From: Lycium barbarum
Taxonomy: Eukaryota > Streptophyta > Magnoliopsida > Solanales > Solanaceae
DNA length: 64,000 bases
Assembly (NCBI RefSeq): GCF_019175385.1
Contig: NC_083343.1
Span: 54,458,457-54,522,456, forward strand
Direction of reading: 5' to 3'
Notes under the pieces: generated by a model
What the model was told of the DNA's origin: nothing
The model's input: only the letters and a program-made list of their open reading frames with translations
The model's database searches: none
Translations under genes and position numbers: made by a program
Shown here: positions 1 to 64,000 of the stretch, in pieces
Layout of the letters: the number at the start of each line of letters is the position of its first letter
How positions within the stretch are numbered: position 1 is the stretch's first letter

Positions 1-700
1 TGACACCCACCCCAATATCTCGTAAGTGCGGAAGTCCACCTGTATGTGCGACTCCGCTTCTGCGCACATACACGCGTAGGTGCGACCCTGGCCAACGTCG
101 CCTAATCTTGCATCTGCTAACCAACTCACGCAAGTGCCAGCTCGCAGGTGTGCCCCATGGCTGGCATGTGTGGTACACCAGAGCCAGATATGGAAAAGTC
201 CTAAAAACTTGCGATTCAACAACCAAAACTCGTTTGGAATCCTCTGGATAAAAACAAATATGCATTTCAGTCATAAAATATGCTACGAACTCGCTCGCGC
301 ACTCAGCATTCACTCGAAATTCCCAAAAGAGATCATCATAATCGGGGTGTTGACCAAGGTCAACTCCAAAATATCAAAATCTCATATTTCTAATTCATGA
401 CTAAAATCGTACTCGAACGTCTCGGGGCCTGAACCAAAGGTCCAACTAAGTTGAAAATCACATTCGGACATAATGGGATCGACAAAACTTTGAAAATTAT
501 GCATTTTCCCCCGATGTTGAGTTTGGTCGAACATCCTCATTTTCTTAACTTAGAAAGCTCCAATTTCAGTAAAAACCAATCCAAAACCTGCTCGATTGCC
601 TCGGGAACCGCATCACCCATCCCCACAAGTCATAAATTCTAAAATGAAACTACGGAAAGGGTATTTAGGGAAAAGGAAGTCATAACGACTAAGCAAGTCA
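1..700. repeat. Unclassified LTR-like repeat remnant
   Basis: No gene is visible. The stretch has repeated GTGCG-type words (around 25-150), then text resembling the middle of plant gypsy LTRs (CTCGGGGCCTGAACC near 421 and a GTCATTAC word near 700). Both strands carry only short chance reading frames. No TG...CA ends, target duplication or primer site can be placed, and the left side may lie outside the window. The call of an old LTR remnant rests on resemblance only. Confidence 0.3.
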
Positions 701-1744
701 TTACAAACACAAACTGGTCGGTAGGCCGATGAGTGTTGTGTCGAATTTTATAGAGTACTTCGTAAGTTACATGGAAAATAGCTCATTAAAAAATTATAAG
801 AGTTTTCTTTCCCTTGAGGGTTTTCTATGTAAATTTGTATGTTTTTTCTTTCCTTTGTTATTGCTTTCATATATTGTTGTCTCATAACACCAAGATATTA
901 CTACAGATGAACAACATGATTAAGGTCTTAAGTTGCATTTCAGCTACTTTTCTTGTTGGGTACTTGGATATGTGAATTTCCCATAGTGGCATGCTTTGTC
1001 GGAGATATTCCATAGCAATTTTGGATAAGTATTCGTTGAAGCAATTATCATAGAATTCTTTTTGAGTTTCCTTCTTAGAAAATAGGCACATTAAGTATCC
1101 TACGGTTTGTTAAGTTTTGAATTTCATAAACTATCAAAGTGATCAATTTAATATTTCTTTTCGGGTTAACATGTTCAAGGAATGGAACTAGTGAAGTTGG
1201 CACAATAGAATGAAATAGGTAAGTTTGGAAAAATTACAAGACACCTTTTTCTCTTTTCTTTTCTTTCAAAATGGATAAAAGCTTCATCGATAGTTGTTGC
1301 TTTTGCATCAATTCTTCAATCGGTTTGTTTTAAAGAAACCACATTGTTATTTTTGATATCCCAATTTATTCTAGGTAAGTAAGAAATAATTCCCTTTATT
1401 ATATAGTTATAATATTTTTATATGAATTTCTTGCGTAGCATTTTTGAAGAAATTGAGGTCAATTACTGGCTTCAAAATGCTTGACTTGTGGATTGATTGT
1501 TTCATAAAGATTTATTGCATATTTTATTCGAGAAATTAAGGGAAATAATTTGAATTAGGTGTTAAATTGATTTCATGTTGAAATTATTGTATATAGTTAT
1601 ATTTCAGTTTATTTAGGATAGAATACATAATTTGATTTGACATTGTTTAACTTTTACGTAAGACTTATTGTATTGCTACTTTGTTCTTTGTTTATAATAT
1701 TAAAACACATTCGCTTTACATATATTTCATGTTTGTTATAAAAG
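701..1744. other. AT-rich interval without recognisable gene
   Basis: The interval is AT-rich and gene-poor. A 69-codon minus-strand frame (882-1091) has no motif I recognise. The words around 805-890 resemble the 3' part of some copia LTRs (GGGTTTTC followed by a TTGCTTTCATAT stretch), but no primer site follows, so this is not called. It may be interior of the CACTA element that ends at 3884. Confidence 0.35.
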
Positions 1745-2049
1745 GTTGACATTTATGAATGTAAAAATTGAATATAAACATTTATGCTGATAAAAACTCT
1801 ATAGAGGATTATTATCGACATTTTAGGAAATTTGGTAATGACATTAATATAAATTTAGAATATTTTAATGTTACATTTTACAGGGCTTTAAAAGAATGTA
1901 TTTAGTTTTGACATTTGTCATTTTTATTTGTTGACATTAACCAAAACGTCTGAAATTTCAATGGGACATTTATAAAGGCCATAAACAAATGTCGTAAAGA
2001 AAGTTTTACCAACATTAATCTAAATGTGAGGAATTTTAGGTGATGTTAC

Positions 2050-3477
2050 TGATACGCTCAAATTACACCTCTTAATGGTGTAATGCGGACGTTGTCAAAT
2101 ATGGTAACCCAACAAGGTTGGGGTCGAATCCCACAGGGAATATGGTGTGAAAAGATTACTAAAGTCGTAGATGCTAAGTTCTGGGTCTAATGTCTTAATC
2201 CGATAATGTTGGTAAGAGTTGATCTTTTCTATAACTAATTTCTAACTATTTCTTTGGTGGAAATTTATGGTAAAAGAAACTAAGGTTGTGTCCCCGTTAG
2301 ATAGGGTGTATGCTCATGGGTATTGATCTTGATATACTTCTAATGGATCATTCTATGAATGCACTTAATCACTATGTGAATCTCTACTATTTCCCAATAA
2401 ATAAAGATTATGTCTTTCTATGATTTTTCCAAATATAAGAAAGTAACTATGAAGAACGATTAATCATGCCAAGTAAATTCATCTTATTCCTGAGTGAATT
2501 TATTAAACAAAGGTTAAAGCTTTGAGTTCTTGTTAATTATTCTTACCAACCCTAATTATTTTTCCAAATAAATTTAGGGTTTATGGCTTTAACTAATGTT
2601 TGCAACCATTAATTATGAATGAAGAATGAAGAATAACTAAACCCTAAAAATCCATTATGTGTATATCATTCACAATACCCAATTTACAAAACACCCATCA
2701 TTAGGTTCAGAACCCTAGTAAGGGAAATTAGCTACTCATAACAAAGAGCAAGAAATACGAAATTGGAGAATTCATAATAGCTTACTTTGAAATGAAAAAG
2801 GATTGAGAATACTTGAATTGATGTTTTAATCTTCACAAGCTAGAGAGTATGTAATGTTCTATCTCAAGAAACATAAAAATACTCAATATCCTAGTTAGAA
2901 ACCCTAAAAAGACTATTTATAAGGTTTGGGAAATACACAAGTTACAGATTTTACACTTTAGTCCCATCATGATAAAATACGGTCCGTAAATCACTTTACG
3001 GACCGTAAAAAATGGTTTACGCCCAAGTTGGCTGCTCAGCTGTGCAACTTCCCCTTTTTAAATACGGACCGTAAACTGGACCGTAAACTGATTTACGGTC
3101 CGTAAACTGCATGGTCGTATTGCAACATCCTCTGCTTCCACTTTCTGCCAGATGCTCAGCTGGTTAAATACGTGATGGAATACGGACCGTAAACTGAAAT
3201 ACGGTCCGTAAACCTAGCTCGTAAACCACCATCTTCTCAGTTTGACTTTCTGGTTCTGTTATCCTTAAACACGGCCATGGAATACGGCCCGTATTGTGGA
3301 ATACGGTCCGTAAACTTCAATTTACGACCACGATTTGCACTTCAACTGTGATCTTGCCAAATCTGTTCCTTTTCCTGAAAACACTAAAAACCACGTAAAA
3401 TCACATAGGCTTGCTTAAAAACAAGTAAAACTTAGAGTTAAAAAGCATCAATTGTGGCGTAAAATCACGCCACATCA
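2050..3477. mobile_element. Solo LTR with GTTAC target duplication, inside the CACTA end
   Basis: The sequence begins TGATACGCTC and ends GCCACATCA, and is bounded by a perfect 5-bp duplication GTTAC (2045-2049 and 3478-3482). Removing it rejoins the CACTA subterminal repeats. There is no primer site, polypurine tract or coding interior, so it is a solo LTR of 1428 bp formed by LTR-LTR recombination. The first 100 bp contain a GGTTGGGGTCGAATCCC stretch. The family (copia or gypsy) cannot be set from the LTR alone. Confidence 0.85.
2977..3314. repeat. Cluster of TACGG(T/A)CCGTA near-palindromes in the solo LTR
   Basis: About nine copies of an 11-15 bp inverted motif, such as TTTACGGTCCGTAAA, lie within 340 bp in both orientations (near 2977, 2995, 3061, 3077, 3092, 3180, 3198, 3280 and 3300). 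Each has two arms around one central base. The same word occurs in the unrelated LTRs of L1, A and E0. Confidence 0.8.
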
Positions 3478-3884
3478 GTTACATAAATGTCGTAAATTTC
3501 TTACCAACATTTACCTAAATATCAAAAATAAATGTCGTAAATTCTTTAATGACATTTACCTAAATGTGGCAAAATAAATGTCGTAAATTCCTTACTGACA
3601 TTTACCTAAATGTGGCAAAATAAATGCCGTATGTTCTTTCCGGCAGTTACTTAAATATCGAAAAATAAATGTCGTAAATTTCTTACCTGTATTTTCCTAA
3701 ATGTCGCAAAATAAATGTCGTAAATTTTTTCAGTCATTTATCTAACTGTTAGAAATTTCCTGACACTAAAATTTACGACATTTGATTTAAATGTAAAATA
3801 AAAGTCGGTAAATAGATTTGCGACATTTAAGCAGTTTAATACAACATTTATATAATGTCGTACTATCTTCAGTTTCTTGTAGTG

Positions 3885-4254
3885 ATATGATTTAACTTAT
3901 GTATTACTAGTAGTAATATAAGATTTTATGTTGGTAATGTTATTTAACTTATTATAGCAGATTGTACGTCTTATTTTCCAAGTTATCGAAAAACTCCATT
4001 TATTATATTATAGTAAGCCATATATACTTGTAAACATCTCTAAGCTGATTTTGATGGTGTAACTTTTTCTTTTTCTTGTGTTATTAGTATATAGAGGTTA
4101 AACTAATACTGCATGCCGGGTTGTACAGGTGGAGGATGACTTGTTGACGCAAGAAAATACGTAAGTCATAGAGTCATAGTCAAGTAAGTCCACATACATT
4201 GTCCTGCCAATAAATCTTTCTATACATATAAGGATAAACAAAGAATTAGTCAAA
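3885..4254. other. AT-rich sequence outside the CACTA end; possible exon-like scrap
   Basis: No reading frame of note. Around 4127-4160 a short segment is bounded by a good acceptor (TTGTACAG) and a perfect donor (AC|GTAAGT) and would read VEDDLLTQEN in one frame, so it could be a tiny host exon. There is no neighbouring exon to support that. A TATA-like stretch (TATACATATAAGG) lies about 25 bases before the small ORF that follows. Confidence 0.3.
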
Positions 4255-4425
4255 ATGGAGTTAGTTTGTCTTGTTTCTTTGCTTCTGTACGTTAGCTTAA
4301 CCTATGTGTCACTGACTTTTCGAATAGCATTGTTGATAAACACTGATCAACACGTAGAGGTAAATGGAGTACAGAACAAATTAACACCATTAATTTGTAC
4401 AAATATGAACTGTGAATACACCTGA
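4255..4425 (+). CDS. Unrecognised 56-codon ORF with hydrophobic N-terminus
   Basis: The frame opens with ATG and closes with TGA. Its first about 20 residues (MELVCLVSLLLYVSLTY...) are hydrophobic and could be a signal anchor; the rest (a D-Q-H-V-E-V region, then L-T-P-L-I) has no motif I recognise. A TATA-like element lies upstream. It could be the first-exon scrap of a membrane-anchored host protein, or chance. No downstream exons were found and no function is proposed. Confidence 0.2.
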   Translation: MELVCLVSLLLYVSLTYVSLTFRIALLINTDQHVEVNGVQNKLTPLICTNMNCEYT

Positions 4426-4630
4426 CCTCATGTAACGGTTGAGTTCTTGGAAACGCATTTGTTTTCTTTTCACTCTTTCACTTATCTACTTCTTTCCCCG
4501 ACACATGGCAAGTTTATATTCAATATATCAAGGAAGTTCTAGCTTTTAAATCTTCACAAGCGTCCACCGTTTTTAATAAAATGTTTGCCTAGACCATTAC
4601 ATAATTATGACGGAATAAGTAATAGTAATA

Positions 4631-4690
4631 TACATTCTCTCTGTCTCAATTTAAGTGATATTTTTTGCTTTTCGAAATTGAAACTGCTTA
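4631..4690. repeat. Truncated MITE end
   Basis: This matches the terminal sequence of the complete MITE just downstream (CTCTGTCTCAATTTAAGTG..., then TTCGAAATTGAAACTG) but has no partner terminus. It is a broken second copy of the same family. Confidence 0.6.
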
Positions 4691-4763
4691 ATTAATTTTG
4701 ATTGTATATTTGAACATAGAATTATTAGTTTTTTCAGAATCCAATTTACCTATTTAAAAACTA

Positions 4764-5021
4764 CTTCCTCTGTCTCAATTTATATGGTACTTTTCGTTTC
4801 TCGAAATTCAAACTGTTCGAATTTTGACCAATATTTTAAGATTTAATTTTTCATCAAATTGATATGAGAAAGGTTTCAAATTATAGTACTTTTCATGTAG
4901 TTTTCGTATATATAAATTTTAATCTTAAAATATTAAGTTAAGCTAATCCATTTAACTTCAAACTTTAGTCAAATTAATTCTCGAAAAACGAAAAGTGCCA
5001 CATAAATTGGGACAGAGAGAA
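4764..5021. mobile_element. Stowaway-like MITE, TA target duplication
   Basis: Terminal inverted repeats of roughly 45 bp (left CTTCCTCTGTCTCAATTTAT, right read inward TTCTCTCTGTCCCAATTTAT) flank a 258-bp AT-rich element with no coding capacity. TA dinucleotides at 4762-4763 and 5022-5023 are the target duplication, as in Tc1/mariner-derived Stowaway elements. The pattern is very common in solanaceous genomes. Confidence 0.8.
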
Positions 5022-5378
5022 TATAATAAGTAAAGCAATATAAATTATAATAATAAATAATATTTTTTTTTAAAATATTACGGTAAAAAAAAATTCATTT
5101 GAATCTTGAAGTTTGTCAAATAATTGAGGCGGAGAAAATATATAATAGTAATAGCATAATTTGACATTGTTTCTTAAAGTGGGAAATTAAATAGTTGGAG
5201 AATGCAGAGTTTAGGAATAGAGCTTCTATTGAGGTCATGTGATTGGAAAATGATACAAGCATGGGTTTCACGGCTTCTTTCACAACATCACGACTTGCAA
5301 CGAAATACATATCCATTCAAGAAATGAAGTCGTTGCCGCCATAGTACGGATGGGTTGACTTCCTTTTTGGAAGGATGA
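5022..5378. other. AT-rich spacer between two MITEs
   Basis: The interval holds no supported gene. A 66-codon minus-strand frame (5116-5316) has a moderately protein-like composition but no motif and no partner exons. Poly-A and poly-T runs lie near 5060-5095. Confidence 0.4.
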
Positions 5379-5380
5379 TA

Positions 5381-5638
5381 CTTCCTCCATTCACTTTTAC
5401 TTATTCACTATTTAGTTTACATGTCCTTTAAAAATTAATAAATAAAGTATATATTTTTTTTCATAATATCCATATTAATTGGTGTATAATCTCAATAGAC
5501 TTGGAAAATGATTTGGAAATGAATGATGTAAGGTTAAAACAAGAATTCTTTTTTGTCTTTCTGTTGAAATTAAAATGGACAAATAAAAGTAAAAATTTAT
5601 TTTTAGTATAATGGATAAATAAAAGTGAATGGAGGGAA
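5381..5638. mobile_element. Second Stowaway-like MITE of another family
   Basis: The left end reads CTTCCTCCATTCACTTTTA and the right end read inward is TTCCCTCCATTCACTTTTA, giving inverted repeats around a 258-bp non-coding AT-rich core. TA duplications lie at 5379-5380 and 5639-5640. Its terminal sequence differs from that of the MITE at 4764, so the equal length may be coincidence. Confidence 0.8.
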
Positions 5639-5640
5639 TA

Positions 5641-5897
5641 CTAAGTTTTAGGGTAAAAAACATACTTGCACTAAATTAATGATTTGAAATCAGGTTAATT
5701 TGTCGTTAAAATTTTATTTGGAATGTAAATTTAAATTTCTTAAGTTGTATATGCTCTCATAAATGTGAAAATCTAACAATTTGTGAAACAATCAAAACAT
5801 GCTCAACTCTTATACGATCTTATAGCATGTTTGGCCAGGCTTCTAAAAACAACTTATTTCGAAAAGTACTTTTTTTCAAAAGCACTTTTGCCGAAAA
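5641..5897. other. AT-rich flank with a likely MITE end cut by L0
   Basis: The first 180 bp show nothing. From about 5826 the text (GCATGTTTGGCCAGGCTTC, then TTCGAAAAGTACTTTTTTTC) looks like one end of a widespread plant MITE. It stops abruptly at the LTR of L0, so L0 probably inserted into it. Confidence 0.4.
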
Positions 5898-6027
5898 TGT
5901 CACGCCCCAAATCTAGAGCGGTGTGACCGGCACTCGGTGCCAAACTAGGCCCAAGCGAACCACTCTAAATCTGAAACTATGCTAAGGCTTACCTGCACAT
6001 AGATAATACCAACAAGCCGGCGAGGCC

Positions 6028-6028
<1 letters not shown>

Positions 6029-6084
<56 letters not shown>
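6029..6084. repeat. (TA)n microsatellite
   Basis: An uninterrupted run of TA dinucleotides inside the L0 LTR. A shorter TA run lies at about 6128-6142. The open frames across it (long Tyr-Ile strings) are artefacts of the repeat. Confidence 0.95.
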
Positions 6085-6087
<3 letters not shown>

Positions 6088-6292
6088 GCTGACTATCTCG
6101 TCTGAACTGGGCACACACACACCCAAAATATATATATATATACCCAACTGAGCAAGCCGACGGCGCTGCTATGTAGCTGAACAACAAAACAGAGAGCCAA
6201 CAAGGCTACATAACATCCCAACTACATACAACTGTCTACAGACCTCTAGGGAACACGAGCTGCAGAAAAGACAGGACAAGATCCCGTCATAC

Positions 6293-6294
<2 letters not shown>

Positions 6295-6372
<78 letters not shown>
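6295..6372. repeat. (TA)n microsatellite, longer copy
   Basis: A near-perfect TA run of about 78 bp. A further short TA run lies at about 6659-6679, next to the minisatellite. Confidence 0.95.
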
Positions 6373-6376
<4 letters not shown>

Positions 6377-6500
6377 AAATAGCATAAAAAAAGGACTACA
6401 ATTCCGAACCAAGTGGAGCGCACTGACTGTAGCTGAGTGGAAGGCCTACTGAGCTGGATCGTCTATCTGGATACCTGAACCTGCGGGCATGAACACAGCG

Positions 6501-6540
6501 TTCCCAAGCAAAAGGGACGTCAGTACGAAAAAATGTACCG
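6501..6540 (-). other. Twin-hairpin motif in L0 LTR
   Basis: In sense (minus) orientation: CGGTAC...GTACTG (one G-U pair), then GTCCC...GGGA within ACGTCCCTTTTGCTTGGGAACG. It lies shortly before a TTCATGCCCGCAG word, as in the other LTR families of the window. Confidence 0.6.
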
Positions 6541-6678
6541 AGTATGTAAGGCAACAAATAACCGAAACTTAACTAAAAATGTAATAATTTGGAGGCCAAA
6601 AGAAATGCTCTGAATATCTCACCTGACCTGTCTCATATGAAATGCATTATAATACTATTATATATATATATATATATA

Positions 6679-6981
6679 TCTCACTGACCAAGTGGCCAGA
6701 CAACTGTAAAATCTCACTAGCCAAGTAGCCAGGCTATATGTCTCACTGACCCGGCGGTCAGGCAATCTGTTTAACTGACCCATAGGCTAGGCATATCTGT
6801 CTCACTGACCCGTAGGCCAGGCAATGTGTCTCACTGAACCGTAGGCCAGGCATATCTGTCTCACTGACCCGTAGGCCAGGCAATCTGTCTCACTGACCCG
6901 TAGGCCAGGCATATCTGTCGCACTGACCAAGTGGCCAGGCTAAAGAAAATGTCTCACAGACCAAGTGGCCAGGCTAAAGAA
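6679..6981 (-). repeat. Minisatellite of about 29-bp units, each a potential stem-loop
   Basis: About ten units of TCTCACTGACCCGTAGGCC-type sequence. In sense (minus) orientation most units read CTGGCC-TACG-GGTCAG, a 6-bp stem closed by a C(TACG)G loop, the cUNCGg tetraloop type known from rRNA. Variant units keep the pairing: CTGACC-GCCG-GGTCAG, CTGGCC-ACTT-GGTCAG and CTGGCT-ACTT-GGCTAG. One or two units have a single mismatch. Confidence 0.85.
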
Positions 6982-8207
6982 AAATATATATGTATATCAT
7001 ACGTATGCTGAAAAACATTGATTTTGTAACATGTCTCTTCTGTCCCTCTATAAACTCAAGGACATAGGGAGGGGATATGGTGTTACACCTTGGAAAATCC
7101 CCCTGTATATGTACAACGAATAGGCTAACAAAGGACATAGTGTATGCGATGTTTTGATGAGTAAGAAATAGTATTTGATAACCCTCAACGAGATTTCAAA
7201 GGCATATAATGCAAGGAAAGAAAGTTGCCAAGGAAAGCAAATCATATGTTGTGTATCGGATAAGAATTTCGAGCAACGAGTCTATGATGGCATAATGATG
7301 TCTTAGAGAAGAGTAATAACGCCCCTAAGAGTGATATTGAGATGTTAAACAAGTGCCAAGAAGGTTCCATAAGGATTGGAGACCAAACAAGTTCCGGAGA
7401 ACTGGACAACATATGGCCAGACATACTGGCCGTATAATATTCACGGACCGTATGTCCAGTCCGTAGATCCAGTCCAGAACAACATCGATCACTGGACCAA
7501 ATATACGGTCCCAACATACGGTCAGTAAAAATTATATGGACCGTATGTTGGTCCGTATAAAGTGGTTCGGCCAGCTCTTGTATTTCAATATAAGGGACCC
7601 TTTTCATTTCATTTTCATTCTATCCTCCACTCCACAAGACAAGAACACTCTAGAATATTCTCCAACATCCATCCACAAGAAAATCAAAGGAAATCAATGA
7701 TCAACAACACCAAATCCATGAATCAAAGTATATGAAACCCAAGTAAAGTTCATCTTCCTCAAAGAAAACCAAAAGAGGTGAGATAGGGTTTTGGTGCTAG
7801 AGGAGAAACTCCACCCAAGACTCGTTCAACCATCATCTAAGGTAAGTTTCATGACTAAACCATGTTGTTTAAGGTATTGGAAGGTTAAGATACTTGAATT
7901 GTAGAAGGACATAAGCAATGGGTCATTAATGAGTGAATAATGTCATGGTTGGATGGTAGTTGGTTTGAATCATGAATGTTGGTGTGTTGTGATTATGAAT
8001 ACGTTATAAATGACGTTTAGGCCATGAAATAAGTATTATATACGAGGAAACGCGATAGTAAGCTATAACCATAAATGTGGAGAAATTGAAGAGAAATGGT
8101 GGATTGTGGTCAATGTATATGAATGATGATTGTTGATTGCAATATTATGAATGTCGTTGTGAGCGTTTGGGAGTTGATATAGAATATGGGAAAATTAGTA
8201 CAAACAA

Positions 8208-8356
8208 ATGAAGTGCTGCCCAATTTTCCCTAGAAATAGTAGCGCTTTCTTATAGTCGAATTAACTAACGTTAGTGCGAATTCTCTCTTGAAGGTAGAGA
8301 CGTGATATCGAAGGAGAACAAGCAAGCGATAGCTTAGTTAAACGTCAGAGGTATGT
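8208..8356 (+). promoter_or_regulatory. L1 LTR promoter-like box and 5' splice-site sequence
   Basis: The box GAAGTGCTGCCCAATTTTC corresponds to the AGGAAGTGCTGCCGAAATTT word shared by the other LTRs, where TATA-like text precedes it. About 130 bp on, GAG|GTATGTAAGG is a strong plant donor sequence, followed by a CCTTC...GGCATG word. The transcription start was not determined. Confidence 0.5.
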
Positions 8357-8613
8357 AAGGCTTATCCCTTCCTTCAAAGGCATGAATCTTTCAAGCTTTC
8401 CATGATCCTCTTATATGATGGAACTTATGAGTCCTTAAATATACTAAATTACCTACGAGCAAGATAATGATGATAATAAGTTAAAGTATAGAGGTTCGAT
8501 ACTTAATGATATGATGATCTCATAACGCTGATGATGTCATTATTGATAACACTCACCTTATGCATTATTTTCTTCAAGGTGAGGCAAAGTACTCATAAAT
8601 GTTCATAATATAA

Positions 8614-8643
8614 TCGGGGGTTTATGACCTTACGTCACCCCGA
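8614..8643 (+). other. Stem-loop in L1 LTR (TCGGGG/CCCCGA)
   Basis: Six pairs around a loop containing GACCTTACGTC. The equivalent in L3 is ATCGGAG/CTCCGAT (22260-22291) and in A ATTGGGG/CCCCGAT (37107-37138), so the stem is kept while bases change. E0 (34015-34047) has one mismatch. The 3' LTR copy is at 27814-27843. Confidence 0.55.
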
Positions 8644-8849
8644 CATAGCCATGGTTGTCTTCAAAGTCTAATGTATGCTCCTAATGCTAAATGTGAAATA
8701 ATGCTAAGTCATGATATGTCTATAAGATGATTGATGATGCTAGCTTATAACATGCCTATGTTATGTATGAAAATGCCAAGCTATGATAAGATTGTGATAC
8801 GTTAATGAAATGTGCAATAGTGATGGGTTATGATTGATTTTGTAATGAC

Positions 8850-9133
8850 AAGATTCTACTGCGCCAGAATGGCCGGCATGTCACCGCTAAGGCGGGCTGC
8901 ATATGATTCCACCGTGCCTAGATGGCCGGGCATGTCACCGCTATTTCGGGCTGTGATGTTTACACCGAGCCTAGAGGGTCGGGCATGATCACCACTAGTG
9001 GGCGGCATATGATGGTTACCCGGACGCGGGATAACGATGTGATATGTGATGTAACGAGATACGTGATGTGATGAGATATGTGATGTGATGAGATGTGTAA
9101 TGTGACGAGATATGTGATGTGATGACATATGTA
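8850..9133 (+). repeat. L1 LTR minisatellites (about 53-bp units, then GTGATGTGATGAGATAT repeats)
   Basis: Three and a part units carry CGCTAAGGCGGGC or CACTAGTGGGCGGC and GGCCGGGCATG words (local inverted repeats such as CCGCTAAGGCGG). Then comes about 100 bp of imperfect GTGATGTGATGAGATAT-like repeats. The minus-strand frame of alternating His/Ser/Ile here is an artefact of the repeats. Confidence 0.85.
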
Positions 9134-9259
9134 CCATGATTGTGTAAAATATGATATATGTACGAGATGTATTTGCCAATAACACTCTCGCAGGTTATAT
9201 CTTTCTCTTATGGCTCATGATCCTCCTATCATATTTATTTCATTATTGCCTTACATATT

Positions 9260-9301
9260 CAGTACAATGTTCGTACTGACGTCAGTTTTCTTTGGACGCT
9301 A
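9260..9301 (+). other. Twin-hairpin motif, L1 5' LTR
   Basis: The first stem is CAGTAC-AATGTTC-GTACTG. The second is CGTCA...GGACG with one mismatch; the 3' LTR copy (28461-28500) has the full CGTCC/GGACG but a broken first stem. TTCATGTCCACAG|GTAGAC follows directly. Confidence 0.65.
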
Positions 9302-9970
9302 TGTTCATGTCCACAGGTAGACAGGGAGGAGAGTTTGAGCCAGATTCGTAGTAGCTGTCGGCCGATTGAAAGCACTCCTTTTTTCCAGAGGTTCTCGATT
9401 ATTCTTTTGTGTATATTGTACATGTTGGGCTCGACGGGTGTCACGACCCAGCCCCGTGGGCCGCGACTGGCACCCTACCTGGGTACCCAGACCGAATCAC
9501 ATATAAATTTTCAAATCCAAACTGATTTCCGAATTTTACGAAATCATATCAAACATAATTTATATCAAAATATGTCTTAAGCGGTCGCGCCAAATCAAAA
9601 TACCATATCAAATACAAACTGAGCGGCGGAATAGACATCGCCGGTCAAAGTGCAAACATAAGCATAAGGGCCATTTGGGGCCAGCATAACAAACAGACCG
9701 CTTTAAGACCAGAAAACAAAATCAAACCAACATATACAGGACCCTCACCCCACATATATGACTACAGGCCTCTACGAATTCAAAACAAAGACATATGGCG
9801 AGACAGGGCCCCGCCGTACCCAAATGGTCAAATGTACAGAATATATACAAAGCAAAAGGAGTCTGTACCAAAAGTGGACTCCGGATCAAAGGGGAGTACT
9901 CCGGAATAGCGAAGAGTGAAGCCTACTGCGGAGGGTCACCAATGTCTGTACCTGCGGGTATAAAACGCAG

Positions 9971-10007
9971 CCCCCAAAGAAAGGGGGTCAGTACGAAATA
10001 TGTACTG
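9971..10007 (-). other. Twin-hairpin motif, L2 3' LTR
   Basis: In sense orientation: CAGTAC-ATATTTC-GTACTG, then CCCCC-TTTCTTT-GGGGG, both perfect. Stem two here is all G-C, where L1 has CGTCC/GGACG. The corresponding 5' LTR part was lost in the rearrangement. Confidence 0.7.
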
Positions 10008-10970
10008 AGTATGTAAAGCACGGAGTACAGAAATATGGATCAAAACTAACAGCAAATCAGATAACAAAATGGAATACAAATCGGTATGTCAAAATCCGTA
10101 TCAAAATCATATACGTATATACAATGCAAACGAAATCATGCAAACGCTTAGGAACGTGGTCGCCACTCCGACGCTGGCGCCACACATAGCATAACACCAG
10201 AAGGTTTCAAATCTCCGTACATCCCCGAACACAAACATAATCAGAGGTGAGCGTATCACATCACGAGCCATATCACAGCATAACTCCAAATGGAACACGG
10301 CCCTATGGCGAAGCCTCGGGAACCGTAACACAGCATACGGCCGAATTATTATAAGGCGCACGAATCATAACCGGCCCGGGAACCGGTGAACGAAGTCATA
10401 ATAAGGCACGAGCGGAGTCGTGAGCAAACAAATGCAAATCATACTTCAAAATAGTCTTTCAAAACATAATAGTTTTACAAATCGTTCCATAGCACAAAAT
10501 AAGCGAATACTTAGTCGATACAAAGATCCGTTTCACAAAAGTTTCCAAAATGGTACGTATGGCTCAAACGTAACTTAGCACATTATAATATTCAAAACAT
10601 ATCTCATAGGAGGGAATTCCAGAATCGAAAGTATCATATCAAACTTTATTCACAAAGATAGCCCAATAAGGCAAATAGGGCGTATCGGGGTTAGCGGGCC
10701 CACCTCGAGTCAAATTGAGGTGGCGAACATATTTTCTGAACATTTATAGGCCAAAGGGTCATACATAATCATTTCTAAGTTACCCGACCACATTTCGATA
10801 GGTTTCAGACGAGTGGTGGCATTCTAGCCAAAATGGAGCCCTTAGGCTTCAATTGAATTGAATGAATAGTAACTTTTCTGTGGATCGGGTTTCGAGGAGC
10901 AGGAACGCTCCGGAAGTTCTCATATTCGCCTACCATACTAAGATATGCCAAACGAAGGAGTGGGAAGCTT

Positions 10971-11130
10971 TACATACCTTACAGACGTCGTATGCTCTCC
11001 CAAAAGTCAAGTCCCGTTCCGTCTAAAATCTGCAAATGGTCAAAGTTACCAATTGAGATTCTTAGGCTTAAAAATGCCATTAACTTAATTTTTGCCTACC
11101 GAAATTTCGGCAGCACTTCTCCTATAAATC
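10971..11130 (-). promoter_or_regulatory. L2 3' LTR promoter-like box and 5' splice-site sequence
   Basis: In sense: TTTATAGGAGAAGTGCTGCC, then the palindrome CCGAAATTTCGG, and about 125 bp later GTAAG|GTATGTAAAGC, a strong donor. The 5' LTR copy has the same arrangement (about 17101-17259). Confidence 0.55.
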
Positions 11131-12363
11131 TAACATCCCCGAGACTTAGCTCGGCTCAAAATACAACAACAACAACAGCCCACACATCAACAAACAACAC
11201 AAATCATAATCAAACCACTTTACCTTCAAAGTCCTACCTTATTACCTAAGTTGGCAACTTTTCATTCAAACTTCCAAAACTCCAAATCTATATCCACATC
11301 ATTATATTCATTTACACATTCGCGATTATTCAAACACATCCCAAACATATTCCAAACTATATAAAAAATTATCCAAAATTCATTACTTTCCCTAATTCCT
11401 TCAAGTACATCAAAACTTATAACGAAAGTTCTAACTTGCGTCGTTTAATTCCGAATTCATTAACATCAACTATATGCCACGCTTAAAGTCTTTAACATCC
11501 TAAATATACAATGATATACACAATTATACCAAAGGTATACACTTTCCGATAATGTCCGAAATCATTTTCCAATGCCCATTTAATTCACTAACCAATCATT
11601 TACGTCCTAAGTGTTATAACGACGCCACAAACCAACTAAACAAGATAAGATTCCCATACCTTTGCACTACATATAACTCACGGCCAACATACAATATACA
11701 CACACACCCACGACTTTCTATTTACATCCAAGTTACGGGATTCTCGTCTATTTCCAATCCTTAGCATATTCATATCAATTCTATAACATTAAAGGGGCAA
11801 AATTCTTACCTTTTCTTGAAAACCCGACTTGTCGCAAACGAGGTTCTTGTGCCAAACTAATTATACCCCGTTGAAGAGGGCGTTGAGTACTTCACAACTA
11901 TGTAGAAATTAGGATTTTTGGATCAACAACAAAGCTTGGGAAATTTTTTTCTTTTCTTTTCTAAGTCACGGCCGAACCCCTTATTTCTTGGTGTTCTTGA
12001 ATTTTGATCTTTCTTCTAGATAATTACCACTACAATGTGATATATATCTTCATTAAGGGTCATGTGAAATTCACATGACCACTTAATGTGGACTTGGGCC
12101 ATGGCCGGCCACCCTACTCTTTGGGCCTCAATTTTTGTATTCAATTTTTTTTTCTTGGCCGAATTCATTAAAAATCCCATTTTGTAATTCCCGAAACTAA
12201 TTTTCGAATTTCCAAATTTATCCTCGGCCTTCCCCGATGTCTTGACATTAATGATTCCATAACCAACATGGTCATATGCACAAAAAATCAAAATATTTCC
12301 TTATAACATACAAGTCGTAATTATTTCTCGGTTTCCAATTATACGAAAACACGGGACATAACA

Positions 12364-12384
12364 TTCTCCCCCCCTTAAGAACAT
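12364..12384 (-). other. L2 polypurine tract
   Basis: In sense this is AAGGGGGGGAGAA directly before the 3' LTR start TGTTATG. It is the expected plus-strand primer for second-strand DNA synthesis and fixes the element's orientation. A CATTCGGGGACGAATG inverted word lies just upstream. Confidence 0.8.
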
Positions 12385-12445
12385 TCGTCCCCGAATGTTA
12401 AATTAAGCTTATAAGGTCTTATGATCAAGGCAGGAGTGTTCCTTT

Positions 12446-13900
12446 TTAATAATGACATACATAATTCATTTTATCAATCAACACAACAAACTGAAAAAAA
12501 ATTAGATTACCTGTGGACGTCGGGAACAAGTGAGGGTATCTCCTTTTCATCTCGTCCTCCGCCTCCCAAGTCATCTCCTCCCGATTATTGTTGCGCCACA
12601 GGACTTTGATGGAGGGCACTTCTTTAGTGCGTAGTCTCCGCACCTGTCGATCCAGAATAGATACAGGCTGCTCGTCATATGATAACTGCTCCGTCACCTG
12701 AATGTCATCAACTGGGAATATCCTGGAAGGATCACCAATACATTTCCGCAACATAGACACATGAAACACCGGGTGTACGGCTTCCAAGTCGGATGGTAAG
12801 TCTAGCTCATAGGCGACCTCGCCTATCTTTCGAACGATCTGATACGGCCCAATGTACCGGGGGCTCAACTTACCCTTTCTACCGAATCTCATGACACCCT
12901 TCATGGGCGACACCTTCAGGAATACCCAGTCGCCAATCTGGAACTCTAACGGTCGACGTCGTCTATCTGCATAAGCTTTCTGTCGACTCTGAGCAACCAA
13001 TAACCGTTCTCGAATAAGCTTTACTTTATCTACGGCTTCCTGGATCACATCTGGCCCAATCAGCTTAGTCTCGCCCACGTCAAACCAACCAATAGGAGAT
13101 CTGCATTTCCTGCCATACAGGGCTTCATACGGTGCCATCTGGATGCTGGAGTGATAACTGTTATTATAAGCAAACTCAATAAGCGGCAAATGATCATCCC
13201 AGCTGCCCCTGAAATCAATAACGCAGGCCCGCAACATATCTTCGAGCGTCTGAATAGTGCGCTCGGCCTACCCGTCGGACTGAGGGTGAAAAGCTGTACT
13301 GAGACTCACTTGAGTCCCTAATCCCTCCTGAAATGACCTCCAGAAATTTGCTGTAAACGGGGTACCTCGGTCAGTAATAATAGATATAGGGATTCCGTGA
13401 AGTCTGACTATCTCTCTGATATACAATCTGGCATAGTCCTCAGCCGAATAAGTAGTCCGAACCGGAAGGAAATGGGCTGATTTCGTCAGCCTGTCAACGA
13501 TAACCCAGATAGAGTCGTACCTGCGTGGAGTGCGCGGTAACCCAACAACGAAATCCATATTAATCATCTCCCATTTCCAGGCTGGAATTTCCATCTCCTG
13601 TAATAAACCACCGGGCTTCTGATGCTCGATCTTAACTTGCTGGCAGTTCGGGCACTGACTAACAAACTCAGCAATATCTTTCTTCATGCCGTCCCACCAA
13701 TACAAACACCTGAGATCACGATACATCTTAGTGGAACCAGGATGAACAGAATACCGTGCATTATGTGCCTTGCCCATAATCTGCCGTCGTAAGCCCGCAA
13801 TGTCCGGTACACAGAATCTGTCGTCATACAATAATACTCCTTCAGGCGAGATCTCAAACTAAGTCTTTGCTCTATTAAGGGCCACATCTCTGTACTGAAT
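12446..13900 (-). pseudogene. L2 integrase with chromodomain-like C-terminus (broken)
   Basis: Integrase joins the element's DNA to the chromosome. Visible in order: zinc-binding region (AHNARYSVHPG with the two His, then CPNC), catalytic core with Asp in INMDFVVGLP and in ITDRGTPF, and Glu in the GQAER-type motif. A TAG replaces the Gln just before that Ala-Glu (13268-13270), splitting the protein. The tail has GPY/F text (GPYQIVRKIG) and ends in a chromodomain-like block (LDRQVRRLRTKEV...WEAEDEMKRRYPHLF), which in chromoviruses binds histone marks. Another stop lies near 13862. This is the best-preserved integrase in the window apart from those stops. Confidence 0.85.
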
Positions 13901-13924
13901 CAAAAGAGGATCCTCAAACTGGCG

Positions 13925-14653
13925 CTACTTTACCTCCTGAATAATAGATGACTCAGCAACTGGACGAACAGAAATCCCAGAATCTCCAGAATCCGCCAAA
14001 CGAACTCCGAGGCTGGCCAGCTGACGAATGTCACGAACCAAATCTTTCTTACCCGACGGTACATCAGCCAAGCTGCCCATAGACTTGCGGCTAAGTGCAT
14101 CCGCTACCACATTGGCTTTCCCCGGATGGTACAGAATATCAACGTTGTAATCCTTTAGTAGCTCAAGCCATCTCCGCTGCCGCAGATTTAGTTCCTTCTG
14201 CCTAAAAATATACTGGAGACTCTTATGGTCCGTATAGATATCAACATGGACCCCATATAGATAGTGCCGCCAAATCTTCAAAGCATGAATCACCGCGGCC
14301 AACTCAAGATCATGAGTGGGATAGTTCTTCTCGTGCGGTCTGAGCTGCCGGGAAGCATAGGCTATGACTCGACCGTGCTGCATCAATACACATCCTATCC
14401 CAATACCAGAGGCGTCACAATAGACAACATACCCGTCAGATCCCTCTGGAAGAGCCAAAACTGGTGCTGTAATCAATCTCTCCTTCAGCATCTGAAAGCT
14501 GCGCTCGCAGGCATCTGTCCACTGGAATTTTGCTGCTTTCTGGGTAAGCCTCGTCAGTGGTGCTGCAATAGAAGAAAAATCCTCCACGAACCTGCGATAA
14601 TACCCAGCCAATCCCAGAAAACTGCGCACCTCTGTCGGAGTAGTAGGCCTGGG
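13925..14653 (-). pseudogene. L2 RNase H domain
   Basis: RNase H removes the RNA template during reverse transcription. The segment opens with the RT-connection text [19 protein letters not shown]. Next come the RNase H acidic residues in VVYCDASG, the Glu in HDLELAAV and the Asp in YTDHKSL, and finally the linker [12 protein letters not shown] before integrase. It is continuous for 234 codons between a TAG that separates it from RT (14654-14656) and a TAG at 13925-13927. The catalytic residues look intact. Confidence 0.85.
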
Positions 14654-15448
14654 CTAATTCTGCACAGCCTCAATCTTCCGCGTGTCGACCCGAATACCAT
14701 CTGCGCCGACAATATGGCCCAAGAATGCCACAGAAGTCAACCAGAACTCACACTTAGAGAATTTAGCATATAACTTCTGCTGACGGAGAATGCCAAGTAC
14801 CGTCCTCAAATGATCTGAATGCTCCTCGGCTGATCGCGAGTAAATCAAGATATCATCAATAAACACAATAACAAACATATCCAGAAAAGGCCGAAATACC
14901 CGGTTCATCAGATCCATAAATACTGCTGGAGCATTAGTCAGCCCGAAAGACATAACTCTGAACTCATAATGCCCGTATCGGGTCCTGAAAGCAGTCTTCG
15001 GGATATCTGACTCCCGTACTCGCACCTGATGATAACCTGAGCGCAGATCTATCTTTGAAAAATGCTTAGCACCCTGCAGCTGATCAAACAAATCATCAAT
15101 CCGGGGGAGGGGATATTTATTCTTAATAGTCACCTTATTTAGCTGCCGGTAGTCGATACACATCCGCAGTGACCCATCTTTCTTTCTAACAAACAATACC
15201 GGCGCTCCCCAGGGTAATGTGCTGGGTCTGATAAAGCCCTTATCCAACAAATCTTTCAGCTGCTCCTTCAACTCTTTCAGTTCAGCCGGTGCCATCCTGT
15301 ACGGGGGAATAGATATAGGCTGCGTATCCGGCATCAACTCTATAGTAAAATCAATCTCCCGCTCAGGCGGAAGGCCAGGAAGCTCGTCAGGAAATACATC
15401 TGGAAACTCACTGACGACCGGAACAGACTGAAGGGTAGGTAAGCAGTT
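14654..15448 (-). pseudogene. L2 reverse transcriptase
   Basis: The gypsy RT core is nearly complete: LPPEREIDF lead-in, [16 protein letters not shown], the catalytic Asp in [10 protein letters not shown] and the intact FIDD active site. It ends at a TAG replacing Trp in the text before PRPTTPTE. The frame continues upstream of the first Met to about 15440 ([14 protein letters not shown]), so the Met is internal; the true start lay in gag, which is gone. Left of 15449 the text switches to an inverted copy of this same RT. Confidence 0.88.
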
Positions 15449-16175
15449 TTCAAAGATAGATCTGCGCTCAGGTTATCATCAGGTGCGAGTACGGGAGTCA
15501 GATATCCCGAAGACTGCTTTCAGGACCCGATACGGGCATTATGAGTTCAGAGTTATGTCTTTCGGGCTGACTAATGCTCCAGCAGTATTTATGGATCTGA
15601 TGAACCGGGTATTTCGGCCTTTTCTGGATATGTTTGTTATTGTGTTTATTGATGATATCTTGATTTACTCGCGATCAGTCGAGGAGCATTATTCCGGAGT
15701 ACTCCCCTTTGATCCGGAGTCCACTTTTGGTACAGACTCCTTTTGCTTTGTATATATTCTGTACATTTGACCATTTGGGTACGGCGGGGCCCTGTCTCGC
15801 CATATGTCTTTGTTTTGAATTCGTAGAGGCCTGTAGTCATATATGTGGGGTGAGGGTCCTGTATATGTTGGTTTGATTTCGTTTTCTGGTCTTAAAGCGG
15901 TCTGTTTGTTATGCTGGCCCCAAATGGCCCTTATGCTTATGTTTGCACTTTGACCGGCGATGTCTATTCCGCCGCTCAGTTTGTATTTGATATGGTATTT
16001 TGATTTGGCGCGACTGCTTAAGACATATTTTGATATAAATTATGTTTGATATGATTTCGTAAAATTCGGAAATCAGTTTGGATTTGAAAATTTATATGTG
16101 ATTCGGTCTGGGTACCCAGGTAGGGTGCCAGTCGCGGCCCACGGGGCTGGGTCGTGACAAAAGTGGTATCAAAGC
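15449..16175 (+). other. Inverted RT-LTR-primer-site segment inside L2
   Basis: Read on the plus strand, 15450-15690 repeats L2's own RT ([14 protein letters not shown] to IYSRSVEEH), matching the reverse complement of about 14806-15063. At GAGCATT|ATTCCGG it joins the last 470 bp of an L2 LTR (reverse complement of 9439-9912), which ends GTCGTGACA and is followed by AAAG and a primer site TGGTATCAAAGC. That site then merges into minus-strand LTR text through a short match (ATCAAAGCTGACAGC against ATCAAAACTAACAGC). The junctions show short homologies, as in template switching. Confidence 0.8.
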
Positions 16176-18492
16176 TGACAGCAAATCAGATAACAAAATG
16201 GAGTACAAATCGGTATGTCAAAATCCATATCAAAATCATATACGTATATACAATGCAAACGAAATCATGCAAACGCTTAGGAACGTGGTCGCCACTCCGA
16301 CGCTGGCGCCACACACAACATAACACCAGAAGGTTTCAAATCTCTGTACATCCCCGAACACAAACATAATCAGAGGTGAGCGTATCGCATCACGAGCCAT
16401 ATCACAGCATAACTCCAAATGGAACCCGGCCCTATGGCGAAGCCTCGGGAACCGTAACACAGCATACGACCGAATTATTATAAGGCGCACGAATCATAAC
16501 CGGCCTGGGAACCGGTGAACGAAGTCATAATAAGGCACGAGCGGAGTCGTGAGCAAACAAATGCAAATCATACTTCAAAATAGTCTTTCAAAACATAATA
16601 GTTTTACAAATCGTTCCATAGCACAAAATAAGCGAATACTTAGTCGATACAAAGATCCGTTTCACAAAAGTTTCCAAAATGGTACGTATGGCTCAAACGT
16701 AACTTAGCACATCATAATATTCAAAACATATCTCATAGGAGGGAATTCCAGAATCGAAAGTATCATATCAAACTTTATTCACAAAGATAGTCCAATAAGG
16801 CAAATAGGGCGTATCGGGGTTAGCGGGCCCACCTCGAGTCAAATTGAGGTGGCGAACATATTTTCTGAACATTTATAGGCCAAAGGGTCATACATAATCA
16901 TTTCTAAGTTACCCGACCACATTTCGATAGGTTTCGGACGAGTGGTGGCATTCTAGCCAAAATGGAGCCCTTAGGCTTCAATTGAATTGAATGAATAGTA
17001 ACTTTTCTGTGGATCGGGTTTCGAGGAGCAGGAACGCTCCAGAAGTTCTCATATTCGCCTACCATACTAAGATATGCCAAACGAAGGAGTGGGAAGCTTT
17101 ACATACCTTACAGACGTCGTATGCTCTCCCAAAAGTCAAGTCCCGTTCCGTCTAAAATCTGCAAATGGTCAAAGTTACCAATTGAGATTCTTAGGCTTAA
17201 AAATGCCATTAACTTAATTTTTGCCTACCGAAATTTCGGCAGCACTTCCCCTATAAATCTAACATCCCCGAGACTTAGCTCGGCTCAAAATAAAACAACA
17301 ACAACAGCCCACACATCAACAAACAACACAAATCATAATCAAACCACTCTACCTTCAAAGTCCTACCTTATTACCTAAGTTGGCAACTTTTCATTCAAAC
17401 TTCCAAAACTCCAAATCTATATCCACATCATTATATTCATTTACTCATTCGCGATTATTCAAACACATCCCAAACATATTCCAAACTATATACAAAATTA
17501 TCCAAAATTCATTACTTTCCCTAATTCCTTCAAGTACATCAGAACTTATAACGAAAGTTCTAACTTGTGTCGTTTCATTCCGAATTCATTAACATCAACT
17601 ATATGCCACGCTTAAAGTCTTTAACATCCTAAATATACAATGATATACACAATTATACCAAAGGTATACACTTTCCGATAATGTCCGAAATCATTTTTCA
17701 ATGCCCATTTAATTCACTAACCAATCATTTACGTCCTAAGTGTTATAACGACGCCACAAACCAACTAAACAAGATAAGATTCCCATACCTTTGCACTACA
17801 TATAACTCACGGCCAACATACAATATACACACACACCCACGGCTTTCTATTTACATCCAAGTTACGGGATTCTCGTCTATTTCCAATCCTTAGCATATTC
17901 ATATCAATTCTATAACATTAAAGGGGCAAAATTCTTACCTTTTCTTAAAAACCCGACTTGTCGCAAACGAGGTTCTTGTGCCAAACTAATTATACCCCGT
18001 TGAAGAGGGCCTTGAGTACTTCACAACTATGTAGAAATTAGGATTTTTGGATCAACAACAAAGCTTGGGAAATTTTTTTCTTTTCTTTTCTAAGTCACGG
18101 CCGAACCCCTTATTTCTTGGTGTTCTTGAATTTTGATCTTTCTTCTAGATAATTACCACTACAATGTGATATATATCTTCATTAAGGGTCATGTGAAATT
18201 CACATGACCACTTAATGTGGACGTGGGCCATGGCCGGCCACCCTACTCTTTGAGCCTCAATTTTTGTATTCAATTTTTTTTTCTTGGCCCAATTCATTAA
18301 AAGTCCCGTTTTGTAATTCCCGAAACTAATTTTCGAAATTCCAAATTTATCCTCGGCCTTCCCCGATGTCTTGACATTAATGATTCCATAACCAACATGG
18401 TCATATGCACAAAAAATCAAAATATTTCCTTATAACATACAAGTCGTAATTATTTCTCGGTTTCCAATTATACGAAAACACGGGACATAACA
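16176..18492 (-). repeat. L2 5' LTR lacking its last ~600 bp
   Basis: The text is a near-identical copy of 10044-12363 of the 3' LTR, with scattered single-base differences. The missing U5-side end is partly present, inverted, at 15690-16159; about 130 bp (equivalent of 9912-10044) is gone. The promoter-like box and donor are retained near 17224-17259 and 17101. Confidence 0.88.
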
Positions 18493-18784
18493 ACGGGGTC
18501 CTGTCCCGTCTATGCATTTTGTACTTCAGTAGAGGCTCGTAGATACACAGTATGGGTTATGTGGTCTGATAAAGTCACTATGGAATGATTATATATTAGT
18601 TTCGATAGCCTAAAGGAGCTTATGTATATGAAACTATTTATGTTTGCAAGTGAAACATGACTTCCTTATGATTTGATTATAAAATTGATAAAATAGTAGC
18701 TAATGAGCATGATGGGTAGTAGAATGAGCGGTGCTCGGGGGTTAGCCCCGGGTACCCGTCGCGGCCCCTAGCAGGGTCGTGACA
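18493..18784 (+). repeat. L1 5' LTR, second part (U5 side)
   Basis: The sequence resumes as ACGGGGTCCTGTCCC, exactly where the 3' LTR has CGACGGGGTCCTG (28634), and runs to GTCGTGACA. The first five bases are the second copy of the L2 target duplication. Confidence 0.92.
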
Positions 18785-18800
18785 AAAGTGGTATCAGAGC
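18785..18800 (+). other. L1 primer-binding site (initiator tRNA-Met)
   Basis: AAAG spacer, then TGGTATCAGAGC, complementary to the 3' end of plant initiator tRNA-Met. Minus-strand DNA synthesis would start here. Confidence 0.9.
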
Positions 18801-18842
18801 TGTTCAGTCTTAGGAAGTGTCTATGAGCCGTGTCTAGTTGAG

Positions 18843-18883
18843 TCTTGTTTATGGTATGTTGCGCACCACATCAATAAACAAGA
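18843..18883 (+). other. L1 leader stem-loop with palindromic TGCGCA loop
   Basis: A perfect outer stem TCTTGTTTAT/ATAAACAAGA encloses an inner GGTATG/CACATC stem (one G-U, one mismatch) and an 8-base loop TTGCGCAC. The loop holds the self-complementary TGCGCA. It lies about 45 bases after the primer site, where retroviruses place dimerisation and packaging signals. Confidence 0.6.
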
Positions 18884-18969
18884 GGCTACAGGGCCTTTAG
18901 GAAAAATGACCATCTTTCTTCTCATGAGATCGTGCGATAGAGCCGTGTATAAGATTTTATCCTCCCTAA

Positions 18970-18989
18970 TAATGTGTTGTGATTTCAGA
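18970..18989 (+). other. 3' splice-site-like sequence before L1 gag
   Basis: ATGTGTTGTGATTTCAG lies one base before the gag ATG, a textbook T-rich plant acceptor. With the donor AG|GTATGT in the LTR it could define a leader intron. Confidence 0.45.
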
Positions 18990-19350
18990 ATGCCGCCAAA
19001 GGGAAAAGCTACAGCCGCCCAGAAGGGCAAGACTACGGCAAAGAGGCGGGTAGAAAGAGAGCCTCCGATGAATATAGATGAAGGCGAATCACATAATGAG
19101 TCCTTCTCTAACACTTCTTCTACCTCGCCTAATGTGGGAGAGAAAGGGGGAGTGCCAGCTCCAATTCCTCCACCGGTTTAATTCCTTGGAGAGATATGCC
19201 CCGACTATGGTGGCAGACATGGGAGATCGTGTACACCGATTTGTGAGTGGCTTGGGGCCACATTTGTTCAAGGACTGCTTGACGGCCTCTTTGCAAGAAG
19301 GGATGGATATTTCCCGAATACAAGCCCATGCCCAGAATTTAGAGAGATGA
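18990..19350 (+). pseudogene. L1 gag remnant with large internal deletion
   Basis: Gag forms the virus-like particle. The start MPPKGKATAAQKGK is the usual basic N-terminus and sits right after the acceptor-like site. The frame runs into an acidic, Ser-rich stretch and then stops at 19181. Gag resumes in another frame with RYAPTMVADMGDRVHRFV and ends ...RIQAHAQNLER. The capsid core (the PQNFIDG to WYETW region seen in E0 and B) is missing, so several hundred bases were deleted near 19180. A functional capsid is impossible. Confidence 0.85.
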
Positions 19351-20293
19351 TAACAGCCACAAAGGGGTGATCGCGACAGTGATAGAAGACAAAGCAAAAG
19401 GGCCAGGTCTATGGGCACAGGCAGTGATTATAGAGGGGGATTGAGGCAGACCTATTCCAGACATTCAGGTCAGTCAGTGACTAGTGCGCCTCCATGATTC
19501 GCGGATAGGGGATTTGATCGCTTTTTTCCTTCAGGACAGGGTCAGAGTCCGAGGGCTTCGGGTTCTCAGTTTGGGGGTGATTACAGTCAGAGGAGACCAC
19601 CAGTTCCACGATGTAGCCGGTGCCGGAAATTGCACTCAGGGCCATGTCGTCAGGACACAGATGCTTGTTATGTTTGTGGATAGACTGGGTATTTGATGCG
19701 AGATTGTCCCTCGCGGTACGGTAGAGGTGGGGTTCAGCCCACAGGCTCAGCAGCCGAATCTTCATCAGTACGCCCGGTAGGGCAGACTCCCCAGATGTCA
19801 GCAGGTCGAGGTAGAGGTAGACGGGCAGCATCTACTTCAGGTGCCACTCAGCCTCGTGTTTATGCTTTAACCAGACGACTGGATCTTGAGTCCTCTCGGA
19901 ATGTGGTTACAAGTATATTGTCTATATTCTCTCGTTATGTGTATGCATTGATAGATCCGGGTTCTACATTCTCTTATACTACTCCATATGTTGCTGGTTG
20001 TATTGGGGTGAAACCAGAGCGAATCAAACCTTTTGAGGTGTTTACTCTGGCTAGTGATCCCGTGATAGCAAAGCAAGTGTATAAAAATTGTGTAGTTATG
20101 ATATGTGATCGCCAGACCCCAGCTGATTTGATTGAGTTGAAGATGTTAGATTTTGATGTAATTATGGGTATGGATTGGTTGGCCTCGTGCCATGCTAATG
20201 TCGATTGCCGATTGAAAGTAGTTCGATTCCAATTTCCGAGAGAGCTCGTGCTTAAATGAAAAGGTAATGCACCATCTCCGAAGGGTAGGTTTA
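19351..20293 (+). pseudogene. L1 gag zinc knuckle and aspartic protease (broken)
   Basis: A Gln/Gly/Ser-rich gag tail leads to the nucleocapsid zinc knuckle, which should be CX2CX4HX4C. Here it reads C-Y-V-C-G-stop, with Tyr in place of His, then ...RDC, so RNA binding is lost. After a Gly/Arg-rich linker comes the protease: active-site ALIDPGST (19945-19968, the DPGS variant usual for this lineage) and [14 protein letters not shown] near 20160. The frame from 19693 to 20259 is continuous and closes with TGA where homologues read WKG. The final bases (AGGTTTA) continue after L3 as TTTCCTACCTTAAGG. Confidence 0.85.
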
Positions 20294-21430
20294 TGTTATA
20301 TCCCGCATTTTGTGCGATCGGATAATTCAAGATAATTGCGGGAAGATAACAAGCAAGGCCTTATTTTTATTTTTTGTTGGCATATGAGTTGCTTATGAAG
20401 AATTTAGAAGCGGAAATATTAAGAAAGGCTAGGGGCAAAAAGGTAAATTCGCAATATGACTCGTGGAAATATGGAGGAAGGCGAAGGGAAAATTTGGAAT
20501 TTGGAAAAATTAAAAATTGTCATGAAGTGCAAAACAAAACACAAAAACAAAATGGAGCTAGGGTGTTGGGCCATGTTTGGCCGTCCACTTGGTGTGGGCT
20601 TAAGCCCACATAAAGGTTTAATGAGTCAAAATAAAAATATGACTACGTCATCTTTTTCATTTTGTTCTCTAGAAATTTCAAGAAAGCAAGAACAAGAGAA
20701 AAAGGAGAAAATTCCCTAAGGCCAAGCTTGAAGCAACAAGAACCTTGGAATTTTTTCATCAAAAATTTATTCTCTTCTAGCCAAACAACTAATTGAAGGG
20801 CCCTTAGCAAAGTAGGGTGGTTAGTGGAGCAAGAAAAACCTATATTCCTACAAGTGACCAATTCTAGACAAGTGAAGAATCAAGGAAGAAGGTAAGAATT
20901 CACTTCCTTTTTATGTTATGGATGCTTGTGCATGTTGTAGTGTATGAAAACGAGTGGAATTCATGAAGAACATGAATATAGGGGTGGTGGCCGTGTAATG
21001 TATATCATGTGTATAGCCGTGTATATTTGTTGTATTGTGAAGGGATGGTGAGCAAATTTTATTGGTAATTTGGTTGTTAGTGTGTGGATTTTATGTTGCT
21101 AATAAAAGCTTAATGAGCTTAGTGGAGTTGTAGTAGTTGGAGACTTGTTTTAGAAGTTTATGTAAATTGAATATGATGTTCTTGCATGTATGGAATATAA
21201 TGTTGTTAGTATGATGTTGTTAGTGCGTAAATTATTAGGTTGTTATTGTTCTTATTGGAGTTGGAAGGCCTTGAAGGAAGTAGTATATTAATTGAGTTGT
21301 TAGAATGTATCTTGGGTTGATTATTGAAATTGTTAATATGATTGTTGGCTTTATTGTTGATAGTTTGGCCGGGTTGCATTCCCGGATTGTTGTTGATTAA
21401 AAATTGGCCAAGATAGATTCTTGGGGATGG

Positions 21431-21596
21431 TGTATTTACAGGGGAAGTGCTGCCGAAATTTCGGTAGAAAAGTGTTACTTTAAGACTCAACTTCTACAAT
21501 GCTCTAATTAATGTTTGGTAAATGTGACCAAATTTTAGACTTTGGCGAATTTGGAACTTGAGTTTGGAGTGGCGTAAGAGGTGGAAAAAGGTATGT
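21431..21596 (+). promoter_or_regulatory. L3 promoter-like box and 5' splice-site sequence
   Basis: TGTATTTACAGGGGAAGTGCTGCC is followed by the perfect palindrome CCGAAATTTCGG. AAAAAG|GTATGTGAGG lies about 125 bp downstream. Spacing and order match L2 and D. Confidence 0.55.
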
Positions 21597-22782
21597 GAGG
21601 TTTCACCCTCCCTTCTTTGGCATGTCTTAGACATAATAGGCTTGGATACGAACCTCGGGGACTATTCTATCTCTAGGAATCTGAGTTTGAGTTTGACCCT
21701 TATTCATTCAATAGAATTGAATTAGATGCTCTAGGTTTAATTGGAAAAGTAGTTTGAACATATGCAACTTCCACAAACGGAACTGGAATGTCCTAAAACT
21801 TTTGTAGGTAACTCCATCAGGTCTAGGATTCTAAGGCATAATTTTCTTTCTAATAATTCGTAATGTTTTCCGAAACGCCTATTCTTTTCCAAGACAAAGG
21901 TGTATGAGTTTGTAAGCTTTTAAGACTATAATGATGAACATGCTTTTGTAATGATGGTGATGATGTCAAAGAAGAGGATCAGCCTAGAATGATCATGATA
22001 AGAACGGTTTCATGTCAAAAAGTCTTGAGTTAAAGATTCAATACGAATATAAGAATAATGAGATAGTTCTCGATTTTAATTCCCTTCCTTTATTATGACT
22101 TTATTTTCTAAAAACTCCAAGGTCTAAGAGTTGATGTTTCAGGAAGCTTATGATATTATTCTATGTTTTTCTCTTAGTGTTATCCTTCGTTGATAGTCTC
22201 ATCTTATAACTATCGTTCCTTCAAAGTTAGACAAGCGGCCATGGTTATTCCATAATGTAATCGGAGGTTAACGACCTTACATCACTCCGATGGATATATG
22301 ACTTTCTTTGGGCTCTCATGCATGCTATTTATATGTTATAAGTATATGTATACGTATATGGGGAAGATGGGGAAAGGGAAGGCGCTATAGACGCACAGCC
22401 ACCTGATCAGTTGGAGTATGATACATGATATCGTCCTGAACGCGGGATGCCCGGACGCGGGATATATGGCTAAATGGATCGGAGCCGACGCCTCGGCAAT
22501 ATGATATATTCTATTTTATATATATGAAAAGAGATGTTTTCCAAGAAAGTAAAGTATTATATGCACATATAAATCGGTCTGCACGTTCCGCAGCAATATG
22601 TTATAGTATATGCACATATGGATCGAGCTGCACGTTCCGCAGCGTTAAGCATGCATGGTATCCGCCAAAGGGCACTTATATGTACATGTTATTTTTCTAC
22701 CTCATGACATGCTCTATGTTCCTTTTATGTTATTATCCTTGTTCTATATTTTCCGTATGTTATTATTCATGCCTTACATACT

Positions 22783-22820
22783 CGGTACATTACTCGTACT
22801 GACGTCCCTTCTTGTGGACG
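22783..22820 (+). other. Twin-hairpin motif, L3
   Basis: CGGTAC/GTACTG (one G-U pair, as in L0), then CGTCC-CTTCTTGT-GGACG, both fully paired. GCGTTTCATGCCACGCAG|GTGAGC follows, with a perfect donor sequence after the CAG. Confidence 0.7.
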
Positions 22821-23246
22821 CTGCGTTTCATGCCACGCAGGTGAGCAGACAGACAGGCTCGGTTCCTAAGAGCTCTATTGGCGACATATTGGCAGCGCTC
22901 CAGTTGTTCCGAAGCCCTAGTTTCTTGGTACTATTTTTGTGTTCATATTCGGGTACGGCAGCACCCGGCCCTCCTCGTTGTCATATGTATTTTGTTTAGA
23001 GGCTCGTAGACAGATATGTACAGTCAGTTGTTTCATAACTTTTGTTGTTCCTGTCGATGTATATTAGATTAGTAAAGTTTATTAGTACATGTTTACAATA
23101 ATGCCATTAATAATTGTGCTAATTAAAGACATGACGATATTTATGTATACGGCCCACCTAGTAGTAAGAGTACGATACAAGATAAGGGGTGCTCGGTACA
23201 AGTATCGGGTACCTGTCGCGGCCCCTAGTTGGGTCGTGACAGTTTA

Positions 23247-24280
23247 TTTCCTACCTTAAGGCAAGAAAGATAATAGCCAAGGGCTATATTTATCATCTAG
23301 TTCGGGTCCATGACATCGAGGCAAAGTCGCCAACTTTCGGGTCCGTTCCGGTAGTGAATGAATTCCCAGATGTATTTCCTGATGAGCTCCCAGGACTTCC
23401 TCCAGAAAGGGAGATTGACTTCGCCATCGATGTGTTGCCGGACACCAAACCTATTTCTATTCCTCCTTATCGAATGGCTCCGGCCGAATTGAAAGAGCTA
23501 AAAGCGCAATTGAATGATTTGCTTGAAAAGGGGTTTATCAGACCCAGCTCATCACCGTGGGGAGAACCAGTCTTGTTCGTGAGAAAGAAAGACGGTTCTC
23601 TACGAATGTGTATCGATTATAGGCAATTGAACAAAGTGACGATAAAGAACAAATATCCTCTTCCACGGATTGATGACTTATTCGATCAGTTGCAAGGTGC
23701 CAAGTAGTTTTCTAAAATAGAATTGAGGTCGGGTTACCATCAAGTAAGAGTTAGAGAAGAAGATATCCCCAAGATAGCCTTCAGAACGAGATATGGCCAC
23801 TATGAATTCAGAGCGATGTCGTTTGGGTTGACTAATGCTCCGGCCGTGTTTATGAACTTGATGAGCAATGTATTCAGGCCACTCTTGGACTTATTTGTGA
23901 TAGTATTTATTAATGATATTCTGGTGTATTCTCGCACGAAATCAGAACATGCAGATTATTTACGAATTGTTCTTGGCATTCTTCGAGCCCGAGAATTGTA
24001 TGCAAAATTTTCAAAATGCGAGTTTTGGCTAACTTCTGTGATATTTCTGTGCCATGTTATTTCAGATGATGGCATTCGAGTCGACACTCAGACGATTGAA
24101 GCTGTGAAGACATGGCCAAGGCCTACGACGCCGACAGAAGTTTGTATTTTTCTAGGTTTGGCAGGTTATTATAGAAGATTCATACAGGGCTTTTTATCTA
24201 TTTCAGCCCCATTGACGAAGCTAACCTAGAAGTCAGCCAAATTTCAGTGGAATGATGCTTGTGAACGTAGCTTCCAAGAG
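23247..24280 (+). pseudogene. L1 reverse transcriptase with FIND active site
   Basis: Motifs in order: [39 protein letters not shown], motif A as [10 protein letters not shown] (the catalytic Asp of [10 protein letters not shown] is Glu here) and motif C as FIND (23906-23917), where the catalytic FIDD has Asp to Asn. TAG stops lie at 23705-23707 (after QLQGAK) and 24227-24229 (before KSAKFQW). With both active-site changes the enzyme is dead even if the stops were read through. The text is otherwise close to L2's RT. Confidence 0.88.
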
Positions 24281-24780
24281 TTGAAAGGAAGATTGACCTC
24301 AGCTCCAGTCTTAACACTTCCAGAAGGGCCAGATGGTTACGTGGTGTATTGTGACTCCTCCAGTGTCGGATTAGGATGTGTATTGATGCAGCATGGAAAA
24401 GTGATTGCATATGCTTCAAGACAATTACGGAAACACGAAAGAAATTATCAAACTCATGATCTCGAATTGGCTGCGGTTATTCATGCCTAAAAAAATATGG
24501 AGGCATTATTTGTATGGTGTGCATGTTGATATCTATACGGATCACAAAAGTCTTCAATACATTTTCAAGAAAAAGGAGTTGAAACTGTGGCAGAGGCGGT
24601 GGTTAGAATTGTTAAAAGATTATGATGTGAACATCTTGTACCACCTCGGAAAAGCGAATGTAGTAGCCGACGCGCTTAGCCGCCGATCAATGGGCAGTTT
24701 ATGTGAAGTCTCTTCAAAAAAGAAAGAGATGGTTCATGAGCTCCGCCAACTAGCTAATCTTGGAGTACGTGTAATGGATT
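24281..24780 (+). pseudogene. L1 RNase H (frameshifted)
   Basis: [16 protein letters not shown] and [11 protein letters not shown] keep the acidic residues. A run of seven A's at about 24488 shifts the frame after AAVIHA, so the usual HALKIWRHY is broken and the second half is read in another frame. It ends in [18 protein letters not shown]. Confidence 0.85.
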
Positions 24781-26252
24781 CGGGTAATATGGGGATTAGT
24801 ATCAATGACCCCACAATTTTGTCTTTGAATTTGGAAGTAAAAGAACGGCAATATGAAGATCCTCAATTATGTCGTTACAGAGACACATCTTATGGAAAAG
24901 AGAAGTCTTCATTTGATGTTTCTATGGATGGGATTCTTAGATACCGAGGCAGGCTATGTGTGCCGAATGTAGCAGAATTGCGCCGACGAATTCTAGAAGA
25001 GGCACATTGTTCTCGATATTCTATTCACCCAGGTGCAACCAAAATGTATCGTGATCTCAAGATGGTGTATTGGTAGGATGGCATGAAGAGAGACATAGCC
25101 GAATTTGTAGCACAGTGCCCAAATTGCCAACAAGTAAAAGTTGAACATCAGAAGCCAGGAGGCTTATTGCAAGCAATAGAAATCCCTACTTGGAAATGGG
25201 AAGTGATCAACATGGATTTCATCGTGGGGTTACCTCGTTCTCAAGGCAGGTATGATTCTATATGGGTGATCGTGGACAGATTAACAAATGCAACTCACTT
25301 TCTTCCAGTCAGAACTGCCTACTTAGCAGAAGACTATGCGAGGTTGTATCTCAAGGAAATTGTGCGACTCCATGGTATACCATTATCTATTATTACAGAT
25401 AGAGGAGCACAGTTTACAGCCAAGTTTTGGAAGTCCTTTCAAGAAAGTCTAGGCACTCAAGTAAAGCTTAGCACGGCATTTCATCCGCAGACTGACGGAC
25501 AAGCCGAGCGTACTATTCAGACCCCGGAAGATATGCTACGAGCATGTGTGCTGGATTTCGGTGGAAGTTGGGATGACCATTTGCCGCTAATCGAATTTGC
25601 ATACAATAATAGTTACCATTCCAGCATTCAAATGGCCCCATATGAAGCTTTATATGGAAGGAAGTGTAGATCCCTAATCGGATGGTTTGAAACAGGAGAA
25701 GAACAATTAATAGGCCCCGAATTGATCCAACAAGCAGTGTAAAAAGTTAAGGCGATCCGAGATCGATTGCTAACGGCCCAAAGTCACCAAAAGTCTTATG
25801 CAGACAATCGCCGACGAGACTTGAAATTCCAGGTTGATGATTGTGTATTTTTTAAAGTGTCGCCAATGAAAGGACTGATGAGATTTGGTAAGAGAGGGAA
25901 GCTAAGACCTAGATACATTGGACCCTATAGAATTATCCGCAAGGTGGGTCATGTAGCCTATGAATTGGACTTGCCTTCGGAGCTTGAATCAGTTTATCCA
26001 GTCTTTCACATTTCGATGCTCCGCAAGTGTGTTGGAGATCCCACAAATATTGTCCCGATAGATGAAGTGCAAGTAACAGGAAAGCTAACCTATGAAGAGG
26101 TACCTATTGCTATTTTAGACAGGCAAGTGCGAAGACTTCGAAATAAAGAGGTAGCATCAGTCAAAGTCTTATGGCGAAACAACAATCAGGAAGAAATGAC
26201 TTGGGAGGCAGAAGAGAAGATGAAGTCCAAATACCCGCATTTATTCCAACCC
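24781..26252 (+). pseudogene. L1 integrase with chromodomain-like tail (broken)
   Basis: The zinc-binding part has [10 protein letters not shown] and CPNC. The core has Asp in INMDFIVGLP, Asp in IITDRGAQFT and Glu in DGQAERTIQ, all three present. TAG replaces Trp at 25073-25077 (YW-stop-DGMKRD), and a TAA lies at about 25740 before KVKAIRDRL. The C-terminus has GPYRIIRKVG and the block ILDRQVRRLRNKEV...WEAEEKMKSKYPHLF, a group-II chromodomain-like end typical of Tekay/Del elements. It runs nearly to the polypurine tract, so there is no extra env-like ORF. Confidence 0.87.
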
Positions 26253-26266
26253 CCAGAGGGGAAGAA
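26253..26266 (+). other. L1 polypurine tract
   Basis: AGAGGGGAAGAA abuts the 3' LTR start TGTTACACC. It overlaps the end of the integrase reading frame. Confidence 0.8.
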
Positions 26267-28926
26267 TGTTACACCTTGGAAAATCCCCCTGTATATGTAC
26301 AGTGAATAGGCTAACAAAGGACATAGTGTATGAGATGTTTTGATGAGTAAGAAATAGTATTTGATAACCCTCAACGAGATTTCAAAGGCATATAATGCAA
26401 GGAAAGAAAGTTGCCAAGGAAAGCGAATCATATGTTGTGTATCGGATAAGAATTTCGAGCAACAAGTCTATGATGGCATAATGATGTCTTAGTGAAGAGT
26501 AATAACACCCCTAAGAGTGATATTGAGATTTTAAACAAGTGCCAAGAAGGTTCCATAAGGATTGGAGACCAAACGAGTCGACGAAAACAAGTTCCGGAGA
26601 ACTGGACAACATATGGCCAGACATACTGGTCGTATAATATTCACGGACCGTATGTCCAGTCCGTAGATCCAGTCCAGAACAACATGGCTCACTGGACCAA
26701 ATATACGGTCCCAACATACGGTCAGTAAAAATTATACGGACCGTATGTTGGTCCGTATAAAGTGGTTCGGCCAGCTCTTGTATTTCAATATAAGAGACCC
26801 TTTTCATTTCATTTTCATTCCATCCTCCATTCCACAAGACAAGAACACTCTAGAATATTCTCCAACATCCATCCACAAGAAAATCAAAGGAAATCAATGA
26901 TCAACAACACCAAATCCATGAATCAAAGTATATGAAACCCAAGTAAAGTTCATCTTCCTCAAAGAAAACCAAACAAGGTGAGATAGGGTTTTGGTGCTAG
27001 AGGAGAAACTCCACTCAAGACTCGTTCAACCATCATCTAAGGTAAGATTCATGACTAAACCATGTTGTTTAAGGTATTGGAAGGTTAAGATACTTGAATT
27101 GTAGATGGACATAGGAAATGGGTCATTAACGAGTGAATAGTGTCATGATTGGATGGTAGTTGGATTGAATCGTGAATGTTGGTGTGTTGTGATTATGAAT
27201 ACGTTATAAATGATGTTTAGGCCATGAAATAAGTATTATATACGAGGAAACGCGATAGTAAGCTACAACCATAAATGTGGAGAAATTGAAGAGAAATAGT
27301 GGATTGTGGTCAATGTATATGAATGATGATTGTTGATTGCAATATTATGAATGTTGTTGTGAGCGTTTGGGAGTTGATATTGAATATGGTAAAAGTAGTA
27401 CAAACAAAGGAAGTGCTGTCAAATTTTCTCTAGAAATAGTAGCGCGTTCTTATAGTCGAATTAACTAACGTTAGTGCGAATTCTCTCTTGAAGGTAGAGA
27501 CGTGATATCGAAGGAGAACAAGCAAGCGATAGCTTAGTTAAACGTCAAAGGTATGTAAGGCTTATCCCTTCCTTCAAAGGCATGAATCTTTCAAGCTTTC
27601 CATGATCCTTTTATATGATGGAACTTATGAGTCCTTAAATATACTAAATTACCTACGAGCAAGATAATGATGATAATAAGTTAAAGTATAGAGGTTCGAT
27701 AGTTCATGATATGATGATCCCATAACGCTGATGATGTCATTATTGTTAACACTCACCTTATGCACTATTTCCTTCAAGGTGAGGCAAAGTACTCATAAAT
27801 GTTCATAATATAATCGGGGGTTTACGACCTTACGTCACCCCGACATAGCCATGGTTGTCTTCAATGTCTAATGTATGCTCCTAATGCTAAATGTGAAATA
27901 ATGCTAAGTCATGATATGTCTATAAGATGATTAATGAAGCTAGCTTATAACATGCCTATGTTATGTATGAAAATGCCAAGCTATGATAAGATTGTGATAC
28001 ATTCATGAAATGTGCAATAGTGATGGGTTATGATTGATTTTGTAATGAAAAGATTCCACCGCGCCAGAATGGCCGGGCATGTCACCGCTAAGGCGGGCTG
28101 CATATGATTCCACCGTGCCTAGATGGCTTGGCATGTCACCGCTAAGGCGGGCTACGATGTTTACACCGAGCCTAGAGGGCCGGGCATGATCACCACTAGT
28201 GGGCGGCATATGATGGTTACCCGGACGCGGGATAACGATGTGATATGTGATGTAACGAGATACGTGATGTGACAAGATATGTGATGTGATGAGATGTGTA
28301 ATGTGACGAGACATGTGATGTGATGACATATGTACCATGATTGTGTAAAATATGATATATGTACGAGATGTATTTGCCTATAACACTCTCACAGGTTATA
28401 TCTTTCTCTTATGGCTCATGATCCTCCTATTATATTTATTTCATTCATGCCTTACATACTCAGTTCAATGTTCGTACTGACGTCCGTTTTCTTTGGACGC
28501 TGTGTTCATGCCCACAGGTAGACAGGGAGGAGAGCTTGAGCCAGATTCGTAGTAGCTGTCGGCCGATTGAAAGCACTCATTTGTTCCGGAGGTGCTCGAT
28601 TTTTCTTTTGTGTATATTGTACATGTTGGGCTCGACGGGGTCCTGTCCCATCTATGCATTTTGTACTTTAGTAGAGGCTCGTAGATACACAGTGTGGGTT
28701 ATGTGGTCTGATAAAGTCACTATGGAATGATAATATATTATTTTTGATAGCCTAAAGGGGCTTATGTCTATGAAACTATTTATGTTTACAAGTGAAACAT
28801 GACTTCCTTATGATTTGAGTATAAAATTGATAAAAGAGTAGCTAATGAGCATGATGGGTAGTAGAATGAGCGGTGCTCGGGGGTTAGCCCTGGGTACCCG
28901 TCGTGGCCCCTAGCTGGGTTGTGACA
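26267..28926 (+). repeat. L1 3' LTR (2660 bp)
   Basis: It is collinear with the 5' LTR, with small differences: one 13-bp stretch kept here and scattered substitutions, many C-to-T or G-to-A as expected for methylated DNA. Promoter-like box near 27407-27425, donor AAAG|GTATGT near 27551, twin hairpins 28461-28500. It ends TGGGTTGTGACA. Confidence 0.92.
28049..28333 (+). repeat. L1 3' LTR minisatellites
   Basis: The same arrays as at 8850-9133. Copy number is unchanged but some units differ: here unit two has CGCTAAGGCGGGC where the 5' copy has CGCTATTTCGGGC. Confidence 0.85.
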
Positions 28927-29071
28927 TATGGCCCCTCAGAAAGAACAACATAACACTCGGAAACTATCCCACAATATGACAAGCTCTACTTTGACAAATC
29001 TCTATTCATAAGGTTCTTTACACTCCTACCATTTATGGAATCATGCCAAGAAAAGAAGGAACAACCCTAAC

Positions 29072-29236
29072 ATACCTGGACGCTTATTTGTCAACTTTAT
29101 AACTTACTTCCTGTCTTGAAATTTACTTAAGATCACTCACACTATTGTTAGGCTCATCCTCATATGCTCGTCTTAAGCCTTCAATTTAAATTCATTTAGA
29201 ATCTGCCGAACTTCGGGCAGCATCTCTCCTATTTAT
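29072..29236 (-). promoter_or_regulatory. L0 TATA-like sequence, conserved box and donor word
   Basis: In sense: CATATAAATAGGAGAGATGC, then TGCCCGAAGTTCGGCAG (the box with a shifted palindrome), and about 130 bp later CCAG|GTATGTTAGGG. TATAAATAGG is the best TATA box of the LTR group. Confidence 0.55.
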
Positions 29237-29716
29237 ATGCCTTACCCGAAATCATAATATCAACAACCACTCAAAAACAACAATACCAACATCATCAACA
29301 CCATTATCCATACTAATATATTCCATTAAACATCCCACACGATGTTTTCCAAATTTCTCAACTAACCAACTTGTAATACGGCTATTTAATAACTTTATCT
29401 CCGTAAATAAACCTAAATCAATATTAATAAGGGAGGATTCAAGCCTTGAATCCAAACCTAGAACCGCAATATCTTCCATATCCACCTTGAATCCAAGCCA
29501 AGATCCCTTGCAAGACGATATTACAATCGCAACTATACGCTGTCCAAACCTAAATCCGGAGATTTCCACTTAATTTGCACTAAAATTTGATGGACGGAAG
29601 TTGGGGGAATATTCCAAAATGTTTTGGGGAAGTTTAGAGGGGTGTTTGGATGAAAATGAGGGGGGAAACCCCCTTATATAAGGTTCTAAAGTCGGTTTCC
29701 ACTGACTCAGAATTTG

Positions 29717-29878
29717 CCCTTTGGGTTCGAGGCCTTGGGTCGCGTTTGCGAAGGGTTATTCAGCCCTCCTCTTCATGTTCTCGGCCCTTTGGGTTCGAGG
29801 CCTTGGGTCGCTTTTGCGAAGGGTTATTCAACCCTCCTCTTCGTGTTCGCGGCCCTTTGGTCGCGTTCGCGAAGAGTT
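29717..29878. repeat. 68-bp tandem repeat in L0 LTR
   Basis: Two full units and a shortened third (CCCTTTGGGTTCGAGGCC, then GCGAAGGGTTATTC, then CCCTCCTCTTC). The overlapping plus-strand frames here are antisense repeat artefacts. Confidence 0.85.
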
Positions 29879-30367
29879 AATTTCTGCTCTGGCGGCCTAA
29901 CTTATAACGTCCATAACTCTCTACTCCAATGTCCTATCAACGAGCGGTTTGTTGTGTTGGAAGATAGACTTCATGAACTTCAATTTAGGATTTTTATTTT
30001 CTCTAAAACTCCTCCTATACTAAAAGATATTCTTCCTACAAGTTGGACCAAAATTTCTGTCAAAAATATTGCCAACATTTTTCAAAATTTTGACAAACTT
30101 ATTTTCTTCGATTTGCTTGGTCCCTGAATCTTCTGAAACTCTCCATACATGATATTTATCATTAATCATGCTTGATAATGGTCATGTCCTTTGGTTCCAA
30201 GGTTGTCCTTCTTGGTTACGCCTTACGAGATCGTAATTCATCCTTCACTTCGTTGTTACGTATTTCCCATGGCTTGTACCTTGCAAACCTTCATGGGATG
30301 TCTCTGATACCCCATTAATACGGTAAAATACATGGCTTATCATGCTCTAAAAGTGTGGGGTGTAACG

Positions 30368-31230
30368 TTCTTCCCTCTAAGAAACCTTCGTCCTCGAATG
30401 TTGTAGCTTGCGAGCTTACGATGCTATCATTAATATCTTGAAATGATTGTCCTCCTTTAGTTCTTGATCTCCATGTTCTTATACTATGAGCTCATTAGTA
30501 TTCTTTCATATTCTCCCAATTCTTTGTTGAAATAATTTATTAGTTCCACATTCTCATGTTCTTATGTATGCACCCAGTGGTCAACTGGTATCTAGCTACC
30601 GTCTTGGGACCTGTTGCCATTAAAACAGTCTTAACTTATGATTGCTACGGCTCTCTGCTGATCTGTGAGCACTCTTGATTGTTGTACTCGTTTTCCTTGC
30701 TCCTCATTTCTCTACTAATAGACAAACTCTCTTGTTCAGATATAGCACCTCTCCTTTGAAGATTATTAAGCTTCCTATAAATATTCCTCTTTTAAAGCTT
30801 TCATCTCTTCTAGTGCTACAAGTTCTTTTTAGTAATCCCGATTGTCCGTTATACTTATCACTGGTCACATGCGGCCTTTCTTACTCCTTCTGTTACCCCC
30901 TTGGAGTACTTTACTGCATATCTAAAAGTACCTAAAATTTCTTCGGCGCGAATGATTCGAGTCATAGTCCGGCATACAATGTATCACGTTGATGAAACTT
31001 ATTATCTTTGATTCGCTAAACCTTCATCATCTTGTCATGCCTCCTTTTTCACATTTGTCTAATAATATACTTGCATTTAGTCCATTCTCACTTTTCTTTA
31101 GCGCATTCTTGACATATCGGTTCATCTCGAAATTTGACTCCTTCAATTCAGTATATTTCGCTCTTTTGAACTTTGAAATATTGTAGTTCATCTTGATGTT
31201 CTTTTCACAAAATAAATGCTTGCGATTACA
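30368..31230 (-). other. L0 polypurine tract and remaining interior
   Basis: In sense AGAGGGAAGAA precedes the LTR, and CATTCGAGGACGAAGG recalls the same word beside the L2 and B tracts. The rest is strongly pyrimidine-rich on the plus strand and has no gag-pol motif. The two plus-strand frames of 65-86 codons are antisense and unremarkable. The right limit is where another LTR starts. Confidence 0.55.
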
Positions 31231-32194
31231 TGTTATCACAAAAAATTTTTAAAACACATAATTTTATAAAGATACACTGCGTAGACAATAAAATTCACAT
31301 CGAGAAAATAATAATCAAAACGAGAAAATATCGCAACAATTATAGTATTTGATTTCAAATTATGAGTATTACAATCTCTATGATTCCTCGTATTCTTCTT
31401 TACAAATATAAATTCAAGGGATTTTTATTTGAATTCAAGGGCCTGAAGGCTGGCCTTGAATATGGATTTGATTTTGACTTGAAATTATTTGTCACGAACA
31501 CTTTGATGGCCGCCACAAACAATAACTCTCAAACGAACAAGTGAATTTGATCTTGAATGCCTTGGTATTTAATTCTCCTTTGTTCTTTATCTTCAGATAT
31601 TTGAAACTTGTAGAGGAGTGCTTGAATGATTGCAGCTTGTAAAAAATTTTAGCGTTTGATCCACGAGCTCCTTGTGGTTTCTCGTTTGAATTCTGGTCAT
31701 CTTTTCTGAATTATGATGCCCCTATTTATAGTTGTAGGATGGAGGAATTGTGATAAGGATGAAATATTTTTGGCCAATCACATTTCAGTTGACATGGCGA
31801 TATTTGATTGGTCGGAACATGCCACTTGTACCTGTGGCATACATTCATTGGCATTTGATTTAATAGGCTTGTTGTATCATTTTTGACATGTGGCATGATC
31901 CTATATGCCCCTTTGTTTGACTTGGCGTGCCATTTCCTTTGACACGTGGTATCGGTTTGGTCCTCTAGGATAAGATGACATCTTGGGCTTAGCAAAGCGG
32001 GCTCATCTTTTGTAGCCCAATTCATTGGACTACCCCAATGAAATTGAATTTTGGACTTAAATAACCAATTCAATTATTTTCACCCATTTATTTATTTAGG
32101 ACTAATATATCTTGAATTTAATATAATCCAAATTTTTTGTAAATTTAACAAAATTTAGTCATCCACACACTGTAAATCAACAATTGTAGTAACA
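31231..32194 (-). repeat. Separate solo-LTR-like element, different family
   Basis: The ends are mirror-like (plus strand TGTTATCAC...GTAGTAACA). In sense it has CTATAAATAGGGGC (near 31725) as promoter, followed by leader-like text and a poly-A-rich tail. No 5-bp duplication is visible (TTACA and AGCTA flank it), so it may be a recombination product. The layout resembles copia or pararetrovirus-like leaders, but nothing coding supports either. Confidence 0.5.
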
Positions 32195-32384
32195 AGCTAT
32201 TCTTTAATATAATATTACCACAAGTACAGACTGTTTCTTCACATCGAGCATGGGTCTTTTTTTGCAAAATTTAAGATGACGGTTCTTTTTTTGCAAAATA
32301 TATACTTATGAGAAGTTTAAAATATTAAAACATTGAAATCACAACTTAGAATTTGAAATCCTACCTATTGGGATCTTATTTGTC

Positions 32385-32626
32385 TTCCTGGAGAAGCTTG
32401 AGGGTTAAATATTTTGAACCTGAAAGTGTGGAATCAAGCTGCACTGTGTAAGCTTTTATGGACTCTTAGTTTGAAGGAGGACAAATTGTGGATAACATGG
32501 GTCCATACCTACTACATAAAGCAACAGAATTTATCTGACATGAAGATTCCTACTCAAGCATCATGGATGGTTTGGAAAATTATTCAATTAGGAAGTTTTG
32601 GGAGATCAAACCATACTAATGCATAA
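32385..32626 (+). pseudogene. LINE ORF2 C-terminal fragment (zf-RVT region)
   Basis: The translation has NLKVWNQAALCKLLWTLSL, EDKLWITWVHTYYIK and ASWMVWKI. This is the pattern after the reverse transcriptase in plant L1-type LINEs, often annotated zf-RVT. Upstream text (PGEA-like, then GLRV) is frameshifted. There is no poly-A tail or upstream RT, since the E0 LTR starts only about 60 bp further on. It is an isolated dead scrap. Confidence 0.7.
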
Positions 32627-32682
32627 AGGTAAATTTCTTATAGTTGCAGCTTACAAAAAACTGAGAGACGATGTGTCAAATG

Positions 32683-34843
32683 TGTTATACCTTGTAGTTC
32701 TATACATTTAGAATCGTCGTATGTAAGTTATCTTTGTTTTGGACATTGGGAATTGCCTTCGAGGTTATATGAGGTTGGACATGCTTAACTTATGCTTAAA
32801 AGTGTTTAAGTTCATGTTTGGCAAGTTACAGAAAGATTAGAGGATAAGTGAATAGAAGCGGAAAGGTTCGTCAAAAGTTGTTTTCGGAAAATATAGAATA
32901 TGGACCTTATAATTGAGATATGGTCATTTTAAGATATGGACCGTATTTAAGGATTCTAAATATTTCAGAGCAGAAAAATTTTGAGGTGGAAAAATATGGT
33001 CCCTTTGTACGGACCGAATAATATTACGGCCAAGGGGTTAGCCGTATAATGTTATACGACCAAGAAATACAGCCAGTATTTTGTAAGTCGGTGGAATATT
33101 GCTGATTTTAATTATGACGACCCTCTTCATTTTTAATTATTTACACATAACCCCAAATTCAAGAAAGCTCTAGAGACATCTCCAAACATCTTCAAACACA
33201 TTTCCAAGCTTAAATCAAAGATCAAAGTATTTAGGGTTTCAAAGTGAGGTTTAAAGTTGTCTCTTCTTCTTGAAGAAGCTTGGGTGAGTATTTTTTTTAG
33301 GTGGAGTAACCTTGGAATTGAAGTGTTCTTGAATTTTGAGATAAGATTTCATCTTGAATTTGAGATAAGATTTCATCTTAGTTTCATGCTTATGAGTTTA
33401 TTTGATAATTATACCAAGATTTGAGGAGAAGAAATTGGAGAAAAGGTCATAAGCTGTTGTGTTGAAGTTGTTATTATGAGTTGATTATGAAAAGAAGTTT
33501 TGGGACTGAATTGAGTATAATTTGAATATATTTCATTGCGGTTTTGAGAGTTGTTTTGGAGTTAGTGGAAGTAGATGATATAAGAGAAATGCTATGCAAT
33601 TTTCATTAGCTTACCAATTACTTTAGTTTGACCTTATGAGAGTTTTAAAGAGTTAACTTTAGTATGAATCACTTTGAATGTAGATTTACAAGCTTGAGAG
33701 GATAGGTGTTGGGTACTTAAGGAGACGACAATGTATGTTAGGGTTGTCCCTTTTCTTTCTTATGGCATGATCTTATTGAAAACAACCTATACGAACGATA
33801 TTCATAATGACCCCATTCCTAGAAATACTAGAAGCTTATGGTTCTTAATGTTCTTATTATATTATTGATCTTTGTCTCATGATTATTGATCTTTGTCTCA
33901 TGATTATTGATCTTGTCTTATGGTTATTGATCCTGTTTATTGATATTGATCTCATCTTATGCTTATTGTTCCTTTAAGGAGAGATATGTCCATGATGATA
34001 ACTCCATAACGGTAATCCGAGGTTTACCGACCTTACATCTCTCCGATAGAGTCATAACGTTTCTTTGAGCTCTCATGCATGCTTATATATATATATATAT
34101 AACTATTTTCTCACACCAAGCAATGCCATAGTCGACCGGCTACGACACCTATTGTGTGCACCGTTGCAGTTGGGTATGGATGACACCAAGCCTATCATGG
34201 CCGGGTACGGGATTATATATATGTATGATGTTTTTTAAAGGAAAGCATGCATGATATCCGCCTTGAGAGGCATCCAGATGTACAGGTTATTCTATCTTAT
34301 CTCATGTTATTTTCATAGCTTTATTATCTTGTTATTCATGCCTTACATACTCAGTACTGACGTTCTTTTTGTTTGTGGATGATGCGTTCATGCCCGTAGG
34401 TAGACAGTGAGATAGATCAGACCCTTAGGTTGCTTCCTCAGCATTTGTACAGCAGCACTCCACTTGTCCTGAAGCAGCAGTCCAGTTGGTATGATTCTTT
34501 TGAGTTTATATGGGCATGGCGGGGTCCTGTCCTGTCCTTATGATGTTATGCACTCCATATAGAGGCTCGTAAACAGATATTTACAGCTAGATGTCCTATG
34601 AACTTTTCGGTCCATATTTTGTTATATCATTTTGACAATCTAGTCGGCTTGTGTACTTGAGATCAGTATGATGATGTAGATATGTATATGTCTCTTTTTG
34701 GGCTTGTGTCACTCATAGTTTATGACATTTATTAGACAGCAGTGTGGCCCACTCAGGTTTGATTATGTGATGCATGTATGTCTTGAGGTGCTCGGTAGGT
34801 TAGCTTCGGGTGCCCGTCATGGCCCTCCGATTGGGTTGTGACA
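32683..34843 (+). repeat. E0 5' LTR (2161 bp)
   Basis: It begins TGTTATACC and ends GGTTGTGACA. It contains a TACGGACCGAATAATATTACGG region near 33005, a weakened box (AGAGAAATGCTATGC near 33590), an altered donor (AAT|GTATGTTAGGG), an ATCCGAG/CTCCGAT stem with one mismatch, a TA microsatellite at about 34083-34101, and a twin-hairpin relic lacking the first loop (CAGTACTG). Confidence 0.8.
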
Positions 34844-34846
34844 AAA

Positions 34847-34941
34847 GTCATAAGAGAGCAGTTCCTCTTAGGGCTATCTGTGAGCCGTGTCTAGTAGAGT
34901 CTTGTTTATAGGTTTGCGGTGCACCACACTTATAAACAAGA
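34847..34941 (+). other. E0 decayed primer site and leader stem-loop
   Basis: The primer site reads GTCATAAGAGAGCAG, several changes from TGGTATCAGAGC. The stem-loop (34900-34941) is nonetheless well kept: TCTTGTTTATA/TATAAACAAGA is perfect, the inner stem GGTTTG/CACACT is partial, and the loop CGGTGCAC holds the self-complementary GTGCAC. Confidence 0.6.
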
Positions 34942-35050
34942 GGCTACAGGTCATTTAGGAAGATTGACCTTTCTTTCCCATCTTAGATTGTGTGATAAAG
35001 CTATGTTATAAAGATTCCCTTTTTCCTAACCAAGCATTATGATTTCAATA

Positions 35051-35579
35051 ATGCTTGTGAAGAGGAAAGCTTCAGTGGCCCAGAAGAGAAAGTCAGTAGT
35101 CGGTAGGAGAACTGGACTAGGACCACCAGTAGAGATTGAGGAGAGAGAGTCCCAGAATGAGGTTCCATCTTAGACCTGTTATACTCCGACCGCTCCAGAG
35201 GAGCATAGAGGAGCCCCAGCTCCAGCTCCTGCACCTCTAGTTCCTCCACCAGATGCCTCAGGCCAAGATATATGAGAGGTTATTCAGTTGTTGACCCGGT
35301 TAGTAGCCGCTCAGGCCCAGCGACAAGATACGAGTCATGGTTATAGGACTGTTAGTGCCAAAGTTCAAGATTTTATTAATTTAAACCTTCCAAAATTCTT
35401 TGGGGTGAAACCAGATGAGGACTTGTAGAACATTATAGATGGAATGTTGAGAACATTGCGGGTAATGCATACTTCAAACACTGAGTCAGTGGAGTTGTCA
35501 ACCTATAGATTAGGGGATGTTGCCATTCATTGGTATGAGACTTGGGTGTCGTCCAAGTGGGTTAATGCACCTCCACCCG
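35051..35579 (+). pseudogene. E0 gag N-terminal half, with stops
   Basis: It starts MLVKRKASVAQKRKSVVGRR, the basic gag N-terminus. Then a stop, a Pro-rich stretch and another stop (DI-stop-EVIQLL). The retrotransposon gag domain follows: VQDFINLNLPKFFGV, DGMLRTLRVMHTS, TYRLGDVAIHWYETWVSSKW. A further stop replaces Gln in DEDL-stop-N. It is cut at ...NAPPP by the A insertion. The acceptor position upstream reads TTTCAAT, mutated from TTTCAG. Confidence 0.85.
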
Positions 35580-37975
35580 TGTTACACCTCAAATTTTTTT
35601 TGTTGATGCACAGTGGATAGACTAACGAGGGGCACGAAGTATACGATGTTTCAATAAGTAAGAAATAGCATTAGATGATCCTAATTGAGATTTCAAAGGC
35701 ATTCGAGGTAATAAAAGAAAGTTTGCCTACAAAGGCAAGGCATACGTTATGTAAGAAAGAATATGTGAGTAACTAATTAATGATGTTTTGGAGAAGATCT
35801 ATAATGTCCCTTAGATTGTTAATGAGGTGTTAAACAAGTGTTAAGAAGGTTCCATAAGGATTGGAGATCAAACGAACGACGGAGATCATTTCAGGGAGAT
35901 GGGGTTATACGAACGACTTATACGGTCCGTATAACACCCAACAGAGATGATGTTTGCCTGGTGGTGAACCAAGACCACTTATACGGGCTGTACAATGTTA
36001 TACGGACCGTATAAGTGTCCGTGGAAGTCCCGACGGGCTGAGTTAAGTTCAATTATATAAATGTGATCCCACTTCACTAATTTCATTTCCCACATTTCTT
36101 CATCTCTCTCAAGGCTTCTAGAGGGTTCCATACTTCTTCCACAAGAATCCAAGAGAAATTGATGATCAACTTCATCAAACCAACAAAATCAAGTGTATGA
36201 GACACATTAAAGTTCATCCAAGCCAAGGAATTCCAATGGAAGTGAACTAGGGTTTTGGTGCAAGAGAAGTATTTCGACTCAAGGATTATTCCTATACTAT
36301 CTAAGGTACGTTTTATGATATTTTCATGTTGTTTAAGGTAATGAGAGGTTGAATGACTTAGATTATGGAAGGAGATAGAAAATGGGTCACAAAGATAGAA
36401 ATAATGAGATTTTGAGTAGTAGTTTGGAGTGAATCGTGAATATTGATATGTTGTGATTGTAAGTATGCTATAAGTGACATTTAGAATATGGGTAAGCATT
36501 ATATGTGAGAAAATGCAATAGTGAACTATGACCATGATTATGGAGGAATTGAAGTGAAATTGTGAAATGTGGATAATGTATATCAATGATGATTGTTGCT
36601 TATAATATTGTGAATGTTGTTATGGATGTTTGGGACTTGATATGGAATATGGGGAAAGTCGTATAAACAAAGGAAATGCTGCCCAATTTTCTCTAGCTTT
36701 AGTAAGCACATTCTTATAATCGTTTAGCTAATGTTAATACGAACTCCCTTGAAGGCAACGACGTGAGCATTGAAGGGGAACGATCAAGCAGTAGAATAGC
36801 TAAAGGAAAAGGAATGTAAGGCTAGTCCTTTCTTTCTAAGGCATGAATCTTATGACATGATCTTCCCTCCTTCTCCATGAATTTCCTACATTCCGGAAAA
36901 CTAAGAATCTATGTTCATGAATAGCCATATGAGTTAAAAAAAATGAGATATTATGAGCATGATGATGATGAGCTTAAGTCCAAAGATTCTAGATTTCACG
37001 ATATGATGTTAACTACGATCCATTGATGATGTTTATTGTATACACTCACCTTATATGCTAATTCCTTCAAGATGAGGTAGAATGCTTATGAATGCTCCAT
37101 AATGGAATTGGGGTTTCAAGAGCTTATGTCACCCCGATAAAGTATAGCTGTCTTTGAGTTATATCCATACATTATGACGAGTACATGATGATGATATTAC
37201 GCCGCGCCTATATGGCCGGGCAGACACCGCTAAGGCGGGCAGCGTATACAGCATGTCTAGATGGCATGGGCAGACACTACTAGTGGGCGGCATGAGATGG
37301 TACCCCGAACACGGGAGGCCTGGATGCGGGCTAATGATTATCACACCGTACCTATATGGTCGGGCAGCTTATACATATATGTATACATGATATGATGATG
37401 ATTATGGAGTAAGCCAGTATGCATTATTTTTTTTATAGTTGATAGTCAGTTACAGGTTGCTCCTCATTTGATGCTTCCTTATTTCATTGATGTATTGTTA
37501 TTGTTGATGCCTTACATACTCAGTACAATGTTCGTACTAACGTACTTTTCTTTGGACACTGTGTTCATGCCCACAGGTACACCGGGAGGTGATCCAGACT
37601 CGTAGGAGCTATTAGCTGACTTGATAGCACTCCATTGTTCCAGAGGTGCCATTGATTTATTCTTTTGTGTATATATATGTTTTGGGCATGACGGGGTCCT
37701 GTCCCATCCATATGTCTAGTACTCTAGTAGAGGCTCGTAGATCCACATGTGTGGGTAGCATGGTCTCACAATGTCCTTATTGTATGTATATTATTTTGAT
37801 AGCCGAAGGGCTTATGTATATAAAGGTAATTATGTTCAAAGTTAAAAATGGTTTTCCTATGATTTGAGTATAAGATTAATGAATGAACGCTTGATGTGTA
37901 CGAAGGGTAATGGTACGAGCGGTGCTCGATGGTTAGCCCCGAGTACCCGTCATGGTCCCTAGTCAGTTTGTGACA
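35580..37975 (+). repeat. A 5' LTR (2396 bp)
   Basis: TGTTACACCTC...CAGTTTGTGACA. Perfect TATACGGTCCGTATA and TATACGGACCGTATA words near 35918 and 36000. Box AAGGAAATGCTGCCCAATTTTC near 36670; the donor is mutated to AAAAG|GAATGT. ATTGGGG/CCCCGAT stem at 37107-37138; twin hairpins at 37521-37555 with one pair lost in each stem. Confidence 0.88.
37195..37375 (+). repeat. A LTR minisatellite
   Basis: Decayed units of the L1 type: GCGCCTATATGGCCGGGCAGACACCGCTAAGGCGGGC and CACTAGTGGGCGGC variants, then CCCCGAACACGGG. The local inverted repeats (CCGCTAAGGCGG) are retained in the first unit. Confidence 0.7.
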
Positions 37976-37979
37976 AAAG

Positions 37980-38074
37980 TGGTATCAGAGCAGTTCAATC
38001 CTAGGAAGTGTCTACGAGCAGTGTCTAGTAGAGTCTTGTTTATGGTGTGTTGCACGCCACACCTATAAACAGGA
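37980..38074 (+). other. A primer site and leader stem-loop
   Basis: A perfect TGGTATCAGAGC is followed by the stem-loop at 38034-38074: outer TCTTGTTTAT/ATAAACAGGA (one G-U), inner GGTGTG/CACACC perfect, loop TTGCACGC with only a 4-base palindrome TGCA. The inner stem is G-C where C has A-T at the same pair. Confidence 0.65.
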
Positions 38075-41000
38075 GGCTACAGGGCATTTAGGAAGGTTAC
38101 TCTTCTTTCATCTCTAAGATTGTGCGATACAGCTAAGCCATAGGAAATGAGATTCCATAGACTAAGCCCTGATTGCAGCAGAAAAACGGTATTGGCAGAA
38201 AAAAGTGATTGATGACATTGAAAGTTACGGAAGTAAGCCCCTTCGTTGAGGCTATGTTATCGGAATATGTATTTATATGATAATGGATTGATTGTCTTAG
38301 AGGTAAGTTAGTGTATGTATAACAGAGGAATTGACAAAAGGTATCTCTTGATGATAAGTTCATTTATAAGTTTGTGAACTAAACAAATTGAATGAATCAG
38401 AACAAAGGTAAGCGACGGTACGAAAGATGTGTGTCGAGTAAGGTAAGAATATTGAGGTATGATTGAAATGTAAAGCTGAAGGATGAACGGGAAATTAAAT
38501 AGGAAGGGATAATAGGGCATATCGCTAAAGGATCAGGTACATCTCGAAGTGTGATATATGAGGTAAGTTTAGCTATCTTTGTGCTTTTACTTTAAAATGG
38601 GAGCCCTGTGTGGCTGAGATATGTCATACATATATATTGGCCCTATGAGGCATTGTTGGTATTTGCTGCGTGCAGGTTTTGGGATAGTAAGAAATATAGA
38701 GGAAACTCCGCTGAAATTTTCCTCGAATCTAAAGGAGATAAGATGTAAGCTTGTAATATGTCCTAACGGGAAAAGATGTCGTGCAAAAATTAATGGCAGG
38801 ACGAGATTAAGTTAGGAGTATCGTTAACAACTACAAGAGATGAGTTAAATACTATTGAATTGATAGTAATGGTAATTATAAGATCGACATTGATACGGTA
38901 AAGAGAAATGCTAGTGTAAATTAGGGAGACTGGTAGTGCTAAAACACGACAGAGGAGAGGAATGGTAGCTCTAATAGAGTGTGATACTGGAGTATTGATT
39001 GGATGGATAAGCACGAGTAAGATAAGATAAGTCTATTAGCAAAATAAAGTAATAGCATGACTGAGGCAGGGGTATGAAATACGAAGGGGTATAATGAATG
39101 TGAATCCATTGGTAAAACAACTTATATGGTAAGTGTAATGGGGCTGATTAGAAAGAGTAACAGGTTGAGTATGCTTACTTCGCAAGGTTTATTCTATTTT
39201 ACGAGCAGGCTTGCGAACGAGGTAAAGAAGTGTCACTATATAGCGTTGATTATGATCAAGATATAATGAGAGCATGGCAAGAACTGTAATACAATGTAAG
39301 TAAAGTATAGTGAGGTAACGACTAAAGATGTGACATGTTCTATATGAATAAAGAATGAATGCAAGTGTGAAACCAGCAAGCGAGCCATGGGGCAGTAGAT
39401 AAGAATGCTTATAAGACCTTGTTAGAAAATAATAGCATAGAGGTTTCGCAATGACAGAAAAGATAGCAAGCAAAATCGAAAAAGGAATCAGAGAAATGTG
39501 ATATGGCAAAGTAGTAGTAGTTTGTGATTTGTCTAATCGAGAGAATGAGTGATATTTTTAGTTGGATGTAAAAGACCAAGACTACAGAAAGATGAATAAC
39601 GAAATTGGACGATTGTTAGGAAAAAAGGATCAACACAATAAGGATGAGAGGGGATGATCAGAATGAACAGAATAAGTTTTGGAAGCGAAGAATGGATGTA
39701 CAAGGGTAGTATATTCTAAAGGACAAAGCGGTACTAAGTTAAGAATAGGGTTCCTCCTGTGAAGAATAAAGGATTGATTATAAAACGGGAGGAAATAAGA
39801 TAAATTAAGGAGGAAAGAATGTAAACAAATAAGAATGGGAATAGAAAGAGAAGGAAATGCGCTGCAAAGTACACGCGGTTAAGAAGTTGTCGTGTTATGA
39901 TTAAAGGAAGATGCATCTCCTACGAATATCCTATACCAAGTTAGAACGAGTAAAGTATATGAAGTAATGAGTTGAAAAGAAAAAGGTGGCCATAAGTTAT
40001 GAGTTTACCGTACGACGATAAAGCTATAAGGCAAAGCTATCATCAACGACAAATACAATATGATTATGATTGGTTTTGAAATCAATGTTGAGTGCAACAC
40101 AAGAGTAAAAGAGTATGAGGCATAATGGGTATTAGTTGCGCCTGAGACTTAGGCCCTGGAAAACAAAGATGACGTTACAAGTGAACTTTGAGCACCGAAG
40201 AAGATGGAAAGTGACATTGCATGGATCGTATGGATAACTAGACATACTATTATTGTGAGCATCCCTATGGGACAAAAGTTGTTAATTGGAGCGGATTTAG
40301 ACATTGACTCATAACTACCAGATGAGATAAGTAAAATACATCCTTGTTCGGATTGCTATGTCGGTTGTATTACTTGATTACAAAACTGCAAGATGAGTAT
40401 GTTAAGACTTCACACATGAATTATCGTAGCTATAAATTATGGGAAATGGCATGAATAAGATGTAGTATAGTAAGGGATATATGAATTCAAGATTTGAAGG
40501 TGAGGCAACGGATTTGAGAATGGTACAAGTAAAACCCTTAAAGGGGGGAAGCGAGTAAAGAGAATACAATGTAAATATTGAAACGATGGACCCTAAGATG
40601 TGACAGATATAGACTCTAAAACAAAGAGTGAGAGTTACGCAGAAATGAGTCTAATAACTAGTAAATAAACGAACACGAATTGAGCAGGCATCGAAGACTG
40701 TACTGGAAATCATTCGCGAAGACCTTGAACCATGTGACATTGAGAGCAAATAACTCAGGGGATATTGTAAAAGATAGCGATGCTATATTAGAATAGAGGC
40801 AAAGGCACTAACGGTAGAGTCGTTGTTAATGATATTGCGATTTATAAGCGATAATTAAGAAAGGCACCTAAGGTTTTCTATAGTAGAACATAAGATATGA
40901 TAATCAAGGGAAAAATAAAGGAAGGAAGAGAGCATGACGAGATAAGTTACTACAGATAGACAAAAGAGTTTTGGTATGTATGACACCGAGGCTTGTCGTG

Positions 41001-41131
41001 GCCGGGTGTGCAAAAACCACCGAACCTTTAAGGTCGAGTAAGCTATGGATATGAATACGGAAACGAACATGTATATGGATATGGATACATATATATGTAT
41101 AGATGTTTATGTACACGAATCACGCAAGAAC
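38075..41131 (+). other. A interior, purine-rich and non-coding
   Basis: Leader text (GAGGCTACAGGGCATTTAGG) and an acceptor-like CCCTGATTGCAG (38167-38178) match coding relatives, but no gag ATG or domain follows. About 38585-38740 is a module (GGTATTTGCTGCGTGCAGG to AGGAAACTCCGCTGAAATTTTC) shared with C's interior and with the D LTR. The remainder is A/G-rich on the plus strand with stops in all frames. It ends at the B insertion after AGAAC, a candidate target duplication. Confidence 0.7.
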
Positions 41132-43443
41132 TGTCACGCCCCGAACCTGGGCCTGGACGTAACACGGCATCCGGTGCCTGACAGCATGTGACCGAGCGAA
41201 CCAACTGGCTGGCTGAATCAACATGTGATACCAAAACATAACTAATTTATAAAATAAAACTAACACATGCTGATTAACTAAACGTCTGACTGAAATATCA
41301 TAATGCGGAAATACTTAGACAATCTGAACATATCTGACAGTAGCCAACATGGCTAAACCAAAACAACTGAACGACTGAGTATACCTGTCTACAAGGCTAA
41401 CATAACAAATATCCGACTATCCGAACTATGTCTATGCAGCCTCTAATGAATACAAAAAGGTAATTGTCTAGAAAGCTGTGAGAACTGCATGACTGATATC
41501 GCCCTGAAGGAAACTGGGGCTTACCACAGTAGCTGATACGAACACTCCTAAGTAGCTGGATCGTCAACCTGTATGTCATTACCTGCACCGCGAGATGCAG
41601 GCCCCCAAGCAATAAAAAGGGACATCAGTACATTTGAATTGTACTGGTATGTAAAGTAACTGAAACAATAAAACACTGGAACTGAAACTGAAGCTGAACT
41701 AAACAGGAAAGCAAGATGCTGAACTGTAAATATAACTGTGGCCTAGGGCCCAAATAATGTGTAGAAAAAACTGTGGCCTCAGGCCCAAGCAATACGTATG
41801 CATAAACTGTGGCCTAGGGCCCAAAAATACAGATACAGGCGTTCAACATTAACAATTTTCTAGACTGAGACTGGCTATAGCTGATAGCATGATAACTGTT
41901 TCTGATTATGGGACTCATGCAAATAACAGGTTATACACTGACTGAGACTCATGTGATAACAATTCATAAGTCTATAAAGATTACATGCTGAGTTCATAAT
42001 GCTCAAAGTGACAACCATGAACGAATTCTGTAACTGCAACCCTAGAAGATAACCGTTCTATATCATTTCATGAAACTAGGGCTAAACTATATTCTGAGTC
42101 AAATTGCTGACAAGTATGAAGAATGAGGCGTAGGGAGAATCATGAATATTCCCTAACGTAGATAGTTAGCCTCACATACCTTAATTCCAACCTTGGAGTG
42201 TAATACAATATTCGTCAACCCTTTCAACTTTGATCTATATCAATACAAGTCAAAGGGATTTTATATTAGAAATAATATTCATGCTTTGGTTATCTAAGCA
42301 TTTTATCTAACACTTAGTGGGCACAAAGCTCCAAAATCTCCATTAATGGTGTTTCTTCACCCAATTCCCATTCTATTACTTCTAGGTGATTCTATAATCT
42401 CAATTAGATGTAATTAACATCATTCTCCATCACCCATATCATTATAACAATCTCAAGTCAACAATTCAAAACCCTACTATAGTTCGTGTAATTCTCATTA
42501 CTAAACCCATTTACTATTCTCCCAAGAACTCATCAATTCACTATTATGAATGATTAGAGTATAGAAACATTACCTTTTTGACGTTCAATCCACTTGATTC
42601 TAGGGTTTCCACGCCCAACAATAATGTTCCCCTCACAACTCTATTGATTAGAAGGGTTTACTCAAGTTAGAAAGAGATTAGGGACTTGAATTCAACCTAG
42701 AATCATGATAAAACTTACCTTGTAGGGTTCTTGAGGGTTAGGACTTGTTCTTCCTGACTTTAGGGTAATTTTCCGTGATTAGGGGTGTTACGAAAATAAA
42801 CCCCAAGGTTAAATATAACTTAAAACGCGAAATCCCGACTTTTAACCCGAAACCCGACCTGTTATGCTATGGGTCCGCGATGCACATGCATCGTGCGACA
42901 TTCTGCAGGTCGATACTCAGAGTTGTAAAATCAGCCCGCGACGCGGGGCCATCGCACACGCCCTGAAAAGCGACGTGTGTCTGTTCTATGCAGTGTTCGG
43001 TCAAATGGTAATAACTTCCTCTACAGAGCTCTGTTTGGGCTCCACAATATACCGTTGGAAAGCTATTTCAAAGAGCTACACTTTAATGTTTTAAGGTTCT
43101 CAAATTACCAATGTATTTTCACGAAATTTGACCGTAAGGCAAACGTATCGAAACTTAGCCGATTCTATAGAATTTTAAGTGCCTTATTATTAGCCATATT
43201 GAGACGATCATATCTCCTTGCTCCGATCTCTCATTGGCCTGGTCCATATATCGTTAGAAAGGTATTTCTACATACTACAACTTTCAGTAAGGGTACCTTC
43301 CCAAATTCCCAACTAATCAAGGATTTATGGCTGCCCGAAGTAGGCCTATCAACCATTTTCGCAAAACGTTCAAACCTTCAGTTTTTCCACTAAAGATCTA
43401 TTGACATGAGTCTAACCTTAGTTCTAAGATACGGGGTGTAACA
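41132..43443 (-). repeat. B 3' LTR (2312 bp)
   Basis: In sense TGTTACACCCCGTATC...GGGGCGTGACA. It contains three about 45-bp units of CTGTGGCCTAGGGCCCAA (41740-41835), where GGCCTAGGGCC is a local inverted repeat. A donor word AAG|GTATGTGAGG (about 42174) and a twin-hairpin relative (CAGTAC...GTACTG at 41626-41646) are present. Confidence 0.88.
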
Positions 43444-43465
43444 TTATCTCCCCCTTGGGATCATT
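43444..43465 (-). other. B polypurine tract
   Basis: In sense ATCCCAAGGGGGAGATAA precedes TGTTACACCCC. CATTCGAGGACGAATG just upstream is a perfect inverted word shared in form with L2. Confidence 0.8.
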
Positions 43466-43686
43466 CGTCCTCGAATGATGGTCTTGGTTATAGTCGCGGT
43501 TAAATCTGAGACTCTATAGAAGTTTGGCAGCGTTTATTCTGTAACTAAGATACCTAAAACTAACTGACTGAGCCACATGATCACTAAACTAACTGAATGA
43601 ATACATGATTACTGAACTGAATGTCTACTAAACTGTCTGAATACTGAAAACATGGAGGTTATGCTATAAGGATCTAACTGAAAAGG

Positions 43687-45198
43687 TTAGTTACCTTCAA
43701 CATTTTCTGCTTGCTCTTCAAAGAGATGGGGATATCTAGACTTCATGTTCTCTTCGGCCTCCCACGTAGCCTCTTCAACTTTCTTATTTCTCCATAGTAC
43801 TTTCACTGAAGCAATCTCTTTAGTTCTCAACTTGCAGATTTGACGATCAAGAATAGCCACTGGGATCTCTTCATAGGACATGCTATCTTTAACCCCTAGG
43901 ATTTCTGTAGGAACAACTAAAGACGGGTCTCCCATGAACTTCTTCAACATAGATGCATGAAATACTGGGTGTACAGCAGCCAAATGTTGTGGCAATTCTA
44001 ACTCATAAGCCACTTGCCCGATCCTTTGCAGGATTCTATATGGCCCAATATAGCGAGGGCTAAGCTTCCCCTTCTTCCCAAATCTCATATTGCCTTTCAT
44101 AGGCGAAACTTTTAGGAACGCCCAATCATCAACTTGGAACTCCAAGTCTCTGTGCCGCATGTCCGAATAGGACTTTTGGCGACTCTGAGCCATCTTCAAA
44201 CGCTCTTGAATCAACTTAACTTTCTCCATAGCCCGATAGACCAAGTCTGGACCTAACAACTCTGCTTCACCAACCTCAAACCAACCGATTGGCGACCTAC
44301 ATCTCCGCCCATACAAGGCCTCAAACGGTGCCATATGGATACTAGAGTGGCAACTGTTATTATAAGAAAACTCAATGAGAGGAAAATGGTCATGCCAATT
44401 TCCTTTGAAATCTAGGACACATTTTCTCAACATGTCCTCAAGAGTCTGAATAGTACGCTCTGCCTGGCCATCTGTCTGAGGATGAAAAGCTGTGCTGAGG
44501 TTCACCCTTGTGCTCAATCATTTCTGAAAGGATTTCCAAAAGTCCGCAGTATATTGATCACCACGGTTTGAAATTATGGACAAAGGAGTCCCATGCAATC
44601 GGATGATTTCTTGAATATATAACTTGGCATAATCTTCTGCCGCATCTGTAGTCTTCACTGGCAAGAAGTGTGCTGACTTGGTAAGTCGATCTACAATTAC
44701 CCAAATCGAATCATGCTTTCGAAAAGAGCGAGGTAAACCTCTTATGAAATCCATGTTTATCATCTCCCATTTCCAGATGGGAATGTCTATGTTCTGAGCC
44801 AACCCACCAGGCCTTTGGTGTTCGGCTTTCACTGGCTGGCAATTTAGACACTTAGCCACAAAATCAGCTACATTCTTCTTCATGTCATTCCACCAATAAA
44901 TCTCCTTAAGAGCATGATACATCTTTGTGGAACCTGGGTGAATGGAATACCTGGAATTATGCGCTTCAGACATAATCCGATCTCTGAGCCCATCTATGTC
45001 TAGAACGCATAATCTGCCCCTGTACCTCAAAGTACCATCATCTCCCCCTTGTTCAAAGGCCGTAGTCTTGTGTTTGTGAATTCCCTCCCTCAGCTGTAAC
45101 AGGCAGGGATCACTAAACTATTTTTCTTTCACTTCTGCTACTAAGGAGGATTCAGCCCTGTTCTGACCAACAACTCCACCATCTCCAGAGTCTTGAAG
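43687..45198 (-). pseudogene. B integrase with chromodomain-like end; catalytic Asp to Asn
   Basis: Zinc region [10 protein letters not shown] and CLNC; core Asp in INMDFIRGLP; the second catalytic Asp, expected in a SDRG motif, is Asn (ISNRGDQYT, 44566-44568); Glu present in GQAERTIQ. A TGA follows WKSFQK, dividing the core. The C-terminal half is a clean 276-codon frame with GPYRILQRIG and the block ILDRQICKLRTKEI...WEAEENMKSRYPHLF. Between RNase H and the zinc region the text carries at least one stop (near 45118). The D-to-N change is a plausible G-to-A deamination scar. Confidence 0.87.
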
Positions 45199-45714
45199 TC
45201 AAACTCCTAGGCTTGCTAAGTGGTGGACTTCCTTTGTCATAGTTCTCTTGTCTGCCTCGACATGAGCTGAACTTCCCATGGAACACCAACTGAGAGCATC
45301 GGCTACAATATTCGCCTTCCCTGGATGATAGAGAATATCCACATCATAGTCCTTAAGAAATTCGAGCCATCTTCTCTGCCTAAGATTCAACTCTCTTTGC
45401 TTGAAAATATATTGCAGGCTTTTATGATCGGTGAAAATATCCACATGCACTCCATACAAGTAGTGCCGCCATATCTTGAGTACAAAAACCACATCTGCTA
45501 ATTCTAAGTCATGGGTTGGATAATTCTTCTCATGAGTCTTAAGCTGTCTAGACGCATAAGCAACAACCATACCATGCTGCATTAAAACACATATGAGACC
45601 AACTCCCAAAGCATCGCAATAAACAACGAATCCCTCGGTTCCCTCTGGTAGTGTCAAAACTGGATAAGAAGTCAGTCTCTTCTTCAACTCTTCGAAACTC
45701 TGCTCACATATATC
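45199..45714 (-). pseudogene. B RNase H
   Basis: [16 protein letters not shown] and [11 protein letters not shown] keep the acidic residues. [14 protein letters not shown] and [14 protein letters not shown] follow. The frame is continuous for 162 codons; a stop (TAA near 45716) separates it from RT after KVKFQW. Confidence 0.85.
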
Positions 45715-46809
45715 TTACCATTGGAATTTGACTTTCTTCTGAGTCAACTTAGTCAACGGAGCTGAGATAGAGGAAAATCCCTTAACAAAACGCCTATAAT
45801 AACCTACCAGACCCAAGAAACTTCTAATGTCTGATGCTGAGGTGGGTCTGGGCCAGTTCTTAACAATGTCAATTTTCTGAAGGTCCACCTTAACACCTTC
45901 ACCTGAAATCACATGGCCTAGGAATGCCACTGACTTAAGGCAAAACTTGCACTTTGAGAATTTTGCATAAAGCTCACGATCCTTGAGTGTCTGCAACACT
46001 ATTCTGAGATGCTCTGCATGATCTGTCTCACTACGGGAATACACCAATATGTCATCAATAAACACAATGATGAATAAATCGAGATAAGGCTTGAAAACTC
46101 TGTTCATAAGATCCATGAAAGCTGCTGGTGCATTCGTCAACCCAAACGACATGACAAGAAATTCAAAATGACCATAACGGGTTCTGAAAGCGGTCTTCGG
46201 AATGTCAACTTCCTTAACCTTTAACTGATGGTAGTCTGATCTGAGGTCAATCTTGGAATAACACTGAGCACCCTGAAGTTGATCAAATATGTCGTCTATT
46301 CTGGGAAGAGAATACTTGTTTTTAATGATGACCTTATTCAACTGACGGTAGACTATACACATACGCAAGGGTCCATCCTTCTTTCGGACAAACAAGACCC
46401 ATGCGCCCCAAGGTGAGACACTTGGCCTTATAAATCCCTTATCAAGAAGATCCTTCAACTGAACTTTCAACTCCTTTAACTCTGCTGGGGCCATCCTATA
46501 CGGCGGAATAGATATCGGCTTAGTGCCGGGAAATAAATCAATTCCAAAGTCAATTTCCCTATCGGGAGGGACTCTGGGTAGGTCATCTGGAAAGACTTCT
46601 GGAAATTCACTAACAACTGGTACTGACTGAAGAGCTGGAGTCTGGGCATCTACATCCCTGACTCGAACTAAGTGGTAAATATACCCCTTGGAGATCATCT
46701 TTCTGGCTCTAAGGTAGGAAATAAATCTACCCCTAGGTGCTACTGAATTACCTTTCCATTCAATAAGTTCATCGGGAATATCAAATGTGACAATTTTGGT
46801 TCTAACCAA
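45715..46809 (-). pseudogene. B reverse transcriptase (long continuous frame)
   Basis: This 364-codon stretch is the longest reading frame in the window. It runs from the protease-RT linker ([12 protein letters not shown]) through [22 protein letters not shown] (Asp of IDYR is Val), motif [11 protein letters not shown] (Gly to Asp beside the catalytic Asp), [12 protein letters not shown] and an intact FIDD. It ends [11 protein letters not shown]...KVKFQW. The listed Met is internal to the polyprotein. Several conserved non-catalytic residues have drifted, so activity is doubtful. Confidence 0.88.
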
Positions 46810-46976
46810 TCCATACCCATAATTACGTCAAAATCTACCATCATCAATTCTATTAAGTCTGTTATGGTGTTGCGGTGGTAGATTAACACTGGACAACCCC
46901 TATAGATACGCCTAGCTATAATTGATTCCCCAACCGGTGTGGATACGTCGAAAGGTTCATGCAACTTTTCGGGTTC
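46810..46976 (-). pseudogene. B protease, C-terminal half
   Basis: Text HEPFDVSTPVGESIIARRIYRGC...[11 protein letters not shown], the second half of the aspartic protease. A frameshift just after GMDWL separates it from the RT frame. The first half lies on the far side of solo LTR D. Confidence 0.85.
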
Positions 46977-47090
46977 TGTTATATCCCGTATTTTCGCGCA
47001 TTTGGAAAATTAGAAATAATCTTGACTTGTATGAAATAAAGTCATAATTGGTTACATTTAGCACATGAGTTGTTTGTGAAAGAATATTAA

Positions 47091-47156
47091 TATGGAAGTG
47101 GCGAGGAAGGCTAAGGGCAAAAAATATGGAAGTGGCGAGGAAGGCTAAGGGCAAAA
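47091..47156 (+). repeat. 34-bp tandem duplication in D
   Basis: TATGGAAGTGGCGAGGAAGG... is present twice in direct succession. L3 has a single, diverged copy at the matching place (about 20400), so the duplication arose in the D lineage. Confidence 0.85.
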
Positions 47157-48384
47157 CGTGGAATTTCGGAAATTAGTTTCGGGAATTGCAAAAATAAAAT
47201 TTGTGGCCAATAGGGCTTGCAAAATAAGAAGCACAATGAGGCCCATTTTCTTGAGAAGGGTGGCCGGCCAACAATGGCCCAAACCCATGCCTTTAAGATA
47301 TTTTCCATGTGCTAATTATTGTATATTAGTCTTTATCTCTTAAGAAGGTTCAAGACAAAAAAATAAGACAAGGAAAGAAAGCAAGAACAAGAGCAAAACT
47401 AAGAGACCATTTCGGGTTTGGCATAGAAAAATTGACCATAAAAAATCTTGCTCCAAAATTTTTTCTCTTGTTGAATTCCTACTAATTCAAGGTCCCTTCT
47501 CAACTTGGTGTAGTAGGTTTGGAAAAAAGAGGCCTTTGTTCATCAATTTGATCAATTGTCCAAGTGAAGAAGACTACAGAAAAAGGTGAGGATTCATTCC
47601 TTTTTATTGTGTTATGAAGTCCTATTTGTGTTGTAGTATGTAGAAATGAGTTGAAAGTATGGAAATATGGGAGTTTGCAAAGTGGGTAGAAGATATAGTA
47701 TATGGCCGTGTGTGTATATATGTATTGTATATCTATAATGTGTTGAATTTATGTTATATTCTAGTTGTGGTTGTGGTAAAATGCATATTGGAAATGAAAG
47801 TTGAATGAATTTAGTTTAAGCTAGTAAGGTGGTGTTGGGCCATGTGGTTGGGAGTGTGTGGAATGGAAATGGATTAAGTTTGTTTAATGTGTTAGTTGTG
47901 TTATTATGATACTTGCAATGTATATGGAGATAAAATGATATAAGTTTGTATTGAAATGGAATGTGGAAGCTTATGTTGTTTTAGTACAATTTTACGACAT
48001 TGTGAAAATGAAGTTGTTAGGTTGCAAGTCATGATGTCTATTGATGAAATTGGAAGATGAAAACATGTTATGAATATGTATGCCAACGATTAGAAGTTTT
48101 GAATAAGTTATGACTTTGGCGGAAAGTTTGTATATTATGTATATCGTGTGTATAATATAAGGAAACGATATGAAATGCTTTTAAACTATGTTGTGGTGAT
48201 CTAGATTGATAATGAATGTGAAACCCTTGAGATTGGTTTGGAAATTAAGGTTAAAGTGAAGGGTATGACATTGTATTGAAAAGATGGCTAAATAAGTTAT
48301 ATTGCGTTTATAGTGGTTGTTGTTGTTGTTGATGTTTGTTGTTGGGTTGTTGTTGATGGTTTTGAGCCGAGTTAAATTCTCGGG

Positions 48385-48550
48385 GATGCTATATGTATAG
48401 GGGAGGTGCTGCCGAAATTTCAGTAGACATATATGAGTTAAGTTGAATTCGTAGAATCTATAACTCACAATTGGTAAACTTGACCATTTGCAGATTTTTT
48501 ACGAAACGGGAAGTGAGTTTGGAAAGGCGTAAGGAGCTTGAAAGGTATGT
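48385..48550 (+). promoter_or_regulatory. D promoter-like box and 5' splice-site sequence
   Basis: CTATATGTATAGGGGAGGTGCTGCC, then CCGAAATTTCAG, and about 120 bp on TTGAAAG|GTATGTAAAGC. Order and spacing are as in L2 and L3. One base of the box palindrome is changed. Confidence 0.55.
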
Positions 48551-49555
48551 AAAGCTACCCTGATCCTTCTTTTGGCATGCCTAAGTGTATTAGAATCGAG
48601 TTCGGGCCTCGAAAGACTTTCTGCCCATCGAAATCCGCAGTTGAAAATCTCGCTTTTTCCTTCAGTAAGATTGAGCCCTTTTGGTTTGTATTCTTGATAA
48701 TCATGCAAACTTTCCCTAAACTACTTGGAAAGCTATAGCACGTCCCTAGAACCTTTGCAGGTGACCCCATAAGCTTAAAATATATAATTTGAGCCCACCG
48801 CCTTGCTTGTCCCGAGGTGGGCCCGCTATTCCCGGTTTTGCCCTTATTGTACTCTAGTCTTACTTTCGAGCTATTTTTGAAAGAAATATTTTGACTACCA
48901 TTCTAATTACTTAATAAACATTGTTTTAAATATTCCATTAAGTCTGATAAATTATTTTGACACTCGGAACGACTTCAGAAAGGTTATATTCTGTAATTCA
49001 CTATGATATCCGAAACTCATTTATTATGATCCCTTTCGACTTCATTGGATTGGTTTGTTTTTGATATGCCTCATCGAGTCTATGGAAACATTTATGATAT
49101 TTTAACTGCATTAGTCTCTCACTACTCCATTCGTGGATGCCCCAATGTTTCCCACACTGAGCCCGGGCCAGGATATGTTGTCAAGCGTGATCCTTTGCAT
49201 TGTTCGCCGTGCCTCGATGTGAGGGGGCAGGTATACGCGTACATGGGCTTGTGGAGTATGATGTGCCATGTACGCTTGTTCTGATATGATTTGCTATGGC
49301 CATCTGATATGACATATTATGTTACGGGGTTATGCCCCTATTCTGATTCTTCTGTGTTGTGGCACCAGCGTCGGGAGGGTGGCTACATTCTGTCTGCTGA
49401 GTCCCTTGGCAGGGGCCAGATTGATATGACATATGTTTCTGTACACACTCTGCATGTTTTGATAATATGTATCTGATACTTTGGGTTTTCTGTTTACTTT
49501 CTGTACGTTCTGTACCAGTTATGATTTTGTTTCTATAATTCAGGCTTTACATATT

Positions 49556-49592
49556 CAGTACATATTTCGTACTGACCCCCTTTCTTCGGGGG
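49556..49592 (+). other. Twin-hairpin motif, D
   Basis: CAGTAC-ATATTTC-GTACTG, then CCCCC-TTTCTTC-GGGGG, both perfect. GCGTTTTCATGCCGCGCAG|GTACCG follows. Confidence 0.7.
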
Positions 49593-50146
49593 CTGCGTTT
49601 TCATGCCGCGCAGGTACCGACGACAGGTTTGCTGATCCGTCCGTCTAGGATATCTTTTCTGCCATTTGGAGCGCTCTTTTATTCAGAGCCCGTCTTTTGG
49701 TACAGTCTGTCATTACTGTATATGTATATCCTCGTTCATGGGTATGGCGCGGCCCTGTCCCGTCATATGATTCTGTCGGTCTGTTTAGAGGTCTGTGGAC
49801 ATGTTTGTGGGTTGGGGTCTTTCTGTACAGATGCGTGTATATGTTGTGTTTGGGCGATCCCATTCGCCGCCGCGGCCGGTCCGCATATGTTTAAATGTTG
49901 CTTCGTTGGCCCTGTGTGGTCCTTTGTTGGTATTTTCTGCGTGCAGGGTATATGGGATAGTCCGTAAAACAAAGGAAACTCTGCCGAAATTTTTCTGGAA
50001 ATTATCTAAATTTGAAATAAAGCCTTGTCGGCTTCTGCTATATACTTGAATGCGTTTGATAGAATTTGAGATAGCATTTGATAGACGTGTTGGGTGTCCA
50101 GATCGGGCACTAGTCACGGCCTAAGGGGTTGGGTCGTGACAGGTTC

Positions 50147-50680
50147 TATCCCAAATTTCTTAGCAATATACGGGGTTACATAAGATAGAGTGGATCTTGG
50201 GTCCATGAGAGCAAATACATCGAAGGTGAAGACTGTTAGCATACCTGTGACAACATCTCCACGAGCCTCTGTATCCTGAAGACCTGACAGTGCATACAGA
50301 TGATTCTGACCACCACACGTATTACCGAATTTTGCTGCTCCGCGCCCCTGCTGGGCTTGGGAATTTTGGGGAGCTACTGAATTTGTGGACTGAGCTACAT
50401 TACTGTTACCTCCGATATTCTGTCTTGCGGACGGACAATCCCGCAGAAAATGACCCGGTTGAACACACCCAAAACAACCATCCATGCCCGAACGGCATAC
50501 TCCTGAATGTCTCTTACCACCAGTGTTGCAAGTAGGGTCTTGAAAACCACGGTCGGTCACGCTGGCCTGTGAATGTGAGCCTACCGTTCCGAAGTTCCGG
50601 CCTTTCTGGTTAAACTTAGACCTCTGGAATGGAGCACTAGCTGTAGAGGGAGCAGGTCTTGAGGACCTATTCTTAAAAAA
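50147..50680 (-). pseudogene. B gag zinc knuckle and protease N-terminal half
   Basis: An intact CX2CX4HX4C knuckle (CFGCVQPGHFLRDC) is followed by a Gln/Ser-rich linker and the protease active-site stretch ALMDPRSTLSYVTP. There the usual DPGS is DPRS; the Gly is important for the active-site turn, so the protease was probably already impaired. The frame is open up to the D insertion, continuing on its other side with the HEPFDVSTP text. Upstream the frame breaks before the knuckle. Confidence 0.85.
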
Positions 50681-51558
50681 CTAACGATTGCGATCACCCT
50701 GAGATCCTCCATGACTAAAATTACCAGCAGACTTAGCCCTCTTGCTGAACTCTCTATCTTTTTGATTCTGCAGGGCTTCTTCTTCCTTCATTCTTGTCTC
50801 GTTACCTTTCCCGAATGCCAGTATCTTGGAAATAGTCACCTTTTCATTCTGAGCAGCTGTGTTGGCATCTCTGTGCAACTCGAGTTTAAGCCCAAGTACA
50901 AATCTTCTAACCACGGCTCTCATATCAGGAACCATGTGAGGGGCATATCTGGACAATGACACAAACTTAAGGTAATAGTCCTGAACAGTCATGTCTTTTT
51001 CCTTAGATTCTCAAACTCTATAGCCTTGGCTTCTCTAACTTCAATTGGCATGAAATGCTCAATAAAAACGTCTGCAAATTCATCCCAAGTAGCAGAAGGT
51101 GCATACTCCCCTCGGGACTGTTCCCATGTCTCATACCAAATATGGGCCACATCTTGTAGCTGGAAAGCTCCGAGTTCTGATGCCTCTGTATCAGTAGCAT
51201 GCATCATATGAAATATTTTCTGGAGTCCATCAATGAAATTCTGGGGGTCTTCCTCCTTCTTTGACCCTCTGAACACTGGCGGCTTCATCCGTATAAACTC
51301 CTGAGTCCTAGAACTATTTTGACCCACTAATAGCACCTGAGCTAGGGGCCATTTCCTGTCGCTGGGCCTGATTTGCCAAAATTTGAGTGAGCAGCTGAAT
51401 AGCTCCTCTAACATCTGCATCCGAAGTATTGGGAGGCGTAGCAGCGGCATTAGCTGTGGCAGCTGCCTGGCCTGAGTGCCCCCTTCTGTTGCTGCGTCAA
51501 CGGTAGCCCTCTGGCTAGTAGCCGTATTTTTCTTGTTGTACTTCCTTTTTGGAGCCAT
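50681..51558 (-). pseudogene. B gag (two frames)
   Basis: It starts MAPKRKYNKKNTATSQR two bases after an acceptor-like ATTCCAG. The capsid core is recognisable: FIRMKPPVFRGS, DPQNFIDGLQKIFHMMHAT, VAHIWYETWEQSRGEYAPSATWDEF, FIEHFMPIEVREAKA. At ENLRKK the frame shifts into MTVQDYYLKFVSLSRYAPHMV...RRFVLGL and a Lys/Glu-rich segment ending GGSQGDRNR, followed by a stop. The middle of the N-terminal region (LLRLPILRMQML...) is shifted relative to relatives and may contain a compensated frameshift. Confidence 0.85.
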
Positions 51559-51774
51559 TTCTGGAATACGTAATTCACACGAGTTAGGAGAATTCCTAAA
51601 AGTGTTACTCTATCTGCACGAACTAGAGTATGAAAGAAGTGAAACAAATCCTGAATGTCTTGGTGGTCAACTGTATATATATGTGGGGCCCTCACACATA
51701 TAAAAAAGACCCCACTGGACACGGCGTCATAGACTCCCTAAAACACTTGAACCTAGCGCTCTGATACCAAGATT
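51559..51774 (-). other. B leader: primer site, stem-loop with GGGCCC loop, acceptor-like site
   Basis: Primer site TGGTATCAGAGC in sense (51758-51769) after a short spacer. At 51678-51702 a perfect 8-bp stem TATATGTG/CACATATA encloses a 9-base loop TGAGGGCCC with the self-complementary GGGCCC. The flanking text (GGAGTCTATGACGCCGTGTCCAG) is recognisably the same leader as in L1, although the stem bases are entirely different. ATTCCAG ends two bases before the gag ATG. Confidence 0.65.
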
Positions 51775-53977
51775 TGTCACTCCCTGAACCTAGGCCTGGA
51801 CCTAACACGGCACCTGGTGCCTGACAGCATGTGACCGAGCGAACCAACTGGCTGGCTGAATCAACATGTGATACCAAAACATAACTAATTTATAAAATAA
51901 AACTAACACATGCTGATTCACTAAACGTCTGACTGAAATATCATAATGCGGAAATACTTAGACAATCTGAACATATCTGACAGTAGCCAACATAGCTAAA
52001 CCAAAACAACTGAACGACTGAGTATAACTGTCTACAAGGCTAACATAACAAATATCTGACTGTCTGAACTGTGTCTATGAAGCCTCTAATGAATACAAAA
52101 AGGTAATTGTCTAGAAAGCTGTGAGAACTACATGACTGATATCGTCCCGAAGAAAACTGGGGCTCACCACAGTAGCTCATACGAACACTCCTAAGTAGCT
52201 GGATCGTCAACCTGTATGTCGTTACCTGCATCGTGAGATGCAGGCCCCCAAGCAATAAAAAGGGACATCAGTACATTTGAATTGTACTGGTACGTAAAGT
52301 AACTGAAGCAATAAAACACTGGAACTGAAACTGAAACTGAACTAAACAGGAAAGCAAGAAGCTGAAGTACTCCCTGTTCTGGATGAAGGATCACCTGTAA
52401 AACTATAAATATAACTGTGGCCTAGGGCCCAAATAATGTGCACAAAAAACTGTGGCGTCAGGCCTAAGTAATACGTATGCATAAACTGTAGCCTAGGGCC
52501 CAAAAATACAGATACAGGCGTTCAACATTAACAATTTTCCAGATTGAGACTGGCTATAGCTGATAGCATGATAACTGTTTCTGATTATGGGACTCATGCA
52601 AATAACGGGTTATACACTGACTGAGACACAAGTGATAACAATGCATAAGTCTATAAAGATTACGTGATGAGTTCATGATGTTCAAAGTGACAACCATGAA
52701 CGAATTCTGTAACTGCAACCCTAGAAGATAACCGTTCTATATCATATCATGAAACTAGGGCTAAACTATATTCTGAGTCAAATTGCTGACAAGTATGAAG
52801 AATGAGGCATAGGGAGAATCATGAATATTCCCTAACGTAGATAGTTAGCCTCACATACCTTAATTCTAGCCTTCGAGCTTAATACAATGTTCGTCAATCA
52901 TTTCAACTTTGATCTATATCAATACAAGTCAAAGGCATTTTATATTAGCAATAATATTCATGCTTTGGTTATCTAAGCATTCTATCAAACACTTAGTGGG
53001 CATAAAAATCCACAATCTCCATTAATGGTGTTTCTTCACCCAATTCCCATTCTATTACTTCTAGGTGATTCTACAATCTCAATTAGATGTAATTAACATC
53101 ATTCTCCATCACCCATATCATTATAACAATCTCAAGTCAACAATTCAAAACCCTACTATAGTTCGTGTAATTCTCTTTACTAAACCCATTTACTATTCTC
53201 CCAAGAACTCATCAATTCACTATTATGAATGATTAGAGTGTAGAAACATTACCTTTTTGACGTTCAATCCTCTTGATACTAGGGTTTCCGCGCCCAACAA
53301 TAATGTTTCACTCACAACTCTATTGATTAGAAGGGTTTACTCAAGTTAGAAAGAGATTAGGGACTTGAATTCAACCTAGAATCATGATAAAACTTACCTT
53401 GTAGGGTTCTTAAGGCTCGGGACTTGTTCTCCCTAACTTTAGGGTAATTTTTCGTGACTAGGGGTGTTACGAAAATAAACCCAAGGTTAAATATAACTTA
53501 AAACGCGAAATCCCGACTTTTAACCCGAAACCCGACCTGTTATGCTATGGGTCCGCGACGCACATGCATCGTGCGACATTTTGCAGGTCGATACTGAGAG
53601 TTGTACGATCGGCCCACGACGCGGGGCCATCGCACGCGCCCTGAAAAGCGACGTGTGTCTGTTCTATGCAGTGTTCAGTAAAATGGTCATACCTTCTTGT
53701 ACAGAGCTCTGTTTGGCCTCCACAATATACTGTTGGAAAGCTATTTCAAATAGCTACAACGTTCATGTTTTAGGTTTTCTCAAATTCCCAACGGACTTTC
53801 ACGAAATTTGACCATAAGGCAAACGTATCGAAAACTTTGCCGATTCTATAGAATTTTAAGTGCCTTAATATTAGCCATATTGAGACGATCATATATCCTT
53901 GCTCCGATCTCTCATTGGCCTGGTCCACATATCGTTAGAAAGGTATTTCTATATAATACAACTTTCATTAAGGGTAC
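51775..53977 (-). repeat. B 5' LTR, interrupted by C
   Basis: It is collinear with 41132-43300 but clearly diverged, more than the L1 LTR pair. It carries about 37 bp (near 52366-52402, AGTACTCCCTGTTCTGG...) that the 3' LTR lacks. It stops at GGGTAC where C begins, at the place where the 3' LTR reads GGGTACCTTCCC. Confidence 0.88.
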
Positions 53978-56514
53978 TGTTACAACCCGTAAGATTCCGT
54001 GCTATTTTAATTAAGACAAGAAATAATGAGTTAAGAAAGTTCAAGGAAAGTTAATCGAGTTAGTAAGAATATCGTTATATATATATGGTTGCCTTAAGTG
54101 TCCCGAGGTGACATGGTAACCTAAAGGATTTGAAATCGCGTTATGAGTATGTATATGAGTGTGTATATGTATGTATAGGAGGTTACACGAGGTTGGAAGA
54201 GGATTAGAAGTTAAACAAAATGAATCGGAACAACTTCAATAAAATCTCGGACCAGATTTTTAGCCCATATTGTTGGAGGCATATCTCCTTGTATATGAGG
54301 AGTTTTAAGGTGTTTCAAAAGCCTAAAATTAAGTTCATCGAGTCTAGTTTGCAACACAACAAATCGCTCGTCAAAATGATATCGGGATAAGGAGATATGG
54401 ATGATGCAAGTTGGGCTGAGTGGGGATTAAGACTTAAATATCCACAAATTTATCACTAGTGGCCGTGTGGGCCCCACTACCACATGGCAAAATCTGATTT
54501 TTGCCCATGCTTTAGTGGGGGAAACGTTCAAGACCATCTTGGGCAGCAAAATGGCCTACTTTGTTGACCAACGTTGCATGCCACAACTCATTTTCCCAAT
54601 TCCACAAATTGAACAAGAGAGAGAAGCTCTCATCTTCACTAAATAGAGAAAGAGAGCCACGGCCATGGTAGCTCCACCACCAAAAACGGCCAACCTTCTA
54701 TGTTCTTTCTTGCCATTAAACCCATAAAGTGTTCTACACCTTCACCATTATGTTTCAAGTGAAGAAGAAACCATAAACATGCCATTCATGCTCCTATAAG
54801 CTCACGGCCAGATTTGAGTTCTCCAAGTTGATTAATAAAATAATATTTTCTACAAGTGTTTCAACCCTTAGAAAGGTGCATAGCAACGTGAAAGTGGTCA
54901 TTAGATAACAAGAACAAGTATTAGTTCAAGTCATCAAATTCTAGCCAAGTTGAGAAGTCAGATTGTTAAGGTAAGAATTGATCATCTTTTTACACGTTTT
55001 TAGTAAGGATTTGGACGTGTTGTAAATGTGCAAATGTAAATTGAATCCATGCAATTAGGTGTGTTGATGTTTGAGCGTGATAGTAGCCATGGAATTATAG
55101 GTGTTGATGATGAAGTATGGTTTTAACTTGGTGAACATGAATTGCATGCATGAGATTTCGAATGTTGGTGTTGGAATGTTGTTGAGCCGTAGGGACTGTT
55201 TTAGGACGAATTTGGATGTGTTGTGAATATTTAAATGTACATTGCATGTATGAAATTATGAATGTTGGTGTTGAAATATTGTTATAGCCGTAGGGGCTGT
55301 TTTGGGGGTGATTTGGGTATGTTGTGCATGTGTAAATGTGAATTACATATGTGAAATTGTGTGTTGATGTTGAGACATTGTGGAACCCGTAGGGGGACTG
55401 TGTGGTGTGGAATAATGGACTGATTTTATTTAATAATTATGGTTGTTGCTATCATAGATTGCATGGTCAAAAGAATGAAAAGAATTGGAAGGTTAAAGGT
55501 GAAGTTGTGTTGATATGAACTTGTTATTTGTGGAATTGTGGCCGTGTAGTGGACTGTTTTGTGTGGAAGATAGTGAACTGATTTTACTTGGTATTTTGAT
55601 GGTTGTTGTCATGAATTTTATGATGAAAGTGAAGCTTAATGATTCAATTTGAAATTGAAATGGTTTGTGGGCTGTTGTAAGAATAAATATGATGCTAAAA
55701 CAGTTCCAATAATCGTATAAGGAATGTTGTAAACGTGTTGTTGTCGTTGTAGTTGAAGTTGGAAAACTGCGAATTGAAAATGGTAATGTTGTGCGTGCTG
55801 TTTGGCCGTGAATAGGGGACTGTTTTGAATGATGTACGGACTGTCCAAAGTTTCCTTAAGTCATGTTTAACCAAGTTCGGATTGATACTTGAAAGTATGT
55901 TTAGCAATATTAGTTTGTAGTACTAGTTGGTATGAATACGAACAAAACGTCGTCTAAATGTTAGAAAGGGATTGTTAACGTTAAAATACATATTGCATTC
56001 CCTCATAGACTAATCGTAGATCTTGATATCTTGACATAGGATAAGTACCATTGGGCAGCAAGTACAAGTTATAATACGACTAAACGCTAAAGGTATGTAA
56101 AGCCTTTTCCTTCTTTCTTTTGGCATGTCCTAGACGTAAGTAAGAAATGATATGAACCTTGGGGTAAATTCTACTCTCTAGTTCCAAGCATGACTTATGA
56201 TTCTATTCATTCCGTAATGTTATGGTCACGAGCCTACTATATGATTGACTAGTGAATGATGTATAGAAGTTCCTACTCTTAATGAATTGCATAATTAGAG
56301 GCATACTTGGCTATCAAAAGTTACACCATGTCAAATTGATACATGTACATGAAATCTGAAACGTTCCTTGCTATAACTTGTAATGAGATTTAAAAAGAAC
56401 TGAATATGATTATTATCCTGACACTTTAGAGCTGGTCAGTTACTTATCTATTGAGTCTCAAAAGATGATTTGCATGTATGTGGTTGCTTATTATTCTGCT
56501 CGTGCTTACCGCTA

Positions 56515-56800
56515 TATCCTTCACTGAGTCCCGGGCCAGGACACGTTTTCGTGTGCATATTTACTATATTACTCACCGAGCCCCTCACTAGAGGGTCGGG
56601 ACACGTTATATATATATGATGATATGATGATGATATGATGATATGATGACATGATGATATGGAGATGGCGTCCAGGAGGGCATATATTCCTTATTACCGA
56701 GTCCCTCACTAGAGGGTCGGGACACGTATATGTTTATGTTATGATGCTATGATTATAATTACCGAGTCCCTCACTAATGGGCCGGGACACGTTATATATG
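56515..56800 (+). repeat. C LTR hairpin minisatellite
   Basis: Four degenerate units of GAGTCCCTCACTAGAGGGTC followed by GGGACACG, separated by TATATATATG and GATATGATGAT stretches (56617-56662). Each unit has nested arms: CCCTC-ACTA-GAGGG inside GTCCC...GGGAC. Confidence 0.8.
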
Positions 56801-56976
56801 TTATATACAGAATGATTATTCAGCTTTGATTACAAAACTCGATATTGATATTGATATGGGAACGATACCAATGAAATATGTTCAAAGGTAAGTTTTATGA
56901 AATTCTGTTTGTTGCAATGGTCGTACATACCTTGTCTCAGTATGAGTCTATTACTATATTTCATGCTTTACATGCT

Positions 56977-57014
56977 CAGTACATATTTAGTACTGACCCC
57001 CTTTCCTCGGGGGG
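56977..57014 (+). other. Twin-hairpin motif, C
   Basis: CAGTAC-ATATTTA-GTACTG, then CCCCC-TTTCCTC-GGGGGG. TTCATGCCCGCAG|GTACAGAC follows. Confidence 0.7.
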
Positions 57015-57635
57015 CTGCGTTCATGCCCGCAGGTACAGACGCTCGTTTCGGAGATCCGCCAGCCTAGGATATCTATTCAGCTACTTTGAAGTGCTCCTTT
57101 GTTCCGGAGCCTAGCTTGTGGTGTAACTCCCTTTTGTTGTATATGTATGTGTCTATTTGGGGTACGGCGGGGCCCTGTCCCGTCATATGATACTGTCATC
57201 ACTCTTAGAGGTCTGTGGACACATGTGTGGGTATGTATATAGTTGCTGTTTCGTTGTGTGGATATGACTTATGTTTGGGGCGTACCCATTCGTAGTGGCA
57301 GCCTTGTCGGCTTGCGTGTATATACATATGTTTGGGATGTTGTGTGTAGTGGAGGCCTTGTCGGCCTGCGTAGCTATATATATATATTTGTTGTGGGAGC
57401 TGTGTATAGTGATAGCCTTACCGGCTTATGTGCGATATAAACTGTGAAAGCTGTAACACCTTAGGAGACAGGTGGCTTTGATATGCATATATGTGACAGC
57501 TTTAAAAATAACGTCTTGCCTTTGTATACGAATAGGACCTCGATATGCTAGTTGTGGATGATTATAGTTAACAGGTGATATGAGTGTCCAACTCTGGCAC
57601 TAGTCACGGCCTACGGGGTTGGGTCATGACAAAAG

Positions 57636-57730
57636 TGGTATCAGAGCGGTTCAATCCTCGGAGTGTCTACAGACCGTGTCGAGTAGAGTCTTGTTTATCG
57701 ATGTGTTGTGCACCACATCTATAAACAGGA
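57636..57730 (+). other. C primer site and leader stem-loop with GTGCAC loop
   Basis: Perfect TGGTATCAGAGC, then at 57689-57730 an outer stem TCTTGTTTAT/ATAAACAGGA, a perfect inner stem GATGTG/CACATC and the 8-base loop TTGTGCAC with the self-complementary GTGCAC. Compared with A (GGTGTG/CACACC) one pair has changed on both sides. Confidence 0.7.
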
Positions 57731-60700
57731 AGCTACAGGACATTTAGGATGTTACTTTTCTTTCATATCTAAGATCGTGCGATAGAGCCCATCCATAGGA
57801 AATGAAATTCCTTTTACTAACCCTTGATTTCAGCTGAAGAACGGCATCGACAGAAGAAAGTGACTGATGATATTGGAAGCTACACAGTACCCAGGTAAGC
57901 AATGGTATGAAAGATGTATGTTGGGTAAGGTATTTGAAGTACGATTGAAATATAAAGTTGAAGATTGAAAGGGAAAGTAAACAGGAAAGTATAATAGGTG
58001 CAGTTTGAGTTAGACATGTGAGGTAAGTCTCGACATCTTTATACTTTTACTTGAAATTGTTAGACTTGTGTGGCTATGATATGATATGATGTATACGTAT
58101 ATATGTTGGCCCTGTGAGGCATTGTTGGTATTTCCTGCGTGCAGGTTTTGCGATAGTAAGAAGTACAGAGGAACCACTGACCAAATTTTCCCAGAAATAT
58201 AAAAAGGAGAATGAGATATAAGTTCATAATATATCTTGAAAGTCGATACCGATAAGGTAAATTTATTATGTTGGATTAAAGCTTAAGAGATACCCTCCAT
58301 GTCATTCGTAAGAAGCATCATCCTTATTTGGGAAATTTTATTTCGAGAAAGCATATATGAGCAGCGAATTCGCAATTCATTTAAACGGACCAGAATACGT
58401 TCCAACCACATTTTGCTTTAGAAAAAGCCTATGTTGAAGGGAAAAAATGTCCGGCGATTAAGTTTCACCTTATTGGAAGAATACAAAGCGTATGACAAGC
58501 AGTTGGGAATGAAATGATTCGCTCACGACTCAAAAATAAATATGGAGTTAAACTATGTGAATCAAGCACTAAGAAGTTCTGTGGTGCTTGTCGGACTCTA
58601 GTTTTCTTCTGCTGGTAGTTGGAGAATGCCTGATAGTAAAATTTTATCAGTTCTCATCAACTAATTGGAGATGGAATTTATGGAAGAAAAACTTAACCTT
58701 GTGGGCTGTCTAGGATCATATATTTCATGTGTTGTTGGTGAAATACTACAGATGATCTAGGAAAAGGTGGCAACTCGTAACAGAACATTTTATTGAGGTA
58801 TCGAGTGAACCGATAAGCAGGGATAAATTACGACGAGTTACAATTAAAAAAGAGTAACAGTATGATTGAGATAAAAGTATAGAAGAGGAAGAGTTATACC
58901 AAATCTTGAGGGTGTTGATAAGACAACTTGTGAGATATTAAGGATAGGATTGATTAGAAAGGGCGAAGGGTCAAGTACACCTAGTCCGCAGAGTGTAATT
59001 AAAACATAAAAGAATCGTGAATAAGATTAAGAAGTATTACGTCATAGGATGGATTACGAACAGGATGTACTGTGAACACCATAAGGATTGCTATAGAAAT
59101 GAGAAAAGCCTAGCAAGGAAGAAACTAAAGGAAATGGTGTAACTAGTGTGAAATGGTAATCGGATGTAGAACGAATAAGGAAGAACTTACAAGGTCCTAC
59201 AGGGAAAGTTCAGAATAAAATTCAAGTGGTAACAAAAGTGAAAGTGCGCACAGGAAGAGATGGGGGTTAATAGAAGGAAGAAGATAAGAAGAAAGCGAGT
59301 GGGATTACAGTGTAGCAATGTGTTATGGTGTGTATAGCTGAGAAAATGAGTTATATAAGCGATAGAATTGTGAAAGACTGAACCAAAGGAAGATGAGCAA
59401 CAAGACAGAACAAATACCAGAAATGACTAGTGTGATAAGAATAAAAAGAGATAAACAGAATATGATTTGAAAATGAGGAAGGGCTTATGTAGAAGTTGTG
59501 TTTTCTGAAAGATACGGGAATAGCATGAGATTCCTTGTGCACAAAATAAAAGATGGACGTAGACTGGAGAAATGAAAGGAATACTAAAGGAAGTACCCAA
59601 GACAGATGTAATTAATTGAGTATGAGTATAGAATAAAAGGGAAACATATAGTTATGGACTTAGAGATGTAGTGCGACGAAACGATGCTAAGACAAGACCA
59701 CTATTAAGACAAATTCGATATGATTTCGAGTAAGTTAGAAGTTAGCATTTGATATACAACAAGAGAGAGATAGTATGAGGCATAAAAGAGTACTGCGTAT
59801 ATGTGACTTCACCTCGGGAATAGTGAAATGTTTAAAGGACAAGGATTGTGGATTTGCGAAACAACTGATGTATTGTGAATTTATTAGAGGAAACAAATGA
59901 TATCCGTTGGGATAAAGATATTGTTATAAGAAAGCTTGGGACATTTATCATCAGAATATAAGTGCTACCTAATTGGGAATTTAAAACGACTATAAACACT
60001 AGCTCATTACTGATCGGAATAAATGGAATGTGACTTTGGATAAATTGTTACATTACTTACATTACTTGAGTACCAACCATCAAATAAGATTTTGTACCAT
60101 ATAATCGAGAGTTCTCATCGCCTCGTGATTTTGTTAAGGTCTCGTACGAAGATAATCAAGTTATAGATTATAAAGAAAAGACATGGATACGGTGTAAGTA
60201 CAACCCCAAAGGGGGGAAGCGGGTGAAAGTAAAGTAAGTATAAATGGAAACAATTGACACTGCAACAAGTTTAATGTGAATTCTTAAACTTTAAGTGAGA
60301 TCCCTTGCAGAAACAAGTTAGTAAGATTTGAAGGCCAGCAATAAGTGGATAGAAGTCAAGATGGTATTGGAGACAGTGCTGAGAATTATTGGTAGGGGTC
60401 TTGGATAATATGACATCAGAACGTGGATGCTTGTAAAAAGGAAGAATACGACAAGAGAATGGTAACGAGTAACTTAAAGATATTATAAAAGATAGCAAGG
60501 CTATACTGGATTAGAGGTTAAGATATTGACAACAGAGTTATTGGCTAATGATATTGTGACATATAAGTAGCAAAGGAGAAAGGATAGGAAATCTCTCCTA
60601 TAGCAAGTTATGAGAAAACCAAATGGTGAATAGAGGAAGGGAAAGGAGTATGGCGAAATAGACAGCAAGTGAGTGATAGTACAATAAGATATGTAAAACA

Positions 60701-61525
60701 GGATGAACCAGGAAAAGGAAGGACTGTGACTATGATTAGATACCCTTTATACAAATTGTACAAGAATAGTTATTCAACCTACAAATACTTGTATGCTGAG
60801 GATAAGACCAAGTAAGTACTTGATAAAAAGGGTAGGAATTCAGTAACAACAGTGCGGTTGCAATATTTCGGATACGTCAAAGAAAGGTGTAAGGTGGTTT
60901 AAGGCAAAACTACAGAGACATCATTAGTACTGAGAGCAAAAGCCAAAATAGGGCCCCGATACTATTGAAAGGTAGGAAGGAAGAATGTAAGGTAAAGCAT
61001 AAAGACTAGTGAGACGACGCTAAGATATATTCTGGGCTGATTTGAGTACCTACACATACTCGTGTAAAGCTTGCAATAAGATGCATGATAGGAGAACTAA
61101 GAGCAAATCTGACTAAAGGGGCGATAGAAGAGTTGAATAAAAAATAGAGAAACAACACGAGATAATATGCTTAAAGTGTTATAAGTGGGATTAAGGGAAA
61201 TTGCGAAATGGTTTAAGTGAGATGGTCAGAACGAGCTAGTTACTAGAAGACAGTGAATTTAACGAGAACGAGCAAGAAGAACTCGACTTAAGCTTCAAGT
61301 ATAGATGGATATGGTAAGTTGCAGTCGATTACGGAGGTAGCTAAATCATGTCTACTATATTTGGAAGATCAATATTAACAGATGTCAGGTGGAGAATGGC
61401 ATTAGGCTAGGTAAATAAAGGCACAGCATGATAGATGAGTTCAAGTTACAAGTGATTCGTTATAAGATCACCAGAAGCAGTATACTTATGTAGGACTAAT
61501 TTGACATTCGGGAACGAATGTTCCT
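57731..61525 (+). other. C interior, purine-rich and non-coding
   Basis: It starts with the shared leader (GCTACAGGACATTTAGG) and an acceptor-like CCCTTGATTTCAG (57821-57833) at the place where L1 begins gag; no ATG frame follows. The module GGTATTTCCTGCGTGCAGG...AGGAACCACTGACC lies near 58130-58200. Beyond that the plus strand is A/G-rich, with no frame longer than about 75 codons. TTCGGGAACGAATG lies just before the polypurine tract. Confidence 0.8.
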
Positions 61526-61538
61526 AAGGGGGGAAGGA
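61526..61538 (+). other. C polypurine tract
   Basis: AAGGGGGGAAGGA abuts TGTTACACCTCG. Confidence 0.85.
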
Positions 61539-64000
61539 TGTTACACCTCGTAAGATTCCGTGCTATTTTAATTAAGACAAGAAATGATGAGTTAAGAAAG
61601 TTCAAGGAAAGTTAATCGAGTTAGTAAGAATATCGTTATATATATGGTTGCCTTAAGTGTCCCGAGGTGACATGGTAACCTAAAGGATTTGAAATCGCGT
61701 TATGAGTATGTATATGAGTGTGTATATGTATGTATAGGAGGTTACATGAGGTTGGAAGAGAATTAGAAGTTAAACGAAATGAATCGGAACAACTTCAATA
61801 AAATCTCGGACCAGCTTTTTAGCCCATATTGTTGGAGGCATATCTCCTTGTATATGAGGAGTTTTAAGGTGTTTCAAAAGCCTAAAATTAAGTTCATCGA
61901 GTCTAGTTTGCAACGCAACAAACCGCTCGTCAAAATGATATCGGGATAAGGAGATATGGACGATGCAAGTTGGGCTGAGTGGGGATTAAGACTTAAATAT
62001 CCACAAATTTATCACTAGTGGCCGTGTGGGCCCCACTACCACATGGCAAAATCTGATTTTTGCCCATGCTTTAGTGGGGGAAACGTTCAAGACCATCTTG
62101 GGCAGCAAAATGGCCTACTTTGTTGACCAAAGTTGCATGCCACAACTCATTTTCCCAATTCCACAAATTGAACAAGAGAGAGAAGCTCTCATCTTCACTA
62201 AATAGAGAAAGAGAGCCACGGCCATGGCAGCTCCACCACCAAAAATGGCCAACCTTCTATGTTCTTTCTTGGCATTAAACCCCTAAAGTGTTCTACACCT
62301 TCACCATTATGTTTCAAGTGAAGAAGAAACCATAAACATGCCATTCATGCTTCTATAAGCTCACGGCCAGATTTGAGTTCTCCAAGTTGATTAAAAAAAT
62401 ATATATTTTCTACAAGTGTTTCAACCCTTAGAAAGGTGCATAGCAACATAAAAGTGGTCATTAGATAACAAGAACAAGTATTAGTTCAAGTCATCAAATT
62501 CTAGCCAAGTTGAGAAGTTAGATTGTTAAGGTAAGAATTGATCATCTTTTTACACGTTTTTAGTAAGGATTTGGACGTGTTGTAAATGTGCAAATGTAAA
62601 TTGAATCCATGCAATTAGGTGTGTTGATGTTTGAGCGTGATAGTAGCCATGGAATTATAGGTGTTGATGATGAAGTATGGTTTTAACTTGGTGAACATGA
62701 ATTGCATGCATGATATTTCGAATGTTGGTGTTGGAATGTTGTTGAGCCGTAGGGACTGTTTTAGGACGAATTTCGATGTGTTGTGAATATTTAAATGTAC
62801 ATTGCATGTATGAAATTATGAATGTTGGTGTTGAAATATTGTTATAGCCGTAGGGGCTGTTTTGGGAGTGATTTGGGTATGTTGTGCATGTGTAAATGTG
62901 AATTACATGTGTGAAATTGTGTGTTGATGTTGAGACATTGTGGAACCCGTAGGGGGACTGTTTGGTGTGGAATAATGGACTGATTTTATTTAATAATTAT
63001 GGTTGTTGCTATCATAGATTGCATGGTAAAAAGAATGAAAAGAATTGGAAGGTTAAAGGTGAAGTTGTGTTGATATGAACTTGTTATTTGTGGAATTGTG
63101 GCCGTGTAGTGGACTGTTTTGTGTGGAAGATAGTGAACTGATTTTACTTGGTATTTTGATGGTTGTTGTCATGAATTTTATGATGAAAGTGAAGCTTAAT
63201 GATTCAAGTTGAAATTCAAATGGTTTGTGGGCTGTTGTAAGAATAAATATGATGCTAAAACAGTTCCAATAATCGTATAAGTAATGTTGTAAACGTGTTG
63301 TTGTCGTTGTAGTTGAAGTTGGAAAACTGCGAATTGAAAATGGTAACGTTGTGCGTGCTGTTTGGCCATGAATAGGGGACTGTTTTGAATGATGTACGGA
63401 CTGTCCAAAGTTCCCTTAAGTCATGTTTAACCATGTTCAGATTGATACTTGAAAGTATGATTAGCAATATTAGTTTGTAGTACTAGTTTGTTTGAATACG
63501 AACAAAACGTCGTCTAAATGTTAGAAAGGGATTGTTAACGTTAAAATACATATTGAATTCCCTCATAGACTAATAGTAGATCTTGATATCTTGATATAGG
63601 ATAAGTACCATTGGGCAGCAAGTACAAGTTATAATACGACTAAACGCTAAAGGTATGTAAAGCCTCTTCCTTCTTTCTTTTGGCATGTCCTAGACGTAAG
63701 TAAGAAATGATATGAACCTTGAGGTAAATTTTACTCTCTAGTTCCAAGCATAACTTATAATTCTATTCATTCCATAATGTTATGGTCACAAGCCTACTAT
63801 ATGATTGACTAATGAATGATGTATAGAAGTTCCTACTCTTAAAGAATTGCATAATTAGAGGCATACTTGGCTATCAAAAGTTACACCATGTCAAATTGAT
63901 ACATGTACATGAAATCTGAAACGTTCCTTGCTATAACTTGTAATGAGATTTAAAAAGAACTGAATATGATTATTATCCTGACACTTTAGAGCTGGTCAGT
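61539..64000 (+). repeat. C 3' LTR, truncated by the window edge
   Basis: It matches 53978-56440 nearly base for base, with a few substitutions and a 2-bp TA length change near 61640. The first bases differ slightly (TGTTACACCTCG here, TGTTACAACCCG in the 5' LTR). The remaining 1.2 kb, with minisatellite and twin hairpins, lies outside. Confidence 0.92.

Follow-up and report, generated by a model that had tools for sequence, protein, structure and literature searches.

A self-complementary hairpin loop 3' of the primer-binding site: a candidate dimer-initiation element of plant chromoviruses

Why do coding and non-coding LTR retrotransposons of one plant genome carry the same kind of hairpin just behind the primer-binding site (PBS)? 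The question is posed by a 64,000-nucleotide stretch of Lycium barbarum DNA (the window). The genome to which it belongs comprises 1.67 Gb in 164 contigs and supplied every relative described here. The window is occupied by nested LTR retrotransposons. A scan of seven ORFs gave RVT_1, rve and Chromo in L1 and RVT_1, Chromo and Retrotrans_gag in B, all above Pfam cut-offs, with the integrase core lying outside the B scan; reverse transcriptase, integrase and chromodomain, the hallmarks of a plant Ty3/gypsy chromovirus, are all present in L1. The clade label Tekay/Del comes from a first-pass annotation of this DNA, and we take it as putative. Gag itself was identified in B only (gag-like ORF starting at 51558). 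Element C is non-coding: no ORF of at least 80 aa overlaps 57630-61538. Its LTR-type direct repeats are 97.9% alike and measure at least 2.46 kb, the window end truncating them. As argued below, the hairpin is probably an HIV-like kissing-loop dimer-initiation element of chromovirus genomic RNA.

Several other structures were noted in passing. A minus-strand element of unusual, rearranged structure (9443-18492) is apparently nested in the 5' LTR of L1 and contains a 470 bp inverted copy (9439-9908 / 15690-16159) and a second inverted pair (14818-15068 / 15440-15690). Short repeats at 3483-3749 and 6672-6983 give self-matches of 81-85%.

Post-PBS hairpins are found in L1, E0, A, C and B at the coordinates and with the loop letters that the first-pass annotation had given (Table 1). 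They lie 3' of the PBS, which is degenerate in E0, and 5' of the gag-like ORF of B and of the first ORF listed for L1. The core stem of C consists of 10 bp (57689-57698/57721-57730), a 1x1 internal loop and 6 bp (57700-57705/57714-57719). The usual loop has 8 nt, namely two unpaired bases followed by a six-base word that adjoins the 3' stem; the 8-9 bases claimed earlier hold to that extent, B having a 1+6 loop that reaches 9 nt if the top pairs open. Judged on 47-48 nt per hairpin with 200 shuffles each, the folds of C, A and E0 are far more stable than those of shuffled sequence, whereas L1 and B individually fold no better than chance. Four of the five loops had been credited with a self-complementary six-mer, which is correct for GTGCAC in C and E0 and for GGGCCC in B; the TGCGCA assigned to L1 is out of register, the in-register word being GCGCAC.

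Table 1. Leader features of the five elements
Feature	Position	Strand	Basis or comment
PBS-leader block of C, with similar blocks in L1, E0 and A	57621..57789	+	sequence comparison
PBS of C, TGGTATCAGAGC	57636..57647	+	exact match; LTR end adjoins upstream; presumably complementary to tRNA-Met
Tentative, still lower helix of C, GTGTC/GACAT (H1)	57663-57667 with 57739-57743	+	fold pairs the upstream GTGTC copy
Extended hairpin of C	57683..57736	+	fold of 57630-57770, z -4.45
Lower helix of C below the core stem, GTAG/CTAC (H2)	57683-57686/57733-57736	+	C's own fold
Core hairpin of C	57689..57730	+	z -4.70; 0/200 shuffles fold as well
Loop word of C, GTGCAC, self-complementary	57708..57713	+	loop 57706-57713
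Hairpin of L1 (coding), loop TTGCGCAC, word GCGCAC at 18861-18866	18843..18883	+	z -1.54
Hairpin of E0, loop CGGTGCAC, word GTGCAC at 34919-34924	34900..34941	+	z -3.55
Hairpin of A, loop TTGCACGC, word GCACGC at 38052-38057	38034..38074	+	z -3.72
Hairpin of B (coding), word GGGCCC at 51691-51686	51678..51702	-	z -0.81

Scanning both strands of the window returned 743 overlapping six-pair hairpins with 7-9 nt loops, 216 of them with loops that end in a six-base palindrome. AT dinucleotide repeats at about 6028-6680 yield nearly all of these, and the raw count, swamped by them, was discarded as a test in favour of the GC-rich cases alone. Among the palindromic-loop hairpins listed, at least four G/C occur in the words of C and B only.

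The block around the hairpin is shared more widely than its surroundings. The leaders of C and L1 are 81% identical over 172 columns, while the roughly 1 kb 5' and 1.8 kb 3' of them yield nothing at E 1e-3; C-E0 and L1-E0 have no match 3' of the leader and only short ones 5' of it. Similarity extends 5' of the leader in C-A, L1-A and E0-A, and in C-A 3' of it as well. B is less similar to the leaders of C, L1 and E0 (73-78%, the L1 and E0 matches spanning 63-72 columns), L1-B having an additional match of 81 columns 3' of the leader, and a comparison of the A and B leaders gave no match, though the hairpin forms in both. Such sharing between coding and non-coding elements would fit both a cis signal kept by the latter and exchange by recombination. 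That leaders may have been exchanged through recombination counts against the dimer-initiation reading. A second conserved leader word, GATCGTGCGATAGAGC, was seen 3' of the hairpin in C (57773-57788) and L1 (18928-18943), with variants in A (38118-38133) and B (about 51623-51607, minus strand); it is perhaps a further cis signal.

Related copies indicate which loop words are the majority state. With the window copy included, GTGCAC is present in 30/30 C-type leaders, GCGCGC in 20/30 L1-type leaders and GGGCCC in 25/30 B-type leaders, each set being the 30 closest of about 40 matches listed; in the E0 set, the first 20 after the window copy, GTGCAC is present in 14/20. The GCGCAC of L1 and the GCACGC of A each lie one CpG transition from GCGCGC and look like decayed forms of it. 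For L1 this reading follows from the majority word of its relatives, and for A from its position among GCGCGC copies in a leader tree built without the loop. The related copies likewise suggest that the hairpins of L1 and B have decayed. The TGCGCA of L1 was rejected as a functional word; being out of register and set against the GCGCGC of most L1-type leaders, it is a coincidence of register. A group of four C-type leaders on the same strand within 35 kb (G000:C1:94271793-94306752) was observed separately and is possibly a tandem array of the non-coding element.

The breadth of the hairpin within this one genome was sampled with a pattern that fixes the PBS and the downstream word and leaves the hairpin free. 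PBS + N80-110 + CATTYAGGA has 10,746 + 10,823 = 21,569 genome matches, against 0 for the reversed control; we refer to these as leaders, the hairpin having been verified in those individually read. Loops were read in the first 100 matches listed, all from one contig, of which 86 were readable in 80 letters and 14 were not (10 B-like, 4 incomplete). The last six loop bases are palindromic in 74/86 (36 GTGCAC, 28 GCGCGC and 10 GAGCTC), and the remaining 12 are non-palindromic in register, mostly by one or two changes.

At least six palindromes, GTGCAC, GCGCGC, GGGCCC, GGCGCC, GAGCTC and GACGTC, occupy the same loop position. A B-type stem with the loop left free has 2,506 matches, a figure that counts many places twice because both strands match, and controls have 0; among the matches listed, 44 of 62 distinct places (hand count) carry GGGCCC, GCGCGC or GGCGCC, and the others listed include single-step decays and a few unrelated words. 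Genome-wide, these three words occur on the B-type stem 739, 239 and 146 times, respectively. Stems of the same shape and divergent letters include GATATG/CATATC (L113), GGTACG/CGTACT (L132) and GGTACG/CGTACC (L135); leaders L131, L133, L134 and L136 are too decayed for a clean fold. The loop words of L135 and L136 are GACATC and GACCTC, and applying the rule of self-complementarity to them led us to expect a GACGTC parent, a guess that preceded the free-loop search but went unrecorded beforehand. The free-loop GTACG-stem pattern has 1,360 + 1,395 matches (controls 6 + 7), and GACGTC is among those listed; as intact words on this stem, GAGCTC occurs 871 and GACGTC 238 times genome-wide, with 0 in controls. 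Two GACGTC leaders fold into the same hairpin. The loop is self-complementary in the majority of every sampled set except the divergent leaders L131-L136 (3/6); as far as sampled in this genome, relatives do not refute the first-pass proposal.

A single ancestral palindrome, altered by CpG deamination and spread by recombination without selection for self-complementarity, could account for part of this repertoire: GCGCGC and GTGCAC differ by two CpG transitions only, single such steps are seen in L1 and A, and the GCGCGC/GTGCAC pair may still be decay. As an explanation of the whole we consider it very unlikely. GAGCTC, GACGTC, GGGCCC and GGCGCC are set apart from the other words by transversions in matched pairs, which CpG decay as the source of all word changes does not explain; the word has switched between palindromes in three stem types; and by our arithmetic just 9 of the 135 possible double changes of a six-base palindrome leave it palindromic.

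Alternatively, the leader structure might be conserved for another step, such as tRNA primer annealing, ribosome shunting, nuclear export or Gag binding, with the palindrome incidental. The hairpin does lie directly 3' of the PBS, conservation between elements extends into the leader beyond the stem, and in plant pararetroviruses structured leaders are reported to have roles in export and translation (PMC12786077, PMC5902531). These roles need no self-complementarity, yet at least six palindromes share one loop position and, in our reading of the words, are interlinked by steps of two matched changes; we regard this alternative as unlikely.

Covariation was assessed on 141 leaders clustered at 95% identity into 52 rows and aligned by sequence with MAFFT, L137-L141 being left out as unrelated. 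A 54-row set adds two GACGTC copies (L142, L143) chosen for their loop, and a 46-row set removes L131-L136, hand-picked for divergent stems with the loops partly in view. The null comprised 300 simulations that re-place the tree substitutions at random, our own implementation of the reshuffling principle behind R-scape. Five runs were made: 52 rows with pairs at least 3 columns apart, 54 rows with all pairs, 54 rows with a loop-free tree, 52 rows without L142/L143, and 46 rows. The palindrome test was framed with knowledge of the loops.

Palindrome pairs 1-6, 2-5 and 3-4 are standard in 51, 51 and 47 of the 54 rows, with one G-U in each of the first two. Pair 2-5 takes all four Watson-Crick combinations (TA 27, CG 12, AT 8, GC 3, mismatch or wobble 4). 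Over 54 rows the stem pairs score 103.5 in total (null -3.0, sd 23.3; 0/300) and the palindrome sum 47.7 (0/300, or 1/300 when the tree omits the loop columns). Over 52 rows the corresponding values are 88.2 (null -4.6, sd 22.9; 0/300) and 39.2 (0/300), with helices H3, H4, H2 and H1 reached by 2, 4, 8 and 132 of 300 simulations. With 46 rows the stem falls to 24.8 (20/300) and the palindrome to 28.5 (3/300); the core helices H3 and H4 are then reached by 86/300 and 38/300, H2 by 11/300 and H1 by 109/300, the GTGTC helix H1 thus giving no covariation signal in either set. Across the four runs that computed it, the palindrome sum was reached by 0, 1, 0 and 3 of 300 simulations. Judging by the 46-row result, support for the stem depends on the divergent families, that for the palindrome to a lesser degree.

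In none of the five runs does an individual pair reach scan-wide significance. Pair 2-5 ranks first of 7381 in the 52-row run with spaced pairs (E 1.05), second of 6328 in the two 54-row runs (E 2.99 and 4.2), where one pair outside the structure outscores it, and second (E 3.73) and fourth (E 3.96) of 6328 in the 52- and 46-row re-runs. As a single test its p is 1.4e-4 to 6.6e-4, the loops having already been seen before it was framed. The covariation called for by the first-pass annotation is therefore present in the summed stem and palindrome, becomes marginal for the stem in 46 rows and does not reach the level of an individual pair. Only two bases separate loop positions 2 and 5, which are therefore unable to pair within a molecule, and their co-change favours pairing between molecules.

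A smaller, hand-picked alignment of 10 rows without B agrees in outline. Of its 235 cells, 95.7% pair with the palindrome included, against 36-52% for slid partners; both sides have changed in 7/25 stem pairs and 2/3 palindrome pairs. Letter shuffles reached the count of both-side-changed pairs in 2/500 and that of further pair types in 45/500, and RNAalifold recovers the core stem on this set.

The loop geometry also bears on whether the palindrome acts as DNA, as the binding site of a dimeric protein or as a cruciform. The six loop words all have dyad symmetry, beginning with G and ending with C. In the 2+6 loop, however, the axes of stem and word lie one base apart, which leaves no single DNA dyad, and the loop letters are too variable for one protein; on this reading of the sequence, a role as DNA is hardly credible.

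These observations lead us back to the dimer-initiation reading. The layout matches that of a kissing-loop site: 5' to 3', the PBS is followed by a long stem with interruptions, then by one or two free bases and a six-base palindrome that bears G and C, and finally by the coding region; the leader hairpin sits between PBS and gag, its apical word is GC-rich and self-complementary, and self-complementarity is kept as the letters change. Two RNA molecules would meet through the loop word, presented atop the stem behind its one or two unpaired 5' bases, and this contact could later extend into a full duplex because the hairpin arms are complementary too. The six words are stable self-duplexes, though not always the most stable (energy ranks 1, 3, 5, 15, 21 and 27 among 64 palindromes). 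Selection appears to keep hairpin shape and loop self-complementarity rather than letters. RNA dimerisation and its link to packaging are what we infer from this pattern, and non-coding elements would retain the hairpin because they need to be copied in particles made by others. The kissing-loop proposal of the first-pass annotation is in this way partly supported, by the structure and the self-complementary words, within one genome and short of any pair significant scan-wide.

A more speculative extension, possible but doubtful at present, is a kissing code in plant chromoviruses, in which the word is selected yet free to change and six kissing classes favour dimers within a class. If so, the non-coding partners carried in the particles of a given coding element, and the elements that recombine with one another, could depend on word class.

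Outside the genome, the hairpin has no match in Rfam at gathering scores, and pattern searches returned 0 matches in IMG/VR and in plasmid and phage records; five bacterial stretches matched in GTDB were all without a leader and were taken as chance. Among the matches listed in the open-access literature, a scope that omits most subscription papers, we found no description of the hairpin in plant chromoviruses, and a word search for 'dimer' in the main text of a 2025 review of the plant LTR retrotransposon life cycle gave none (PMC12786077). Plant LTR retrotransposons make up much of many plant genomes, and how their RNAs are chosen and paired seems hardly known. A palindrome that changes its letters while staying self-complementary ties plant Ty3/gypsy leaders to retroviral dimerisation in a way that is testable with short RNAs, and the candidate cis signal could explain how non-coding partners are mobilised.

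Palindromic loops are common to retroviral DIS elements. In the SL1/DIS of HIV-1, too, a hairpin lies between PBS and gag, and its loop holds a GC-rich palindrome of six bases preceded by unpaired ones. The HIV-1 DIS loop has 9 nt (2+6+1), whereas the loop here usually has 8 (2+6); its 5' flank is TT, TC, TG, CA, CG, TA, AT or AA rather than purines only; and the words are of more types, CG-centred ones included, in a plant retrotransposon. One group (L105, L109, L126 and a few of the genome-wide sample) has an AA flank and alone resembles HIV-1 on the 5' side, where its loop, AAGCGCGC (AAGTGCGC in L105), comes nearest to that of HIV-1 among those found. By the flank rule of the HIV-1 DIS (PMC5874298), purines flank the palindrome (two 5', one 3') in a 9-nt loop, but most loops read here have 8 nt with TT, TC, TA, CA or AT on the 5' side; this lack of the two 5' purines counts against the dimer-initiation reading. 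As the first-pass annotation had proposed, the words are alike: GCGCGC, GUGCAC and GUGCGC, prevalent in the HIV-1 DIS according to the same excerpts (PMC5874298), all occur here, GTGCGC in 3/141 aligned leaders, possibly through decay.

A second comparison is Ty3 of yeast, of the same Ty3/gypsy superfamily, whose DS/PAL6, CUGCAG inside the GAG ORF, is supported by SHAPE and deletion, with a kissing-loop dimer proposed (PMC11381356). Both systems place a short GC-containing palindrome atop a hairpin near the 5' end; unlike DS/PAL6, the hairpin here precedes the coding region, occurs in many families and accepts different words in its loop. Ty1 belongs to the Copia superfamily. Its palindromes or kissing-loop sites have been proposed, in passages of PMC4974528 and PMC5454406, to join two genomic RNAs. 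In barley, BARE2, which lacks Gag, is said in an excerpt of PMC3735527 to keep 'dimerization and packaging signals'; BARE1/BARE2 differ in being of the Copia superfamily and, like the elements described here, are plant LTR retrotransposons with a non-autonomous partner.
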